This document shows, piece after piece, positions 1 through 64,000 of a stretch of DNA of 64,000 nt; positions within the stretch are counted from its first letter, which is position 1; each line of letters begins with the position of its first letter. Source of the DNA: Butyrivibrio fibrisolvens 16/4 (lineage in GTDB: Bacteria; Bacillota; Clostridia; Lachnospirales; Lachnospiraceae); the NCBI GenBank assembly GCA_000209815.1, contig FP929036.1, forward strand, positions 3,008,650-3,072,649, in the 5' to 3' direction. The notes beneath the pieces are model-generated. The model had not been told where the DNA came from and made no database searches. It saw only the letters and a list, made by a program, of their open reading frames with translations. The position numbers were made by a program, and so were the translations under genes.

Positions 1-918
1 CGAACTCCTTCTTCTGAAAACCTTTCCAATCAAATATCGCTTCTACTGAAGCAATTCCTACCTCTATCATATCATCATCTGGCTCCATAACGGTAAGTTT
101 TTGTAGCCATAAGCCAGGAGCTGAAATGATATTTACAAAACCATTGTCGTATCTTCCTGCAAGTCTGATGAATTCGTAAGATATACCTGCAATAACTGGA
201 ATAAGTAAAAGACGAGCTATAAGCTTTATCCAGGTATTATCAAAGCTGATAAACATAAAAACAAAAACTGAAATAATAAATACTATAAAAATGAAGCTTG
301 TACCACATCTTTTATGAAATCTTGTGGAAATTCTCACGTTTTCGACTGTAAGTGGCTTACCTGACTCCACACAATTAATGCATTTATGCTCTGCCCCGTG
401 GTACATAAAGGTGCGCTTGATATCCTCCATTCTGGAAATCACCATAATATATATAATAAATATGGTGATGCGGATGATACCTTCAACAAATGCAATAAGC
501 GGCTGAGATGAAACAAATTTATTTAATCCTAAGGAAATAAAATATGGCAATGCAAAGAAAATACCAAGAGCCAATACGAAAGAAAGCACCAGTGTGCCTC
601 CCATTTCGGCTTTTTCTTTTCTTTCTACCTTTTTAACTCCTCAGCTGTAAGCTTTGTTTTGTCCACGGAATCTTCTTCATCCTCAAAGTATTCTGCAGAC
701 TGCATCAAACTGCCTAATCCTATTACAAGGGAATCTACAAAAGAAACCATCCCCCTGATAATAGGAATCTTGCGCCATATATCGTTAATCTTTTTTGTGT
801 TCTTTATTTCTACGGCTATCTCTTTGTCTGGCTTGCGCACTGCAACAGCATACTGATTGCCATTGCGCATCATAACGCCTTCCATTACCGCCTGACCGCC
901 TATACCTGAATATTTCAT
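1..918 (-). CDS. yqhQ: YqhQ/DUF1385 integral membrane protein (partial, frameshifted)
   Basis: Membrane protein of the DUF1385 (YqhQ) family; its biochemical role is not established. The N-terminus carries the family signature GGQAVMEGVMM at residues 7-17. After codon 97 the frame ends in TAG at 625-627, but the rest of the family sequence continues in another frame to the window edge, including YHGAEHKCINC (about 385-415), four or so hydrophobic segments and a C-terminal SAPGLWLQ motif. Adding one A to the A5 run of the coding strand (T5 at 630-634) restores a continuous frame. The gene follows rpmE, an arrangement common in Clostridia, where prmC and prfA usually come next; these would lie beyond the window edge. 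The 3' end is missing. Identity is clear; the frameshift is probably a homopolymer error. Confidence 0.85.
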
Positions 919-948
919 AAAAACCGCCTCTTGTTTACGCTAACACGG

Positions 949-978
949 AAAAAGGGCTGAGACGAATCTCAACCCTTA
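949..978 (-). terminator. Hairpin terminator or attenuator after rpmE
   Basis: Read on the minus strand, AAGGGTTGAGA and TCTCAGCCCTT pair around a TTCG loop and are followed by a short T tract. The hairpin sits between rpmE and yqhQ, so it probably ends most rpmE transcripts while allowing some read-through. Confidence 0.75.
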
Positions 979-995
979 AAAGTCCATAAAACAAA

Positions 996-1202
996 CTACT
1001 TTGCGTCAATACCGTACTTCTTATTGAACTTGTCAATACGTCCACGAGCCTGTGTAGCTTTCTGCTGGCCTGTGTAGAATGGATGACACTTTGAACAAAT
1101 TTCTACGTGGATGCTCTCCTTTGTAGAACCTGTAACGAATGTGTTACCACAGTTACATGTTACTGTAGCCTGATAATAATCTGGATGGATACCCTGTCTC
1201 AT
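996..1202 (-). CDS. rpmE: 50S ribosomal protein L31, zinc-binding type
   Basis: Structural protein of the large ribosomal subunit. The 68-residue protein starts MRQGIHPDY and carries four cysteines (C16, C18, C36, C39) in the zinc-binding arrangement of the C+ type of L31, so it is the zinc-replete paralogue rather than the cysteine-free YtiA type. The start at 1202 is preceded by a good GAGAGGTG ribosome binding site. It has its own promoter and a structured leader of about 95 bases, and is followed by a hairpin and then yqhQ. The structured leader suggests translational feedback control, as for other ribosomal protein operons. The call is secure; the regulation is inferred. Confidence 0.97.
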
Positions 1203-1299
1203 TGATTTTCACCTCTCATTTAATAAATGTTTACAATTTCCAACTGTAAGTATAGCTGTTTAAATGCGAGGGTCTCGCATTTCATCCCGATTAACAGCT
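1203..1299 (-). promoter_or_regulatory. Structured 5' leader of rpmE (candidate L31 leader)
   Basis: Between the predicted transcription start and the rpmE ATG lie nested inverted repeats. An inner perfect 9-bp stem (1262-1270 with 1274-1282) has a 3-base loop. It is enclosed by AGCTGTT/AACAGCT arms (1254-1260 with 1293-1299). Closer to the gene, a second hairpin (1231-1249) has TTACAGTT/AATTGTAA arms. There is no T tract after either, so they do not look like terminators. Autoregulatory L31 leaders are known in bacteria; whether this matches a described class was not tested. Confidence 0.55.
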
Positions 1300-1304
1300 C
1301 TAGT

Positions 1305-1332
1305 ATTGTAGCATGTATTTTTTTTAATGCAA
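1305..1332 (-). promoter_or_regulatory. Promoter of rpmE
   Basis: On the minus strand TTGCAT (1327-1332) and TACAAT (1305-1310) are separated by 16 bases, a good vegetative sigma factor match. It lies directly after the stop codon of the upstream GH43 gene and places the transcript start near 1298. Confidence 0.6.
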
Positions 1333-1336
1333 CCTA

Positions 1337-4300
1337 TTATTTAATTTTTCTAAATCTAAAGAAGATAGCACCTGCAGCAAGTACAATAGCTGCTCCAATA
1401 AGAGCTAAAATAGCCTTTACTGCTCCTGAAAGACCTGTTTCTACAGCAGCTTCTGGAACCTGCTCATCAGCGATTACCTCTTCAGTATCCTCATTGCTCT
1501 CTACTGCTTCTTCTACATCAGCAGCTGTGTCTTCTGTCTCAGTCTCTACTGATTCTACAGTCTCCTCATCCTCTGCTACTTCCTCCTCAGAAGGCTCTTC
1601 GACATTTATTGTAGCTGGCTTCTTTGTAGAAGGCTTTACAACAGCTGGCTTTGTAGCCTCACCTGCAAGAGGTGTCTGTGCATCAGCTATTGTAACAGAT
1701 GTCTGAGCAGCTGTCTGCTGTGGATTAGATGATGATGCTCCACCAGTGCTTGATGAACCACCCGAAGACTGTCCACCTGAAGGCTGGCTTCCTGAACCTG
1801 AAGGAGCTGGAGCTGGGGCTGGGGTTGGCGTTGGAGCTGGTTCATAGCCCTTTACATAAACAGCCTCTGTAATACCCTTGTTTGTAGGAGTAGCCTTTAC
1901 CATAAATCCTTCGTCATCAAATGTAAGCTTATCTAAGCAAACCTCTCTATGATATCCAAATCCACCAGAAACCTGGCCAAGTGGAGTCATAAATCTGTGA
2001 TAGCAAATGTACCACTCATCTGTTCCAGGAATATTTAAAATTGAATGATGTCCTGTTCCAAGAATATCATTTTCTGTATCCTTCTGAAGAAGCATTCCTC
2101 TATATGATACTCTTCCACCAAGCTTATCGCTTGTTCCGTAGGCTACAGAATAATTTTCACTGCCTGTATCATCACAAGACCAGGTATAGTGATACTTTCC
2201 ATCGCGATATGTAATGATAAGTGACTCTCTAAAGCCATTAAGACCAGATACATTTTCCATTGTATCGGCATCAATGCTAATCATATCATCATTAAGCTTT
2301 ACAATAGCTGCCTTGCCATTTCCAAATGATAGATAGCTGGTGCCATCCTTATCTGTAAATACAGAAGGGTCGATAGCCTGTCCCATCTGAATACCTGCAT
2401 CATTGCATGTCTTAATGCTGATTAGTGGCTTGTCTAGTACTGTAAATGGCCCTGCAGGATTCTTTGCGTATGCAACGCCGATTGCTTTTGCATTAGTCTC
2501 AGTATCGTGTCCACAGAAATAGAAATAGTACATTCCATTTTTCTTTTCGATTGTAGGAGCCCAGGCATTTCCATTTGACCAAGGAACTGCTGCAATTTTG
2601 ACACCTTTATCATTGAGAATTTCCTTGTCATGGTCCTGCTTAAGATCAAGGATTACACCTTCATCCTCCCAATCAATCAGATTAGTAGATGAGAATACGT
2701 GGAACTGATATCCACCCCAGCCCTCAACACCATCTGTTGTAGGATAGATGTAATACTTTCCATCAAAGCAATCAATATCTGGGTCAGCAAACTGGCCACC
2801 TAAAAGTGGATTATTGCAAACTTCAGAATTAACAGTGTACTCTACAACTTCTCCATCTAGCTCTACTTTAATCTTAAATTCTTTTGTTAAATCATATGAT
2901 TCTTCCTCATCTACAATCTTAGCGCCAGTAAGGAGTTTGAAGCTAAGATGAGCATTCTTTATATCATTCTTTGTATTGTTCTTGCTAACAAAAAGAGTGA
3001 TTGTTTTATTTTCCTTATCAAGCTTCTGAGTTACGAAAGTAACATCACTTGATTCAATCTTTTTAAGTGGCTCTAAAACTATGTTGTTTTCCTTTGCAAT
3101 TTCCTTCTCTGATAATGCTCTGTTATAAACCTTTACATTATCATAATATCCCTTAACATAACCATCACCACCATAGAAAGATTTTCCAAGGTATGCCTTG
3201 AGATTCTTGCCAAGGCTGCTTGGCTTTGTAGTAATCTTACGTGTTCCAGAAAGGATACCATCGATATATAGAAGCATTTCATCATCATTGAAAACTACTG
3301 TAAAGTTTGTCCACTTGTTCTTTACAGATTTTGTATTTGCAGTAACACCCTGCTCTGACTGCCAAGAAGACTTTGTAATACCCATATAGGTGTCACTTTC
3401 TCTGGCTCTTAAATAATAGTACTTTGTATCATCTTTACCAAATGTAAAGTTAAAGAAATTTCCTGAAACTGTATCTGGCTTTAAATCAAATGAAACTGTA
3501 CATACGTCTCTGTTATCGAAGAATCCCTCTGGGAACTCTGCGAAGCTACCGCTTCCATCTAGATAAAGAACATTTCCTCTCTCTGAGTCCTGAGCTATCT
3601 TTGCATTTCCCTTTAATGTACCATTGTTTTCCTTGCCAGATACATCAAGGATTGTCTGTCCATCAGCTGTCTCAAAATCATAGGAAAGAACTGGCTCCTG
3701 CTGCTCATCTTCGTGAACAACTGGTTCATCAGTCTTGCCCCACTTAGCCATCACAGCCTTGTATTCATCTGCTGTAATACCAAGAATGCTTCCGTGGCGC
3801 TTTTTAAGTGAACCAAAATCGTATTCATCTGATGTGTAAACTCTCCAAGCCTTGCCTGTTGTATCAGAAATATCTGTTGTTGTGGTTGGAATGTAGCCGA
3901 TTCCACCATAATTATCCATGTAAAGGCCCCAGGTCTTACCATCATTTAGAGGGAAAAGCTCTGGACCTTCCACAACACCGCCTGTAAACTTTGTGTTTAC
4001 ATCCTTAGTGTATGCCTCGTAATTATTCATACCAGGCTGGATATCCTCTATGTAAGCAACTTCCTTCCAATCTCCAAGAACTGTATCACTTGTCTCGAGA
4101 ATGATAGCTGCTTCTTTGCCGCCATTTGCAACTGTATCAGCTGAAACTCTGTAATATTTTCCATCATTAGCCTTAACCATTGATGTATCGATACAGTGCT
4201 GTCTATTACCTCTATCAATGTATTTCTTAGCTGTAGTAAAGTTTACGAAATCACGAGTCTTTGAATAGTATGTAACCTGATGACTTGTATCCTTTGCCAT

Positions 4301-6025
4301 TGATGCCCAGAATACTACATATTCACCAGTCTTTTCATCATAAATAGCCTCTGGAGCCCAAAGACATCCTACGTTTCCATAATCCTCAAATGCTTTCTCA
4401 TCTAAACCAACATCCACAAGACGAGGCTTTGACCAGTTAACTAAATCATCTGATTCCCACACAAGCATGCGAAGACTTCCACCAAACTGAGCAACGCTCC
4501 AGCCTGTTGTCTGTACCTTCAGGTCTGTTGCAATCATGTAGAAATGGTCACCCTCAGCGCTTCTCATAATAAATGGATCACGAACACCCTGATCACCAAT
4601 CTCCGAGGTAAGTACTGGGTCTCCATCGTTCAAATCTGTAAAATGAAGATGATCCTTACCAGCTGCGAAATAAAGCTGCTCCTGTGAATTGCTTGGGAAG
4701 AATGCAAATAAGTAATTCTCCAGTTTCTTCTGTTCTGCTTTCTTTGCAACTGTCACATCAAAAGTCTTTGTCTTTACAACGTCTCCAACTGTGATAGTAG
4801 CAGTAAGTGTAACCTCAGAAACCTCGTTACCACGCTTAACAACACCTGCTGGAATATCATCATAGCCATCAACCTTTGTTGCCTTGTCACTGATTATCTC
4901 AGGGTTTGAGCTTTCCCACTGAACTTTTGCATCATAACTATTCTTTGTAGGAAGGGTAATATTTCCCTTGATATTTTTTGTCACAGGAAGAGCAATCTCA
5001 TCATATGCAAGCTGACATTTTTCCTCATCAGTTAATACAATTTCCTGCTGTCCTGCCTTATATTTTGCTGCAATTTCCTCTTCTGATAAAGCACCTTTGT
5101 AAAGAGAAAACTCATCTATATTTCCATAGAAATACTCTCCGCCACCCCAGTTTGCTTTACCAATATAGAATGTACTATTGTCCTGAAGAATGTCTGTAAG
5201 CCTAGCATCACTTTTAACTGTATTGACCTTCTCTCCATTTACATAAAGAGTAGTCTCCCCCTCAGTCAACACAACAGTTACCATCTTCCATTCATCTTTT
5301 ACGGATGTATCGTTTGTAGCAGGGCGAGAACCCCCATCCACCTTATAGCGCTCAACCTTGATTGATGTCTTCTTATCAAGAATTCCAAAATAGTGCTCGC
5401 TTTTTAGGTAGCTTGGAGTCTCGTCATTTCTAACTGCAAAAAGAGACCAACCAGCTCCGCCATTACCACCTTTGCTGAAATAGTTAACAGTGATTTCGTC
5501 AAGGCCATTAAGCGGGCTTTTGCCGTTACTATCAGTTACCTTAAGCCAAGAATTTCCACCAAAATTCAAAGACTTGTTTTGCTTTGCCTCTGAGTTCCCC
5601 TTAATATTGCTTCCTACTACCTCTGCAGAATAGTCCCCACTCTTTAATCCGCTAGTAGTATTGTCCATTGTGAAATGGAATAATTCCTTTACTTCTTCAT
5701 CATCTTCCATTTCATCTTCTTCTATCTCTTCTGCTGCCTCTAACAGCTTGTCCTCATCCTCTAGAGTTTCCTCTGTAGCCTCTGCCTCATCAGCTTCCTC
5801 TATAGTTTCCTTTTCTTCGGATTCTGATTCTGCATCTTTAACCTCTTCTTTTTCTTCTTCTTCCTCCTTTAATGATTCTTCTGCATCGTCAGTCTCTGCA
5901 GTCGCTTCTGTAACCTGGGCTTCTTCCTCAGCAAATGCCACAATACCTGTTGCTGGCACCGCAGTAAAAACCATAGCTGACGAAAGAACTCCCGCCAAAG
6001 CGCGCTTTCCCCATTTAGACATCAT
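1337..6025 (-). CDS. Large surface-anchored GH43 protein with two catalytic and two LamG-like domains
   Basis: Secreted plant-polysaccharide hydrolase of 1562 residues, probably acting on arabinose- or xylose-containing hemicellulose outside the cell. The start is the first ATG of an ATG-ATG pair at 6025, preceded by GGGAG; a GTG 45 bases further up lacks a site. Order: signal peptide (about 1-33), very acidic Glu/Asp segment (34-112), LamG-like sandwich domain (about 115-328), Ig-like segment (345-427), GH43 domain 1 (about 438-762; VRDPF, CIDTS and VEGPE supply the Asp/Asp/Glu triad), second LamG-like domain (778-975), GH43 domain 2 (about 1072-1388; ADPD, AIDPS, FRES), Pro/Thr/Ser/Gly linker, acidic stretch, and a C-terminal membrane helix with a basic tail. 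No LPXTG is visible, so it is probably membrane-anchored. Substrate specificity cannot be fixed from sequence alone. Confidence 0.92.
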   Translation of the reverse strand: MMSKWGKRALAGVLSSAMVFTAVPATGIVAFAEEEAQVTEATAETDDAEESLKEEEEEKEEVKDAESESEEKETIEEADEAEATEETLEDEDKLLEAAEEIEEDEMEDDEEVKELFHFTMDNTTSGLKSGDYSAEVVGSNIKGNSEAKQNKSLNFGGNSWLKVTDSNGKSPLNGLDEITVNYFSKGGNGGAGWSLFAVRNDETPSYLKSEHYFGILDKKTSIKVERYKVDGGSRPATNDTSVKDEWKMVTVVLTEGETTLYVNGEKVNTVKSDARLTDILQDNSTFYIGKANWGGGEYFYGNIDEFSLYKGALSEEEIAAKYKAGQQEIVLTDEEKCQLAYDEIALPVTKNIKGNITLPTKNSYDAKVQWESSNPEIISDKATKVDGYDDIPAGVVKRGNEVSEVTLTATITVGDVVKTKTFDVTVAKKAEQKKLENYLFAFFPSNSQEQLYFAAGKDHLHFTDLNDGDPVLTSEIGDQGVRDPFIMRSAEGDHFYMIATDLKVQTTGWSVAQFGGSLRMLVWESDDLVNWSKPRLVDVGLDEKAFEDYGNVGCLWAPEAIYDEKTGEYVVFWASMAKDTSHQVTYYSKTRDFVNFTTAKKYIDRGNRQHCIDTSMVKANDGKYYRVSADTVANGGKEAAIILETSDTVLGDWKEVAYIEDIQPGMNNYEAYTKDVNTKFTGGVVEGPELFPLNDGKTWGLYMDNYGGIGYIPTTTTDISDTTGKAWRVYTSDEYDFGSLKKRHGSILGITADEYKAVMAKWGKTDEPVVHEDEQQEPVLSYDFETADGQTILDVSGKENNGTLKGNAKIAQDSERGNVLYLDGSGSFAEFPEGFFDNRDVCTVSFDLKPDTVSGNFFNFTFGKDDTKYYYLRARESDTYMGITKSSWQSEQGVTANTKSVKNKWTNFTVVFNDDEMLLYIDGILSGTRKITTKPSSLGKNLKAYLGKSFYGGDGYVKGYYDNVKVYNRALSEKEIAKENNIVLEPLKKIESSDVTFVTQKLDKENKTITLFVSKNNTKNDIKNAHLSFKLLTGAKIVDEEESYDLTKEFKIKVELDGEVVEYTVNSEVCNNPLLGGQFADPDIDCFDGKYYIYPTTDGVEGWGGYQFHVFSSTNLIDWEDEGVILDLKQDHDKEILNDKGVKIAAVPWSNGNAWAPTIEKKNGMYYFYFCGHDTETNAKAIGVAYAKNPAGPFTVLDKPLISIKTCNDAGIQMGQAIDPSVFTDKDGTSYLSFGNGKAAIVKLNDDMISIDADTMENVSGLNGFRESLIITYRDGKYHYTWSCDDTGSENYSVAYGTSDKLGGRVSYRGMLLQKDTENDILGTGHHSILNIPGTDEWYICYHRFMTPLGQVSGGFGYHREVCLDKLTFDDEGFMVKATPTNKGITEAVYVKGYEPAPTPTPAPAPAPSGSGSQPSGGQSSGGSSSTGGASSSNPQQTAAQTSVTIADAQTPLAGEATKPAVVKPSTKKPATINVEEPSEEEVAEDEETVESVETETEDTAADVEEAVESNEDTEEVIADEQVPEAAVETGLSGAVKAILALIGAAIVLAAGAIFFRFRKIK

Positions 6026-6150
6026 ACGACTTCTCCCTTCTGTCCATCCCCTTGGACACATTTTCTTCACATCTAATAAGAATTTACATTATGTACAACT
6101 TAAAATGAATAGAATAATTTTCGTAAAATGGTTAAAAATTTTTGGACACA

Positions 6151-6181
6151 AAAAAAGCACCCAAAAAACGGGTACTTTTTT
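6151..6181 (-). terminator. Terminator of the DUF4364 gene
   Basis: On the minus strand a GTACCC/GGGTGC stem, extended by A-T pairs, has a T6 loop and ends in a T7 tract. It lies just after the DUF4364 stop codon and, being flanked by A tracts on the other side, may work in both directions. Confidence 0.8.
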
Positions 6182-6205
6182 ATGATAGGTTGAAAAATTT
6201 ACAAT

Positions 6206-6721
6206 TTACTGCATTAATATGTCCATTATTGAAGCAAATACTTCATCACTTCGAACTTTCCAATTGTTGCAAAGAGTTTCTGCCATTTCTTTTGTAGCTA
6301 CATGGAATGAAAGGTCCATTGTAGGTACATCATTTTCCGTAATACGAAGCTGCACAACAAATCCACCTCGATCAGCCTTGAAATATGTGGCCTTGTAGGA
6401 ATTTTCCTCTTTCATTGAAATGGAATTAGCCTTGAGATATTTATTAATATCCTTTGAAAGTGCTACCGTAATTTTCTCCTTGAAAAGCTCAAGAGTCTTC
6501 TTGCCCTCTTCTGTAATGGAGTAGGTTGTATTATTGTGATTTGTAACTGATTTAATCAGCCCTGCATCCTCATCATCACTAATTGCCTGCTGGGCCGTAA
6601 AATAATCTGTAAGATCTCCTTCCAAAAAGAAATCTGTGATTTGACTATTGCTGAGCGGGAAACCACTTCGATGAAGTAATTCTAGTATTGTAATCTTGTA
6701 TATCATGGTTGGTTCTGCCAT
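6206..6721 (-). CDS. DUF4364 family protein
   Basis: A 171-residue protein of the DUF4364 family, common in Lachnospiraceae and other Clostridia; function unknown. The first 90 residues resemble a winged-helix fold (ILELLHRSGFPLSNSQITDFFL, then a beta-hairpin with YSITEEGKKTLELF), similar to PadR or MarR-type DNA-binding domains. The remainder (FVVQLRITENDVPTMDLSFHV) is a predicted alpha/beta domain. It starts at an ATG with an AGGAGGGACACC site and lies 22 bases after the malic enzyme gene, so it is probably co-transcribed with it and ends the transcript at the terminator downstream. A transcriptional regulator role is plausible but inferred. Confidence 0.8.
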   Translation of the reverse strand: MAEPTMIYKITILELLHRSGFPLSNSQITDFFLEGDLTDYFTAQQAISDDEDAGLIKSVTNHNNTTYSITEEGKKTLELFKEKITVALSKDINKYLKANSISMKEENSYKATYFKADRGGFVVQLRITENDVPTMDLSFHVATKEMAETLCNNWKVRSDEVFASIMDILMQ

Positions 6722-6743
6722 GGTGTCCCTCCTGAAAATATAA

Positions 6744-7895
6744 CTAAACTAACTTTTTAATGGCATGAGACACTGCCACTGCCACACGTGGATCAAAGGC
6801 CTCCGGCAAGATGAATTCATCGCTAAGCTGCTCATCACTGACAAGCTCAGCAATGGCATTTGCTGCAGCAAGCTTCATCTCTTCTGTGATAGCTGTTGCA
6901 CGGGCCTCTAAAGCGCCTCTGAAGATTCCTGGGAAAGCAACTACGTTGTTTACCTGATTTGGGAAATCCGAACGGCCTGTACCAACTACTCTTGCACCTG
7001 CAGCCTTTGCCTCATCTGGCATAATCTCTGGAGTAGGATTTGCCATAGCAAAAAGGATTGAATCCTTGGCCATTGAAGCAACCATCTCCTTTGAAACGAT
7101 TCCAGGAGCTGATACTCCAACAAAAATATCTGCTCCAACAAGAGCATCTGCAAGTGTACCAGTCTTATGAGAAAGGTTTGTAACCTTTGTCATTTCCTTC
7201 TGCATCCAGTTGAGATCTGGATAATCAGGACCAATGATGCCCTGACGGTCACACATTGTAACATCCTTAAAACCGTATGTTAAGAGAAGCTTTGTAATGG
7301 CAACACCAGCAGAACCAGCGCCATTTACTACTACCTTGCAGGCTTCTTTGTCCTTCTTAACTACCTTTAGGGCATTGATAATACCAGCTAAAACAACAAT
7401 AGCTGTTCCGTGCTGATCATCGTGGAATACTGGAATATCCAGTTCCTTCTTTAATCTCTCCTCGATTTCGAAGCATCTTGGAGCTGAAATATCCTCAAGA
7501 TTGATTCCTCCAAAGGTAGGAGCAATGGCCTTTACGGCTGCAACTATCTCATCTGGATCCTGAGTACTAAGTACTATAGGGAACGCATTAACACCACCAA
7601 ACTCCTTAAACAGTACGCATTTGCCTTCCATAACAGGCATTGCTGCAAGTGGTCCGATGTTTCCAAGTCCTAAAACTGCAGAACCATCTGAAACTACTGC
7701 TACTGTGTTGGCCTTAAGAGTGTAGTTGTACGCCTCCTCGCTGTCCTTAGCAATAATTCTGCAAGGCGCTGCTACACCTGGTGTGTAGGCAATGGATAGG
7801 TCTTCCCTGTTTTTTACAGGTGCTTTCGAGGTGGTCTCGATTTTACCATTCCACTGCTTGTGTAAAAATACCGCTGTTTCGTCTACTGATGCCAT
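6744..7895 (-). CDS. NAD(P)-dependent malic enzyme
   Basis: Oxidative decarboxylation of malate to pyruvate and CO2 with reduction of NAD(P). The 383-residue length is that of the short bacterial malic enzymes. The N-terminal malic domain has SIAYTPGVAAPC and LGNIGPLAAMPVMEGKC with the catalytic lysine region, and FHDDQHGTA for metal binding. The NAD-binding domain carries VVNGAGSAGVA and ATG-like FAMANPTPEI. The start at 7895 follows a GGGAG site. It sits between rho and the DUF4364 gene on the same strand. In an anaerobic fermenter it links C4 acids to pyruvate and NAD(P)H. Cofactor preference is not certain from the sequence. Confidence 0.93.
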   Translation of the reverse strand: MASVDETAVFLHKQWNGKIETTSKAPVKNREDLSIAYTPGVAAPCRIIAKDSEEAYNYTLKANTVAVVSDGSAVLGLGNIGPLAAMPVMEGKCVLFKEFGGVNAFPIVLSTQDPDEIVAAVKAIAPTFGGINLEDISAPRCFEIEERLKKELDIPVFHDDQHGTAIVVLAGIINALKVVKKDKEACKVVVNGAGSAGVAITKLLLTYGFKDVTMCDRQGIIGPDYPDLNWMQKEMTKVTNLSHKTGTLADALVGADIFVGVSAPGIVSKEMVASMAKDSILFAMANPTPEIMPDEAKAAGARVVGTGRSDFPNQVNNVVAFPGIFRGALEARATAITEEMKLAAANAIAELVSDEQLSDEFILPEAFDPRVAVAVSHAIKKLV

Positions 7896-7936
7896 AATGC
7901 TCTCCCTTCATACTGCCATTTAAATATTTATGTGAA

Positions 7937-9421
7937 CTATATTACACGCTTTCTAATAACCATATCAATGTAGTCATCATTACACTTGGTATGGGCAAAC
8001 ATATTAAGAATTGTCTCAATAGCATCCTCTTTACGGGCACTATTGATAGCGCGTCGCATGATTTCCATAGCATCCAATTCCTTACGTGAAAGAAGAAGGT
8101 CTTCTCTACGTGTACCAGAAGCTGTGATATCTATAGCTGGGAATATTCTCTTTTCTGAAAGCTTTCTATCGAGAATGAGCTCCATGTTACCAGTTCCCTT
8201 GAATTCCTCGTAAACAACATCATCCATCTTTGAACCAGTCTCAACAAGGGCTGTGGCAAGAATTGTAAGACTGCCACCCTCTCTCATGTTTCTGGCTGCA
8301 CCAAAGAATTTCTTTGGCATGTGGAGCGCTGCAGGATCAAGACCACCTGATAAAGTACGTCCAGATGGCTGAACAGTAAGGTTGTAAGCACGTGCAAGAC
8401 GTGTAATGGAATCAAGAAGAATCATTACATCCTGACCATGCTCAACAAGTCTCTTTGCTCTCTCGATAACCATCTCAGAAACACGTCTGTGGTGTTCTGG
8501 ACTCTCATCGAATGTTGAATATATAACCTCTACATTCTTGCTATTTCTCATAGTGTCCTTCATATCGGTAACTTCCTCTGGACGCTCGTCAATAAGCAGA
8601 ATGATAAGATGCATATCTGGGTGTGAATAATTAACTGAGGTAGCAACCTCTTTTAAAAGTGTGGTTTTACCTGCCTTAGGCTGGGCAACAATCATACCAC
8701 GCTGTCCCTTACCAATAGGGCTGACAAGATCTACGATACGCATAGCAACTGAGCTTTTCTGACGTTCAAGACGAATTCTCTCATTTGGGAAAATTGGTGT
8801 GAGATCTTCGAAATTAGGGCGTCTTGTAGCTGCCGCTGGATCGTAGCCATTGATTGTATCAATAATCATAAGAGCTGCGAACTTATCAGTAGGATTATTG
8901 AAACGCTTCTTTCCAATGATAATATCGCCGGTCTTGAGATTGAACTTTTTAATCTGTGACTGAGAAACATAGACATCGTCAGTGCCAGGCATATAGTTAT
9001 CACAGCGAATAAATCCGAATCCATCGCTCATAACCTCTAAAATACCACTGGCAAAAAGAAGTCCGTCTGTAGGAATATCCTGAGGAATGTTATCATTTCG
9101 CTCAACTTTCTCAGGTCTCTCTCCTCTCTCTGGACGTTCTGTTCTTTCAGATCTTTCTGGTCGCTCCGATCTTTCAGCTCTCTCTGGTCGTTCTGGTCGC
9201 TTCGCTCTAGGAGCTGTTTCTTTGGCTTCTTTTTCGACTTTTACGTCTTTAGTTGCAGCTGGCTCATTAGAAGGGGCTGACTCTTTTGCGTCAATCTCAT
9301 CCTGAGCAAGCATTGCTTCAACTAATTCGGCTTTTTTCATAGAGGAAACACCCTTAATCCCTCTAGCCTTCGCCAAATCGCGTAATACCGCAACTGCCAA
9401 ACTCTCATATTTTTCTCTCAT
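7937..9421 (-). CDS. rho: Transcription termination factor Rho
   Basis: RNA-dependent hexameric ATPase that terminates untranslated transcripts. The 494-residue protein has a Rho_N helix-extension-helix domain (1-45), a charged insertion (46-112) with an Arg-Glu-Pro rich tract at about 74-108, a cold-shock RNA-binding domain (about 120-195, GFGFIR), and the ATPase core with Walker A QPKAGKTT (about 247-254) and Walker B LLIDER (about 275-280), plus the Q- and R-loop regions. The start at 9421 follows AAGGAGAG. Long low-complexity insertions between Rho_N and the RNA-binding domain are known in several Rho proteins; here the repeat is unusually regular (RPER/RSER units). It has its own candidate promoter in the gap after the pyrophosphatase gene. 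Confidence 0.98.
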
Positions 9422-9471
9422 TTAACTCTCCTTAAAATTTATTTAAACATAATTTACGTCATGGAATTAAA

Positions 9472-9495
9472 AGTCGAATCGACTAATGAATTATA
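9472..9495 (-). promoter_or_regulatory. Candidate promoter -10 and palindrome upstream of rho
   Basis: A consensus TATAAT on the minus strand (9490-9495) is followed immediately by the perfect 13-base palindrome AGTCGAATCGACT (9472-9484) in the would-be rho leader. The -35 region is weak. The palindrome could be an operator or a small RNA hairpin; nothing else is seen in this 100-base gap. Confidence 0.35.
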
Positions 9496-9521
9496 CCTTG
9501 ATGATAAAAAGATTATATATT

Positions 9522-11165
9522 TTACTCTTGTAATGACTCCATAATAGGTGGAATGAGCTGCTTCTTTCTTGAAACAACACCCTCTAAAATGTAGCTATCT
9601 GTAGCTACTGGCATTCTAAATGCATCAGCGATTATCTTATCAGCTGATTCTCCAACAAAGAGAAGCTCTGTTGTCTGATTAAGAATATCTGTAAGCATTA
9701 CGAATACTGCATCTAAATCGTTAGAACTTCTAACTGTCTCCATGTAGCTTCTAATATCTGTCTTGATACCATTAAGCTGGCTTCTAGAAATAGAGCTAAC
9801 CTGAGCAACGCCAAACTTGATATCTCCACTTGTGAATACCTTGTAATCCTGGTGGAAAATCTGATCTGGTGTCTTGTCCTTGAAATCACTGGCTGCCTCA
9901 AACATAGATGTAGCAAGCTCTGTAACATCAACACCTGCAATATCAGCAAGCATCTTTGCCTTTGCCTCATCTACTGGAGTGCAAGTAGGTGAACGGAACA
10001 TAAGTGTATCTGAAATAATAGCTGAGCAAAGAATACCTGCAATGTGCTTTGGAATCTCTACTCCCTTTTCCTCGTACATCATTGAAACAATAGTAGCTGT
10101 TGAACCAACAGGCTGATTTCTAAAGTAGATAGGTGATACTGTCTCCAAAGAACCTAATCTATGGTGATCGATAATCTCCATAACATCTGCCTGATCAATA
10201 TTATCAACTGCCTGTGACTTTTCATTGTGATCTACAAGGATAATCTGCTTCTTCTGCATATTTAAAAGAAGACGACGTGAAACCATTCCTACATAATGTC
10301 TGTTTTCATCTAAGATTGGGAAATCTCTGTGACGAACAGTCTTCATGATGTCACGAACATCATCTACGTAATCATCCAATTCGAAGCTGATAATGTTGTC
10401 CTTCTGCATAAACTGACGAATTGGCATAGCCTGGTGAATAAGACGAGCAACTGTAAATGTATCGTACTCTGTAGTGATAAGTACACACTGATGCTCCTCT
10501 GCTAATCTGGCTACCTGTGGTTCTACTGAGCTACAACCACAAACGATAAGACAGCTACATCCAGCCTCGATACAAATCTCCTGGCGAGCTGTGATATTTC
10601 CAACGATTGCCAAATCGTCCACATTAATGTCATCCATAAGGTCCTCGCGATTGCTAGAAGCAATAACAACTGAACCCTTAACAAAATAAGCATGTGGGTT
10701 ACCTGTAACAAGGTTACCATTAAGTGTGCCAATGATATTGCTGTACTGTGTTCTGGCACGTGAAAGGATGCTATTGTCATAAACATCCATATAAGAATAA
10801 GCGATATCTCCATTTACGATAACGCCTTCAAGCTTTCCTGTCTTTCCAATAACAGGAAGTGTAACAACATCTCTCTCTGCCATGATTTCCCAGGCTTTTT
10901 TAAGAGAAATGTGACCATCAACAGGCTCAAGACGACGATACTCAATATCTGTAAGCTGTGCTCCAACGTCCATTACTGTCTCTGGTTCCTGAATGTTGAA
11001 TCTTTCCAAAACATAGCGAGTCTCCTCATTGAGTTGACCCGCCTTTTTTGCTTCATAGATTGTGTCGTGTGATGTAGCATTTTTGAGATAAGCATATGCT
11101 ACAGCAGCGCATACACTATCTGTATCAGGGTTTTTGTGTCCGATAATATAAACCGTATTCGGCAT
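9522..11165 (-). CDS. Manganese-dependent inorganic pyrophosphatase (family II) with CBS-DRTGG-CBS insert
   Basis: Hydrolyses pyrophosphate to phosphate, pulling biosynthetic reactions forward. The DHH-type catalytic core starts with GHKNPDTDSV (His9, Asp13, Asp15 metal ligands) and continues after residue about 305 with VDHNE and IDHHR; the DHHA2 domain forms the C-terminus. Between them lies a regulatory block: CBS motif (about 70-125), a DRTGG-like domain (about 125-240) and a second CBS motif (about 250-300). In this subfamily adenine nucleotides bind the CBS pair and control activity. At 547 residues it matches the regulated subfamily rather than the short 310-residue form. The start follows GGAGGGATT. 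It lies downstream of the coiled-coil membrane protein gene. Confidence 0.93.
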   Translation of the reverse strand: MPNTVYIIGHKNPDTDSVCAAVAYAYLKNATSHDTIYEAKKAGQLNEETRYVLERFNIQEPETVMDVGAQLTDIEYRRLEPVDGHISLKKAWEIMAERDVVTLPVIGKTGKLEGVIVNGDIAYSYMDVYDNSILSRARTQYSNIIGTLNGNLVTGNPHAYFVKGSVVIASSNREDLMDDINVDDLAIVGNITARQEICIEAGCSCLIVCGCSSVEPQVARLAEEHQCVLITTEYDTFTVARLIHQAMPIRQFMQKDNIISFELDDYVDDVRDIMKTVRHRDFPILDENRHYVGMVSRRLLLNMQKKQIILVDHNEKSQAVDNIDQADVMEIIDHHRLGSLETVSPIYFRNQPVGSTATIVSMMYEEKGVEIPKHIAGILCSAIISDTLMFRSPTCTPVDEAKAKMLADIAGVDVTELATSMFEAASDFKDKTPDQIFHQDYKVFTSGDIKFGVAQVSSISRSQLNGIKTDIRSYMETVRSSNDLDAVFVMLTDILNQTTELLFVGESADKIIADAFRMPVATDSYILEGVVSRKKQLIPPIMESLQE

Positions 11166-11190
11166 AATCCCTCCGTATATCTAATAAATC

Positions 11191-11863
11191 TTAAAATAAA
11201 CCAAGCGCAACCAATAATGATGCAATTGATACACCAAGTGAAAGCGCAACTAAAACTATTGCAGAAACAGTAAGCTTCTTTAATGAAACATAGTGTTCCA
11301 AAGCCTTAACTGCCTGCTCTTCGCTCTTGTCATGCTCCTGAAGGAGATCCTGAATCAAGCGATATAAATGTACAGACTCAGAATGAGTTTTCTCAGAAAG
11401 CTCTGACTGAATGCTGTCGAGACCAGCAGAAACATTTCTAAGTGTATCCTGAAGGTTTCTGTTATGTGTCTCATAAGACTCTTGATTATCGTTTACTTGG
11501 CCTTTAATGTCAAGCTCTAATTGATCCATGTTGTTCTTAACAACCTGCATCATTCTATCAACCTGAGTCTCAACATCAGCAACTAAGCTGTCTGCTTCCT
11601 CTTGTTTTTGTTAAGTTCATCCTGAAGCTTAACATTGATTGCTTCTTTTCTTTAACAAGTGCCTCAAGCTCTGCAGCCTTCTGCTCTTTAGCTAAAATAA
11701 GCTGCTGAAGCTGTGTAGCCTTCTCACGAAAGGCATCAATCTGAGAAAGTAGTAAATCCTCACCATTATCGAGTTCGATAGATGTAACATTAACTGATGG
11801 CTGTGAATCTTCAGTGTTGTTTACATCTTCAAGCTCGATTTCTTCAACCTTTAAATTCTCCAT
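11191..11863 (-). CDS. Coiled-coil protein with C-terminal membrane anchor (two frameshifts)
   Basis: Not a recognised family. Read as one gene it encodes about 224 residues: an acidic N-terminus, a long Gln/Glu/Lys-rich coiled coil and a single C-terminal hydrophobic helix (TVSAIVLVALSLG and following), so it is a tail-anchored cytoplasmic coiled-coil protein. As printed, the frame breaks twice within 45 bases: at T4 11646-11649 and T5 11605-11609. Adding one T to each on the plus strand gives an unbroken product through EAINVKLQDELNKKQEEADS. It starts with ATG after a GGAGAGATGCT site, 30 bases after glyS, and precedes the pyrophosphatase gene. A role in cell shape or chromosome organisation can only be guessed. 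Confidence 0.7.
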
Positions 11864-11892
11864 AGCATCTCTCCTTATTAATTATTTGTTTT

Positions 11893-13289
11893 TTAGAAAG
11901 TAAATTTATCAGCAAAGTATGCATCTAAATCTGCAATAGCAATACGCTCCTGCTCCATAGAATCACGGTGACGGATTGTAACCATGTGATCCTCCTCAGA
12001 GTCGAAATCGTATGTGATGCAGAATGGTGTACCAATTTCGTCCATACGACGATATCTCTTACCGATTGTTCCTCTGTCATCAAATTCACAGTTGTACTTC
12101 TTTGAAAGCTCTGCAAATACCTTCTCAGCGCCTTCATTAAGCTTCTTAGAAAGTGGAAGTACACCAATCTTAACTGGAGCAAGTGCTGGATGGAAGTGAA
12201 GAACTGTACGAACATCGCTCTTTCCGTCCTTACCCACTTCTTCCTCGTCGTATGCTGCACAAAGGAAAGCAAGTACTACACGATCTGCACCAAGTGATGG
12301 CTCGATAACATATGGTAAATACTTCTCATTTGTCTCATCATCAAAGTATGTAAGATCCTGACCTGAAACATTCTGGTGCTGTGTAAGGTCGTAATCTGTA
12401 CGGCTGGCAATACCCCAAAGCTCGCCCCAACCAAATGGGAATAAGAACTCGATATCTGTAGTGCCTGTAGAGTAGAATGAAAGTTCCTCTGGATCGTGGT
12501 CACGAAGACGCATCTCATCTTCCTTCATGCCAAGCGAAAGTAACCAATCACGGCAGAAACCTCTCCAGTACTGGAACCACTCATCCTGTGAGCCTGGCTT
12601 ACAGAAGAACTCAAGCTCCATCTGCTCAAACTCACGTGTACGGAATGTAAAGTTACCAGGTGTAATCTCGTTACGGAATGACTTACCAATCTGGCCAATA
12701 CCAAATGGAACCTTCTTACGAGATGTACGCTGTACGTTCTTGAAGTTTACGAAAATACCCTGAGCTGTCTCTGGGCGAAGATAAACTGTGTTCTTTGCGT
12801 CCTCAGTAACACCCTGGAAAGTCTTGAACATAAGGTTGAACTCACGGATGTCTGTGAAATTGTGCTTGCCACAAGTAGGACATGGAACATTATGGCTATC
12901 GATGAATTCCTTCATCTCTTCCTTTGTCCAGCCATCAACTGAGCCCTTAAGCTCGATGTTGTTTTCTGCAGCAAAATCCTCGATAATCTTGTCTGCTCTG
13001 AAACGCTCGTGACATTCCTTACAATCCATAAGTGGATCTGAGAATGAACCAAGGTGACCAGATGCAACCCATGTCTGTGGGTTCATAAGGATAGCACAAT
13101 CTACACCAACATTGTATGGATTCTCCTGTACAAACTTCTGCCACCAAGCTTTTTAACGTTATTCTTGAGCTCAACACCAAGATTTCCGTAATCCCATGTA
13201 TTAGCAAGACCACCGTAAATCTCAGAGCCTGCATATACAAAGCCTCTTGCCTTGGCAAGAGCAATGATTTTGTCCATTGTCTTTTCCAT
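11893..13289 (-). CDS. glyS: Glycyl-tRNA synthetase, homodimeric class II type (frameshifted)
   Basis: Charges tRNA-Gly with glycine. With the frame restored it is about 465 residues, the normal length of the alpha2-type bacterial enzyme. The N-terminal 47 residues ([27 protein letters not shown]) are in one frame and the rest (from AWWQKFV through RPETAQGIF and the C-terminal anticodon-binding domain APVKIGVLP) in another. The break is at T5 13150-13154: one extra A on the coding strand gives VKKAWWQKF, the conserved family sequence. Since the enzyme is essential, a real inactivation is very unlikely and a sequence error is the best explanation. It starts at ATG after AGAGG. Confidence 0.95.
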
Positions 13290-13337
13290 AAATATTATTT
13301 CCTCTCTATATTAAATAATTAAATATTTATTTCTAAA

Positions 13338-14112
13338 TTATTTGGAATAAATAACATACACTAAATCTGTAGCATCGTTATTTCCATCTGCCTGTGAAAT
13401 ATTAGCTGTATGTTCATCTACAATCTCTGTAGAAGCATCAGATATGTAGCTAATCTCTCCTGGAACTACTACAGTGACGTTTTCCCTAACAATAGCTACA
13501 TTGTAACCTGCAAAGGTGCTGGCCGCATCATAGGTCTGACCTGATGCCTTCTGACCTTCTGAAACCATAGCAAATACGTCTGCAAAATCGTATCCCTGAG
13601 CAGATGCTCCATCATAAGAGCCATTATAAGTCTCATAGGAACTAAATGCTGCATAACAATCAGCGTCTTCATAAGTAGTTTTTATGGAAACTTGATTACC
13701 TTTGAATCGAATTCTATTAAGAACTACTGATTTGTCACCGTGTTTTTCATTAAATTCCTTAATGAGCTCTTTTGTATATTTTTTTAACTCGGTCTTTGAA
13801 TAGGTCTTAGTATCAAAATCTGTAACCTCTTCAAATACTACCTGTCCCGATTTCGTAAAAGTGATAGTAGAGTTATCTGGAACTCTTCCAGAAGAAAGCA
13901 CTACACCGCCAAGCTTAACAACAATTCCTATAAGCAAAGCCAATACAGCTACGCATATAACTCCGAAGATAATGCGATTTCGCATAACTTCTCTTTGTCT
14001 TTTTTCTTCTGGCTGCCTGCAATTCTCTGGCAGCAACACCCTGTCTAGTTGGACTCACTGTGTTCCTGCTTCGCATGCCGCCTTTTCCACCAGCAGGTCT
14101 CTTCTGTGTCAT
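13338..14112 (-). CDS. Membrane-anchored protein of unknown function (frameshifted)
   Basis: Not recognised. The likely start is the ATG at 14112, which overlaps the recO stop as ATGA and has a GCGAGG site. It begins with a basic segment (KRPAGGKGGMRSR), then at the A6 run (T6 at 14000-14005) the frame must drop one base to join RQREVMRNRIIFGV, a transmembrane helix (IIFGVICVAVLALLIGIVV) and an extracytoplasmic domain of about 190 residues ending YVIYSK. The corrected protein is about 257 residues. Without the correction the downstream frame could start at a TTG at 14039, but no site supports that. It lies between recO and glyS in a tight same-strand cluster. The extracellular part has no obvious catalytic motif. 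Confidence 0.6.
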
Positions 14113-14834
14113 AAAAATTCCTCGCTTTTATATTTGTGCGACCTATAGTTTAATCTATAAGAAGACAAAATTCTAGTCAATTCTTCTTCAGTTTCATTAT
14201 TCAGTACAAAAGTATACAACTTTTCAATCTTAGAAGAAACAATGAATTGCATTGTATATAAGGTAGATTGGGAAATATCTGTACCTGCTTCCAAATTAGC
14301 ACATTCTTTGCACAGAATACCGTGACGCTTAAGAGAAAAGGTTGTAAGATTTTCTTTTTTGCCGCAGCAACTGCAGGTAAAGACATTAGGATATTCTCCA
14401 TCGATAACCCAGGTCTTCAAATCGTATATATTTTTAAGAAGTCTGTGAGAAAATTTATCAGATTCCAAAGCCTTTAGACTCTGATATAAAAGTGCAAGTC
14501 GAGGCTTTTCATCAACTCCCTCTACAGAAAGGTAATCTGCTACCTCCAAAAAATATGAACCCAGGCAAACCTTTTCATAATCCATCACCAAATCTCTGAA
14601 ATAGTTAGAGATATTAGCCTTTGAAATATGGTAGGAATTACGGCCCTCAAAAGCCTCAAAGGTTCCAAAGCAAAAGGGTGAACAGGCTGCCACCAAAGGA
14701 TTATTTGGCCTTCTGGCTCCCTTTGCAAAGGCTGTCACCCTGCCTGATTCTTTGGTTAGAATCACAAGTCTTTTATCAAATTCTCCCACATCAGAACTAA
14801 CCAGTACTATTCCAGTAAGGGTAACAAGTCCCAT
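14109..14834 (-). CDS. recO: DNA repair protein RecO
   Basis: Recombination mediator that works with RecR to load RecA on gapped DNA coated with SSB. The 241-residue protein has the N-terminal OB fold (TGIVLVSSDVGEFDKRLVILTKESGRVTAFAKGARRPNN), the helical middle, and the zinc-binding cysteines CSCCGKK and CKECANL. It starts three bases before the era stop region on the same strand; the era-recO order is a common arrangement in Firmicutes. Its stop overlaps the next start (ATGA), indicating translational coupling to the unknown membrane protein. Confidence 0.95.
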   Translation of the reverse strand: MGLVTLTGIVLVSSDVGEFDKRLVILTKESGRVTAFAKGARRPNNPLVAACSPFCFGTFEAFEGRNSYHISKANISNYFRDLVMDYEKVCLGSYFLEVADYLSVEGVDEKPRLALLYQSLKALESDKFSHRLLKNIYDLKTWVIDGEYPNVFTCSCCGKKENLTTFSLKRHGILCKECANLEAGTDISQSTLYTMQFIVSSKIEKLYTFVLNNETEEELTRILSSYRLNYRSHKYKSEEFL

Positions 14835-14837
14835 TGA

Positions 14838-15746
14838 TTAAATGTCCTCTTTTTTATATCCAAAATTCTTAAGCTCGTAATCGCTATCTCTCCAGTCTTT
14901 CTTAACCTTAACAAAAAGCTTAAGATTGACCTGTGCGTCGAGAAGCTTCTCTATTTCATAGCGGGCATTTGTGCCGATTTTCTTAATCATAGCTCCGCCC
15001 TTCCCAATGATAATGCCCTTATGAGAGTTTTTCTCACAAATAATTGTGGCCTCAATATCCCACATAGCCTTTTTGCCTGGGCGCTCCTTCATTGTGTCAA
15101 TTGCGATAGCAATACCGTGTGGAACCTCATCATTTAATGCGTGAAGAGATTTCTCACGAATGATTTCTGCAGTGATTTCTCTTAATGTCTGATTTGTAAC
15201 TGTCTCCTCATCATAAAAAGCAGGTCCCTCTGGAAGATGCTTGAAAATTGTAGCAAGCAAATCATCACAGCCTTCTCCGTGAAGAGCAGAAACTGGGACA
15301 ACCTCTATAAAATCACATAGATCCTTGAAAGCCTGAATAGTCTCTCCAACCTTTGCACCATCAGCCATATCTATTTTATTGATTACCAGGATAACTGGTG
15401 CCTCTGCTGTAGCAAGAAGCTCCGCTATTTTCTTATCTCCTGCACCAACCTTGGTATCTGGCTCGATAAGCCAAAGGATGAGATCTACATCATTGATAGT
15501 GCTCTTTGCTGCAGACATCATATACTCTCCAAGCTTATTCTTAGCCTGATGCATACCAGGTGTATCAAGAAATACAATCTGACCTACGTTTTCATCTGTA
15601 TAAACTGTCTGAATGCGATTTCTTGTGGTTTGAGGTTTGTTGCTTGTGATTGCAATCTTCTGACCGATAATGTGGTTCATCAAAGTACTTTTACCCACAT
15701 TAGGGCGACCAACTATAGTTACGAATCCTGATTTAAAATTACTCAT
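14838..15746 (-). CDS. era: GTPase Era
   Basis: Essential GTPase that binds 16S rRNA and helps 30S subunit maturation. The 302-residue protein has P-loop GRPNVGKST (13-21), G3 DTPG, G4 NKID, and a C-terminal KH domain with GIIIGKGGAMIKKIG. The ATG at 15746 is chosen over an upstream in-frame ATG at 15785 because it has a strong GGAGG site nine bases away and begins at the family N-terminus (MSNFKSGFVTIVG). A very long hairpin lies directly upstream of that site. recO follows with three bases between them. Confidence 0.98.
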   Translation of the reverse strand: MSNFKSGFVTIVGRPNVGKSTLMNHIIGQKIAITSNKPQTTRNRIQTVYTDENVGQIVFLDTPGMHQAKNKLGEYMMSAAKSTINDVDLILWLIEPDTKVGAGDKKIAELLATAEAPVILVINKIDMADGAKVGETIQAFKDLCDFIEVVPVSALHGEGCDDLLATIFKHLPEGPAFYDEETVTNQTLREITAEIIREKSLHALNDEVPHGIAIAIDTMKERPGKKAMWDIEATIICEKNSHKGIIIGKGGAMIKKIGTNARYEIEKLLDAQVNLKLFVKVKKDWRDSDYELKNFGYKKEDI

Positions 15747-15764
15747 ACTCTTTCTTTCCTCCGC

Positions 15765-15847
15765 AATAGTTACACTAACAATCATTAGGATTACTACGCT
15801 CGACTTATGTCTCGCTAAAGTAATCTAATAGATTGTTAGTTACTATT
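15765..15847 (-). repeat. Long imperfect inverted repeat upstream of era
   Basis: Arms 15765-15795 and 15819-15847 pair over about 27 positions with small bulges, around a 23-base loop. It ends five bases before the era ribosome binding site and starts just after the M16C peptidase stop. There is no T tract on the minus side, so it is not a normal terminator. It could be an mRNA processing or stability element, or a small dispersed palindromic repeat. A second hairpin of similar size is at 19698-19786. Confidence 0.7.
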
Positions 15848-15852
15848 GCTAA

Positions 15853-18759
15853 TTAATATAAACTCTCTACTGTACTAAATATTTCTCTATTTGCCTCTAT
15901 CATGTCTTCGTTACCTACAACGCAAAGATAGCCTTGAGAAATAGCTGCCTCTACAGGCTCGGCCAAAGCTCTGATGTCCTCAACTGTGGCATCTAAAACT
16001 TCGTTTCTGACTTTTTGGATATCCTCGTATGTCATTCCAGACATGTAGAAATTCAGTCCTCTAAGTCCTCTCTGAGAAGGAGTAAGTGGTGTATCCATAC
16101 CACTCACTGTACCGATAATGTACTTTGTCATATCTCTCTCGTCAACATCAAAGTTTCTAAGATAATCACCTGTCTCCTCAAATACCTTGATTGTCTCTGT
16201 AAGATTTGGATCTCTATAGGATACAAATACTAAATCACCCTGACGGCTTGAATTCATATTGCAGCCATAAGCACCGCCCTGAACTCTAACCTTAATCCAG
16301 AAATAATCATATCCCAGGATAGTATTTAAAATTTTGAAAGCTCCATTGTAATCATATCCTGCCTCTCTAAAATCACCCGCCATAGCAACATACTGAATCT
16401 GAGATGCATCTTTAAGGGCTTCCTTTGTTATTTTGTTTTCAAATTTAAAGCCACCGAAATCATATTTTTCATCTGAAAGGAGTGGCTGAATTTCTGCGAC
16501 AAGTCTCTTAGCCTGACTAAGAACTTCTGTCTTTCCTGTTGAGGAAATAATCAGTCGAGATTTTGAGAAAATATACTTGGTTAATAAATTTAATTTTGAT
16601 ATAATTTCTTCTTTTCTGTTGTCAAAATCGCGTTCTGCCTCTACTAAGAATCTATAGAAGGTAATACCACTTCCTGCTTCTGTAATAGCAGCTTTCTTTG
16701 AGAAACCACATCGTGCTCTTATGGCCGCTATCTGATTTCCCCTAGAACTAATGCTTGATTCCAAGTGAGATTTCTCAGCTGTGATAAGTTCCTTTAATCT
16801 CTTTTCATCAGAGAAATCTGTGTGAAGAAGCATTTCCATAATCAAATCCTTGGCAGCATCTGCTTCTTCATAAATAAACTTTGAACGAACCTCAAAAGTG
16901 TATTTGTAATCATCCCTTGTATCGAACTTCTCATAGAGTGCGGTATTTGTAGTAATGCCACCTGTGTGAAGGTACATTTCATTAGTAAAATCTGTGTATG
17001 AGTAATTCTCTGTTTTGAAAAGCCCTATAAAGCGCTCTAACATTGCCACATAAGGAATCCACTCCCGGCTTATGTCACTGATATCAAATACCATATTAAA
17101 ATAATGGATACCATTTGTGCTAACCTTGTGATGCAAGATAGTAGTGCCATTCTCCTGATATTCTGCCAAATCAACTGGACGAGCCTCTCTTCTAAGATCC
17201 AGTCGAGAAAGCATAGGAATCTTCGCTAAATCTTCCTTTGAGCTAGGAGTCTCCTGATATTCCTTAAGGTAAGCTGTATGCTCAACAATAGCCTTAATCT
17301 CTTCTTTTGAAAGATTTGACTTTACCTGAGCAAGCTGTTTTCTAAGCTCTTCGTCCTCCTGGCTGGTAAGTCCCTGCTTTGGACAAAGTGTAACAATAGA
17401 TTTATGATTGTTAGAAAGTAGGTAAACATCGGCAATATAATCAAAAAGTCCATTCTCTACTCTAGATTTAATTTTGTCCAAAACCTCAACAGAATGAAGG
17501 TGTAGGAACGGCTGATTCTTGTCGTAGAGCCAGCTGTCTAACAACTGAAGGCCGATGATAAGTCCCTTTGGCGCACTGCCAAAATCCAACTCTCTCGCTC
17601 TAAACTGCTCACCATTAATAGCTGCTAAAAGAGTCTTCTTATCTATGCCCTTTTTAATCTCATTGCGAAGTGTATTCTCAATAATCTCAACAAATCGTTC
17701 CTTATCCTCCTGATTTGCACCTCTGGCAACAATGCTAAAGAACATCTGTCGCTGAGATGATTCAAAGGAGCACTCTACATCCTCTGCTATATCTGCATCA
17801 ATGAGAGCCTGGTATAATGGGGCGCCCGGTGCAGAAACTAAAGCGTAATTTAATATATCGAACGCGCGATACATATTAGGATCAAGCACATCGCCTATGC
17901 ATACATTATATGAAAGGAAGGTGCTATTAGCTGTATCCTGGTCTGCTGCTATTGGGTAATCAAGTGTAATCTCCACAGGTTTATCAAAAGGTTTTTGCAT
18001 CTGGATTTCTGAATCTACCTGAAGATAATCATAATAGCGGAGATATTTTGTATCTAAGTACTCTAAAATATCATCTATATCCACATCGCCATATACGTAG
18101 ATGTAGGAATTGCTAGGATGATAATATTTACTGTGGAATGCTAAAAAGTCCTCGTATGTAAGAGATGGTATATCCTTTGGATCTCCGCCTGACTCGATAG
18201 CATAGGTAGTGTCTGGGAAAAGGGAATTCAAAATCTGGCGATTTAATACATCATCAGGTGATGAAAATGCGCCCTTCATCTCATTATAAACAACACCATT
18301 GATTGTTAACTCGCTATCCTCATCCTCCAGCTCATAGTGCCAACCTTCCTGCTCGAATATCTCACGATATTTATAGATGTTTGGATGAAATACCGCATCC
18401 ATATAAACATCGATAAGATTCATATAATCGTTATCATTTGTGCTGGCAATAGGATAAACAGTCTTATCAGGATATGTAATAGCATTAAGGAAGGTATTAA
18501 GACTTCCCTTTACAAGCTCTACAAATGGGTCCTTTACAGGATATTTATCCGAACCACAAAGAACTGTATGCTCTACAATATGGGCAACACCAGTGGAATC
18601 CTTAGGTGGTGTTCTAAATCCTACATAGAAAACCTTATTACTGTCATCATTTGAAATAAAGCAAATTCTTGCCTTTGTCTTCTTATGTTCGAAGATAAAA
18701 CCAAGAGAATCCAATCCCTCTAGCTTTTCTTCCTTTAATAAATCGTACGCCTTGTTCAA
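15853..18759 (-). CDS. M16C insulinase-family (presequence-type) zinc peptidase
   Basis: Metallopeptidase of 968 residues that probably degrades peptides in the cytoplasm. The inverse zinc motif HIVEH lies at about residues 60-64, with GSLNTFLNAITYPDKTVYP following, typical of the presequence protease (M16C) branch. Four M16 repeats are expected over this length and the C-terminal half is intact. The start is taken as TTG at 18759, which immediately follows the mscS stop and has AAAGGAG nine bases upstream inside mscS; a TTG further up has no site. No signal peptide is visible. Tight spacing suggests coupling to mscS. Confidence 0.9.
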   Translation of the reverse strand: MNKAYDLLKEEKLEGLDSLGFIFEHKKTKARICFISNDDSNKVFYVGFRTPPKDSTGVAHIVEHTVLCGSDKYPVKDPFVELVKGSLNTFLNAITYPDKTVYPIASTNDNDYMNLIDVYMDAVFHPNIYKYREIFEQEGWHYELEDEDSELTINGVVYNEMKGAFSSPDDVLNRQILNSLFPDTTYAIESGGDPKDIPSLTYEDFLAFHSKYYHPSNSYIYVYGDVDIDDILEYLDTKYLRYYDYLQVDSEIQMQKPFDKPVEITLDYPIAADQDTANSTFLSYNVCIGDVLDPNMYRAFDILNYALVSAPGAPLYQALIDADIAEDVECSFESSQRQMFFSIVARGANQEDKERFVEIIENTLRNEIKKGIDKKTLLAAINGEQFRARELDFGSAPKGLIIGLQLLDSWLYDKNQPFLHLHSVEVLDKIKSRVENGLFDYIADVYLLSNNHKSIVTLCPKQGLTSQEDEELRKQLAQVKSNLSKEEIKAIVEHTAYLKEYQETPSSKEDLAKIPMLSRLDLRREARPVDLAEYQENGTTILHHKVSTNGIHYFNMVFDISDISREWIPYVAMLERFIGLFKTENYSYTDFTNEMYLHTGGITTNTALYEKFDTRDDYKYTFEVRSKFIYEEADAAKDLIMEMLLHTDFSDEKRLKELITAEKSHLESSISSRGNQIAAIRARCGFSKKAAITEAGSGITFYRFLVEAERDFDNRKEEIISKLNLLTKYIFSKSRLIISSTGKTEVLSQAKRLVAEIQPLLSDEKYDFGGFKFENKITKEALKDASQIQYVAMAGDFREAGYDYNGAFKILNTILGYDYFWIKVRVQGGAYGCNMNSSRQGDLVFVSYRDPNLTETIKVFEETGDYLRNFDVDERDMTKYIIGTVSGMDTPLTPSQRGLRGLNFYMSGMTYEDIQKVRNEVLDATVEDIRALAEPVEAAISQGYLCVVGNEDMIEANREIFSTVESLY

Positions 18760-18761
18760 AA

Positions 18762-19640
18762 CTAGCTCTCCTTTATGTGAACGTCTAACTGATTGAAGCA
18801 AATTTCGACGCCCTCTTTGTCAAATCTATTTTTAATTTCTTCCAAAACATCCCATTTGGTCTGCCAGAAGTATTCTGTCTCCACCCAGAATCTAAGTCCT
18901 ATCTGAACAGAGCTATCTGCAAGCTCTGCAACAAACACCTTTACTGGTTCATCGGTGATAAGATGATCCTGCTTTTCAGCAATGGACTTCATTATCTCCT
19001 TTGCCTTTTTTATATCACTGTCATAGCTGATTCCAACAGTCTCATTAAACATACGCCTTGTCATTGAAGTATTGTTAGTAATAGAGGATGATGAAAGCAT
19101 GCCATTCGGTACCTGTACCAGACGTCCATCAATCATCTTTAGGGTAGTGTAGATAATATTAATTTTCTCTACTGTACCCTCCTGCCCGGTAGAATGCTCG
19201 ATAATGTAATCACCCACACGGAAAGGATGCATCAAAAGTATAAGGATGCCTCCTGCGAAATTGGAAAGCGCCCCCTGTAATGCAAGACCAATAGTAACGC
19301 CAAGACCTGCAACTGCTGCTGAAATAGATGTGGTGGTAACGCCAAATAATCCTAAAATAATGGTAATTAAGATTATATAGAAAATCCATTTAAGAACAGA
19401 CTCTAAGAATGTTTCTACACCTGGGTCCACATCCTTAAGACTCATGGCGCGATGAAATACCTTTATAATTCCTTTGATTATCTGGGTTCCTATAAAGAAT
19501 ACTACTATAGAAAGCACTACACTCCAGCCAAAGCTCCAGAATTTAGGAATCATCCCCTCTAGCTGTTGCTGTATATCGCCTTTTTGAATATCTTCTACTA
19601 ATTCTTCCGCTGTAACTGTCTCTAATTCTGCTGCTAACAC
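18762..19640 (-). CDS. MscS-family small-conductance mechanosensitive channel
   Basis: Mechanosensitive channel relieving turgor on osmotic downshift. The protein of about 292 residues has an N-terminal helix, three membrane segments, and the pore helix region AAVAGLGVTIGLALQGALSNFAGG followed by the beta domain (GDYIIE, VPNG) and C-terminal alpha/beta domain. Two starts are possible: ATG at 19646 sits directly against the GGAGG, while GTG at 19640 has seven bases of spacing and is preferred. An extended -10 box (TGATATAAT) lies about 30 bases upstream, after the long terminator of the preceding operon, so the mscS-M16C-era run probably has its own promoter. Confidence 0.93.
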   Translation of the reverse strand: MLAAELETVTAEELVEDIQKGDIQQQLEGMIPKFWSFGWSVVLSIVVFFIGTQIIKGIIKVFHRAMSLKDVDPGVETFLESVLKWIFYIILITIILGLFGVTTTSISAAVAGLGVTIGLALQGALSNFAGGILILLMHPFRVGDYIIEHSTGQEGTVEKINIIYTTLKMIDGRLVQVPNGMLSSSSITNNTSMTRRMFNETVGISYDSDIKKAKEIMKSIAEKQDHLITDEPVKVFVAELADSSVQIGLRFWVETEYFWQTKWDVLEEIKNRFDKEGVEICFNQLDVHIKES

Positions 19641-19691
19641 GTGCATTCCTCCCTCTTGTTACAATCCGTTACATTATATCATAACACCACA

Positions 19692-19786
19692 TAAAAAACA
19701 CCTAGTTACGCTTTCAAGCCTCAGTATTGCTCCGTCGCGAGATTGGCTCCTTGAGCAACACTAAGAGCTTGATAGCTACTAGGTGT
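19692..19786 (-). terminator. Very long hairpin terminator of the leu-ilv-ser operon
   Basis: Arms 19698-19732 and 19753-19786 pair over about 30 positions around a 20-base GC-rich loop. On the minus strand the stem ends in GGTG followed by T6 (19692-19697), the mark of an intrinsic terminator. It is much longer than usual terminators (arms about 34 bases). Confidence 0.8.
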
Positions 19787-19807
19787 CTCTAAATCATTCT
19801 TATAATA

Positions 19808-21042
19808 TTATATACGGTGTATAAAAAGCCCACTGCGAAGCTTTGGCTCAAACCAAGTGGATTTTGGTGGCATTAGAAGTCCTGCATCAGCCACAGCAAA
19901 GAGCTCTTCTATGCTGGTTGGATACATGGCAAAGGCAACCTTGCAATCTGTTGCACATCTGCGCTCAAGCTCTTCCAGACCTCTGATTCCGCCAACGAAA
20001 TCGATTCTTGCATCTGTTTTAGGGTCCTCTATGCCAAGAAGTGGTTCTAAAACAAGATTTTGTAATAAAGAAACATCTAACCCTTCAACAGGGTCATCTA
20101 CAAGTAGCTCTGGCTTCACCTGACATAAATACCAGGTTCCCTCAAGAAGCATACTCCACTGTCCCTTTTTTGATGGTCTGATAGGAGAATCTGAGGTTTC
20201 AAGAATATCTACAATAGAATCAAGCTCCTCTAATAATTCCTCCGCAGCAAATCCATTTAAATCTTTTACAACTCTGTTGTAATCATAGATTTTAAGCTCT
20301 TCATCTGGGAATAAAACTGATAGAAAGAAATTAAAATCCTCCCGTCCAGTATATCCAGGATTTTCTGTTCTGCGCTTTAATCCTACTTTCACAGCACTGG
20401 CTGCACGATGGTGACCGTCAGCAATGTAAATGCTATTCATCTTGTCAAAAGCTGTGGTAATCAAGGCCTTATCCATCATCTTGTCAATTACCCAGCAGCG
20501 ATGTCTGATTCCATCCTCTGCAACAAAATCATATACAGGTTTACGGCTCTTAGTCTTTTCAACCACTCCGTTTATTGTAGGATCTGACTTGTAGGCTAAA
20601 AAAATTGGGCCTGTCTGAGCACTGCAGGTATCCACATGTCTTATTCTGTCCTGCTCCTTTTCAGCCCTTGTATTTTCGTGTTTTTGATTACCGATTTCTC
20701 GTAATCATCTATTGACGCACAGGCAACAATACCGGTCTGTGATCGTCCATCCATAGTAAGTTCATAGAGATAGAAGAAATCCTCATCATCCTGAATGAAT
20801 CGCCCCTCTTCTATCCACTGATTCAGCATCTGAGCTGCCTTGTTATAAACATCATCAGAGTACATATCTACATCAGGTGCAAACTGTGTCTCTGGTCTGT
20901 CAATCGCCAAGAAAGAGCCTGGCTGTTCTTTTACCTTCTCGTAGGCTTCCTGTCTGTTATAAACATCATAAGGAAGGGCTGCTATTGTAGCAGCCTCTTC
21001 CTTAGTTGGACGTATCGCCTTAAATGGTACTACTAGTGCCAT
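19808..21042 (-). CDS. DUF1015 family protein, possible phosphoserine/serine enzyme (frameshifted)
   Basis: Conserved protein of about 411 residues once the frame is joined at T5 20681-20685 (one extra A on the coding strand gives VIKKHENTRAEKEQDRIRH). The N-terminal part has FKAIRPTKEEAATIAALPYDV; the second half carries IADGHHRAASA (DGHHR at 20405-20419), close to the motif of ParB/sulfiredoxin-fold serine kinases such as SerK and SbnI. It ends the serC-serA operon, three bases after serA. No serB-type phosphatase gene is present in the window, so an involvement in interconverting phosphoserine and serine is a reasonable inference, not a known function. A terminator follows. Confidence 0.85.
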
Positions 21043-21044
21043 AT

Positions 21045-22208
21045 TTATTTAACCACCCTTACTTTTATTACTCCTTCTACCTTCTCGATTTCTGATACAA
21101 CTGAATCGCTAAGCTTTGAGCCTAAATCAAGGAGTGTATATGCATAGTCGCCACGGCTCTTGTTTGTCATATCATCTACGTTTACATTCTCGTTACTAAG
21201 AATAGTTGTAAAGCTGGCAATAAGACCTGCTTTGTTTTTGTGAAGAATAGCAACACGTGACTCTGCAGTACAGATTCCCATATCGCAGTCAGGATAGTTT
21301 ACAGAATGCGTAATATTTCCATTCTCCATGTAATCCATAACCTCTTTAACTGCCATAACTGCACAGTTATCCTCAGCCTCCTCTGTAGAAGCCCCAAGGT
21401 GTGGTGTACAAATAACTCCCTTTGCACCTGCTACAGTTGGGTTTGCAAAATCTGTAACGTAATGACGAACCTTTCCTGCCTCGATACCATCAAGAACAGC
21501 CTTCTCATCAACAAGAAGATCACGGGCGAAATTCAAAATAACAACACCCTTCTTCATTAGCTGTACAGCTTCTTTATTAATCATTCCCTTTGTATCGTCA
21601 AGAAGAGGTACGTGTACTGTAATAAAATCGCACTCTCTATAAATTTCTTCAACGTTAGTAACGTGCTTTACATTTCTAGAAAGATTCCAAGCAGCATTTA
21701 CAGAAATGTATGGATCATATCCAAGAACCTCCATACCTAGACGATTAGCATCATTTGCAACCTTTACACCGATTGCTCCAAGGCCAATAACTCCAAGCTT
21801 TTTGCCAGCAATCTCTGTACCAGCAAAGGCCTTCTTTGCCTTTTCAGCAGTCTTTCCAATGTTCTCGTCATCTTTGTTTTCAAGCACCCAATTGATACCG
21901 CCTACGATGTCTCGGCTTGCAAGAAGCATTCCTGCAAAAACAAGCTCCTTTACACCGTTTGCATTTGCACCAGGAGTGTTGAATACTACGATTCCTTCCT
22001 CTGCACACTTATCAAGTGGAATATTATTTACACCGGCACCAGCACGAGCAACGCAAGAAAGCTTGTCTCCAAGCTCGATATCGTGCATAGCAGCTGAACG
22101 AACTAAAACTGCATCTGCCTCACCGATAGTCTCAACCTTTTTATAATCTGTAGAGAAGAGCTCTAAGCCCTTATTAGAAATTGGATTTAAGCAATTAAAA
22201 GTAAACAT
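21045..22208 (-). CDS. serA: D-3-phosphoglycerate dehydrogenase
   Basis: First step of serine synthesis: oxidises 3-phosphoglycerate to 3-phosphohydroxypyruvate with NAD. The 387-residue protein has the 2-hydroxyacid dehydrogenase fold with NAD motif GVIGLGAIG, catalytic Arg in NFARDLLVDE, Glu, and His in CTPHLGASTEEAE, and a C-terminal ACT domain (about 315-387, KAGLIASFTTILSNENVNVDDM), which is where serine feedback usually acts. It lacks the intermediate domain of longer forms. The start at 22208 has an AGGGGGTG site. It lies 12 bases after serC. Confidence 0.96.
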   Translation of the reverse strand: MFTFNCLNPISNKGLELFSTDYKKVETIGEADAVLVRSAAMHDIELGDKLSCVARAGAGVNNIPLDKCAEEGIVVFNTPGANANGVKELVFAGMLLASRDIVGGINWVLENKDDENIGKTAEKAKKAFAGTEIAGKKLGVIGLGAIGVKVANDANRLGMEVLGYDPYISVNAAWNLSRNVKHVTNVEEIYRECDFITVHVPLLDDTKGMINKEAVQLMKKGVVILNFARDLLVDEKAVLDGIEAGKVRHYVTDFANPTVAGAKGVICTPHLGASTEEAEDNCAVMAVKEVMDYMENGNITHSVNYPDCDMGICTAESRVAILHKNKAGLIASFTTILSNENVNVDDMTNKSRGDYAYTLLDLGSKLSDSVVSEIEKVEGVIKVRVVK

Positions 22209-22220
22209 CTAAAGCACCCC

Positions 22221-23303
22221 CTACGCATTTTCTTCTTCAAACTTCTTCATAAACTCAACTAGCTTCTCAACGCCCTCGATTGGCATTGCATTGTAGATAG
22301 AAGCTCTCATACCACCAACAGTTCTGTGTCCCTTAAGGTTTACAAAACCAGCTTCTGTTGCTTCCTTTACAAACTTAGCATCAAGCTCTTCATTCCCTGT
22401 AACAAAAGGAACATTCATAAGTGAACGGTCCTCCTTTCTAACAGTTCCCTTGAAAAGCTTTGAAGAATCAAGGTAATCATATAAAATCTTAGCCTTCTTC
22501 TCGTTGATTTCTTTCATAGCAGAAAGACCGCCATTCTTAAGAAGCCACTTGAACACCTTGCCGCAGATGTAGATATCGTAGCAAGGAGGTGTATTGTAAA
22601 GACTGTCGTTATCTGCCTGTGTCTTGTACTTAAGCATTGTAGGTGTGCCAGGAAGAACATCATCACGAATAAGATCCTCACGGATGATTACGATAACCAT
22701 ACCTGCAGGGCCTACGTTCTTCTGAACACCACCATAGATAATACCGTACTTAGTAACATCAACTGGCTCAGAAAGGAAGCATGAACTAACGTCTGCAACC
22801 AAATCCTTCCCCTTTGTATTTGGAAGAGTTTTGAACTTTGTGCCGTAGATTGTGTTGTTCTCACAGATATATACATAATCCATATCATCTGTGATAGGAA
22901 GATCCGAGCAATCTGGAATATAGCTGAAAGTCTCATCTGCAGAGGATGCAAGCTCTACAGCCTCTCCATACATCTTTGCCTCCTGATATGCCTTCTTTGC
23001 CCACTGTCCAGTGATAATATAACCAGCCTTCTTATTCTTCATAAGGTTCATTGGAACTGCTGCAAACTGCTGGCTTGCTCCACCCTGAAGGAAAAGAACC
23101 TTGTAATTATCAGGGATGTTCATAAGAGTTCTGATATCAGCCTCAGCTTCCTTGATAATCTGATCGAATACCTTAGAACGGTGACTCATCTCCATAACAG
23201 ACATTCCACAGCCCTTATAATCAAGCATTTCATCTGCTGCTTCCTTAAGAACCTCCTCTGGTAAAACTGCTGGTCCTGCACTAAAATTGAAAACTCTACT
23301 CAT
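22221..23303 (-). CDS. serC: Phosphoserine aminotransferase
   Basis: Second step of serine synthesis: PLP-dependent transfer of the amino group from glutamate to 3-phosphohydroxypyruvate. The 360-residue protein begins with the family hallmark RVFNFSAGPAVLPEEVL and has FLQGGASQQFAAVPMNL, the PLP-binding aspartate in VADVSSCFLSEP, and the Schiff-base lysine in YGGVQKNVGPAG. It starts with ATG after AGGAGATTT, 14 bases after ilvB, within the leu-ilv-ser operon. Confidence 0.97.
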   Translation of the reverse strand: MSRVFNFSAGPAVLPEEVLKEAADEMLDYKGCGMSVMEMSHRSKVFDQIIKEAEADIRTLMNIPDNYKVLFLQGGASQQFAAVPMNLMKNKKAGYIITGQWAKKAYQEAKMYGEAVELASSADETFSYIPDCSDLPITDDMDYVYICENNTIYGTKFKTLPNTKGKDLVADVSSCFLSEPVDVTKYGIIYGGVQKNVGPAGMVIVIIREDLIRDDVLPGTPTMLKYKTQADNDSLYNTPPCYDIYICGKVFKWLLKNGGLSAMKEINEKKAKILYDYLDSSKLFKGTVRKEDRSLMNVPFVTGNEELDAKFVKEATEAGFVNLKGHRTVGGMRASIYNAMPIEGVEKLVEFMKKFEEENA

Positions 23304-23317
23304 TACACTAAATCTCC

Positions 23318-24988
23318 TTAATCTTCTTTGAAAAACTCGTCAATAGGTGCTCCCGGTGCAACCATTGGCCATACCTTGTCATCTGAATCAATGATACAGT
23401 CAATGAGCACAGGCTTCTCGGATCGAAGTGCCTCCGATAAGGCCTGACTATATTCTTCCTGAGTTGTTACTCTATAGCCAACAGCTCCCATAGCTTCTGC
23501 AAGCTTGACGTAATCTACCCCGTCATCAAGTACAGTAGCTGAATAGTGCTTGTTGTAGAATAATGTCTGCCACTGTCTAACCATTCCCAGCACGTGATTA
23601 TTCACAACAATTTCTATAATAGGCAACTTTTCCCTGCTGGCAGTTGCCATTTCATTCATATTCATTCTAAAGCAGCCATCACCTGCTATATTGATGACAG
23701 CCTTACTTGGATTTCCTGACTTGGCACCGATTGCAGCTCCCAGACCATATCCCATTGTTCCCAGTCCACCTGATGTAAGAAGCTGATGTGGCTTCTTGAA
23801 TTTATAGAACTGCGCAGCCCACATCTGATGCTGACCAACCTCAGTAGCGACAATAGCATCGCCCTTTGTCTGACGATAAGCCTCTGCAACAATAAATGGA
23901 CCTGAAAGTCCCTCAGCTGGAACTGTAAGTGGATATTTCTCTGCAAGCTCTTTTGTTTTCTTCATCCAAGCCTGATGTTCCTGCTGTTCAAGAATCTTAT
24001 TAATTCTAGAAAGAATCTCCTTAACATCACCAATAACAGCATGGTCTGTCATAATATTTTTATTAATCTCGGCTGGATCAACATCAAATTGGAGAATCTT
24101 TGCATTGCTTGCAAACTTCGCTGGATTTCCAAGAACTCTATCAGAAAATCTTGTTCCGATTGCAATAAGCAAGTCGCACTCTGATACACTAAGGTTTGAT
24201 GCCTTTGTGCCGTGCATTCCAAGCATACCAAGATATCTTTCATCTGTACCGTTGAATGCACCCTTACCCATAAGTGTGTCGCATACTGGGGCATCAACCA
24301 AATCAACAAATTTCTTTAAATCCTTTGATGCATTTGCAAGTACTGCTCCACCACCAACAAAAATTACTGGCTTCTTTGATTTTTTAATAAGCTTTACAGC
24401 ATCATTTAAAGCTTCCTCTGTTATGCTCTTTTTTACCCTTCCTGCAGGAATAGGTTTCATTGGCATATATTCACATTTATTAGTAGGAGCAGTAACATCC
24501 TTTGGAACATCGATAAGTACAGGGCCTGGACGTCCACTTTTAGCAAGAAGAAATGCTCTGCGGATTGTATCAGCCAAATCCTTTACATCCTTAACGATGA
24601 AATTATGCTTTGTAATTGGCATTGTGATGCCTGCAATATCAATTTCCTGGAAGGAATCCTTTCCAAGAAGAGGAAGTGTAACATTGCAAGTAAGGGCAAC
24701 AAGTGGAACTGAATCCATATGCGCTGTGGCTATACCTGTAACAAGGTTTGTGGCACCTGGGCCGCTAGTTGCAAAGCACACGCCCACCTTACCTGTTGAG
24801 CGGGCATAGCCATCTGCAGCGTGGGCCGCACCCTGCTCATGGCTTGTAAGCACGTGATGAATCTCATCCTTATGCTTATAAAGCTCATCATATAAATTCA
24901 GGATTGCACCACCTGGATAACCAAATACGGTGTCGACTCCCTGCTCTTTCAAACATTCAATAATTATTTCTGAACCACTTAATAACAT
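23318..24988 (-). CDS. ilvB: Acetolactate synthase, large (catalytic) subunit
   Basis: ThDP-dependent condensation of two pyruvates to acetolactate (valine/leucine), or pyruvate with 2-oxobutyrate (isoleucine). The 556-residue protein has the ThDP glutamate region FGYPGGAILNLYDEL, SGPGATNLVTGIATA, the FAD-binding middle domain, and the C-terminal ThDP motif GDGCFRMNMNEMATA to VVNN. Its ribosome binding site GGAGG lies in the last codons of ilvD. No small regulatory subunit gene (ilvN/ilvH) is beside it; it must be elsewhere or absent. Confidence 0.95.
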   Translation of the reverse strand: MLLSGSEIIIECLKEQGVDTVFGYPGGAILNLYDELYKHKDEIHHVLTSHEQGAAHAADGYARSTGKVGVCFATSGPGATNLVTGIATAHMDSVPLVALTCNVTLPLLGKDSFQEIDIAGITMPITKHNFIVKDVKDLADTIRRAFLLAKSGRPGPVLIDVPKDVTAPTNKCEYMPMKPIPAGRVKKSITEEALNDAVKLIKKSKKPVIFVGGGAVLANASKDLKKFVDLVDAPVCDTLMGKGAFNGTDERYLGMLGMHGTKASNLSVSECDLLIAIGTRFSDRVLGNPAKFASNAKILQFDVDPAEINKNIMTDHAVIGDVKEILSRINKILEQQEHQAWMKKTKELAEKYPLTVPAEGLSGPFIVAEAYRQTKGDAIVATEVGQHQMWAAQFYKFKKPHQLLTSGGLGTMGYGLGAAIGAKSGNPSKAVINIAGDGCFRMNMNEMATASREKLPIIEIVVNNHVLGMVRQWQTLFYNKHYSATVLDDGVDYVKLAEAMGAVGYRVTTQEEYSQALSEALRSEKPVLIDCIIDSDDKVWPMVAPGAPIDEFFKED

Positions 24989-24990
24989 TA

Positions 24991-26661
24991 TTAAACCTCC
25001 GGTGTCTGAAGTATCGCTCCTCTATTTCCTGATGTAACCTGCGCAGCATATCGACGTAGGTAGCCTGTGGTAACCTTAGGCTCACGTGGCTGCCACTTTG
25101 CTTTACGTTTAGCAAGCTCTTCGTCGCTTACCTTTAGTGTCATGGTGTAATTTGGAATATCGATGGCGATAATGTCGCCCTCTTCCACAAGTGCGATTGG
25201 TCCGCCTACGGCTGCTTCTGGGGAAACATGTCCGATGGAAGCTCCACGGCTAGCTCCTGAGAATCGTCCATCTGTAATGAGAGCAACCGATGAGCCAAGT
25301 CCCATACCAGCAATAGCTGATGTAGGATTGAGCATCTCTCTCATACCAGGGCCGCCCTTTGGTCCTTCGTAACGGATAACTACCACATCACCCTCTACGA
25401 TTTTGCCACCCTTAATAGCTTCGATAGCATCTTCTTCTGAGTCAAATACTCTTGCTGGACCTTCGTGTACAAGCATCTCTGGCACTACAGCGCTTCGTTT
25501 TACAACTGAACCATCTGGTGCAAGATTTCCCTTAAGAACTGCAAGTCCACCAGTCTTTGTATATGGATTGTCCACAGGTCTGATAACCTCTGGATTTCTA
25601 TTTACTGCATTTTTAATATTTTCTCCAACTGTCTTTCCAGTAACTGTCATGCAATCTGTGTTAAGTAATCCGATGTCTGCAAGTTCCTTCATAACAGCCC
25701 ATACACCGCCTGCCTCATTAAGGTCTTCCATATATGTAGGACCTGCTGGTGCAAGATGGCAAAGGTTTGGAGTCTTTTCTGAAATAGGATTTGCAAACTC
25801 AATATCAAAGTCAAAGCCAATCTCATGAGCAATTGCTGGGAGATGAAGCATTGAGTTTGTTGAGCATCCAAGGGCCATATCAACTGTAAGAGCATTAAGG
25901 ATTGCATCCTTTGTCATAATCTGACGAGCTGTGATGCCCTTATTATACATATCCATAACAGCGTAACCAGCGTGCTTTGCAAGACGGATTCTTTCTGAGT
26001 AAACTGCTGGGATTGTACCATTTCCTCTAAGTCCCATTCCAAGTGCCTCTGTAAGGCAATTCATAGAATTAGCTGTGTACATACCTGAGCAGCTTCCACA
26101 TGTAGGACAAACATTTTCTACGTAGTTTTCTACATCCTCTTCTGTCATTGTGCCAGCTGCATAAGCACCAACTGCCTCAAACATAGAAGAAAGGGAGCGC
26201 TTCTGACCGCCTACATGTCCTGCAAGCATTGGGCCGCCTGATACGAAAACTGTAGGAAGGTCAAGTCTTGCTGCTGCCATCAAAAGTCCTGGCACATTCT
26301 TATCACAGTTTGGAACCATAACAAGGGCATCAAACTGATGGGCAAGTGCCATACACTCTGTTGAATCTGCAATCAAATCTCTAGTTACAAGGGAATATTT
26401 CATTCCGATGTGTCCCATTGCAATACCATCACATACAGCAATGGCTGGGAACACTACTGGAACACCGCCAGCCTCGGCTACGCCTAGCTTTACGGCGTCC
26501 ACGATTTTATCAATATTCATATGACCTGGTACTATCTCGTTGTACGAGGATACGATACCAACCATAGGCTTTTTCATTTCTTCTGGTGTAAATCCCAGTG
26601 CATTAAACAAGGAACGGGCTGGTGCCTGCTGCATACCAGCTCTAGCATTGTCACTTCTCAT
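24991..26661 (-). CDS. ilvD: Dihydroxy-acid dehydratase
   Basis: Iron-sulfur dehydratase converting 2,3-dihydroxyisovalerate (or the methylvalerate) to the 2-oxo acid. The 556-residue protein has the cluster-linked cysteines in [26 protein letters not shown] and [10 protein letters not shown], and [20 protein letters not shown]. It begins at ATG after AGGAGGAG, 17 bases after leuB. As an oxygen-sensitive Fe-S enzyme it fits an anaerobe. ilvC, which makes its substrate, is not in the window. Confidence 0.97.
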
Positions 26662-26678
26662 TATTGACTCCTCCTAAT

Positions 26679-27770
26679 CTATAAACGTTCTACGATTAAA
26701 TCGCCCATTTCGGAAGTTCCGACCTGCTTTACGGTGCTGCCGTCGCGAGGCATAATGTCGATTGTACGGTAGCCATCCTTAAGTACCTGCTTTACAGCGG
26801 CTTCGATGGAATCAGCCTCTGCATCAAGGTCGAAGCTGTAGCGAAGCATCATAGCTGCCGAAAGTATAGTAGCAATTGGATTTGCGATGCCTTTTCCTGC
26901 AATGTCTGGTGCACTGCCGCCTGATGGCTCATAAAGTCCGAACTTTGTATCATTAAGTGATGCAGATGAAAGCATGCCGATGGAACCGGTAACCATAGAT
27001 GCTTCATCGCTCAAAATATCTCCAAACATGTTCTCAGTAAGAATAACATCAAACTGACGTGGATCCTTCACTAGCTGCATAGCACAGTTATCTACAAGCA
27101 TGTGCTCGTACTGTACCTCTGGATAATCCTTAGCAACCTCTTCCACTATTTTGCGCCACAATCTGGAGCTGTCTAAAACGTTTGCCTTATCAACTGAAGT
27201 AACCTTCTTGCGACGTTTCATAGCAATATCAAAGCCTCGCTTTGCGATACGACGAATTTCTGACTCGCTATAGGTAAGGCTGTCACGGGCAACAAACTGT
27301 CCATCCTCTTCTTTTGTGGAACGTTCACCAAAATACAGGCCACCTGTAAGCTCACGCATAATCATCATATCGAAGCCATCACCGATGATGTCATCTCTAA
27401 GTGGACAGGCCTCTTTCAATTCTTCATATAAGTATGCTGGTCGCAGATTTGCGAAAAGATTAAGACTCTTTCTAAGCTTCAATAGTCCTGCCTCAGGACG
27501 TTTATCTGCTGGAAGCTTGTACCAAGGACTGGTAGAGGTGTTGCCACCAATAGAACCCATTAGAACTGCATCAGATGCCAAAGCCGCTTTTATCGCCTCA
27601 TCTGTGAGAGGCTCGCCGCAGGCATCAATTGAACACCCACCCATAAGTATTTCGGTGTAGTTGAACTTATGTCCAAATTTATCACCAATAGCATCAAGAA
27701 CTTTTACAGCCTCTGTGACAATTTCTGGACCAATTCCGTCTCCTCTAATTACGCCAACATTGTAATTCAT
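26679..27770 (-). CDS. leuB: 3-isopropylmalate dehydrogenase
   Basis: NAD-dependent oxidative decarboxylation of 3-isopropylmalate in leucine synthesis. The 363-residue protein carries GDGIGPEIV, the substrate-binding arginines (LRKSLNLFANLRP, MIMRELTGGLYFG), Lys in RKKVTSVDKANVL, and metal-binding aspartates in NMFGDILSDEAS. Two ATGs are six bases apart; the second (27770) has AAGGA with correct spacing. It is the first gene of the leuB-ilvD-ilvB-serC-serA-DUF1015 operon; leuA, leuC and leuD are not next to it. A CodY-like sequence lies just upstream. Confidence 0.96.
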   Translation of the reverse strand: MNYNVGVIRGDGIGPEIVTEAVKVLDAIGDKFGHKFNYTEILMGGCSIDACGEPLTDEAIKAALASDAVLMGSIGGNTSTSPWYKLPADKRPEAGLLKLRKSLNLFANLRPAYLYEELKEACPLRDDIIGDGFDMMIMRELTGGLYFGERSTKEEDGQFVARDSLTYSESEIRRIAKRGFDIAMKRRKKVTSVDKANVLDSSRLWRKIVEEVAKDYPEVQYEHMLVDNCAMQLVKDPRQFDVILTENMFGDILSDEASMVTGSIGMLSSASLNDTKFGLYEPSGGSAPDIAGKGIANPIATILSAAMMLRYSFDLDAEADSIEAAVKQVLKDGYRTIDIMPRDGSTVKQVGTSEMGDLIVERL

Positions 27771-27793
27771 AAGCATTCCTTCCCATATGTATC

Positions 27794-27808
27794 AGAATTC
27801 TGAAAATA
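27794..27808. promoter_or_regulatory. CodY-like box upstream of leuB
   Basis: AGAATTCTGAAAATA matches 11 of 15 positions of the CodY consensus AATTTTCWGAAAATT, including the central CTGAAAAT. It lies 24 bases before the leuB start. CodY controls ilv-leu operons in many Firmicutes, but the match is imperfect and no codY gene is seen here. No T-box signature was found in this leader. Confidence 0.3.
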
Positions 27809-27984
27809 TCACCTGATAAACTAAGTTTCAAGGCCTTTTGCCAAATGCTGATACACTTTCTACTAATACTCGATATTAGTAATTTTGTTTTTAACATTTT
27901 AGTACACTAAAGCGTGAAATTCAAGGTAACAAAGAACTTTTTAACAACTTTGACAAATTGCCCCAAATACTTCTAAAATACATA

Positions 27985-28005
27985 GTAGAGTTTAGTAAAC
28001 TTTAC
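27985..28005. promoter_or_regulatory. Inverted repeat between leuB and birA
   Basis: A 21-base palindrome with 10-base arms (9 of 10 matched: GTAGAGTTTA and TAAACTTTAC around one G) lies 30 bases upstream of the birA start, in the divergent leuB-birA gap. It is a plausible operator. It does not resemble the BirA operator at 37051. The rest of the 257-base gap is AT-rich with a short ACTAATA/TATTAGT hairpin and no recognised element. Confidence 0.35.
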
Positions 28006-28034
28006 TACTTTAAAGTAAAAACAAGGGAGTAATT

Positions 28035-28829
28035 ATGACTTCAAAAGAAAAGGTACTTGAATATCTAGAATCCAATAAAGAAACATATATATCTGGCGAA
28101 GCCATAGCTTCAAATCTCGGACTTTCAAGAAATGCTATTTGGAAGGCTATCAATGAGCTTCGCAAGGCTGGATATGCTATAGACGCTGTTAGCAATAAAG
28201 GTTATAAGCTTGCTGATAACAACGATATTTTGTCTGCAGCTGGAATTATTTCTTATTTAGATGATTCACTTAAGGATTTTTATCAGAGTGGCGATGATTT
28301 GATTCGTATATACGATAACACTACATCTACAAACAGATTAGCAAAAGAGGCTGCCATTGCAGGTGCTGTGCACGGCACAGTTATCATAGCCAAAGAACAG
28401 ACCGCAGGTCGTGGCAGAAAGGATCACTCCTTCTATTCTCCTGAAGGCGGTCTTTATATGAGCATCCTTTTAAAGCCAGCGCACCTATCTACTTTAGAGC
28501 CAGATGCTATTACTACATTGACTGGTAATGCAGTTTGCGATGCTATTGAAACCTTAGTAGGTGTGCGTCCAAGAATCAAGCCAATCAATGATTTATTTAT
28601 AGACGATAAGAAAATCTGCGGTATTCTTACAGAAGCTGGAACAGAATTTGAAACTGGAGATGTTCAGTGGATTGTCGTAGGAATCGGCATCAATTTTGAT
28701 TCAGATATTTCTGCCTTTCCTGCAGACATCAAAAAAACTGCCACCAGCCTTTTTGCTCCTGGTAAAAGTACCATCACAAAAAATCAGCTGGCAGCAGTGA
28801 TAATGAACAAAATTGTCAACTATACTTAG
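28035..28829 (+). CDS. birA: Biotin operon repressor / biotin-protein ligase, C-terminally short
   Basis: Bifunctional protein: activates biotin to biotinyl-AMP, transfers it to carboxylase carriers, and represses biotin genes. The 264 residues contain an N-terminal winged helix (about 1-60, LGLSRNAIWKAINELRKAGY) and the ligase core with TSTNRLAKE, the biotinyl-AMP loop GRGRKDHSF and GIGINFDSD. The family is normally about 320-330 residues. Here the protein stops at NKIVNYT, so the C-terminal SH3-like domain of about 55-60 residues is missing, and no frame downstream continues it. The last codons lie inside a perfect 14-base inverted repeat. The start follows AAGGGAG. The regulator function is supported by the operator at bioB/bioY; ligase activity is doubtful. 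Confidence 0.88.
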   Translation: MTSKEKVLEYLESNKETYISGEAIASNLGLSRNAIWKAINELRKAGYAIDAVSNKGYKLADNNDILSAAGIISYLDDSLKDFYQSGDDLIRIYDNTTSTNRLAKEAAIAGAVHGTVIIAKEQTAGRGRKDHSFYSPEGGLYMSILLKPAHLSTLEPDAITTLTGNAVCDAIETLVGVRPRIKPINDLFIDDKKICGILTEAGTEFETGDVQWIVVGIGINFDSDISAFPADIKKTATSLFAPGKSTITKNQLAAVIMNKIVNYT

Positions 28830-28840
28830 TTGACAATTTT
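28809..28840. repeat. Perfect 14-bp inverted repeat at the end of birA
   Basis: AAAATTGTCAACTA and TAGTTGACAATTTT flank a 4-base loop, overlapping the birA stop codon, between convergent genes. It can act as a bidirectional terminator. Each arm contains AATTGTCAAC/GTTGACAATT, the same ten bases as the half-sites of the BirA operator at 37051-37088, but spaced by 8 instead of 16 bases. Confidence 0.75.
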
Positions 28841-28852
28841 ATAACCCTCTGG

Positions 28853-29551
28853 TCATATATCCTCATTACTAAATTTGACTTGTTTCTTTAAATCCCTGCC
28901 TATAGAATCCTCCATCCTCTGCACTTCCTTCTCGACATATCTATCTACAAAGCCTTCCTTAAAATACTCTTCGTCGGCTTCACTTTCTCGATTATCCTTG
29001 TTCGTATTAAAATCTTCCTTTTCTTCCTCGAGACTTTCAGTCAATGTTTTTACTAGATCTTCCTCATCCTGAAGATCATGTTCTTTCTTCAAATGCTTAT
29101 ACAATCTGCCATCATGCAATTCCTTGTCAGCATCTAACTGTTCTGTAAGTCGGTTATACTCTCGCTCTTTTGCTTTTCTGTCTTCAATATACTTGCTGAG
29201 GACATCTGCTCTTTCAAATTCGAATTCACCGACCCCATCGTAGTGACCTGATACGTAGCTCTCAACTTCACTGTCAAACCATTGCTGATCCTTATTGGAA
29301 ACTGTCTGGCCGTTAGCTATCTTGCCAAGAATTTCATCCATTCTGGATACATATTCCCTATATGCATCTGAATCCTTATTAAAACTAATCGCTTTAGACT
29401 TCTCAGTGCCTTCTTTCGAAAAAGAAACAGAACATGCCTCTTGCCTTTTTTCTTCTCCAAGTGCAGACACACCATTATTTGAAACACCATCTTTTCTTGA
29501 TGGTATAATAGTTTGATTTGTTAAATTTAGATTTGAAGCTTTTACATCCAT
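28853..29551 (-). CDS. Hypothetical highly charged coiled-coil protein
   Basis: No family recognised. The 232-residue product starts MDVKASNLNLTNQ at the ATG with a GGAG site; a longer frame to 29596 has none. After a Ser/Asn-rich N-terminus it is strongly charged, rich in Glu, Lys and Asp (for example AKEREYNRLTEQLDADKELHD), and predicted to be helical; there is no signal peptide or membrane segment. Sequence style (NQTIIPSRKDG, DSAYREYVSRM-like segment) resembles the short conserved blocks seen in several Lachnospiraceae proteins of unknown role. It is 25 bases downstream of the CmpB-like membrane protein gene, likely co-transcribed, and converges on birA. Confidence 0.6.
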   Translation of the reverse strand: MDVKASNLNLTNQTIIPSRKDGVSNNGVSALGEEKRQEACSVSFSKEGTEKSKAISFNKDSDAYREYVSRMDEILGKIANGQTVSNKDQQWFDSEVESYVSGHYDGVGEFEFERADVLSKYIEDRKAKEREYNRLTEQLDADKELHDGRLYKHLKKEHDLQDEEDLVKTLTESLEEEKEDFNTNKDNRESEADEEYFKEGFVDRYVEKEVQRMEDSIGRDLKKQVKFSNEDI

Positions 29552-29576
29552 TTTAAATCTCCAAAGAAACAGCAAT

Positions 29577-30539
29577 TTACCAACTGCGTTTTTCAAGTCT
29601 TAACCGCTCATGTTCAATTTCATCCATCAGTACTTTTGCAGGAACAGGAGCTGTACTCTCATCATAAAGCAATTCTATAAGTTGATTTTGTTTTTCTATC
29701 AAACTGTTCTTTATAAAGCTTGTTGGCTCCAGGTTTTCCCTTAGTTGCTCTCTTCCTGCTTTAATGCTTGCATCCCACTCAGCTTTATTCTTTTCATACT
29801 GTTGGTTTAATTCGTCTATACGTTTTTCAGCCTCAATTCGGAACTTCTCTGTCTCCAAACGTATTTCTTCCATTCGAGCCTTAACCTTTTCTGTGCGATA
29901 GATTACGTCAGGATATGCATCGGCAAATCGACGGTAAAAGATTGATCTATTACTAAGTAGCAAACGTACATCCTTGCTTATGGCCTCCGTATTATCTGCT
30001 TCACTGGATTCAACTCCAATTTTTACAAGCTTTAATACAAAATGAGAAACACTATAATCAGCAAGAATAATAGCAGAAAGACAGCCAGCAATTATTTCTT
30101 TACTAAATAGACTTAATTGTTCAAAGAAGCCATATAAAACCGGATTTACGATATGAATAATAGCTACACCACCTAATCCAAAAAGAATCAGATTTCCAAT
30201 CCACACTCTTCCATTTAAGTTCATAGGCTTCTGGCTATAATCCCACCATCTGGCATGAAATCGCATTTCCATAAAATAACTGGCAACATACTCAATCAAG
30301 CCACATACAATCAAAGATATCGCAAAGGTGGTTCCTATACCTTTCTCAACTGGAGTGAGCCCAGCTACCGTAAGCGTGATAAGTGCAGCCCCTGCACCAT
30401 AAATTGGAAGCCATGGACCAATGAGAAATCCTCGGTTTATAAATCGACCAAACTGTCGATATTTCAACGTGACCTCAATGCACCATCCCACAAATGAAAA
30501 TGTAAAGAATACCAACATCAAATTTATAAAGAATTCCAT
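29577..30539 (-). CDS. CmpB-type putative ABC transporter permease (PF06541) with coiled-coil tail
   Basis: Membrane protein of 320 residues. The N-terminal 180 residues hold five or six hydrophobic segments and match the CmpB-type family annotated as ABC transporter permease: FTFSFVGWCIEVTLKYRQFGRFINRGFLIGPWLPIYG, then the DYSQKPMNLNGR motif. The transporter assignment of the family is weak, and no ATPase gene is near. Residues about 200-290 form a Glu/Arg-rich coiled coil (EEIRLETEKFRIEAEKRI). The ATG at 30539 is chosen for its GGAGG site over a longer frame to 30560. It lies between the DUF2974 and coiled-coil genes. Confidence 0.75.
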   Translation of the reverse strand: MEFFINLMLVFFTFSFVGWCIEVTLKYRQFGRFINRGFLIGPWLPIYGAGAALITLTVAGLTPVEKGIGTTFAISLIVCGLIEYVASYFMEMRFHARWWDYSQKPMNLNGRVWIGNLILFGLGGVAIIHIVNPVLYGFFEQLSLFSKEIIAGCLSAIILADYSVSHFVLKLVKIGVESSEADNTEAISKDVRLLLSNRSIFYRRFADAYPDVIYRTEKVKARMEEIRLETEKFRIEAEKRIDELNQQYEKNKAEWDASIKAGREQLRENLEPTSFIKNSLIEKQNQLIELLYDESTAPVPAKVLMDEIEHERLRLEKRSW

Positions 30540-30583
30540 ATGTTCCTCCAAAAGCACCATACCTTATAACAATTTTATTAGTA

Positions 30584-31606
30584 TTACTTTCTCTTACCAG
30601 CTTTTACCGTCTGCGAAATCGCCTTTAAGGATTTCAAACCGCCCTTCTTGAAATCTGTGAGAGTCAATGCTCCTGCTGCTTCGAATATCGAGAATAGTTC
30701 TTCCACAAAATTATCCATCTCATCTTCTGTCATCTTTGCAATACTATCCTTTATCCATTTATCAGCCATAACAGCTGCCTTTGAAATATTTTCTACTGTA
30801 ACAAGTGTCTTTCCTTCCACACACCATGTAGCAATATTGTGCTGTAAAACAGCAACTGCATTGCTTTTAACCACTATAGGCTCACATACTGGTGTCATAA
30901 GAAGCCCCACAATAGTTTCCTCAGGCACAATACTTATAATCTTTGGAAGTATATCCTTAATAGTTTTGCTGGATGCCACTTTATCCATAAATCCTGGGCC
31001 ATCATTACTATAAACAGTAAGTATTCTTTGCTGAATGTCTTTATTACACTTAGCAGCAGCAAAAACTGAAAGATGTCCACCTTTGGAATGTCCACCAACA
31101 CGAAGTAATCTATCATTGTCTTTCGCTATACGATTAATGTATTCTACAGCCTCCTTCTCAGCCTCTGTTTCCTTGATTGCCAGCATGAAATCTTCCTTCC
31201 AGCCTACTACCGTATCGTCTGTACCTCTAAAACAGATATAGCTTGTGCCATCAGGAAGCAAAAATTCCATAGCTGCGAACTGAAGAGTACGGGAGGTATC
31301 AATCAGGTTAACATAATTTCTAATTCTCACATCTTTATAGCGATTCGTTTGAGAAATTGCTTTTAATGTAATTGGAGAATCCTTGAGAATTGAGCCATCT
31401 CGAAAGCTATCCTCATCATAAATCTTCTCAAAATAGATATCGCTTACTTCTTTTATACTCAAAACTTTTAGAGCATCACCATCAAAAATACTATCCATAT
31501 CAACATAAGAAACACAGGATAGTACAAGATTATCTACTACATTGAAACCATCCTGCCAGAACTCCAAATCACCACGCCAATTTATATAATCCTTTATTGT
31601 CCCCAT
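30584..31606 (-). CDS. DUF2974 (Mbeg1-like) alpha/beta hydrolase
   Basis: Predicted cytoplasmic lipase-like hydrolase of 340 residues. It starts MGTIKDYINWRGDLEF, a typical N-terminus of the DUF2974 family, and has the nucleophile elbow GHSKGGH (Ser in G-x-S-x-G) following VEYINRIAKDNDRLLRVG, and FRGTDDTVVGWKEDF as oxyanion region. A conserved aspartate follows in YSNDGPGF. No signal peptide. The substrate is unknown. It has a GGAGGATTAAC site and lies just upstream of the CmpB-like gene. Confidence 0.85.
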   Translation of the reverse strand: MGTIKDYINWRGDLEFWQDGFNVVDNLVLSCVSYVDMDSIFDGDALKVLSIKEVSDIYFEKIYDEDSFRDGSILKDSPITLKAISQTNRYKDVRIRNYVNLIDTSRTLQFAAMEFLLPDGTSYICFRGTDDTVVGWKEDFMLAIKETEAEKEAVEYINRIAKDNDRLLRVGGHSKGGHLSVFAAAKCNKDIQQRILTVYSNDGPGFMDKVASSKTIKDILPKIISIVPEETIVGLLMTPVCEPIVVKSNAVAVLQHNIATWCVEGKTLVTVENISKAAVMADKWIKDSIAKMTEDEMDNFVEELFSIFEAAGALTLTDFKKGGLKSLKAISQTVKAGKRK

Positions 31607-31634
31607 AGTTAATCCTCCTGCCAGAACTGAAAAT

Positions 31635-31657
31635 AGCCCTGAGATTTTCTCAGGGCT
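31635..31657 (-). terminator. Terminator after the PsiE-like gene
   Basis: Perfect 10-base stem AGCCCTGAGA/TCTCAGGGCT with a 3-base loop, followed on the minus strand by ATTTTC. It lies six bases after the PsiE-like stop codon and upstream of the DUF2974 gene. Confidence 0.75.
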
Positions 31658-31662
31658 TGATA

Positions 31663-32064
31663 TTATTCCTCTTCTTCAAAATCAAATTCTTTGAATAGAT
31701 ACTTTCTACAGAATAACAATAATGCTATAGCCAAGACTCTGATAAGCATACTTAGAGACTCTTCATGACCTGCAACTATTCCTCTTGCTATTGCAAATAT
31801 CAGTACTTCGATGATTGTATTCATAGAGTGCTTAACAAGCATTCTAACAAACTCAATAACAATAATAACGCTGAAGGCTGATACCAAAAGTGTTTCCATA
31901 TAAGCCAGTGCATCTGTATCCGGTGAAGTAAATGCAAAGGCATCAATAACCAGATGATAGCCACCGAATATTATGCCAATCAGAAGTATCGCTGCCACCA
32001 GCTTTTCAAGAATATTCGGCAACCTAATAATAATCCGATTAAATTTCTTTTTCTTTTCTTCCAT
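31663..32064 (-). CDS. PsiE-like small membrane protein
   Basis: The 133-residue protein has four predicted membrane helices and the layout of the phosphate-starvation-inducible PsiE family (136 residues in E. coli), with the charged loop VRMLVKHS and the segment AIARGIVAGHEES in the third-fourth helix region. The function of PsiE is not known. The tail is acidic (FDFEEEE). It starts with ATG after GAGGGACGAACAGT. Family assignment is by pattern only. Confidence 0.55.
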   Translation of the reverse strand: MEEKKKKFNRIIIRLPNILEKLVAAILLIGIIFGGYHLVIDAFAFTSPDTDALAYMETLLVSAFSVIIVIEFVRMLVKHSMNTIIEVLIFAIARGIVAGHEESLSMLIRVLAIALLLFCRKYLFKEFDFEEEE

Positions 32065-32144
32065 ACTGTTCGTCCCTCTATTAATAATCTAATATATACG
32101 AACTCTTGGAAAGAATTATACACAACTTATATGAAAAATCTGCA

Positions 32145-32164
32145 AAGTATCCTACGGGATACTT
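32145..32164 (-). terminator. Terminator after the FLGPIH-type gene
   Basis: AAGTATCC and GGATACTT pair around a 4-base loop, followed on the minus strand by GCAGATTTTT. It lies just past the stop codon of the gene at 32168. Confidence 0.6.
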
Positions 32165-32167
32165 GTT

Positions 32168-32758
32168 CTACATACCAATTGCAAAAGTATGCATGACATC
32201 ACCAGAAATTTTAACCTCAGAATCAGCAAATAATCCTGTCACAAATGACTTTAATAACTGATAGTATAAATCCCCGTCCAGTCCAACTTCTTCAAAGTAG
32301 CTGGAATGAAGATCCATTGTTCTTATGATTTCACAGCTTCCATCAGCGTACTGATTCACTATAGAGGCTCTATCGCAAGGCATTCCGTCTAGCAAGATTT
32401 CCTGTAGTCTAGCACATGCTTCCTCTGGGCTATTTACACCTTCGATTTCCATTGATTCACCTACAGATTTAACAGTAGTTTCTATCTTTTCTAATCTCTC
32501 ACTGTTCTCTTTTGCAATAGCTGCTACAATACCTGCAAATCTCTTCTCAGCTCCATCCACCATGCCAAATAAAGATGCATGGATATTACTTAAATCTACA
32601 ACCTCTTCTATTGGCGGAAACTCGTGGATAACATAGTCATCCACATCAGCATTCCAACCTTCGACCTTGGATAAATCAGCAAGAGCATTTATAACCTGCT
32701 GCAGGGTAATTATCCTGTTATACATAAGTGAATGAATCGGTCCTAAAAATGCGCTCAT
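32168..32758 (-). CDS. Unknown protein divergent from a CRP/FNR regulator and hemerythrin-domain gene
   Basis: Not a family I can name. The 196-residue product starts MSAFLGPIHSLMYNRI at an ATG with AAAGGAG ten bases upstream; a longer frame to 32842 is unlikely. It is mostly helical, without membrane segments, with the N-terminal His/Tyr-containing FLGPIH motif, a middle helical region and a C-terminal compact domain (ACARLQEILLDGMPCDRAS to ISGDVMHTFAIGM). It is transcribed away from the CRP/FNR gene across a palindromic operator, so it is probably controlled by that regulator and linked in function to the hemerythrin-like protein, for instance in redox or NO sensing. That link is inference from position. 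Confidence 0.6.
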   Translation of the reverse strand: MSAFLGPIHSLMYNRIITLQQVINALADLSKVEGWNADVDDYVIHEFPPIEEVVDLSNIHASLFGMVDGAEKRFAGIVAAIAKENSERLEKIETTVKSVGESMEIEGVNSPEEACARLQEILLDGMPCDRASIVNQYADGSCEIIRTMDLHSSYFEEVGLDGDLYYQLLKSFVTGLFADSEVKISGDVMHTFAIGM

Positions 32759-32828
32759 ATTTTCTAACTCCTTTGAAACTTGTTTTCGTTCATGGACAGC
32801 ACTTTTAAACCATAATTCAATAGCAAAT

Positions 32829-32860
32829 AGTTGCAAATGCAACTCTTCCCATCGTATTAT
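32829..32860 (+). promoter_or_regulatory. Promoter and palindromic operator of the CRP/FNR gene
   Basis: AGTTGCA and TGCAACT form a perfect palindrome around AA (32829-32844). TTGCAA inside it (32831-32836) serves as -35 and TATTAT (32855-32860) as -10, with an 18-base spacer. Binding there would block the promoter, so autorepression is likely; the neighbouring divergent gene may share it. Confidence 0.55.
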
Positions 32861-32892
32861 TTAGGTAGTATATGGATAGGCAGGTGAACGCT

Positions 32893-33573
32893 ATGAATAA
32901 TGAAATTAGTTATAACGATGTTGAGCTTTTTGAAAATATTAAAGGAGCTGATTTGGACAAACTGTTAGTCTGCATCAGATCTTTCAAAAAAGAGTTCAAA
33001 AAGGGACAGACCATATATATGGAAACAGACCATATTCATTATGTAGGTATCGTTCTATATGGAAGTGTCCATATGATAAAGAACGATATTTGGGGTAATA
33101 ACACTCTATTTACCTTCTTTGGGCCTGGCGAATTGTTTGGAGAAAGCTTTGCTGTTCAAAAAGACGTTTCTTCATCGGTGATATTTAAAGCTGCAGAAAA
33201 TACAAAAGTCTTATTCCTTGCAGCCTCTAACATAATTCACTCTTGCCCTAATGCCTGCGGTTTTCATGCTCAGATTGCTACAAATCTGTTTCACCTATTG
33301 GGAACAAAAAATCAAAAGTTCCTTAATAAGATAGAAGTTCTATCAAAGGGAAACATCCGTGAAAAGCTTTTAGCTTATATTTCGCAGCTGGCACAGGAGC
33401 AGAACTCAAAATATGTTAACTCCCCTCTTTCAAGAGTGGCTCTTGCAGAATATTTATCCGTAAATCGCAGTGCAATGATACGAGAGCTCTCAAAAATGAG
33501 GGATGATGGAATTATAGATTTTGATAAGGATACGTTTATTGTAAAGGAAGGAAATCATGGAAAAGAGAATTGA
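32893..33573 (+). CDS. CRP/FNR family transcriptional regulator
   Basis: Effector-binding transcription factor of 226 residues. The N-terminal cyclic-nucleotide-binding-like fold (about 15-130; GQTIYMET, LFTFFGPGELFGESFAV) is joined by a dimer helix to a C-terminal winged helix (REKLLAYISQLA ... SRVALAEYLSVNRSAMIRELSKM). The classical FNR N-terminal cysteine cluster is not seen, so it does not look like an oxygen-sensing FNR; the effector is unknown. Start at 32893 has AGGTGA; an upstream ATG at 32872 lies too close to the promoter. The stop overlaps the next gene by 17 bases. Confidence 0.88.
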   Translation: MNNEISYNDVELFENIKGADLDKLLVCIRSFKKEFKKGQTIYMETDHIHYVGIVLYGSVHMIKNDIWGNNTLFTFFGPGELFGESFAVQKDVSSSVIFKAAENTKVLFLAASNIIHSCPNACGFHAQIATNLFHLLGTKNQKFLNKIEVLSKGNIREKLLAYISQLAQEQNSKYVNSPLSRVALAEYLSVNRSAMIRELSKMRDDGIIDFDKDTFIVKEGNHGKEN

Positions 33574-34582
33574 TAAAGCCGAGAATGTAGGAATGGGAAT
33601 AGGTTCAAATGTGAAGGCTGCTCCATTAAAGAGACAGGATGGAGCTGATGAACAGTATCTTGCTCTCAAGCAAATAGAGAATCATCCACTTAACATATTT
33701 GCCCTTGAAAATGAAGCTATTTTGAAAGCTCTTATGGAACTTAGAGCTGCTATGGAAAGCCGTGAAAACTTAATCGAAGCTTTAGATAAAGCAAGAGAAC
33801 TCGCTATCCACTATGCTGAAAAAGGAGATTTACTCTATCCTCTTCTCAAGCTTAAATATCATTTTGTAGGTCCTACTGATATTATGTGGACAGTGGACGA
33901 TGAAATTCGTGATGAAATGAAAGCCCTGTCCAACAGTGCAAAAGATTTCCCTTCACTTATAGAAGACAGTACTTGGAACGAAAGACTTGATGTAGTTGTC
34001 ACAAAAGCCGAAGACATGCTCTATAAAGAGGAGAACATCATCTTCCCTCTTTGTGCAAAGAACTTTTCAGAGGAAGAATGGGCTGATATCGCCAGAGATT
34101 TTGATGATTATAAGCCTTGTCTTATTGGAAAGCGTCCATTATGGGAGAAAGCTACCCCAAAGAAAAACGTTAAGGATTTGTCTCAGACTGGAGACATGAT
34201 TGATCTCCCATCAGGTCAGCTTACTCCATATCAATTAGATGCTATGCTTAACACCATTCCAATTGAGCTTACATTTGTTGATGAAAATGATGTAAATAGA
34301 TACTTTAATGATGGCGATGACATGAAACTTTTCAAGCGACCTCTTACAGCTCTTGATAGAGAGGTTTATACCTGTCATCCTCCTAAGTTTGAACCTATGG
34401 TTCGTTCTATAATTGCTGATTTCAAGGCTGGCAATAGAGACTGCATTGATATCTGGAGCAGCCGTGATAACCAGCCTGTATTAATAAAATATATGGCTGT
34501 TCGCGACAAAAAACACAATTATGTGGGCACTCTGGAATGTGTCCAACCTATGGGATTTGCCGAGAAACATTTTAGTCACTAA
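33557..34582 (+). CDS. DUF438 / hemerythrin-like protein with PAS domain
   Basis: The 341-residue protein has a helical hemerythrin-like region (about 45-190) with candidate di-iron ligands in HYAEKGDLLYPLL, KYHFVGPTDIMWTVDDEIRDE and LYKEENIIFPL, and a C-terminal PAS-like domain (about 220-340, LTPYQLDAMLNTIPIELTFVDENDVNRYF ... KYMAVRDKKHNYVGT). Such DUF438-type proteins are thought to bind iron or oxygen species; the exact role is not established. Its start (AAGGAAATC site) overlaps the regulator gene, so the two are co-transcribed. It converges with the S41 peptidase, overlapping by 11 bases. Confidence 0.85.
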   Translation: MEKRIDKAENVGMGIGSNVKAAPLKRQDGADEQYLALKQIENHPLNIFALENEAILKALMELRAAMESRENLIEALDKARELAIHYAEKGDLLYPLLKLKYHFVGPTDIMWTVDDEIRDEMKALSNSAKDFPSLIEDSTWNERLDVVVTKAEDMLYKEENIIFPLCAKNFSEEEWADIARDFDDYKPCLIGKRPLWEKATPKKNVKDLSQTGDMIDLPSGQLTPYQLDAMLNTIPIELTFVDENDVNRYFNDGDDMKLFKRPLTALDREVYTCHPPKFEPMVRSIIADFKAGNRDCIDIWSSRDNQPVLIKYMAVRDKKHNYVGTLECVQPMGFAEKHFSH

Positions 34583-35875
34583 TCAATTGTTTTGCTTTAC
34601 TGAGAGCCTCCTTTGGGTCACAGATGTAGTCTGGCTCAATTGGCTCTCCTTTTTTGCTTTGATCTATTCTGTGCCAGTTTTTAAAAGAAACCGTCAATCC
34701 CAGCTTAGAATTTGGTAGAGAGAAGCTTAGTATATCTCCATAGGCATCAGGTAGATTTCCAGATGCCTCACCAATAACAGTTCCTAGATGATTGTCCGAA
34801 ATCAGCATTGTAAAATCCATTGCTGCACTGTAAGTATGAACATCTGTGAGCACAAAAATTTTTCCTGCAAAAGCATTTTTCTTCTTCTGAATATCTACAT
34901 GGTAAGGTTCGTTATGGATGAGAAAATTCCCGTATCTCACGTCACTACTCCAGCTATCATAACCATCTATATCCAGATACTGTAAAAATGCATCTGCAAC
35001 ATAGGAATTCCCACCACCGTTACCACGTAAATCAACAATTATATTTCCAATTTCCTTCTCATTAACCTGATTAAAGAAGCCCTTTAATGTGCTCTCATAA
35101 TAATCATCATAGTTGCATTCTTCCAGAGTAAATATAGCAGTGTTATTTGGCTCATCTATTTCATAGCTGACCCACTCATCATCCTCTTCTTCAGCACCCT
35201 TCACCTGTTCATATGGCACAAATGAATAATGGTAATCCTTTTTACCATCTTCTGTATCGTAGGTAAATCGTACTCCATCAGAGGTGTCCACACCTACCCA
35301 TTCAAGACATGATTCGTTTTCTATAAAATAATCAACGCATGCTCTGGCATACTCTTCACGTTCGTACTGAAAGATTTCTAAATAATCATCTACAATCTTC
35401 TCTGTTGGAATACCATTTATTTCCGCTGGCAGTCCAAGCTCATTCAACTGTGTGAAATCCTCAATATAATATGCATCCTCATCCATGTAAGAGATTCTAG
35501 AATGTCCATCATAGAGCTGATGCATGATTCTGCCTATAATTCTCCACTCATCAATAACGGTGTAGGTATCCACACCATCATCAATGACTTGCTGTCTCTC
35601 GGTTTTATATGCATCTTCCACAGCGGCAACATTCTTGTTATCATCCTCAAGCCATGCAGGATGACGTTCTCTTAGTTTTTTAACAGTAAAATCTATGTCT
35701 TTCAACACCTGCTTTTCAGTAAGCTCTGATTCTACAGGCAAAGAGGCTATGAATTTCTTTGTTGTTCCACGATATGGATTGATGAAAAGTTGATAGCCTA
35801 AAAATACTACCAGCACTAGTATCACTATTACGATTATCAACTTAAGCAATCTTTTTAAAATAGTTTTTTCTTCAT
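34572..35875 (-). CDS. S41 family peptidase, membrane-anchored (frameshifted near start)
   Basis: C-terminal-processing-type serine peptidase. It has an N-terminal hydrophobic helix (IIVIVILVLVVFLGYQLF), a helical region, and the S41 core (NIIVDLRGNGGGN, TYSAAMDFTMLI with the serine nucleophile, GEASGN). No PDZ domain is visible. As printed the frame can start only at TTG 35849; the natural N-terminus MKKKTILKRLLK appears if one A is added to the A6 run (T6 at 35864-35869), giving ATG at 35875 and 434 residues. A stem (TAATCCCA/TGGGATTA) just upstream may end bioB transcripts. Confidence 0.8.
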
Positions 35876-36018
35876 AATACTTAATCCCACTTATTTCCTT
35901 CAGTTAATGGGATTATAGCTAATAGAGTTCTTTTAATCAACGATTTTTTTAATTTGACGATAAATCTATTTGAATTATAGCTCCATTCCAGTTTCTGTTA
36001 TCGCAAGATTACCTACTA

Positions 36019-36996
36019 TCAGCATATCTTCGGTTCCTTGCGATACAAACTGTATCCCAGCCCCTCAATTGTTTGCAAATCCTCCTCGATAGATATCCCC
36101 TTCACAGTAAGCATGTTTCCAGTAATTGTCGCATTACTGCCGCCCTTGAAACATGCTATACCAGTGTCATCCAGGTAATCTCTTCCTGCTGCAAATCTAA
36201 TGGAAGCTTTAGGAAGAATATATTTAAAGATAGCAATGATGCGACGAACCTCATCTTTACTTAGTCGATCCCTGTCCTCCATAGGTGTGCCCTTTATAGG
36301 CTTTAGCATGTTGATAGGTACAGAATCAGGCTGAATCTCCACAAGAGCAAATGCCATATCAATTCTATCTGACCATGTCTCGCCTATTCCAAAGATGCCG
36401 CCACTACATAATTCAAGTCCTACTTCATGTACCAGCTTCATATATTCAATTTTTTCATCAGTTGTATGCGTACTACATACTTTCTTGAAATATTCTGGGC
36501 TGGTCTCGATATTGTTATGAACACGCTGAACACCGGCTGCCTTTAAAGCCAGCAAATCTTCTTTATCAATCAGCCCTAATGAAATACAAGGTGCCATATC
36601 AGTTTCTGCTACAATTCTTTTTACGTTTTCACATATCTGTGCCACCTCTGATTTGTTCAATCTTCTGCCTGAAGATACCTGACAATAATGAGCAATCCCC
36701 TTTCCTGAATGAGCCTTTGCATCAGCTGCAACATAGTCTGCATCTCGTACTTCAAAGGTATCAATATCAGCTTTTGAGCAACTGGACTGAGCGCAGAATT
36801 TACAATTTTCTGAACATCTACCACCCTTTACGCTCATTATGGCGCACATATCAAATACATCACCATTAAAGTGTCTCCTCAATTCATCTGCACCGCTGCA
36901 TAGTTCTTCCAATGGAACCTCAACAAGTTCAAGCGCCTCGTCCCTTGTGATACTTCCCCCTTCAATAATTCTTTGTGTCAATTCTTTAATATCCAT
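36019..36996 (-). CDS. bioB: Biotin synthase
   Basis: Radical SAM enzyme inserting sulfur into dethiobiotin. The 325-residue protein has the SAM-cluster motif CSENCKFC, the conserved residues binding the second cluster (SSGRR, IGLID, RVHNNIET), and RFAAGRDYL. The start is ATG 36996 with GGGAG; a longer frame to 37023 has no site. It is divergent from bioY across a BirA operator. No bioA, bioD or bioF is in the window, so dethiobiotin supply is elsewhere or comes from uptake. Confidence 0.96.
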   Translation of the reverse strand: MDIKELTQRIIEGGSITRDEALELVEVPLEELCSGADELRRHFNGDVFDMCAIMSVKGGRCSENCKFCAQSSCSKADIDTFEVRDADYVAADAKAHSGKGIAHYCQVSSGRRLNKSEVAQICENVKRIVAETDMAPCISLGLIDKEDLLALKAAGVQRVHNNIETSPEYFKKVCSTHTTDEKIEYMKLVHEVGLELCSGGIFGIGETWSDRIDMAFALVEIQPDSVPINMLKPIKGTPMEDRDRLSKDEVRRIIAIFKYILPKASIRFAAGRDYLDDTGIACFKGGSNATITGNMLTVKGISIEEDLQTIEGLGYSLYRKEPKIC

Positions 36997-37032
36997 AGTT
37001 AGTCTCCCTTCACAAGAACTCAATCTATGTAA

Positions 37033-37107
37033 ATGATAATTATAAAAAAATAATTGTCAACCATTATTCAATTACAGGTTGACAATTAACAATCACTCAA
37101 TTATTAT
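37033..37107. promoter_or_regulatory. BirA operator with divergent bioB and bioY promoters
   Basis: TAATTGTCAACC (37051-37062) and GGTTGACAATTA (37077-37088) are perfect 12-base arms with a 14-base spacer, the architecture of Firmicute BirA operators. TTGACA in the right arm (37079-37084) with TATTAT (37102-37107, spacer 17) forms the bioY promoter. TTGACA in the left arm on the minus strand (37055-37060) with TATCAT (37033-37038, spacer 16) forms the bioB promoter. BirA binding would thus cover both -35 boxes. Confidence 0.9.
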
Positions 37108-37148
37108 CATTATTGTTATTTCAATAAACTACTTAGGGGGACTAAATT

Positions 37149-37706
37149 ATGGATAACACAAGCATTAATACAAACACAAAGCAGCTACTGCCTACAAAAC
37201 GTCTGGTTTTATGCAGCTTATTCGCAGCTATTCTCTGCATATCAGCATACCTTAGCATTCCAACTCCACTACCTATGGCACCAAAGATTACCATGATGAA
37301 TTTTGTGGTATTCTTAATTGCACTTTTATTTCCAGTGACAGAATCATTCTTAATCGGGCTTGTATGGTTCCTTCTTGGAGTTGTGGGGCTGCCAGTATTT
37401 ATCGGTGGCGGCAGCGGCATAGGATATTTGATTGCACCATATGGAGCATACACTTGGGCTTTTCCAGTTGTAATGGTGGTTCTTCCACTTATCCGCGGCA
37501 AAAAATATAACCGAATCTGGTACACAGTGTGTGCCATCATCGGCGTTTTAATAATCGATATCATTGGAATGTTCTGGCTCAAAGCTACTATGAGCTATGA
37601 TTTAAAAACAGCATTCCTTACAGGATTCGTTCCATTCATACCTCTAGATCTTGTAAAGGCTGTTGTAGTAGCACAGATTATTCCAGCATTCAGAAGGCTT
37701 TTCTAA
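37149..37706 (+). CDS. bioY: Biotin transporter BioY
   Basis: Substrate-binding membrane subunit of an ECF-type biotin uptake system. The 185-residue protein has six hydrophobic segments and family motifs ISAYLSIPTPLPMAPKITMMNF, VGLPVFIGGGSGIGYLIAPYGAY and PFIPLDLVKAVVVAQI. It has a strong GGGGG site. With bioB it shares one operator, so uptake and synthesis are switched together. The energising EcfA/EcfT genes are not in the window. Confidence 0.95.
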   Translation: MDNTSINTNTKQLLPTKRLVLCSLFAAILCISAYLSIPTPLPMAPKITMMNFVVFLIALLFPVTESFLIGLVWFLLGVVGLPVFIGGGSGIGYLIAPYGAYTWAFPVVMVVLPLIRGKKYNRIWYTVCAIIGVLIIDIIGMFWLKATMSYDLKTAFLTGFVPFIPLDLVKAVVVAQIIPAFRRLF

Positions 37707-37754
37707 GCCTTCTCAGAGTGTAGGGCCTGGCATATAAGCCAGACCCTTTTTATT
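37692..37754 (+). terminator. Tandem hairpin terminator of bioY
   Basis: First a perfect 9-base stem (AGAAGGCTT/AAGCCTTCT, 37692-37713) overlaps the bioY stop. Then a second hairpin (GGGCCTGGC/GCCAGACCC, 37723-37746) is followed by TTTTTATTT, a classical intrinsic terminator. Confidence 0.85.
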
Positions 37755-37765
37755 TAGACCTTAAA

Positions 37766-38452
37766 TCATTTAATTTTCAATCCCCTCAAGTACTCCTTCT
37801 GCTCAGGGGTGATTCTGTAGCTTTCAACAGATTTTTGGATAGCCTTATTATGGCACCACACATCAAGCTTTTTATCTTCTATAAAAGGAAGCACCTTGTC
37901 ATACTGCTTTGCAAGTGCTGTGGCAAAATACCATGCAATCATCATATTTACATAGTATTCCTCGGAACGAACTGCCGCTACCTTTTCAGGGTAAGCTATA
38001 TCAAAATCTTCATCCAGAAAATGCTCCATAAGCATCTTTATACCAAAGCGAATGCTATATGTTTCTCCAGAAGCTATCCACTCATCAATAAGTGGCAACA
38101 GCTCTGATTTATGCTTTTTAAAAACCTTTGGCGACATTTGATCGCAGGTGGCCCAGTTATTCACAAATGGCAAAAATTCCTGTAGCCATTTCAAGCACTT
38201 ATCGTAATCCTTCATCTCTGAAAGAATAAATGCGTGAAGCTGATTCTCATCAAAATACTCATGTGGTAGCTGCTGCAAAAACTCTTCTACATCAGCTCGC
38301 TTTGCAACTGTTTTTGCAAGCATTCGCAACTCTGGTGTTCTTACACCAATAAAATACTCTATGCCTATGTTAGGAATCAATTTGGATTGAAAATCCCTAT
38401 ACTCCACATCTTGCAATTTTATAAGCTCGCTTTTAATTTCCTCTGTAATCAT
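37766..38452 (-). CDS. AlkD-like DNA alkylation repair protein (HEAT repeats)
   Basis: The 228-residue all-helical protein belongs to the DNA alkylation repair (PF08713) family of glycosylases. It has IGVRTPELRMLAK, FVNNWATCDQMSPKVF and the C-terminal WCHNKAIQKSVESYRI segment with HEAT-like repeats. The family removes positively charged alkylated bases. The start ATG overlaps the amidase stop by four bases, so the two are co-transcribed. Substrate range is not determined. Confidence 0.88.
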   Translation of the reverse strand: MITEEIKSELIKLQDVEYRDFQSKLIPNIGIEYFIGVRTPELRMLAKTVAKRADVEEFLQQLPHEYFDENQLHAFILSEMKDYDKCLKWLQEFLPFVNNWATCDQMSPKVFKKHKSELLPLIDEWIASGETYSIRFGIKMLMEHFLDEDFDIAYPEKVAAVRSEEYYVNMMIAWYFATALAKQYDKVLPFIEDKKLDVWCHNKAIQKSVESYRITPEQKEYLRGLKIK

Positions 38453-39276
38453 TCCCCTGTAGTATTCTCCTTAAAATATTTATCTATTCCATCTGCTATT
38501 CCCTTGGCTAAAAGCTGTTGATAATCCTCAGTTACAAGCTTTGCCTCCTCAGCCTTATTGGTAAGGTACCCAACCTCGATAATTGTATTTGGCACCTGAG
38601 ACCAGTTTATTCCACTCATTGTATCAAGCTCTAGTATCTGTCTTTTTTTACATCCCGTGGAAGCGACAACGCCCTCTAACACACACTCTGACAGCCTACG
38701 ACTACTTTCGTATAAAGCTCCGTTATAAGGATTATCCGGGCTCTGACATATGGTGGATGCCCCTTGTACAGACTGAATATCCGAACCATCAGCGTGAATT
38801 CTAACAAATGCCTCTGCACCAGCCTCATTTGCCATAATTGCTCTCTCACTATTACTGATATTCACATCATTTGTAGTACGAGTCATAACCACAGTGTAAC
38901 CACGGCTCTCCAGCTCTGTCTGAAGCTTTAAAGCAATATCAAGATTCAGCTGATACTCTGTGATATTGGTGTATTTTCCGATTGTTCCACCGTCCACCTT
39001 TGGCTTTTTCTTCGTGGCGCCAGGTCCTATAGGCTCTTTTTTCATATCAGCCCGCTGCTGATGTCCCGGATCTATGCATACAATATGACTTTGTATTTTG
39101 GGATTATCCTCTGAAGAAATCTCAAGGTTGGCTTTTTGATTTTCCTGCTCCACTTCAAAATTCTGTGATGAAACCGGCTCTGGATTAACGCTAATGGTTC
39201 TATTCCACAGCCCCACCACAAGAATAATCAAAGCAATCATTATAGATATTAAAATACAGATACGCTTATTTTTCAT
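38449..39276 (-). CDS. N-acetylmuramoyl-L-alanine amidase (Amidase_3)
   Basis: Zinc amidase cleaving the bond between MurNAc and the stem peptide. The 275-residue protein has an N-terminal membrane anchor (ICILISIMIALIILVVG) and the Amidase_3 domain with zinc ligands in DPGHQ, the Glu after NITEYQL and the His in RIHADGS, and catalytic Glu in IIEVGYLTN. It lies beside an M14 peptidase and an LD-carboxypeptidase, forming a cell-wall group, and is translationally coupled to the AlkD-like gene. The start at 39276 has an ACGGTGAAG site. Confidence 0.92.
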   Translation of the reverse strand: MKNKRICILISIMIALIILVVGLWNRTISVNPEPVSSQNFEVEQENQKANLEISSEDNPKIQSHIVCIDPGHQQRADMKKEPIGPGATKKKPKVDGGTIGKYTNITEYQLNLDIALKLQTELESRGYTVVMTRTTNDVNISNSERAIMANEAGAEAFVRIHADGSDIQSVQGASTICQSPDNPYNGALYESSRRLSECVLEGVVASTGCKKRQILELDTMSGINWSQVPNTIIEVGYLTNKAEEAKLVTEDYQQLLAKGIADGIDKYFKENTTGE

Positions 39277-39343
39277 AACTTCACCGTTAGATTAAACAAA
39301 TTCTAAAGTTTCGTCACAATTCCCCTATAAAATCAAACATGTA

Positions 39344-40342
39344 ATGAAAGCTATACCAAGATATTTATTAAACATTATAATTGTTTCCTTATTGATAATT
39401 ATAACTTCATTTCAATCCATGGCAACAGAATTTGTATATGTAGATACTTCTCAGCAAATCTATTCTTACGACTCCATGACAGAAGATATTCTTCAGCTGA
39501 ATTTAGGACATGAAGATATATTGTCTTACGAAACTATCGCCACTACAGCTCAGGGTAGAAATGTGTGGCTTATTAAATTTGGAAATCTTTCTTCTGAAAA
39601 CAAAATCCTTATTACAGCTTCAATCCATGCAAGAGAATATATGAGCTCGCAGCTTGTGATGCGAATGTTGGAGGAATATGTATTTAATTACGATTCTCCA
39701 CTAAAGGATGGTTCAACATATCGTGGGCATTTTGATTCAGTGTGCTTTTACATACTTCCTATGGTAAATCCTGACGGTGTTTCCATCAGCCAATTTGGAC
39801 TGGATGGTGCCATTTTAGATTCAACAAAAACCTGGCTTTCTTCTATAAGTACATCAAATCGTAAGCTCTCCCAGATTAAAGCCAACTCCAATGGTGTAGA
39901 TTTAAACAGAAACTTCCCTATAGGATTTGGCCAGGGTGGCGGTCTTACGTCAGCCCCGGGACTGGCCTATTATCCAGGAGTAGCCCCATTAACAGAGATT
40001 GAAACCATGGCTCTTTCTAACCTGATTGCAACCAATAAATTTAACTACTGCATTAATTATCATTCTATGGGCAAAATCAATTACTATGGTTCTAACGAAA
40101 ACTCTGCCGAAAATGCTGTTAGGTGTAGGGATTTGGCAGCTTTGGTTTCTTCTATCAACAAGTATAAACCTCGTCACTGTGGTGTTGCTAATGGTAGCTT
40201 TGCCGACTATTTCTATTCAGTTCAAAATACACCTGCTGTATCAATAGAAATAGGCACCGCCAATCCGGTGCCAATCTCTCAATTTTCTGATATTTACAAT
40301 CGAAATGTGCCACTATGGCTGGTGCTTTCTGATTTAGACTAG
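39344..40342 (+). CDS. M14 family zinc carboxypeptidase, secreted
   Basis: The 332-residue protein has a signal peptide (about 1-28) and the M14 carboxypeptidase core: zinc ligands in HAREY (His-x-x-Glu), substrate arginine in DLNRNFP, third ligand His in NYHSMG, and catalytic Glu in SIEIGTA. It probably trims peptidoglycan stem peptides or extracellular peptides, like gamma-D-glutamyl-diaminopimelate or carboxypeptidase-type enzymes; the exact activity is not clear. There is no good ribosome binding site and a TATAAAAT box lies only about 20 bases upstream, so the mRNA leader is very short. It converges on the LD-carboxypeptidase gene. Confidence 0.88.
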   Translation: MKAIPRYLLNIIIVSLLIIITSFQSMATEFVYVDTSQQIYSYDSMTEDILQLNLGHEDILSYETIATTAQGRNVWLIKFGNLSSENKILITASIHAREYMSSQLVMRMLEEYVFNYDSPLKDGSTYRGHFDSVCFYILPMVNPDGVSISQFGLDGAILDSTKTWLSSISTSNRKLSQIKANSNGVDLNRNFPIGFGQGGGLTSAPGLAYYPGVAPLTEIETMALSNLIATNKFNYCINYHSMGKINYYGSNENSAENAVRCRDLAALVSSINKYKPRHCGVANGSFADYFYSVQNTPAVSIEIGTANPVPISQFSDIYNRNVPLWLVLSDLD

Positions 40343-40360
40343 GGTAGTGCCAAACAGATA

Positions 40361-41400
40361 CTATGCTAAATCAAGCGCCTTTAGCTTAATATTGCTATCA
40401 GCGTTTACGCTGATATGTGCCCCTGAAACTATAGGCATAGCTGGTGCAAGATGTCCCACATCTGCATCCATAACTATTGGTACATTATATTTGCCCAGAA
40501 TTCCAGTTACTGCGTTGTATTGATCAAGTCCCATCATCTCCTGCTTCCAGGCAGCGGCAGGACGTCCTATTATAAATCCCTTCGCATTTACGAACCAACC
40601 AGCTCTATCTAGATTCCAAAGCGCTCTGCGAATAGACATTACATTTAAATCGCAGGCTTCTAAGAACCAGATAATGCCCTTATTCTTGTAGCGCTCATTA
40701 AAATCTGCAACACAATCGTATTTGGTTCCCACAAGATTGGCCAAGCAATCAAGACAACCGCCTGTGATTATTCCGGAAAATTCAGGCACTCGATTAGTCT
40801 CTGTATCGCCCATAAAAAGTCTTAGCTCTTTTTTCTCTGTAAGATTATATCCAACAAATGGATGCTCCTCATCCTTCAAAGACTCTACTTCAAATTTATC
40901 ATAACCTGAAACCTCTGTTTTTCTCCAGTGAACACACCTATGGCGTCCTCTAAAGCAGGCTCCAATTTATCCATTCCAAAGGCACCGATGCTTGGACCGT
41001 ATATGGAAGCTACATCGCAAATAGTATTAAGCAAGAATGTGAAATTCGTATTGTCTGAATAACCCATATACCATTTTGGCTTGGCTGCTTTTATCTTTTC
41101 AAAATCCACATAGTCTAAGGTCTCGCACATAAGCTCACCGCCACCGCAGGTTATAAGCATCTGGTTATCACCACTGCAATAAAAATCTGTAAGCTCTTTT
41201 CCACAATTCTCCGGTGATGAACTAATTCCTATACCATCACTCTTTCTGCAGTTCGGCCCTTCAATCAGCTTGTATCCCATTTTTTCAAAACGAGATATAG
41301 CTGAATCAAGACAGCTTTTATACGGCTCAAAGGCACAACCAAAGGACGGTGCCACAAGTCCTATTGTTTCACCGTCCTTAATATACTCTGGATATTTCAT
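40361..41400 (-). CDS. LD-carboxypeptidase, S66 family (frameshifted)
   Basis: Removes the terminal D-alanine from muropeptide tetrapeptides during cell-wall recycling (or confers microcin C resistance in the MccF branch). Joined product about 346 residues. First part: IGLVAPS, YCSGDNQMLITCGGGE, nucleophile Ser in GYSDNTNF. Second part: GGCLDCLANLVGT, Glu in FLEACD, His in ADVGHLAP. The frame breaks at T5 40918-40922: one more A gives GEKTEVSGYDKFEVES, bridging the parts without loss. It lies downstream of the precorrin-2 dehydrogenase-like gene. Confidence 0.9.
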
Positions 41401-41423
41401 ATTTCTATTCTCCCATCAATATT

Positions 41424-41996
41424 TTATAGTGTCATGCTGATAGACATAAGAAGCTCTTCCACTTCTTCGTCTGTTGGAGTTCCATCATAACAAAGAGCAT
41501 AATCTATTAACTGCTCAAATGCGCTATTCTGGGAAGACTTCATTGGGAATAGTTCCTCAATAGGCTGCTTCCATTTTCCCAGCATTTCATTTAAATCTGC
41601 TAGTTTTGGCGTCAGAACCTCTTTTTCTTTATTAGCCAAGAATCTTGCCAAGGCAGTGCTTTTTCCACTACTAGAAAAACCACCTACTAAATCCCCTTCC
41701 TTCACATAGGCAGGAAAACTAAAGGTTCCTAATTCAGGTTTGTCCACAATATTAACAGCTATGCCTGCATCTTTACACAGCATTGATATTTGAAGATTAA
41801 TCTCTTCATCATCTGTATCAACCAAAACGATTTTTCGTCCCTGCAAATCTGCAGGAGTAAACTCGTCTTTTGTAATTACCTTTACCTTAGCACCAAAGTC
41901 TAATAATGCATCAGATCTTTTCAAGACAGCATCGCTATCGCCAATTACCAAACAATTTGCGCCTGTTAAATCAATAAACATTGGAAAAAATGCCAT
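41424..41996 (-). CDS. Precorrin-2 dehydrogenase / siroheme synthase N-terminal domain protein
   Basis: NAD-dependent oxidation of precorrin-2 to sirohydrochlorin, the route to siroheme or cobalamin. The 190-residue protein has the CysG/Met8 N-terminal Rossmann fold (MFIDLTGANCLVIGDSDAVLKRSDALLDFGAKV) and the dimerisation segment FSFPAYVKEGDLVGGFSSSGKST. There is no methylase domain and no other cobalamin or siroheme gene nearby. The aspartate of the typical NVVD-like segment is kept as NIVDK. Starts at ATG after AGGAGG. Confidence 0.85.
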   Translation of the reverse strand: MAFFPMFIDLTGANCLVIGDSDAVLKRSDALLDFGAKVKVITKDEFTPADLQGRKIVLVDTDDEEINLQISMLCKDAGIAVNIVDKPELGTFSFPAYVKEGDLVGGFSSSGKSTALARFLANKEKEVLTPKLADLNEMLGKWKQPIEELFPMKSSQNSAFEQLIDYALCYDGTPTDEEVEELLMSISMTL

Positions 41997-42073
41997 AACT
42001 CCTCCTTTTAAAGCCCCCTGTAAAATGTATTGTACTCTAAAAGAATGAAATAATTGTTATCGCTTTTAAATCC

Positions 42074-42786
42074 CTAATCTAATATGCTATAAAATGAATC
42101 AATATTCTGCTCAGGTAACGTAACTGGATCCCAACCATAATCCTGATAAGCCTTGATATCCAAACCATTAGCAAAAACATAATTTGCTATAATCTGCGCT
42201 CTTATCTGCTCTCTAGTCTTATCATCACTAGATGTTTTTCAAAATCATCGAAATGCTCACCAAATATTTCCTTAGCAGAATCAAGATAGTTACTACCATC
42301 CTCAACTATATCCATTCCAGTAACTTCATACCCCTCATCTGTATTCTTCAAATGAATACAACCTGGATATGAACCACCTGAAACACACTCAAGGGTATCC
42401 CCCTTCAAATCATAATTCATGTACCAGAAATCGCCATATACCTTAATATCCTCTTTGTTGCTCTCATCCTCATAAATAATATTTACGATTGGAATGGCAA
42501 CATCTGCTGAATCATAATTTGCTGCAAACTCATCATTTATGTATTTATACAATACACTATAAAACAGCTCCGGACCCGGATATTCGTATGCCGGAAGATT
42601 AACACTTTCCTCACTGCTGTTTTCAGTTGTTTCTTCTGAAGCTACACTTTCTGTCTCAGTCTCAGTTGTTTCTACTTCAGATTCATTTGTCTGCTCTGGT
42701 TTTTCACTCTGTGCGCCACAGCCTACTACTCCTGTAAGCATCACACCTGTCATAATCAATGTTAAAATTTTTCTTACTCTACACAT
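42074..42786 (-). CDS. Lipoprotein of unknown function (frameshifted)
   Basis: Secreted lipid-anchored protein. The lipobox is VVGC (cysteine about residue 23) after a hydrophobic segment, followed by a Thr/Glu/Ser-rich linker and a globular C-terminal domain. As printed it ends at 42202; adding one A at the T5 run 42235-42239 opens the frame to 42074, giving about 237 residues and a further segment (DDKTREQIRAQIIANYVFANG and on) ending FYSILD. It starts with ATG and a GGGGG site. No domain family recognised. Confidence 0.8.
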
Positions 42787-42833
42787 ATTAGTGCCCCCTG
42801 TTTTTATTGCATATTTTTATGCCTTTCATGCTG

Positions 42834-42861
42834 AATATATAATAACACATTTAAATCACAA
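42834..42861 (-). promoter_or_regulatory. Promoter of the lipoprotein gene
   Basis: TTGTGA (42856-42861) and TATATT (42834-42839) on the minus strand with a 16-base spacer, about 50 bases upstream of the start codon. Confidence 0.45.
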
Positions 42862-42940
42862 TAGTGTCACATTGCCAGGTATTCCTTCAAGACATACATC
42901 TATTTTGGCAGCTACTTAAAGTAATCTAAAAAAAAGTAAT

Positions 42941-42986
42941 AAAAAAGCACCTTATGTCTTGTCATTACAAAACATAAGATGCTTTT
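42941..42986 (-). terminator. Terminator of the UPF0210 operon
   Basis: On the minus strand an AAAGCATCTTATGT stem pairs with ACATAAGGTGCTTT around a 14-base loop and is followed by a T6 tract. It lies nine bases past the UPF0210 stop codon. Confidence 0.85.
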
Positions 42987-42994
42987 ACTAATCA

Positions 42995-44359
42995 TTAATT
43001 CTTAAAGGAATGAATTGGTGCTGGAATACGTCCCTTACGATTTACAAAATCAGCACAAGAGAACTTATTCACAGGCATGATTGGTGCATAACCAAATAAT
43101 CCACCAAACTCAACAGTGTCGCCAACACCCTTACCGATAACTGGGATGAGACGAGCTGCTGTGGTCTTCTGATTAACCATACCAAGTGCCATCTCATCAG
43201 CAATCATACCTGAGATTGTAGTGGCTGGTGTGTCTCCAGGGATAGCAATCATATCAAGACCTACTGAACAAACACATGTCATAGCTTCAAGCTTTTCAAG
43301 AGTGATAGCACCTGCCTCAACAGAATTAATCATTCCCTGATCCTCTGATACAGGAATGAATGCACCTGAAAGGCCACCTACGTAAGAGCTGGCCATAACG
43401 CCACCCTTCTTTACCTGATCATTGAGCATTGCAAGAGCAGCTGTAGTACCAGGAGCACCTGCATACTCTAATCCGATTTCACAAAGAATATCTGCTACCG
43501 AATCTCCAATTGCTGGAGTAGGTGCAAGTGATAAGTCAATAATACCAAATGGAATTCCAAGACGCTTTGAAGCTTCCTGGGCTACAAGCTGTCCAACACG
43601 TGTAACCTTGAATGCTGTCTTTTTGATGGTCTCGCAAAGAACCTCAAAGCTTTCTCCGCGAACCTGCTCAAGTGCCTTCTTTACAACGCCAGGTCCAGAA
43701 ACACCAACGTTGATAATAGCATCTGCCTCAGTAACACCATGGAAGGCACCTGCCATAAATGGGTTGTCATCTGGTGCATTGCAAAATACTACAAGCTTCA
43801 TACAATCAACAGAATCCCTGTCCTTTGAACGATCTGCCACCTGAAGAAGAATATCTCCCATAAGACGAACAGCATCCATATTAATACCAGTTTTTGTGGA
43901 AGCTAAATTAACTGAACTACAAACTCTATTTGTCTCGCAAAGAGCCTGTGGAATAGAACGAATAAGCATCTCATCTGCTGTGGTCATGCCCTTAGAAACA
44001 AGTGCTGAATAACCACCAATGAGATTTGCACCAACTGCCTCGGCTGCCTTATCAAGTGTGTGAGCAAGAGTAACAAAATCCTCTGGCTTCTTGCAAGCAG
44101 CGCCACCAATAAGAGCGATTGGTGTAACTGAAATACGACGATTGACAATAGGAATACCATAGTCTCTCTCGATTTCCTTTGCAACCTTATCTAAATCCTT
44201 CGCAACTGTAGTGATGCGATTATATACATTTTCATTAACCTTCTGTAAATCTGAATCGATGCACTCCAAAAGGCTGATACCAATAGTGATTGTGCGGACA
44301 TCCAGTGTCTGCTCCTCCACCATTTTATTTGTTTCTAATACTTCCTGTAAATTTACCAT
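42995..44359 (-). CDS. UPF0210 / PFL-like family protein
   Basis: Conserved protein of 454 residues named after distant similarity to pyruvate formate-lyase-like folds; no enzymatic role is established. It shows the family motifs [16 protein letters not shown], the Gly-rich [15 protein letters not shown] and [20 protein letters not shown], and C-terminal [26 protein letters not shown]. It has a strong GGGGGG site and lies 13 bases after the ACT-domain gene; this ACT-UPF0210 pair is conserved in many Clostridia, suggesting a joint role. A terminator follows. Confidence 0.9.
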
Positions 44360-44372
44360 GGGTCCCCCCTAT

Positions 44373-44648
44373 TTATAATCTGTGCATAGCGTTGAAAATA
44401 TCTTCTTTTTGAGCCTTGATCTGAACTCCGATTTCATCACCAAGTGTCTCAAGATCCTTCTGTACATCATCAAATGACTTTGTAGCAGCATTAATATCTA
44501 CAATCATCATCATATTAAAGAATCCCTGGACGATAGTCTGTGTAATATCTAAAACGTTAACCTTGCACCCTGCTAAATATGTGCAGATACGTGCAATGAT
44601 GCCCACAGTATCTTTACCTACTACAGTAATAATAACTTTGTTTTCCAT
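44373..44648 (-). CDS. ACT domain protein (UPF0237)
   Basis: Single ACT domain protein of 91 residues (MENKVIITVVGKDTVGIIARICTYLAGCKVNVLDITQTIVQG). ACT domains bind amino acids or small ligands and dimerise; this type is related to the glycine cleavage repressor GcvR. It starts with ATG and an AGGAG site, and sits between the metallo-hydrolase gene and UPF0210. It may act as the ligand sensor of the downstream protein. Confidence 0.92.
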   Translation of the reverse strand: MENKVIITVVGKDTVGIIARICTYLAGCKVNVLDITQTIVQGFFNMMMIVDINAATKSFDDVQKDLETLGDEIGVQIKAQKEDIFNAMHRL

Positions 44649-44678
44649 AAGAATTCTCCTTCAAATAATTTATTAATC

Positions 44679-45478
44679 TTATAGTATGACGCGCTCTGAT
44701 ACTTCTGTTCGCGACGCTACTGTTATATTAAAATCACTCGCATTGTATGGAGTGTTTTCATCCATATTTACTTCCAAACGTACTGTTTCGTACGCAAGAT
44801 CCGGATAATTGTTTTCGTGGCTGAGATGCCCCAGAAAAACGTGCTTTATATCGTCATTCAAAACCTGACTCAAAAGCTTTCCGCTGGCTTCATTTGATAG
44901 ATGGCCGTGGTCACCAAGAATTCTACGCTTAAGAGGATATGGATATGAACCCACCTCCAGCATGTGAATATCGTGATTTGCCTCTAGTAATAACGCATCC
45001 AAGCCTGTTAAATTGTCAACAATATAGCCATCATAATAACCTAAGTCAGTACAGACTGCAACCTTAGAATTAGCATTTTCTATACGATATGCAACTGGGT
45101 CTGCCGCATCATGGCTAATGTGAAATGGGTGAATTTTAAGACTACCTATAGAGAAATCCTCGTCAGGCCTGATAACGTGAAAAAGAGTATCATCGATAGC
45201 CCCGAGACTTTTCATAGAACGTATCGCCTTAATGGTAGCTGCGGTTCCGTAAATAGGAGTATGGTATTTGCGAGCAATAACTCCAAGTCCCGAAACGTGA
45301 TCGGAATGCTCGTGAGTCACTAACAACCCAGCCATATCGGCGGTGGTGTAATCGTACTTGTTCATCCCCGCCTCTATGCGCTTTCCTGAAATACCTGCAT
45401 CGATCATTACATGGGTGGTATCGTCGCCTACGCAAATGCAATTACCGCTGCTACCACTTGCAATACTAAAAAATCCAT
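44679..45478 (-). CDS. YycJ/WalJ-type metallo-beta-lactamase fold hydrolase (frameshifted at start)
   Basis: Phosphodiesterase or nuclease of the metallo-beta-lactamase superfamily. It has the metal motif THEHSDHVSG (H-x-H-x-D-H), SHDAADPVAY, LLLEANHD and LGHLSHENN. The printed frame from the internal ATG at 45407 lacks the family N-terminus. The bases upstream encode SIASGSSGNCICVGDD in frame, and one added base at A6 45468-45473 joins it to ATG at 45478 (MDFFSIASGSSGN), the usual start of this family; about 266 residues. It lies 23 bases after the FtsA-like gene. YycJ-type proteins are linked to DNA repair and cell-wall signalling in other Firmicutes. Confidence 0.88.
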
Positions 45479-45500
45479 TATAACTAAATCTTCTTTCTAA

Positions 45501-47584
45501 TTAACTTATAGCAGAACTATCCCAATAAACTTCCACTTCGTCATTCTCGTGAAGTTCGTCGGAGTAGCCACATTTTCTTCCATTTATTTTTGTGATGAGT
45601 GGGCGTCCATTGCTCTCGTTAGGATCAAAATTGATTACATTGTAGATATCAACAAAGATGTAATCTTTCTTACCCGAAAGCACACGTTTTTTGCCGTTGA
45701 TTGTAATAGGAAGCTCTGTGGCTTCATTTTTCATCTTTGTGTGGACATCAGTAATCTGCTCTGGTGCCACATCAATATCGTAATCTTCTGGCATACCCTC
45801 ACCATCCTCTGCAAGATAATCCCCTGCATAAGCTACTGGTGTGGTGGTAGTCCAATCGATAACGAAATTCTCGTAAACAAGAGAATCTAAGCTAGATGGA
45901 CGATTATTAACTAAAATCTCGTAACGATCATCAATAGTTACGTCCATAAATTCGGCCAACTGGCCAACTGTGTAGAATGGGCGTGTCTCAATAACATCCC
46001 CATCCTTAACTGAATATGAAGGAAGCTCTAATGAGCCGTTAACCTCAACAAACTTTGGACACTTTACTCTGTGTCCGCAAACAGTAAAGTACAGATACTC
46101 TGTAGTAAACTCTGCAATATCTGCTATAGTACCATTTCCTCCTGCTCCAACTGTAGAAGGTGTAAATTCCACATCACAGTTAAACTCTAAAGGTGTGTTG
46201 ATACCGACAGGCTTTCCATTCATCTTTACAACAGCAGACTCTCCCTCGATACCACGAATCATACGTGATACACCATTGACTGTGAAATTAATCTCACGGC
46301 CGCGACGTGGGAACAGCTGCTCGGCTGAGTAGCCGGCCTGCATAGCAGCATCCACAATAGTAAGCTGTCCATTATCATAAAGCTTCATCATTTCTCCATT
46401 GAAATGAATCATGATGAAGTTGTTCTTTGTCTCATAGTAATTTAGGCAGATACCGATAGGTGTAACAAGAAGAGAATCCTTCTTAACATCATCCTGCTCG
46501 AAGGTGATATTCTTCATGACCTCCTCGCCACGAAGAGCAACACGCTCACTGACAATCTTTAAATCCTTTGCAAGAGCCTCTGTAAAGCCGTGGATTTTAC
46601 CGCCACCGCCAACAACAAATGCAGCTGATACTGACTTGTCGCCATTGAGTTCTTTAATCTTTGCAGCAACCTCTCCTGCAATCTTTTCCATAACAGGATT
46701 TGTCAGCTTGTAAACATCCTCTGACTTGATGGTGTGGCTAATGCCCATAATATCCTCGTAAGTGATTTCGCCACCTTCTGTAGAAGCACGCTTAATCTGC
46801 TCTGCAGTAGCAAAATCAACAAGGAACTCGTGTACCAAAACCTCTGTAAGCTCATCACCAGCCATAGGAATCATACCATAGGCGATAATGCTGCCGTCTC
46901 TGGTAACACAAATATCGGATGTACCAGCGCCCACATCAATGAGGGCGATATTAAGCATTCTGAAATTCTGTGGAATAGCTACATTGATAGCTGCAATAGG
47001 CTCCAATGTAAGATTGGCAACTGAAAGACCTGCCTTTCCAACAGCAGAATAAAGACCATCAACAACATCCTCTGGAAGGAATGTGACGATGATATCTTCT
47101 CCGATAACATCTGCTTTGTGGTCCTCTAGAGATGAGAATAAATCTCCATTTAAATAATATCTGACTGTAGAATAACCTACACAGAAGAACTTGTATTTAT
47201 TATCCTCATCACCCTTGATTTCCTTACCTGCCTGCTCGATTCCAAGCATATCAAGAGTGTGCAAATCCTCTCCGGAAACAACCGTCTCCTCCGGGAACTC
47301 CAGCTCTACGTGAGTGGTGATTGTGCGAAGTACACGACCAGCGGCAGCTATACAAACCTCTGTAAGAGTGAGGCCTGTCATCTGCTCCAGCTCTTTTTCA
47401 CCTCGTCACAGGTAGCACCAACACGACCAATATCGTGAATCTGACCATCCAACATAGCGCGTGTGTCGTGCTCTCGCAGTGTCTGTGCAATAACGTGGAA
47501 CTCCTCTCCGTCAAGGTAACCTACTGTACCAATGACATTTCTTGTTCCAATGTCCAAGCCAAATACAATGTCCTTCTTTTCCAT
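45501..47584 (-). CDS. FtsA-like actin-fold ATPase with long C-terminal extension (frameshifted)
   Basis: Cell-division-type protein of the FtsA/PilM class, about 694 residues when joined. The N-terminal phosphate 1 loop is VFGLDIGTRNVIGTVG; DVGAGTSDICVTRDG and FVVGGGGKIHG give the other nucleotide-binding motifs. The last 300 residues hold several beta-rich repeats. The membrane-binding amphipathic tail of classical FtsA is not obvious. The printed frame breaks at T5 47394-47398; one more A gives DEVKKELEQMTGLTL. It has a strong AAGGGGA site and lies after coaE. Length and lack of an adjacent ftsZ suggest it is a paralogue rather than the division FtsA itself. Confidence 0.8.
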
Positions 47585-47621
47585 AGTAAAATCCCCTTTT
47601 GTTTTTATGCCACCTCATAAA

Positions 47622-47650
47622 TCAGCTAAGGCTAATTGCTTCTTAGCTGA
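47622..47650. repeat. Hairpin between coaE and the FtsA-like gene
   Basis: Perfect 9-base arms TCAGCTAAG/CTTAGCTGA around an 11-base loop, with the coaE stop codon inside one arm. No T tract follows, so it is not a clear terminator. It may affect processing between coaE and the next gene. Confidence 0.4.
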
Positions 47651-48233
47651 GTATTGCTTTCAATTGACTAAGTGTCTCCTCAGTAGTGCCACTATTATCA
47701 ATAACCCTATGGCAATGCTCTCTAAAACTCTCATCAGAACGCTGCGTTTTCATAGTATTTGCTATGCGTTCCTTAGAGTAACCCCTTGATTCCATAAGAC
47801 GTTTTTCACGTACCTCTGGACTGGCATATATATACCACATCTCATCAACAAGTTTACCATATCCACATTCTATGAGCAATGCAGCTTCAAAGAAAAAGTA
47901 CTCTATATTGTGCTTTTGACGCTCTTGTTCTACCTCATTTAGTACTTCTTTTTCCACAGCTGGATGGACGATGGAGTTTACGCTACTTAATAGCTCACTA
48001 TCTGAGAACATATACTTTGCCATAAGTGGTCTGTTGATTTCTCCTGATTCATCCAAAATAGAGGTAGGCCAATTTAAAGCTACTACCTCATCAAAACACT
48101 TATGACCGCTTGTCATAAGATGTGCTGCCACTTCATCGGCCAACACTACTTTGCAATTAAAATTTTCTTTTAATAAAGAGAGCACCGTGCTTTTGCCAGC
48201 GCCGATGCCCCCTGTAATTCCAATAAATCTCAT
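47643..48233 (-). CDS. coaE: Dephospho-CoA kinase
   Basis: Last step of CoA synthesis: phosphorylates dephospho-CoA with ATP. The 196-residue protein has P-loop GGIGAGKST (residues 8-16), the substrate segment DEVAAHLM and ALLIECGYGKLVDEMWYIYA. It begins four bases after the DUF975 stop; polA lies two genes upstream, a common Lachnospiraceae order. Confidence 0.96.
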   Translation of the reverse strand: MRFIGITGGIGAGKSTVLSLLKENFNCKVVLADEVAAHLMTSGHKCFDEVVALNWPTSILDESGEINRPLMAKYMFSDSELLSSVNSIVHPAVEKEVLNEVEQERQKHNIEYFFFEAALLIECGYGKLVDEMWYIYASPEVREKRLMESRGYSKERIANTMKTQRSDESFREHCHRVIDNSGTTEETLSQLKAILS

Positions 48234-48236
48234 ATT

Positions 48237-49136
48237 TTATTCTTCAAACATATTGTCGTTGTTATTTGGCTCACCTGTATAATTAGCTTCGTAATCAGCA
48301 GACTGGAAAACAGGACCGTTATCTACTGAATCAGGCATATGAACTCTCTTGAGATAATCATAAGCACCTGCACTTGCAAGACTCATGTATGGTCCTACAT
48401 AGAAAATAAATAAAATAAAGAATGTAAGTGTTGATAATAATACCCAACCAATAAATGAAAGATCTAATACAAAAAGGCTCCACTTATTACCCTTTGTCAT
48501 CTTCTTTGTCATGTTGAAGCAATCCTTAACAGTAAATTCTGGCTTATCAAGGAGAAGATAAGGAATCATGCTATACTGATATGCCTTGATGAATGCAACA
48601 ATAATACCTGCAAAATAAAGAATAAAGCCGATAATCATCATTGCAGTGCCAGAGCCATACATAAGATATGCAACAAATCCTATAGAAAAAAGAATAGCTC
48701 CTGGAAGGGCAAAAAGCATTGTCCAAAGTAAGACATATAATGTCATAAGGAACATGCCACCTACGACATGTAAGTACTGGCCGTTCTTAAATCCATCAAA
48801 GAAAGTACCAAAATCTGCACTTGAGCCACTGTAGAACTTGTAGTAGAAATATAACTCGCCTACTGCAATAACATTTAGTACAAAAATACTAAAAATAATA
48901 GTGATAGTATCAGTAACAGCAGTTGCACCTGTAGATGCCAGCGCTGCCTCCTGAATCTGATACATTGAAGTAGCAGTAGCCATATCCTTCAATGAAAGAA
49001 TTGATTTAAATGATAAAGCTGAAAGAACAACAGTTAATAACAGACCAAGTAAGAATGGATATCCTACAAGTGGCCAGTAATTAGCTGAAAGTGCAGCTCT
49101 AGCATTTGCCTTAATTTGTTTTCTTGGAAATTTCAT
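48237..49136 (-). CDS. DUF975 family membrane protein
   Basis: Polytopic membrane protein of 299 residues with about six helices and the DUF975 N-terminus (RKQIKANARAALSANYWPLVGYPFLL). Function is unknown. It lies between polA and coaE with only four bases to coaE. It has a GGAGGATTTG site. A role linked to CoA or DNA is not indicated. Confidence 0.8.
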   Translation of the reverse strand: MKFPRKQIKANARAALSANYWPLVGYPFLLGLLLTVVLSALSFKSILSLKDMATATSMYQIQEAALASTGATAVTDTITIIFSIFVLNVIAVGELYFYYKFYSGSSADFGTFFDGFKNGQYLHVVGGMFLMTLYVLLWTMLFALPGAILFSIGFVAYLMYGSGTAMMIIGFILYFAGIIVAFIKAYQYSMIPYLLLDKPEFTVKDCFNMTKKMTKGNKWSLFVLDLSFIGWVLLSTLTFFILFIFYVGPYMSLASAGAYDYLKRVHMPDSVDNGPVFQSADYEANYTGEPNNNDNMFEE

Positions 49137-49205
49137 TTTTCAAATCCTCCTAGTTTTTTTCATATACTCCCTATATACAAATTTCTGTTAGACCAAATTT
49201 AAAGG

Positions 49206-51911
49206 CTAGTGAGCCTCAGCCCAAGTCTTTCCAGAATTCATATCAATTTCTAAATCCACCGCAAGCTTCGCAGCATTTTCCATCTCCTCTGCTATTAGCT
49301 TCTCTACCTGTGGACGCTCTGATTCTAGTGTTTCCACTAAAAGTTCATCGTGAACCTGTAAAAGAAGCTTTGATTTCAGCCCTTCCTTTAAAAGTCTGTC
49401 GTGAACATTAACCATAGCTATTTTTATAATATCAGCAGCAGTTCCCTGAATTGGAGAATTCATAGCAACTCTTTCGCCAAACTGACGTGTCATAAAGTTT
49501 GATGAAGCCAGCTCTGGAATTGGACGACGTCTGCCATACATTGTAGTAACATAGCCCTTTTCTTTAGCATGAGATTTTAATCCCTCCAAAAATTCGTGCA
49601 TCTTTGGATAAGCTACGAAATAATTATCTATATATTCCTGAGCTTCCTTTCGACCTACACCAATATCCTTGGCAAGACCAAAAGCGCTGATACCATAAAC
49701 GATACCAAAATTTACAGCCTTTGCTCTGCGACGCTGTAAATCTGTAACCTCATCAAATGGTGTGTTAAACACCAGTGATGCAGTGGAACGGTGAATATCC
49801 TGTCCTGCCTTGAAGGCATCGATAAGATTTTCATCACCTGACATATGAGCAAGCACTCTAAGCTCAATCTGAGAATAATCCGCATCAAGGAAAACACAAT
49901 CCTTCTTTGGATAGAATACTTTTCTGATTTCTCGTCCAAGCTCCATTCTGATAGGAATGTTTTGAAGATTTGGCTCTGTAGAGCTGATACGGCCTGTTGC
50001 TGTAACTGTCTGCATAAATGTGGAACGGATTCTTCCATCCTCATCAACACAGGCTGCAAGGCCATCTGCATAAGTACTCTTGAGCTTTGCTAATTGTCTG
50101 TACTCTAATATATCACATATTATAGGATTTGTGGCAGAAAGTTCTTCTAAAACGTCAGCGGCTGTAGAATAACCAGTTTTTGTCTTCTTTCCACCTTCTA
50201 TTCCCATCTTTTCAAAAAGGATAACTCCAAGCTGCTTTGGAGAGTTGATATTGAACTCCTCTCCTGCCTGAGAATAAATGCTCTGTTCTAATTCGTTTAT
50301 ACGAACTGAAAGGCGGCTGCCATATTCTGCCAAAGCCTCCTTATCCATAGCAATTCCCTGAAGCTCCATATCAAAAAGTGTGTAGACAAGAGGCATCTCG
50401 ATATTTTCGTATATATCAAGCATTCCTTCCTCTTTGATTTCTGCTATAACTTTTTCGAAAGCCGCAAAGGCAACATAAGCATTGTAGCAAGCATATGTAG
50501 TGACAGCCTCTAACATACTGTCATCCTCTAAGGCTGCATTAAGCTTTGTCTTGCCAAAAAGATCTGCCTGGGCTGGAATGATAATACCAAGGATTTCGCT
50601 TGCAACATCATCTGCTGTGTAAGCATTCTTTGTTGGATTTAAAAGATATGCTGCCACTGCCACATCTACAGCTGTAGGGAAAATTTCAGTCTTGCCGCCT
50701 TTTTCTAAGACAGCAGCCTTTTCATCCTGGTTCATCAACTCAAAAAGAATGTGCATAGCATTCTTTAAATCCCAGAAGCAAAGCTTTACACCAGCCTTGC
50801 TGATTTCTATAAGCTTGTGACCAAGATAATCTGGTGTGATAAATCCAGCACAATCCACATATACTGTAGCATCTCCTGTAGAAAGGGCAGCTCCCTTAAT
50901 GAGCTTGTCTTCTCCAGCCATAATGCTGGCTCCAACAAAATCCTTGCCAGATTTTTTAAGCTCAGCGAAGAATTCCTCTACCTCTGCTAAATCGTATATA
51001 CGTTTAAAAGATTCAGAAGTATTATCCTGCACCTTTGTGGTAGTAGAGGCCTCAAATCTAGGAAGAAGTTTTTTAAGCTCATAGCGTTTGCAGAGAAGAT
51101 ATGCCTCCTCAGTAAAGAGATTTTCAAGCTTTGTGCTGCCCTCTTCAAGCTGGATTGGAGCATATACATTAATAGTAGCAAGCTCCTTTGAAAGCACAGC
51201 CATTTCCCACTGGTCGATAAAATTCTGAAGGACCTTGCCCTTTTTCATTTCATCAACATGGGCATGACATTCCTCAATAGAGCCATACTCTGCAATCCAT
51301 TTTTCAGCTGTCTTAGGACCGATGCCCTCTACGCCTGGGATGTTATCACTAGAATCTCCCTGAAGTGCCTTTACATCTATAAACTGCTTTGGTGTAACAC
51401 CATAAGCTTCCTTAACATCAGCAGCATAATAGTTTTCAATTTCAGTTCCACCCTTTTTAGTCTTTGGAATGGAAATCTTTACCTTGTCAGTAGCCAGCTG
51501 AAGAAGGTCACGGTCTCCAGAAACGATTGTTACATCGAATCCTTTTTCCTCTCCCATTCTTGCAAGAGTTCCAAGGATGTCATCAGCCTCCCAGCCTTCC
51601 TTTGTGATGACTGGAACCCCCATCGCCTTTAGCATTTCCTGAATGCGAGGAATCTGCTCTTTAAGCTCAGGAAGCATAGGTTTTCTGGTGCCCTTGTAGG
51701 CATCAAACATCTTGTGTCTGAAAGTAGGGGCAGAAACATCAAATGCCACTGCAAAGTTGTCAGGCTGCTCATCATCTATGAATTTAAGCATCATATTGAG
51801 GAAACCAAAGATGGCGCCGGTGTGTTCGCCGGCGCTATTTGTAAGATCTGGAACTCCGTAGAATGCACGGTTGGCAATACTATGGCCATCAATTAAAAGT
51901 AATTTACTCAT
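49206..51911 (-). CDS. polA: DNA polymerase I
   Basis: Replicative repair and Okazaki fragment processing polymerase of 901 residues. The N-terminal 5' nuclease domain (1-about 295) has LLLIDGHSIANRAFYG and GDRDLLQL. The middle 3'-5' exonuclease-like domain (about 300-480) lacks the Asp-x-Glu metal motif, so proofreading is likely absent, as in Bacillus Pol I. The polymerase domain has motif A DADYSQIELRVLAHMSGD, motif B RRRAKAVNFGIVYGISAFGL and motif C LLQVHDELLVE. Its start overlaps the M24 stop codon (TAATG). Confidence 0.98.
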   Translation of the reverse strand: MSKLLLIDGHSIANRAFYGVPDLTNSAGEHTGAIFGFLNMMLKFIDDEQPDNFAVAFDVSAPTFRHKMFDAYKGTRKPMLPELKEQIPRIQEMLKAMGVPVITKEGWEADDILGTLARMGEEKGFDVTIVSGDRDLLQLATDKVKISIPKTKKGGTEIENYYAADVKEAYGVTPKQFIDVKALQGDSSDNIPGVEGIGPKTAEKWIAEYGSIEECHAHVDEMKKGKVLQNFIDQWEMAVLSKELATINVYAPIQLEEGSTKLENLFTEEAYLLCKRYELKKLLPRFEASTTTKVQDNTSESFKRIYDLAEVEEFFAELKKSGKDFVGASIMAGEDKLIKGAALSTGDATVYVDCAGFITPDYLGHKLIEISKAGVKLCFWDLKNAMHILFELMNQDEKAAVLEKGGKTEIFPTAVDVAVAAYLLNPTKNAYTADDVASEILGIIIPAQADLFGKTKLNAALEDDSMLEAVTTYACYNAYVAFAAFEKVIAEIKEEGMLDIYENIEMPLVYTLFDMELQGIAMDKEALAEYGSRLSVRINELEQSIYSQAGEEFNINSPKQLGVILFEKMGIEGGKKTKTGYSTAADVLEELSATNPIICDILEYRQLAKLKSTYADGLAACVDEDGRIRSTFMQTVTATGRISSTEPNLQNIPIRMELGREIRKVFYPKKDCVFLDADYSQIELRVLAHMSGDENLIDAFKAGQDIHRSTASLVFNTPFDEVTDLQRRRAKAVNFGIVYGISAFGLAKDIGVGRKEAQEYIDNYFVAYPKMHEFLEGLKSHAKEKGYVTTMYGRRRPIPELASSNFMTRQFGERVAMNSPIQGTAADIIKIAMVNVHDRLLKEGLKSKLLLQVHDELLVETLESERPQVEKLIAEEMENAAKLAVDLEIDMNSGKTWAEAH

Positions 51912-53704
51912 TAAATCTCCCTAGTCTCTTTTTCAAGCCATGCGTTTTCCTCGTCGGTGAGGTATGGCTTGAGTGTTTCGCGAACCATTGCGTGGTAGTC
52001 GTTAAGAGTCTTCTTTTCGTATTCTGTAAGCATCTCTGGAATAACTGCATCCAATTCGTATGGGCAGTATGTGATAGCCTCGAAGTGACGGAAATCACCG
52101 TATTCTGTAGTCTCACCTGCTACACAAAGAAGCTCGTTTTCAATACGAATTCCAAAGCCATCCTCAATGTAAAGACCTGGCTCGTCTGTTGTAATCATAC
52201 CTGGCTGAATCTCAGCAGAATTCTGTCCCTTAAGGACTCTCCAGTGGAAACGGTTTGGCCCTTCGTGAACATTTAAGATGTGGCCAACACCATGACCTGT
52301 ACCACAACGATAATCAAGTCCCATATCCCAAACTGGGCCACGAGAAAGAATATCAAGGTTTGCGCCTGTAACTCCCTTAGGAAAGTTTGCAGCAAGAAGT
52401 CTTAAATGACAACGAAGAACTACTGTATAGTACTCCTTCATCTGCTGTGTAAGCTCTCCAAGTGCAATTGTACGTGTGATATCTGTAGTACCCTCAAGAT
52501 AATGTGCACCTGAATCTACAAGTAAAAATCCTTCTGGCTTAAGTGTAGCCTCACTGCCAGCCTTTGCGCTGTAGTGCATCATAGCTGCGTTTGGTCCGTA
52601 AGCAGAGATTGTGCCAAATGAAAGGTCTACAAAATTCTCCTGCTCCTTACGACGAGCCTCATAATAATCTGAAACTGTAATCTCAGTCATTGGCTCCTTG
52701 CCGATGTTTTCCTTAACCCACTTGATAGCCTTTGTACAAGCAACACCATCCTTTATGTGAGCCAGCTTTGTATTTTTAATTTCTGTCTCATTCTTGATTG
52801 CACGCATAAGCTCTGATGGATTCTTGCCATCGATAATCTTTGCTGAGCCCTCAAGTGCCTTAATCATATTGTAATTAACAATTGACTGATCAAGAAGCAC
52901 TCTTCTATCTGACATGTCAGCACTCTGAAGATAATGATAAATCATATCGTATGGGTAAAGCTTAACGCCCTTATCATTAAGATAGCTCATTACCTCTGCT
53001 GGCCAATTTGTTGTGTCAGTGAAAAGAATTACGCTGTCATCTGTAATAATAAGGAATGAAAGGAAAACAGGTACGCTTTCAATATCATTTCCACGAATGT
53101 TTAAAATATAAGCAATGTCATAAAGTGCTGTAACAAGATGAGCATCAGCTCCCTGCTTTTTCATTTCCTCACGGATGCGAGAAATCTTTGAATCCATTGT
53201 CTCACCTGAGAACTGGTCTTCAAGAAGCCATGTTGTAGCCTTTGGAAGCTCTGGACGGTCTGTCCAAATCTTGTCTACTAAATCTTCTGTAGTAGCAAGC
53301 TCTCCGCCCTTCTTCTGAGCGATTTCAAAATACTTTGCAGCATTCTTAGCAGAAACACAACGGCCATCAAATCCAAGGCATCCGCCATCTACAAAATTCT
53401 GCTCAATAAATTCTTCTACCTCAGGAACACCTGGCTCACCGATTCTCTCTAAAATAACCTCTGAATCGGCAATCTGCTTTGCAGCCTGAACGAAATAACG
53501 TCCATCAGCCCAAAGGTGTGCCTCCTTTAATGTGATAACTGCTGTACCAGCTGAACCGGTAAAGCCTGTCATAAAACTACGAGCCTTAAAGTGCTCTCCT
53601 ACATATTCAGATGAATGAAAATCGTCTGTTGGGATGAGGTACATATCAATACCTCTCTCTTTCATTAAATCACGCAAAGCTGCGATTTTCTCATTAGTTG
53701 TCAT
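51911..53704 (-). CDS. Xaa-Pro aminopeptidase, M24B family
   Basis: Releases N-terminal residues next to proline. The 597-residue protein has two creatinase-like N-terminal domains (about 1-300) and the pita-bread metallo-domain with metal ligands in VDSGAHYLEGTTDITRT (two Asp), GTGHGVGHILNVHEGP (His), TDEPGLYIEDGFGIRIEN (two Glu). This is the long (eukaryote-like, three-domain) type. It is coupled to polA: polA's ATG overlaps the stop codon. Starts with ATG after AGGAGATAATTTAGCA. Confidence 0.95.
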   Translation of the reverse strand: MTTNEKIAALRDLMKERGIDMYLIPTDDFHSSEYVGEHFKARSFMTGFTGSAGTAVITLKEAHLWADGRYFVQAAKQIADSEVILERIGEPGVPEVEEFIEQNFVDGGCLGFDGRCVSAKNAAKYFEIAQKKGGELATTEDLVDKIWTDRPELPKATTWLLEDQFSGETMDSKISRIREEMKKQGADAHLVTALYDIAYILNIRGNDIESVPVFLSFLIITDDSVILFTDTTNWPAEVMSYLNDKGVKLYPYDMIYHYLQSADMSDRRVLLDQSIVNYNMIKALEGSAKIIDGKNPSELMRAIKNETEIKNTKLAHIKDGVACTKAIKWVKENIGKEPMTEITVSDYYEARRKEQENFVDLSFGTISAYGPNAAMMHYSAKAGSEATLKPEGFLLVDSGAHYLEGTTDITRTIALGELTQQMKEYYTVVLRCHLRLLAANFPKGVTGANLDILSRGPVWDMGLDYRCGTGHGVGHILNVHEGPNRFHWRVLKGQNSAEIQPGMITTDEPGLYIEDGFGIRIENELLCVAGETTEYGDFRHFEAITYCPYELDAVIPEMLTEYEKKTLNDYHAMVRETLKPYLTDEENAWLEKETREI

Positions 53705-53711
53705 TGCTAAA

Positions 53712-55100
53712 TTATCTCCTATCTCTTATTTTTCTTAGATGCTTTTGTAGTATCTTTTTATTTTCATCTAAGTCAGATTCTTTATCTGATTTAGTCTGAG
53801 AATCTTTATTATTTACTTCAGGCTCAATCCAATCAACGCCCTCTTCTAAATCACTGTGCTTAAGCTGTGAAATTTGATCAATCAACCACATTGCTGATTC
53901 AGAAAGGTCTTCTTCTGTAAAATCTGAAAGCTTATCACAATCAGCATTGATCATGGCAGAACCTTCATCCTTGTTTGAAAGATTCCACATGCAAGAAGAT
54001 ACACCATATTCCTTGCGAATCATATCATACCAATAATCAGCCTCTTTCTCATTCAAGTCTCCAGCTCCATCAGCATCTACCAGACCATACTCTGAGATGA
54101 ACACAGGAAGTCCTTCATCCAACGCATCTCTAAGAGCATTTCTTTCAGCCTTGTGATGAGTGCCTGCATAGAAATGGTATGTGTACATAATATTATCAAA
54201 ATCAAGTGGCTTATCTAAAACTGAATCTAAATCGGTAGCCCACTTTGGTGTTCCCACTAAAATGATAGCATCCTTATCAACATTTCTGATGACCGGAATA
54301 ACCTCGTTAGCGTATTTTCTAACATCATCCCAGGTGGTATCTCCATTAGGCTCATTGCAAATCTCATAGATTACGTTTTCGTTTGATTCGTATTTACGAA
54401 CCATCTCACCAAAGAATTGAATTGCTTCTGCCTTGTATTCGTTAGGGTCTGAATCATTTAATGTATGCCAATCAATAATGACATACATATCGTTGTCAGT
54501 TGCAGCCTCTACTGCATCATCAATAACTTCTTTAAGCTTTTCCTGATTATCCTTGCCACCAACACAATAACCATTGTAGTCACTGGTGTACATAGCAAGT
54601 CTGATGACATTGATGCCCCAGGTATCTCTTAAGGATTTAATAGTCTCTGCTGAAGCATATTCTGGATACCAGTTAATTCCATGAGTGCTGACGCCCATAA
54701 GAAGAACCTCATGTCCATCTGCATCTACAAGATGAGAATCCTCAACAGCAAGCTTGCCATAATATTTAAGCTTCATATCGTTAAGAAGATTATCAACAGG
54801 CTCTTCTTCAGTTTTTTCTGTTTCTTTTTCTATGGATGCCTCTGCCTCTTCTTTTGCTTTCTTAAGCTCTTCTTCTTTCTTAGCAGCCTCGTCCTGTTTC
54901 TTTTCCTTTATAACAAGCTTAGGCTCTTCTTTTACAGGTTCTGGGGCAGCCTGAACAGGTTCTTCAACTGTAGCAGCTACCTGCCACGGAAAAGTAACAC
55001 CGTCTGTGAAATAGCTCACTCCAAATACACCGCCAACAATGGCTACCGCAAGAATAATTATTAAAAGTACTGTTCTAAAACGTTGTTTTCTGCTAACCAT
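53712..55100 (-). CDS. Membrane-anchored GH5 cellulase
   Basis: Endo-beta-1,4-glucanase-type glycoside hydrolase of 462 residues. An N-terminal membrane helix (about 8-30) is followed by a Glu/Lys-rich spacer (about 45-105), then the GH5 barrel with substrate-binding DWHTLNDS, acid/base Glu250 in NEPNG and nucleophile Glu337 in ISEYG. The C-terminal tail is charged (about 420-462). It lacks a carbohydrate-binding module. GH5_2-like motifs favour cellulose or mixed-linkage beta-glucan. It starts with ATG after AGGGAG, with a TATAAT -10 at 55166-55171, and lies eight bases upstream of the M24 gene. Confidence 0.92.
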   Translation of the reverse strand: MVSRKQRFRTVLLIIILAVAIVGGVFGVSYFTDGVTFPWQVAATVEEPVQAAPEPVKEEPKLVIKEKKQDEAAKKEEELKKAKEEAEASIEKETEKTEEEPVDNLLNDMKLKYYGKLAVEDSHLVDADGHEVLLMGVSTHGINWYPEYASAETIKSLRDTWGINVIRLAMYTSDYNGYCVGGKDNQEKLKEVIDDAVEAATDNDMYVIIDWHTLNDSDPNEYKAEAIQFFGEMVRKYESNENVIYEICNEPNGDTTWDDVRKYANEVIPVIRNVDKDAIILVGTPKWATDLDSVLDKPLDFDNIMYTYHFYAGTHHKAERNALRDALDEGLPVFISEYGLVDADGAGDLNEKEADYWYDMIRKEYGVSSCMWNLSNKDEGSAMINADCDKLSDFTEEDLSESAMWLIDQISQLKHSDLEEGVDWIEPEVNNKDSQTKSDKESDLDENKKILQKHLRKIRDRR

Positions 55101-55239
55101 TTGCTCCCTCCAAAATATATGTTTACGAACTGAATTCCTTCATTTCTAAAAATACTCCATTAAAGATTATAGTACATTTGCCCTTTATAAAAAAGGGGTA
55201 CTCTCCTTTCCTCTTCTTCCATAATTTTCAATGATTTTA

Positions 55240-55278
55240 TTGTGAAATCTATTGCTCTGTGTTATCATATATGATAAC
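55240..55278 (+). promoter_or_regulatory. Promoter with palindromic operator of the XRE cassette
   Basis: TTGTGA (55240-55245) and TATCAT (55263-55268) are spaced 17 bases. The -10 lies in the perfect 18-base palindrome GTTATCATATATGATAAC (55261-55278). A repressor bound there would block the promoter, so the downstream XRE protein probably controls its own gene. Confidence 0.7.
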
Positions 55279-55298
55279 TTAAAAGCGTGAGGTGCACT

Positions 55299-55544
55299 AT
55301 GAAGAATCGTTATGCAGATGGAGTTGTCACACCCCAGGCTTTGGCGGCGCGCAATTCCATCGCCCAGGAGCTTCGTGACACCCGACACCAGTTGAATTTG
55401 ACACAAGAATCCTTAGCCCAGCGTGTGGGCACCAAGAAATCCAACATCTCCCGGATGGAGAGTGGAAAATATAATCCATCCTTGGATTTTTTGGTTAAGG
55501 TTGCAGAATCTATGGGGAAAAAAGTGGATATTCACATTTATTGA
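55299..55544 (+). CDS. Small XRE-family helix-turn-helix regulator (antitoxin-like)
   Basis: DNA-binding protein of 81 residues. Helix-turn-helix about 30-52 (LTQESLAQRVGTKKSNISRMESG), followed by NPSLDFLVKVAESMGKKVDI, the form of HigA-type antitoxins and phage repressors. ATG 55299 is chosen for its GAGGTG site; a GTG 12 bases up is possible. The gene runs against the flanking minus-strand genes and has locally higher GC than its surroundings, suggesting acquisition. It is followed 18 bases on by a 94-residue basic protein gene and has a self-complementary operator. Confidence 0.85.
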   Translation: MKNRYADGVVTPQALAARNSIAQELRDTRHQLNLTQESLAQRVGTKKSNISRMESGKYNPSLDFLVKVAESMGKKVDIHIY

Positions 55545-55562
55545 AAGGTAATAGTTTTAGAA

Positions 55563-55847
55563 ATGAAAAAGAAACCAAAGATGTCTAAAAACATTGGTAA
55601 AGATATAGTACTTTGCGAGACTACCAATCGTGTAGTTTCCAATCGCACATCTAATTTATTGCTAGAGCAGTCAGTGCCATTCTCAAAAAATTGGCACCGC
55701 GTACCATTCTTCCGCAGAAGAATTTACAACGGCGCCAATAAAGTTTGCGTTATTTCCATTAATCGCACTCAGTATTCCCACGCAAGACGCGTCCTCTCAC
55801 TCTTAGAGGAAAGAGATTACAACAGACTGCAATTAAATGTCATTTAG
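55563..55847 (+). CDS. Small basic protein of unknown function next to an XRE regulator
   Basis: Not recognised. 94 residues, rich in Arg, Lys and Asn, predicted isoelectric point high; segments NWHRVPFFRRRIYNGANKVC, VISINRTQYSHARRVLSLLEERDYNRLQLNVI. No signal peptide or membrane helix. It starts with ATG 12 bases after AAAGG and follows the XRE gene closely, so the two are probably one operon of toxin-antitoxin shape, but no known toxin motif is present and the product could be a nucleic-acid-binding protein. Its end overlaps the convergent phosphofructokinase gene by four bases. Confidence 0.6.
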   Translation: MKKKPKMSKNIGKDIVLCETTNRVVSNRTSNLLLEQSVPFSKNWHRVPFFRRRIYNGANKVCVISINRTQYSHARRVLSLLEERDYNRLQLNVI

Positions 55848-57060
55848 TTTTCGCGAGATACATACACTGGAAGTCCATCCTTGTATTCCACATCTGGAAG
55901 ACCGATTACCAGTGGCTTCAAATACATTACCATATCAGAAGTTACACCATTGTGCTCAGGATTAATCCAATCCTGTGGCACTTCTTTTGCTTCATTGGCA
56001 ATATCGTGAATCTTCGCATAATCAAACTTAATTTCATAAGGTGCATTACTAATACGCTCCATAGTTACCATTGCGCCTGTAACACCCTCTTCTGCAATAT
56101 CAACAGCCTTTTTGCCGATAGCTTCGGACTCGTTGATATCTGTAAGGCTGGACATATGAGCAGCTGCACGCTGTAGTACATTGACCTCGATAGAGCGAAC
56201 CTTAACCCCCAATTTTCTTTAACAAGGTACTCTAAAGTCTTTCCTGCGCCTGAAAGCTGTGCATGTCCAAAATTATCAAGTGTGCCTGTGGAAGCAGAGA
56301 TATACTCACCCTTTGCATCTCTGATTCCCTCTGAAACAGCAACTACGATGTTGTTCTTCTCCTTGAGAAGTCCTTTCAGATCTTCAATGAATTTGTCTCT
56401 GTCAAATGGAACTTCTGGAAGATAAATAAGATCTGGACCATCGCAGCACTCATTCTTTGCAAGAGCTGTAGCAGCTGTAAGCCATCCTGCATCACGTCCC
56501 ATTACCTCGATGATAGTAACACTAGGATTATCATAAATCTGAGCATCAAAGATAACTTCCATTGTAGAAGTAGCAATATATTTTGCTGCAGAACCAAAAC
56601 CTGGAGTGTGATCTGTAACACAAAGATCGTTATCAACTGTCTTTGGTACACCTACAAATCTGATTTTTGAATCAATCTTTGCAGCATAAGCAGAAAGCTT
56701 ATCTACAGTGTCCATAGAATCATTTCCACCGATGTAGAAAAATGCTTCTATATCGTACTTTTTAAATTGTTCAAAAAGGGAATCATAGATGGGATCATTA
56801 GAATCCACACCAGGGAGTTTGAATCGGCATGAGCCAAGATACATTGCAGGAGTTGTCTTAAGACGCTTTAGGAAACGAGGGTCGTTTGCCACGACAGAAG
56901 TGAGGTCGATAACATTGTCATTCTTAATGCCAAGAATGCCATTTATAGAGCCATATATCTTGTCGTATCTAGAACCAAGGGTACCCTCGATAACACCAGC
57001 AAGACTGGCGTTGATAGCCACTGTTGGGCCACCTGATTGAGCTACAAGAACATTTCCCAT
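55844..57060 (-). CDS. 6-phosphofructokinase, probably pyrophosphate-dependent (frameshifted)
   Basis: Phosphorylates fructose 6-phosphate, the commitment step of glycolysis. Joined length about 405 residues, fitting the PPi-type clade. The N-terminal part has AQSGGPTVAINAS, GGNDSMDT (111-118), PKTVDND (139-145, with the lysine typical of PPi enzymes), and MGRDAGWL. The frame breaks at T4 56213-56216: one more A gives VKEKLGVKVRSIEVNVLQRAAAH and the conserved C-terminus. Its ribosome binding site is inside a hairpin, see the separate entry. Confidence 0.9.
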
Positions 57061-57068
57061 AAAAAAAT

Positions 57069-57101
57069 ATCCTCCCTATAAAGAATTTCTATAAGGAGGA
57101 T
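57069..57101 (-). promoter_or_regulatory. Hairpin burying the phosphofructokinase ribosome binding site
   Basis: ATCCTCC/GGAGGAT (7 bp) and TATA/TATA with one mismatch form a stem around a 9-base loop. The GGGAGGAT of the right-hand arm on the minus strand is the ribosome binding site of the phosphofructokinase gene and is followed by T7 and its ATG. The same structure could end recJ transcripts. Either it is a terminator that doubles as translation control, or a thermosensor-like leader. Confidence 0.65.
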
Positions 57102-57157
57102 TTTATCATAGAATCTAGATTTAAAAAATAGAATTTTTTACACAAAATCAAAAACAA

Positions 57158-58924
57158 TTACTTAAAATTTTCAACCATTATCTGTATGCTGCGATTGCCT
57201 CTAAACTCGTTTATAGACGGCTCGTAGATGATGTCCATAGACACTCCTGAGCTCTGTCCCGAACAAACTCTGTCCCATGTCCCTGGGCCATACTTCGTAT
57301 TTACGATATCTTCAAATTCAGGAACATTTCTAAAAAGCATAGCAGTCATGCATTCACCTTTTTCTGTTCCCACAGTAAGTCTCAAATACTGGCCTTCTTT
57401 ACCTATGTAGGCAGCCTTGAGAATTGGTACATTTTTAAGAGCAAAAAGAGGTTTCGTATTTCCGGTACCAAAAGGAGCAAGCATATCAAGACTATCCACC
57501 AGTCCCTCTGTAATATAGGAAAGCGGCATATCACAATCAATCTTAATAACCTCCTGCATATCGTCCTCTGTAAGTGTACATCTTTCATTAAGACGAGTGC
57601 GAAGCTCATCAATCTTTTCAGTAGGAAGTGATACACCTGCTGCCATAGGATGACCTCCAAATTTTGTGAATACATCCTTCACAGCTGTTAATTCTTCAAA
57701 CATATTATAAGCTGGAATGGAGCGTCCACTGCCCTTTGCACCATCCTCCGCATCAGTGATAACAAGCACTGGTTTGTTGTAGGCTTCTCGAATACGTCCT
57801 GCCACAATACCTGCTAAGCTTTCATGAAGCTCTGGAATGTAAACCACAAGCACATTATCATTTTTCAAATCGCTGTTTTCTATCATATCTCTGGCTTTGT
57901 CTATGCCAATTTGGGTCATATTCTTTCGCTGAGAATTAAGCTCTACAAGCTCATTTGCCATAGCAAGGGCCTTCGCCTGGTCTGGCTCCATAAGAAGCTC
58001 TATAGCACGGCCTGCAGTATCAAGCCTTCCACTGGCGTTAAGGCAAGGGCCGATGATAAATCCCAGATGATAACAGCTAAGGGGCTTACCTTTAAGCTCA
58101 TTACGCGCTAGCAAGGCACTGATGCCTACGTTTTCTGTGGCCTCAATGGCCCTGATTCCCTGATATACAGTGGCGCGATTTTCACCCTTCAGCTCCATTA
58201 CATCACAAACAGTGGCAATGGCTGCAAACTGTAGAAACTTATCTGATTCCTCTTTTTCTAGTCCAAGGAATTCAAACAGAACCTCTGCCAGCTTCCATGC
58301 TACCTGAGCGCCGCAGATACCCTTAAATGGATAATTGCAATCATCACGCTTTGGATCTACAACGGCATCTGCTGCTGGAAGCTTCTGAATTTTAGTCTCT
58401 CCATCCTCTGATAGTTCAAATGGGACCTCGTGGTGATCTGTAACAACGAATGTCATTCCAAGTTCCTTTGCCAAGTCAATAGCAGGAGCTGCTGCAATAC
58501 CGTTATCGCAGGTGATAATGAATCCTACTCCATCATCACAGGCAGCCTGAACCATATCAGGATTGATACCGTATCCATCCACCATTCTGTGAGGAACTGC
58601 ATAATCCACATCACCGCCAGCTTCCCTGATGGCACTAGTGAGAATGTAGGTAGACATAATTCCATCCACATCATAATCACCTACCACACGAATCCTTACA
58701 CCATCATCTATAGCCTCCATAAGAAGCTCGCAAGCAAGGTCCATATCAGCAAAAAGATGTGGGTCTGGGAAATTATTCAAGGTAGGATGAAGATATTCTT
58801 CCATTTCCTCATATGTACTAAGACCACGATTTACCATAAGACGCACTAGTACAGGGTCAACATTAAGTTTCGCACTCAGCCCTGCATAATCCGCAGCCTT
58901 TCGTTGTAAAATCCATTTACTCAT
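57158..58924 (-). CDS. recJ: Single-stranded-DNA-specific exonuclease RecJ
   Basis: 5'-3' ssDNA exonuclease used in recombination and mismatch repair. The 588-residue protein has the DHH motifs VVGDYDVDGIMS, CDNGIAA and DHHEVP, the DHHA1 motif GGHPMAAG, and a C-terminal OB-like domain, the usual RecJ layout. It starts at ATG 58924 after GGAGAATATGA, downstream of the pta terminator. No adjacent secDF or apt gene. Confidence 0.96.
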   Translation of the reverse strand: MSKWILQRKAADYAGLSAKLNVDPVLVRLMVNRGLSTYEEMEEYLHPTLNNFPDPHLFADMDLACELLMEAIDDGVRIRVVGDYDVDGIMSTYILTSAIREAGGDVDYAVPHRMVDGYGINPDMVQAACDDGVGFIITCDNGIAAAPAIDLAKELGMTFVVTDHHEVPFELSEDGETKIQKLPAADAVVDPKRDDCNYPFKGICGAQVAWKLAEVLFEFLGLEKEESDKFLQFAAIATVCDVMELKGENRATVYQGIRAIEATENVGISALLARNELKGKPLSCYHLGFIIGPCLNASGRLDTAGRAIELLMEPDQAKALAMANELVELNSQRKNMTQIGIDKARDMIENSDLKNDNVLVVYIPELHESLAGIVAGRIREAYNKPVLVITDAEDGAKGSGRSIPAYNMFEELTAVKDVFTKFGGHPMAAGVSLPTEKIDELRTRLNERCTLTEDDMQEVIKIDCDMPLSYITEGLVDSLDMLAPFGTGNTKPLFALKNVPILKAAYIGKEGQYLRLTVGTEKGECMTAMLFRNVPEFEDIVNTKYGPGTWDRVCSGQSSGVSMDIIYEPSINEFRGNRSIQIMVENFK

Positions 58925-58938
58925 TCATATTCTCCGTT

Positions 58939-58970
58939 AAAAAAATTCCGCGACTTCCGTCGCGGAATTT
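58939..58970 (-). terminator. Terminator of pta
   Basis: AAATTCCGCGAC/GTCGCGGAATTT (12 bp) with a 4-base loop, followed on the minus strand by T7. A textbook intrinsic terminator between pta and recJ. Confidence 0.95.
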
Positions 58971-58984
58971 AGTCGTTTTAAGTA

Positions 58985-59968
58985 TTAAGCTAAAGCGGCT
59001 GTAATTATAGCCATTGAGTATACTTCCTGTGCATTGCATCCACGAGAAAGGTCATTGATTGGTGCGTTAAGTCCAAGAAGGATAGGGCCGTATGCATCAA
59101 AACCACCAAGACGCTGTGCAATCTTGTATCCAATGTTACCAGCATTGATATCTGGGAAGATGAATGTGTTAGCGTGACCAGCTACTGTAGAGCCTGGGCA
59201 CTTTGTCTTAGCAACACGTGGAGATACTGCTGCATCAAACTGAAGCTCGCCTTCGATATCAAGGTTAGGATACTTCTCCTTAGCCTTTGCTGTAGCTTCG
59301 CGCATCTTATCAACATCCTCGCCCTTTCCTGAGCCAAGTGTTGAGTATGAAAGCATAGCAATCTTTGGATCAATACCAAAAATCTTAGCGCACTCTGCTG
59401 TCTCACCAGCGATTTCAGCAAGCTCATCAGCGTTTGGCTTAATGTTGATAGCGCAATCACCCATTGCAAGAACTTCTCTGTCGCCTGTAGCTGAGTTACG
59501 TACCATGATGAAGCAAGAAGATACGATGCTGTTACCTGGCTTTGTCTTGATAACCTGAAGTGCTGGACGAACTGTATCAGCTGTAGAGTATGTTGCTCCA
59601 CCAAGGAGTGCATCTGCAACACCCATCTTTACAAGCATTGTACCGAAGTAGTTAGCCTGCTTACATGTAGCAGCTGCCTGCTCCATTGTAACGCCCTTAG
59701 ACTTTCTAAGCTCACAGAAAAGCTCGCACATCTCATCAAATCTATCATAGTTTTCTGGATCAATAATAACTGCTCCGCGGATGTTAAAACCTGCATCCTC
59801 TGCTGCAGCCTTTACCTCTTCATCCTTACCAATAAGAATTGGCTGAAGGAAATCAGAACCAAGAAGACGGCTAGATGCCTCGATAATACGTGGGTCTGTA
59901 CCTTCTGTGAATACGATTTTCTTAGGATCCTTTTTAAGGATGTCAATTAATGCTCCAAATCCTGCCAT
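58985..59968 (-). CDS. pta: Phosphate acetyltransferase
   Basis: Converts acetyl-CoA and phosphate to acetyl phosphate, the first step of acetate formation. The 327-residue protein has VFTEGTDPRIIEAS, FGTMLVKMGVADALLGGA, SYSTLGSGKGEDVDKM and KCPGSTVAGHANTFIFPDINAGNIGYKIAQRLGG, matching the single-domain Pta of Clostridia. It starts with ATG after AAAGAGGAA. ackA is not next to it. A 174-base AT-rich gap upstream holds a plausible TATTAT -10 and a GCACTTAGTGC palindrome. Confidence 0.97.
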   Translation of the reverse strand: MAGFGALIDILKKDPKKIVFTEGTDPRIIEASSRLLGSDFLQPILIGKDEEVKAAAEDAGFNIRGAVIIDPENYDRFDEMCELFCELRKSKGVTMEQAAATCKQANYFGTMLVKMGVADALLGGATYSTADTVRPALQVIKTKPGNSIVSSCFIMVRNSATGDREVLAMGDCAINIKPNADELAEIAGETAECAKIFGIDPKIAMLSYSTLGSGKGEDVDKMREATAKAKEKYPNLDIEGELQFDAAVSPRVAKTKCPGSTVAGHANTFIFPDINAGNIGYKIAQRLGGFDAYGPILLGLNAPINDLSRGCNAQEVYSMAIITAALA

Positions 59969-60142
59969 TTTAATTTCCTCTTTTCTTTCTTTAAAGTATA
60001 TTAACCTTTCGCACTAAGTGCTTTGGTGTTAGTTTTCTAAAACCATTAGATATAATACTACTTTTTTATGAAAAAACAGTGGTTTTAAGCATTGTTTTTG
60101 ATTTTGTACTTTTTTGTATTTTTGTTAATTTATTGTCAATTA

Positions 60143-61291
60143 TTACTCACTAATAACGCCCATTGAATCCACCGTTGCAGCTGGCGACATTTGGTCAACA
60201 TAACTGTAGCCCGCTTCATCCACCCTGGTGCATGCCACGCTGGCTGTAATAGGGATGATTCTGTAGCTTACATTATCATTTTCATCTATAGTAATCTCAG
60301 CCGCACCGCCACCGCCAGACTTTATATTCTGATTGAAAATGAAGTTTCCAAGGCTATAAAAAATAGGCTTGCCATTGTACATTTCTACTGGCTGCAGGCA
60401 ATGGCTGTGCATTCCAATAACTGCATCAGCGCCGGCATCTATAAATTTATGACCGTCGTTTGGCTGATAATCTGTAAGCTCTGTTGTATGCTCCACGCCC
60501 CAGTGAACCATGACAAACAGATAATCCACCTGGCTATCAGCAGCCTTAATAGCCTCTATTAGCTTTGTCTCATCATAAAAGCAGAATTCGCCCGGCTGAG
60601 AAGATTCAATATTCCAACTTCCAACAGGAATGACATGGCTTGCTGCAAGGAATCCGTAGGTGCGTCCCTTTGCATCTGTCTTTACGATTAGCTTGCTGGC
60701 ATCCTCAAGGCTGTTACCTGCTCCTGTGTAATCAATACCTGCATTTGTAAGTGTGGTGAATGTGTCAGTGAGAGCATCCTTTCCATAATCAAGCACATGA
60801 TTGTTTGCAAGTCCTGCTATGTCAGTGCCCAAATCATTTAACAAACTAACGTATGAAGGATCAACTCGAAAAGTATACTGTTTATCTGGGGCCTTTTGAC
60901 CTCGCTCAGAAAAACAAAATTCATTGTTAATCATAGTAAATGTAGCATCATTCATCAGCGCCTTTATTTCCGGACTGACAACACCATCTACACCTTTTGA
61001 ACTGTAATTGGACTGAACATACTCGCTTAGTTCCACATCACCTGTGAATACTATTTTAGTAATCAAATCCTCTGGTGCTACTTCTGGCTCCACTGCAGAT
61101 GTAGCAGTAAGATTCTCCTCTGCCTCAGTAGTAACCTCTTCATCCGGTTCCTCCTGAGCCACGATTTTCTCTTTATAAAGAGGTCCCTTTTCATATAGGG
61201 GACCATCTTCTCCAAAAGCATACCAGGCGGCAGCTACCACTACAACAAGCGCTAATAATGTCTTTAATAATGCTGCGAAAAACTTTTTCAT
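60143..61291 (-). CDS. CapA family (PGA_cap) metallophosphatase-like surface protein
   Basis: Poly-gamma-glutamate-capsule-type protein. N-terminal signal anchor (KTLLALVVVVAAAWYAFG), then the CapA calcineurin-like domain with VFTGDVELS, NNEFCFS, GLANNHVLDYG, HWGVEH and GMHSHCLQPVE (metal-ligand His/Asp). 382 residues from the ATG at 61291, selected for GAGG spacing over ATG 61297. No capB/capC genes are near, so a role in capsule synthesis is doubtful; many CapA homologues act alone. Confidence 0.88.
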   Translation of the reverse strand: MKKFFAALLKTLLALVVVVAAAWYAFGEDGPLYEKGPLYKEKIVAQEEPDEEVTTEAEENLTATSAVEPEVAPEDLITKIVFTGDVELSEYVQSNYSSKGVDGVVSPEIKALMNDATFTMINNEFCFSERGQKAPDKQYTFRVDPSYVSLLNDLGTDIAGLANNHVLDYGKDALTDTFTTLTNAGIDYTGAGNSLEDASKLIVKTDAKGRTYGFLAASHVIPVGSWNIESSQPGEFCFYDETKLIEAIKAADSQVDYLFVMVHWGVEHTTELTDYQPNDGHKFIDAGADAVIGMHSHCLQPVEMYNGKPIFYSLGNFIFNQNIKSGGGGAAEITIDENDNVSYRIIPITASVACTRVDEAGYSYVDQMSPAATVDSMGVISE

Positions 61292-61300
61292 ACTCATCCT

Positions 61301-61477
61301 CTACTTAAATTGATTTTTTGCAGAATCGTAATGATAATCGATGCTTGCAAGTCTAGCTATAATATCATCTCCATCAACTTCATTATCCTCAACTAAAGCG
61401 TCAAAACTTTTATAATAGTCACGTAATGCTGTATTTACAACTGAAAGTAGCATCACAGGATCTTTTGGAAAATTCAT
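61301..61477 (-). CDS. DUF4250 small protein
   Basis: A 58-residue protein of the DUF4250 family, typical for Lachnospiraceae and related Clostridia. It has NFPKDPVMLLSVVNTALRDYY and DDIIARLASIDYHYD. ATG at 61477 (AAAGG site ten bases upstream) is preferred over ATG 61495. Nine bases before the CapA start, probably co-transcribed. Function unknown. Confidence 0.85.
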   Translation of the reverse strand: MNFPKDPVMLLSVVNTALRDYYKSFDALVEDNEVDGDDIIARLASIDYHYDSAKNQFK

Positions 61478-61579
61478 AATTGTACAACCTTTCATCTAAC
61501 TCACTCAATGTATTCTAGCATAAAATCAAAAATCGTGGTAACATCAAAAAAGTTCTTATATATACGGGAGATTTGGTAA

Positions 61580-62632
61580 ATGATATATAGAAAACAAAAT
61601 GGCTACGATAATTTCAAATGCATAGCTGATAAGTGCCCTAAGAGCTGCTGCATCGGCTGGCAGATAATGATAGATGAAGACAGCATTGAAAGATATAAAT
61701 GTACGGAGGGAGACTTCGGAACAAGATTAAATGGTTCAATCAATTTCGACGAAAGCTGTTTCAAGCAGAACCGCACCCGCTGCGCAATGCTAAATGATAA
61801 TGGTCTTTGTGACCTTCACTCCACCCTTGGTGAAGATATGCTTTGCTACACTTGCAAGATGTTTCCAAGGCATGTGGAGGAATTCCAGGATATTCGAGAG
61901 TATTCTCTTTCTCTATCCTGCCCTGAGGTCACACGTATGATTTTAGACCCTGATTATGAATTCGCATTTACGGAATCAGAAGATGAGACCCTTGATGATC
62001 CTGAAGAATTCGAAGATTACGATTTTCTATTATTTGATAATTTGGAATATGCAAGAGATAAGATGCTCGGACTTGCTGCATCTAAAACCATCTCCCTTCA
62101 GGATAGAATGAGTTTAATAGCAGCTATGGGGCTAAAACTTCAGCGACTCTATGATGAAGGCCTAATCTTTGAAATGGACGATGTGAATTTTGATGAAGAG
62201 TTTGACTGTGCTGGAACTGGCGCGCTTCTGTCGCTTGATTACTGCGCTAAATCTATGGATGTCCTGCTTGAAATGGAAGTTTTAGAGGAAAGCTGGCACG
62301 ATTCTATCCGTGATGCACAAAATTTTTGGCAGGAGCACTCCTCAGAGTTCACCACCTGGAAATCTGCTATGTACCCAGATGCTTCCACAGAATTCATATT
62401 TGAAAAGATTTTTGAGTCTCTTCTATTTACATATTTCTGCGGTGCAGTCTACGATGGACAAATCTACGCCCGCACTATGATTGCAGTGCAAAGCACTCGC
62501 TGGCTTATGATGCTTCATTCAGCAGATAAAAACACCCCTCTGGAGCAGGTGATTTACCTGTACTCCAGAGAGGTAGAGCATTCAGACTTAAATGTGAACG
62601 CGTTAATCGAGTTCTTCGAAGCTGAATTATAA
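61580..62632 (+). CDS. FliB-like lysine-N-methylase / CxxC cluster protein
   Basis: Flagellin lysine-N-methylase family (FliB, YkgJ-type Cys cluster) protein of 350 residues: YDNFKCIADKCPKSCCIGWQI, CDLHSTLGEDMLCYTCKMFPRHVEE, SLSCPEVTRMIL. The cysteines suggest an iron-sulfur cluster or zinc site. No flagellin or motility gene is in the window, so the real substrate is open. ATG with GGGAG site; divergent from DUF4250-CapA and convergent with GntP. A GC-rich inverted repeat (62537-62573) lies within the 3' coding end. Confidence 0.82.
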   Translation: MIYRKQNGYDNFKCIADKCPKSCCIGWQIMIDEDSIERYKCTEGDFGTRLNGSINFDESCFKQNRTRCAMLNDNGLCDLHSTLGEDMLCYTCKMFPRHVEEFQDIREYSLSLSCPEVTRMILDPDYEFAFTESEDETLDDPEEFEDYDFLLFDNLEYARDKMLGLAASKTISLQDRMSLIAAMGLKLQRLYDEGLIFEMDDVNFDEEFDCAGTGALLSLDYCAKSMDVLLEMEVLEESWHDSIRDAQNFWQEHSSEFTTWKSAMYPDASTEFIFEKIFESLLFTYFCGAVYDGQIYARTMIAVQSTRWLMMLHSADKNTPLEQVIYLYSREVEHSDLNVNALIEFFEAEL

Positions 62633-62637
62633 TATAT

Positions 62638-63984
62638 TTACATAAAGATATTTAAAATCAATAATTCTACCAAGCCAACTGCCCATGCAATTGTAGTAGT
62701 AACTGACCATACACGAATCTGCTCTTTTGTCTCTGATATACCACTGAGTCGGTTAACTACCCAGTAGAAACTATCATTGAAGTATGAGAAGAATAAAGAA
62801 CCAATACATGCTGCGAATGCTCCAAGCAACATATTTCCACCAGCTGCTGCAACTATTGGAGCAGTAATACCAGCTGCTGTAACCATTGCTACTGTTCCCG
62901 AGCCCTGAACAAATCTTACTAACGTAGCAATAATAAATGGAAGTAAAATTACAGGAATACTTGTTGCTGCAATCCCCTGTGCAATGTAATCACCAACACC
63001 TGCGCTCTTAATTACCTGGCCTAATGCACCGCCGCCACCAGTTACTAAAATGATGATACCTGCACTCTTTACACTGTCTTCCATCTTAGCAATTACTTCA
63101 CTGCGCTCCATTCCATTGGTAAGTGTATAAATAGCTAAAATCAAGCCAAGTGCAACAGCAATAATAGGTTTTCCTAAAAAAAGAATAATCTTAAATATGC
63201 CATCAGTTAATCCTACAGCAGATAAAACTGTGTTAAGTAAAATTAAAAGGATTGGTAATACAAGTGGTGCAAAGGCTGCAAAGGTAGATGGCATTTTTCT
63301 AGTACCAGTCTCATCAATAAATGTGTAAACAGGCTGCTGATATGCTGGTCTTTCCCATCCCTGACCATCTTCTGTTGGAATCTGATAAATCTGCTTTCCT
63401 AACCATTTTCCATAAAGCATACAAACAATTGCCATTGGCAATGCCACAACTATTCCTAAAAGCAAAAAGTGACCAACGTCTACACCAAAAGTACCTGCAA
63501 CACCAAGTGGACCAGGTGTAGGTGGAACCAAACTATGAGTAATTACAAGTCCTGCTGCAAGTGCCACACTTAAGCTAACCATAGATTTCTTTGTCTGCTT
63601 TGAAATAGCCTTGGCAAGAGGTGAAAGAATAACAAAACCAGAATCACAGAAAATTGGAATAGAAACTATGAATCCAGTTAATGCCATTGCAAGTTCCTCA
63701 TGACCTTTGCCAAACAGTTTCAAGAAGGTTTTAGCCATTCGCTCAGCAGCACCTGACATCTCGAATATCTGTCCCAGCATAACACCGAAACCAATGATGA
63801 TACCAATACTTCCCAGTGTACCGCCAAAACCAGATGTAATTGAAGATACTACATCATCTGGCTGCATGCCCCCAACCAGACCAATTATGCAGGAAGAAAT
63901 AATCAACGCTAAAAATACATGAATCTTTGTCTTTAAAATCAGTAAAATTAGTACAACCAAGCCGATAAAAAGTCCAATCAGCAT
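62638..63984 (-). CDS. GntP-family gluconate:H+ symporter
   Basis: Permease for gluconate or related sugar acids. The visible 448 residues hold about 12-14 hydrophobic segments with family motifs PTPGPLGVAGTFGVDVG, CDSGFVILSPLAKA, FVQGSGTVAMVTAAGI and SYFNDSFYWVVNRLSG. The frame is open up to the window edge and reads ISGSQ before the ATG at 63984, so the true start could lie just outside. Related GntP proteins are linked to gluconate, glycerate or ketodeoxygluconate; the substrate is not known here. Confidence 0.92.
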   Translation of the reverse strand: MLIGLFIGLVVLILLILKTKIHVFLALIISSCIIGLVGGMQPDDVVSSITSGFGGTLGSIGIIIGFGVMLGQIFEMSGAAERMAKTFLKLFGKGHEELAMALTGFIVSIPIFCDSGFVILSPLAKAISKQTKKSMVSLSVALAAGLVITHSLVPPTPGPLGVAGTFGVDVGHFLLLGIVVALPMAIVCMLYGKWLGKQIYQIPTEDGQGWERPAYQQPVYTFIDETGTRKMPSTFAAFAPLVLPILLILLNTVLSAVGLTDGIFKIILFLGKPIIAVALGLILAIYTLTNGMERSEVIAKMEDSVKSAGIIILVTGGGGALGQVIKSAGVGDYIAQGIAATSIPVILLPFIIATLVRFVQGSGTVAMVTAAGITAPIVAAAGGNMLLGAFAACIGSLFFSYFNDSFYWVVNRLSGISETKEQIRVWSVTTTIAWAVGLVELLILNIFM

Positions 63985-64000
63985 CTGAGAACCTGAAATA

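What the first reader, a model, noticed from the sequence alone, without database searches (positions are those of the whole stretch)
19808..21042. DUF1015 with DGHHR motif ends the serC-serA operon: candidate enzyme for the phosphoserine-serine step
The operon makes phosphoserine through serA and serC but no phosphoserine phosphatase is visible. The last gene carries DGHHR-x-x-A (20405-20419), a motif shared in pattern with ParB/sulfiredoxin-fold serine kinases such as SerK and SbnI. It could catalyse phosphoserine/serine interconversion (for example dephosphorylation, or the reverse kinase with ADP). DUF1015 has no assigned activity that I know of; this is inferred from motif and context.
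Basis: inference. Interest (0 to 1): 0.72.

Follow-up and report, generated by a model that had tools for sequence, protein, structure and literature searches.

The report
Serine-kinase-like protein beside serine genes
A protein family of unknown function that sits at the end of a serine-making gene cluster in many gut and rumen bacteria looks, in predicted shape and key motifs, like enzymes that add phosphate to free serine, which gives a concrete way to test what it does.

Summary
A DUF1015 gene with DGHHR (20405-20419) ends an ilvB-serC-serA cluster. The premise "no phosphoserine phosphatase" fails genome-wide: no SerB passes its cut-off, but thrH (phosphoserine phosphatase/homoserine phosphotransferase) lies beside hom, itself frame-interrupted here and intact in a same-genus genome. 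The fold guess holds. A confident AlphaFold model of an intact relative has nine PDB matches at E<=0.001, all SerK- or SbnI-type serine kinases. A diverse DUF1015 profile matches SerK (hhalign E 3.6e-7, score 55; best of 100 shuffles 30). HE-x-T, DGHHR and K-S/C-T are kept in 52 of 52 distinct aligned proteins; five divergent loci were left out of that count and lack the full motifs where readable. Best reading: a SerK-like serine/phosphoserine phosphotransferase, more likely a kinase coupled to reversible SerC/SerA than a phosphatase. DUF1015 does not anticorrelate with ThrH. Activity, donor and direction are untested.

The parts
20641..21042 (-). DUF1015 gene, 5' part: ORF of 133 aa, matches PF06245 positions 2-120
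19808..20701 (-). DUF1015 gene, 3' part: open frame of 297 residues, matches PF06245 positions 119-325 plus the C-terminal region
20681..20685 (-). run of five A where the two reading frames part; against 6 of 6 Pseudobutyrivibrio loci aligned, a one-base gap falls here (five at 20680, one at 20687)
20666..20680 (-). HENTR motif; H, E and T invariant in 52 of 52 distinct diverse members; candidate equivalent of the SerK Glu30 region (KPHE). Inference
20405..20419 (-). DGHHR motif, aligned to SerK 69-73
19841..19873 (-). C-terminal MPPKSTWFEPK motif, aligned to SerK PKTT (220-223)
21045..22208 (-). serA-type 2-hydroxyacid dehydrogenase (387 aa; weak ACT domain; scores below the curated PGDH cut-offs)
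22221..23303 (-). serC, phosphoserine transaminase (over cut-off)
23318..24988 (-). ilvB, acetolactate synthase large subunit (over cut-off)
24991..26661 (-). ilvD, dihydroxy-acid dehydratase (over cut-off)
26679..27776 (-). leuB, 3-isopropylmalate dehydrogenase (over cut-off)

Best explanation
DUF1015 is a SerK/SbnI-like enzyme that moves a phosphate between a small donor (ADP, ATP or pyrophosphate) and free L-serine. The most likely net direction is serine to phosphoserine. Together with the reversible SerC and SerA of its own operon it would let the cell bring serine back to 3-phosphoglycerate, or set the phosphoserine pool, as proposed for archaeal SerK. In this organism phosphoserine can become serine through ThrH. 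Shown here: gene order, motifs, predicted fold, profile match, presence of a ThrH gene. Inferred: activity, substrate, donor and direction. The copy in this assembly is interrupted by a frame change that is probably a sequencing error or a very recent mutation.
For: AlphaFold model of the L006 protein: pLDDT 92.6, pTM 0.88. Foldseek against PDB: 9 of 9 hits at E<=0.001 are SerK- or SbnI-type (eight named so; 1vk1 is deposited as hypothetical and is 88% identical to SerK 5x0b), E 1.2e-7 to 2.3e-6, probability 1.00, target TM 0.52-0.63, 297-315 alignment columns against 232-254-aa targets; next hit E 0.065. hhalign of a diverse profile (54 rows, 52 distinct) against SerK: E 3.6e-7, score 54.7, best of 100 column shuffles 30.2; the significant block is C-terminal, and a permissive setting gives one collinear alignment over residues 145-404 and SerK 17-236. 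With the 58 close relatives only: score 43.4 on the DGHHR block against 30.5 for the best of 30 shuffles. NCBIfam's archaeal SerK model appears as a weak hit in 5 of 58 members (best E 0.038) and in 1 of 8 distant members (L184, E 0.012). Order serC-serA-DUF1015 in 57 of 77 testable relatives; class V aminotransferase, serA-like gene and DUF1015 together in L181 and L184; a serC, an NAD(P)-binding-domain gene and a DUF1015 gene are printed as a conserved trio in two Porphyromonas species (PMC11316588, passage). DUF1015 associates with serC in 200 Lachnospiraceae (Fisher p 4e-4) and in 299 genomes of the phylum (both 60, DUF1015 only 89, serC only 31, neither 119; p 2.6e-4). SerK precedent: in Desulfurococcales serK lies by serA and aminotransferase genes, and SerK is proposed to feed serine into 3-phosphoglycerate (PMC5120207, discussion section read).
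Against: No activity is known or tested. Query TM is only 0.34-0.39 and rmsd 5.2-8.1: the protein is about 170 residues longer than SerK. The curated SerK cut-off is far from met (13 bits against 380), and unrelated families reach similar weak E-values in the same scan. With the close relatives, blocks tested apart are not significant: N-terminal 4 of 100 shuffles, C-terminal 25 of 100 (49 of 100 in global mode), everything after DGHHR 53 of 100. In the diverse profile the DGHHR block on its own is not significant (score 15.6). hhalign does not place SerK Glu30 on the HE motif; HE to DGHHR is 84-92 residues here against 39 in SerK. DGHHR is not specific to serine kinases: it is printed as the conserved motif of ParB-type toxin domains thought to be nucleases (PMC3482391, passage). 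27 of 32 Lachnospiraceae without DUF1015 still have serC at E<=1e-60. 17 of 20 further loci fetched show no hit to the window's serA. A divergent PF06245 subgroup lacks HE, GHHR and KST. No glycine riboswitch was found at Rfam gathering scores in the window stretch 15000-40000 or in 34 loci, against the printed link.
Confidence: 0.55

Rival explanations
1. One reading: DUF1015 is the missing phosphoserine-to-serine enzyme of many Firmicutes, either a hydrolase on the SerK fold or a phosphotransferase that passes the phosphate to AMP/ADP or to phosphate (making pyrophosphate).
For: Same fold and motifs. SerB over cut-off in 0 of 200 Lachnospiraceae and 1 of 299 genomes of the phylum. 94 of 168 DUF1015-positive Lachnospiraceae have neither SerB over cut-off nor ThrH at E<=1e-20. 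Literature calls the gap open: 450 gut genomes with SerA and SerC but none of four SerB types (PMC9026213, passages).
Against: This genome has ThrH. No anticorrelation with ThrH (74/168 with DUF1015 against 12/32 without, p 0.56) or with weak SerB hits (6 of 13 have DUF1015). From general knowledge, transfer of phosphoserine phosphate to AMP or ADP is strongly uphill; only a PPi-linked enzyme would be near reversible. Other phosphatase types (for example PspA-like PF00300, YsaA) were not searched.
Confidence: 0.2
2. DUF1015 is a non-catalytic sensor or regulator that binds a nucleotide and serine or phosphoserine and adjusts the serine/branched-chain operon, as SbnI doubles as a regulator.
For: SbnI is described as both enzyme and regulator (PMC9641203, passage). 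Eleven of 28 purified ParB-fold proteins bound NTPs in a survey that lists 'DU1015' among the fusions selected (PMC12704722, passages). A divergent subgroup has altered motifs.
Against: H, E, T, DGHHR, K and T of the motifs are invariant in 52 of 52 distinct aligned members. No family other than DUF1015 exceeds its Pfam cut-off in the DUF1015 proteins scanned. No DUF1015 member is named among the binders in the passages read.
Confidence: 0.12
3. DUF1015 is a SerK-fold phosphotransferase for a different small substrate (for example glycerate, hydroxypyruvate, homoserine or threonine).
For: Only 11-15% identity to SerK/SbnI in the structural alignments; many distant members sit outside serine clusters.
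Against: Repeated clustering with serC-serA, or with another aminotransferase and a serA-like gene, and association with serC.
Confidence: 0.13

Closest known systems
SerK, ADP-dependent free L-serine kinase (Thermococcus TK0378, PDB 5x0b; Pyrococcus homologue 1vk1)
   Same: Predicted fold over most of SerK, DGHHR, a C-terminal PK-S/T-T motif, an HE motif ahead of them, and a place beside serA and an aminotransferase as in Desulfurococcales
   Different: About 170 residues longer, HE-DGHHR spacing 84-92 against 39, 14-15% identity, far below the curated SerK score; activity unknown
SbnI, staphylococcal O-phosphoserine synthase (PDB 6nr6, 5uje, 5ujd)
   Same: Top structural match (6nr6); ParB-fold free serine kinase reported to need Glu20 and Asp58
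   Different: Siderophore pathway rather than a serine operon; chains of 242-256 aa; 11-13% identity
ParB / ParB-CTPase fold (PF02195, PF08857)
   Same: Weak ParBc_2 hits in 10 of 58 members (best E 0.0088) and parB_part hits in 6 of 58 (best E 0.0015); one printed survey lists 'DU1015' among ParB-fold fusions
   Different: No ParB entry among the 50 rows shown of 300 Foldseek matches; the weak hits were below curated cut-offs where a score was shown
ThrH, phosphoserine phosphatase/homoserine phosphotransferase
   Same: Acts on phosphoserine by its family name; present in this genome beside hom
   Different: HAD-type protein (HAD-IB models also match), a different kind of protein from DUF1015; it is the named candidate for the phosphoserine-to-serine step here

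Membership tests
PF06245 (DUF1015) | Pfam score over gathering cut-off 25.8 | tested here: met
   134.4 and 232.1 bits for the two frames; 380 bits for intact L006
SerK/SbnI-like free serine kinases (fold group) | Same overall fold | tested here: met
   Model pLDDT 92.6; the nine matches at E<=0.001 are all SerK/SbnI-type. A predicted model of a relative, not a solved structure
SerK/SbnI-like free serine kinases (fold group) | DGHHR with an Asp needed for activity (SbnI Asp58 by report; SerK position 69) | tested here: met
   52 of 52 distinct aligned members, aligned to SerK 69-73. That SbnI Asp58 is this Asp is inferred
SerK/SbnI-like free serine kinases (fold group) | Catalytic Glu (SerK Glu30, role recalled, mutated in the PDB entries; SbnI Glu20 by report) | tested here: inconclusive
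   HE invariant in 52 of 52 and followed by a predicted helix, but no alignment places it on Glu30; spacing 84-92 against 39
SerK/SbnI-like free serine kinases (fold group) | Phosphorylates free serine | not testable with these tools
   Needs an enzyme assay
Archaeal SerK equivalog (NCBIfam NF053625) | Score over curated cut-off 380 | tested here: not met
   13 bits for L006, 14.7 for L184. So it is called SerK-like here and not filed as this equivalog
Phosphoserine phosphatase SerB (TIGR00338) | HAD-type SerB over 144.15 bits in this genome | tested here: not met
   Best 56.5 bits, and that is the ThrH gene
ThrH (NF010109 / TIGR02137), gene at C1:206 kb | Score over curated cut-off | tested here: met
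   NF010109 236.9 bits (cut-off 133); TIGR02137 185.9, below its 223.4, the match starting at profile position 31 because the N-terminus lies in another frame; the same-genus copy in L190 meets both

The most novel reading that the evidence does not exclude
DUF1015 is a widespread, unrecognised bacterial family of PPi-linked, reversible serine/phosphoserine phosphotransferases. In Firmicutes without SerB and ThrH it closes the serine pathway (phosphoserine + Pi to serine + PPi), saving the phosphate bond; where serine is plentiful it runs the serC-serA pathway backwards.
Probability: 0.12. Interest if true: 0.85.

Novelty: new variant of a known kind. Interest (0 to 1): 0.63.

Why it matters
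DUF1015 is in 168 of 200 Lachnospiraceae and 149 of 299 genomes of the phylum sampled here (these counts include a divergent subgroup), and Pfam gives it no function. The serine pathway of many of these bacteria has a printed open gap at SerB (PMC9026213, PMC7478625; passages read). A fold and motif link to free serine kinases turns this into a simple enzyme assay and would change how serine auxotrophy and serine use are predicted for gut and rumen bacteria.

Tried and rejected
Strict replacement of SerB or ThrH by DUF1015: rejected as a general rule, since there is no anticorrelation and two of three DUF1015-positive control genomes also have SerB over cut-off (Bacteroides ihuae, Methanosarcina acetivorans).

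A phosphatase in place of DUF1015 beside serA: I looked at up to three ORFs downstream of serA in 20 of the 27 Lachnospiraceae that have serC but no DUF1015 (three contigs ended within 4 kb); nothing recurrent that I could name as a phosphatase. This was judged by eye from the printed starts of the sequences, not scored against families.

Glycine riboswitch: printed for COG4198 (PMC2211319, passages); not found at Rfam gathering scores in window 15000-40000 or in 34 loci.

Programmed frameshift at the A-run: considered, not favoured. 80 of 80 relatives have no shift, and thrH in the same genome is interrupted beside an A-run too (one search places a two-base gap there).

I first noted an essential topoisomerase gene as broken (note); one search shows it intact (746 aa), so that argument is withdrawn.

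The idea that DUF1015 recharges phosphoserine for ThrH, in place of a homoserine kinase, is attractive here (no ThrB over cut-off; the best hit is IspE) but DUF1015 and ThrH are not associated.

Residue equivalence could not be checked in 3D because the model's coordinates are not among the files given.

I recall, unverified, reports of PPi-dependent serine kinases in Thermotoga or Entamoeba; the searches found none. If such enzymes are DUF1015 proteins, the novelty here falls to 'already known'.

Full report
OBSERVATION. The minus strand of 19808-27776 carries, in order of transcription, leuB, ilvD, ilvB, serC, serA and a DUF1015 gene. serC, ilvB, ilvD and leuB exceed curated cut-offs; serA is a 387-aa form with a weak ACT domain match and scores below the PGDH models' cut-offs. 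DGHHR is at 20419-20405. The DUF1015 gene is not one frame here: 133 aa in ORF 20641-21042 match profile positions 2-120, and an overlapping frame (20701-19808) matches 119-325. The frames part at five A's (20681-20685). In 80 of 80 relatives fetched from named records the site is read through in one frame (L032 begins at its contig end). Of six Pseudobutyrivibrio loci aligned to the window, five place a one-base gap at 20680 and the sixth at 20687. The best relative's protein is 91% identical over the 3' part, so there is no sign of decay.

ORGANISM. The closest loci are Pseudobutyrivibrio (88-91% identity for the four closest named isolates). The same-genus genome G130 has a contig of 570,567 bases, the same length as one of Pseudobutyrivibrio sp. 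YE44, so the window's genus is Pseudobutyrivibrio by inference.

IS THE STEP MISSING? SerB: no match over cut-off in this genome. Its best match, 56.5 bits at C1:206185, is a ThrH gene: 236.9 bits against NF010109 (cut-off 133) and 185.9 against TIGR02137 (cut-off 223.4), directly downstream of a homoserine dehydrogenase gene. Its first 30 or so residues lie in another frame. The same-genus copy is intact, meets both cut-offs and also lies beside hom. NCBIfam names ThrH a bifunctional phosphoserine phosphatase/homoserine phosphotransferase. ThrB is not found over cut-off: the best hit is IspE.

WHAT DUF1015 LOOKS LIKE. AlphaFold2 on the intact L006 protein, with an alignment of 58 sequences, gave pLDDT 92.6 and pTM 0.88. 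Foldseek against PDB gave nine matches at E<=0.001: free serine kinase SerK (5x0e, 5x0k, 5x0g, 5x0b, 5x0j), its Pyrococcus homologue 1vk1 (deposited as hypothetical; 88% identical to 5x0b) and SbnI (6nr6, 5uje, 5ujd), E 1.2e-7 to 2.3e-6. The tenth match is E 0.065. ParB structures are in the PDB but are not among the 50 rows shown of 300.

SEQUENCE SUPPORT. PDB sequence searches with the family find no SerK. hhalign of 58 close relatives against SerK (5x0b, 1vk1) gave 77.6% probability on the DGHHR block, score 43.4; the best of 30 column shuffles was 30.5 and the reversed sequence gave 14.6. Separate tests with this shallow profile were not significant: N-terminal block 4 of 100 shuffles, C-terminal block 25 of 100 (49 of 100 in global mode), all after DGHHR 53 of 100. 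A more diverse profile (L006 plus 53 rows, down to 22% identity) gave probability 92.9, E 3.6e-7, score 54.7, best of 100 shuffles 30.2. There the significant block is C-terminal; the DGHHR block as a separate alignment scores only 15.6; a permissive setting gives one collinear alignment that holds both. These 54 rows are 52 distinct proteins; in all 52, H122, E123, T125, R133, A208, DGHHR 209-213, R257, L322, P392, K394, T396, F398, P400, K401 and G405 are invariant. Rows dropped before that count: of 58 loci given, five (L172-L176) had no hit at E 1e-10. Four of these (L172, L173, L174, L176) are recognisable relatives that keep a TE-x-T and a DG-x-H but lack HE, GHHR and K-S-T; L175 gave no hit with this profile. 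Presence counts by PF06245 therefore include a divergent subgroup whose function may differ. Distant members with motifs read 'LPHEQT' or 'IPHEFT', then 'ADGHHR', then 'MPQKSTYFYPK'; SerK reads 'KPHEQL' (Glu30), 'VDGHHR', 'SPKTTRHVLP'. HE to DGHHR is 84-92 residues in DUF1015 and 39 in SerK, so an insertion must be assumed and the Glu30 equivalence is inference. The catalytic role of SerK Glu30 is recalled; the PDB titles show it mutated. DGHHR also occurs in ParB-type toxin domains (PMC3482391, passage), so it does not by itself point to serine.

CONTEXT ACROSS GENOMES. Of 80 relatives, 77 had enough upstream DNA to test (L032, L033 and L065 were set aside); 60 have serA in the locus, 51 of them ending within 500 nt of DUF1015, and 57 show the order serC-serA-DUF1015; 17 have no serA in the locus. 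Of 20 further loci fetched, three show a hit to the window's serA (L181, L184, L185) and one to its serC (L185). In L181 and L184 a different class V aminotransferase precedes the serA-like gene. In 200 Lachnospiraceae: DUF1015 168, serC 194 at E<=1e-60, SerB over cut-off 0 (4 at E<=1e-20), ThrH 86 at E<=1e-20 (84 over cut-off). Five of six genomes without serC also lack DUF1015 (Fisher p 4e-4); ThrH is in 74 of 168 with DUF1015 and 12 of 32 without (p 0.56). In 299 genomes of the phylum: DUF1015 149, serC 91, both 60, p 2.6e-4; SerB over cut-off 1; 13 SerB hits at E<=1e-20, of which 6 genomes have DUF1015. Genomes are related, so these p values are not independent tests.

MECHANISM. SerK makes phosphoserine from serine with ADP, and its authors propose that the phosphoserine aminotransferase and 3-phosphoglycerate dehydrogenase then return the carbon to 3-phosphoglycerate; in Desulfurococcales serK lies near such genes (PMC5120207, discussion section read). 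The DUF1015 operon has the same three parts. The forward kinase direction is therefore the most economical reading. Reverse use with AMP or ADP as acceptor is thermodynamically poor (general knowledge, not computed); with phosphate as acceptor it could be near equilibrium, which leaves the bolder reading open.

LITERATURE. 'DUF1015' is in 2 papers of the library and 'COG4198' in 1. In the passages read, one DUF1015 paper lists it only as a neighbour gene and the other in a table of predicted pathways under electron transport chain. PMC2211319 reports a glycine riboswitch upstream of five COG4198 genes (passages); I could not reproduce that in my loci. PMC12704722 lists 'DU1015' among ParB-fold fusions selected for binding tests (passages), so a ParB-fold link was already in print. 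I found no paper tying DUF1015 to serine kinases in the searches; most subscription papers and all preprints are outside that library.

VERDICT. The gene is real and typical in place, interrupted in this assembly. Activity is unproven.

Noticed in passing
L083:1432-2030 (G000:C1:206 kb): thrH beside hom is split over two frames beside an A-run in this assembly; the same-genus copy (L190:4177-4818) is intact. With DUF1015 this makes two genes interrupted near A-runs, which hints at homopolymer errors in the assembly.
   Followed up: yes
L189:293-832: A phosphoglycolate-phosphatase-like HAD gene ends early after a run of Lys codons; by eye its C-terminus looks out of frame, a possible third such interruption.
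   Followed up: no
L172, L173, L174, L176: A divergent PF06245 subgroup keeps TE-x-T and DG-x-H but lacks HE, GHHR and KST; it may be an inactive or repurposed paralogue of DUF1015.
   Followed up: partly
L181:8094-10885, L184:4996-7015: Class V aminotransferase plus serA-like gene plus DUF1015 in which the aminotransferase is not SerC_1 (closest models BhcA and PhnW types, below cut-off): a non-orthologous partner in the same layout.
   Followed up: partly
L109-L128: Twenty Lachnospiraceae with serC and serA but no DUF1015 carry varied genes after serA (judged by eye); how they dephosphorylate phosphoserine is open where ThrH is also absent.
   Followed up: partly
G000 whole genome: No homoserine kinase ThrB over cut-off: the best TIGR00191 hit is IspE (L186). 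ThrH may be the route to homoserine phosphate.
   Followed up: partly
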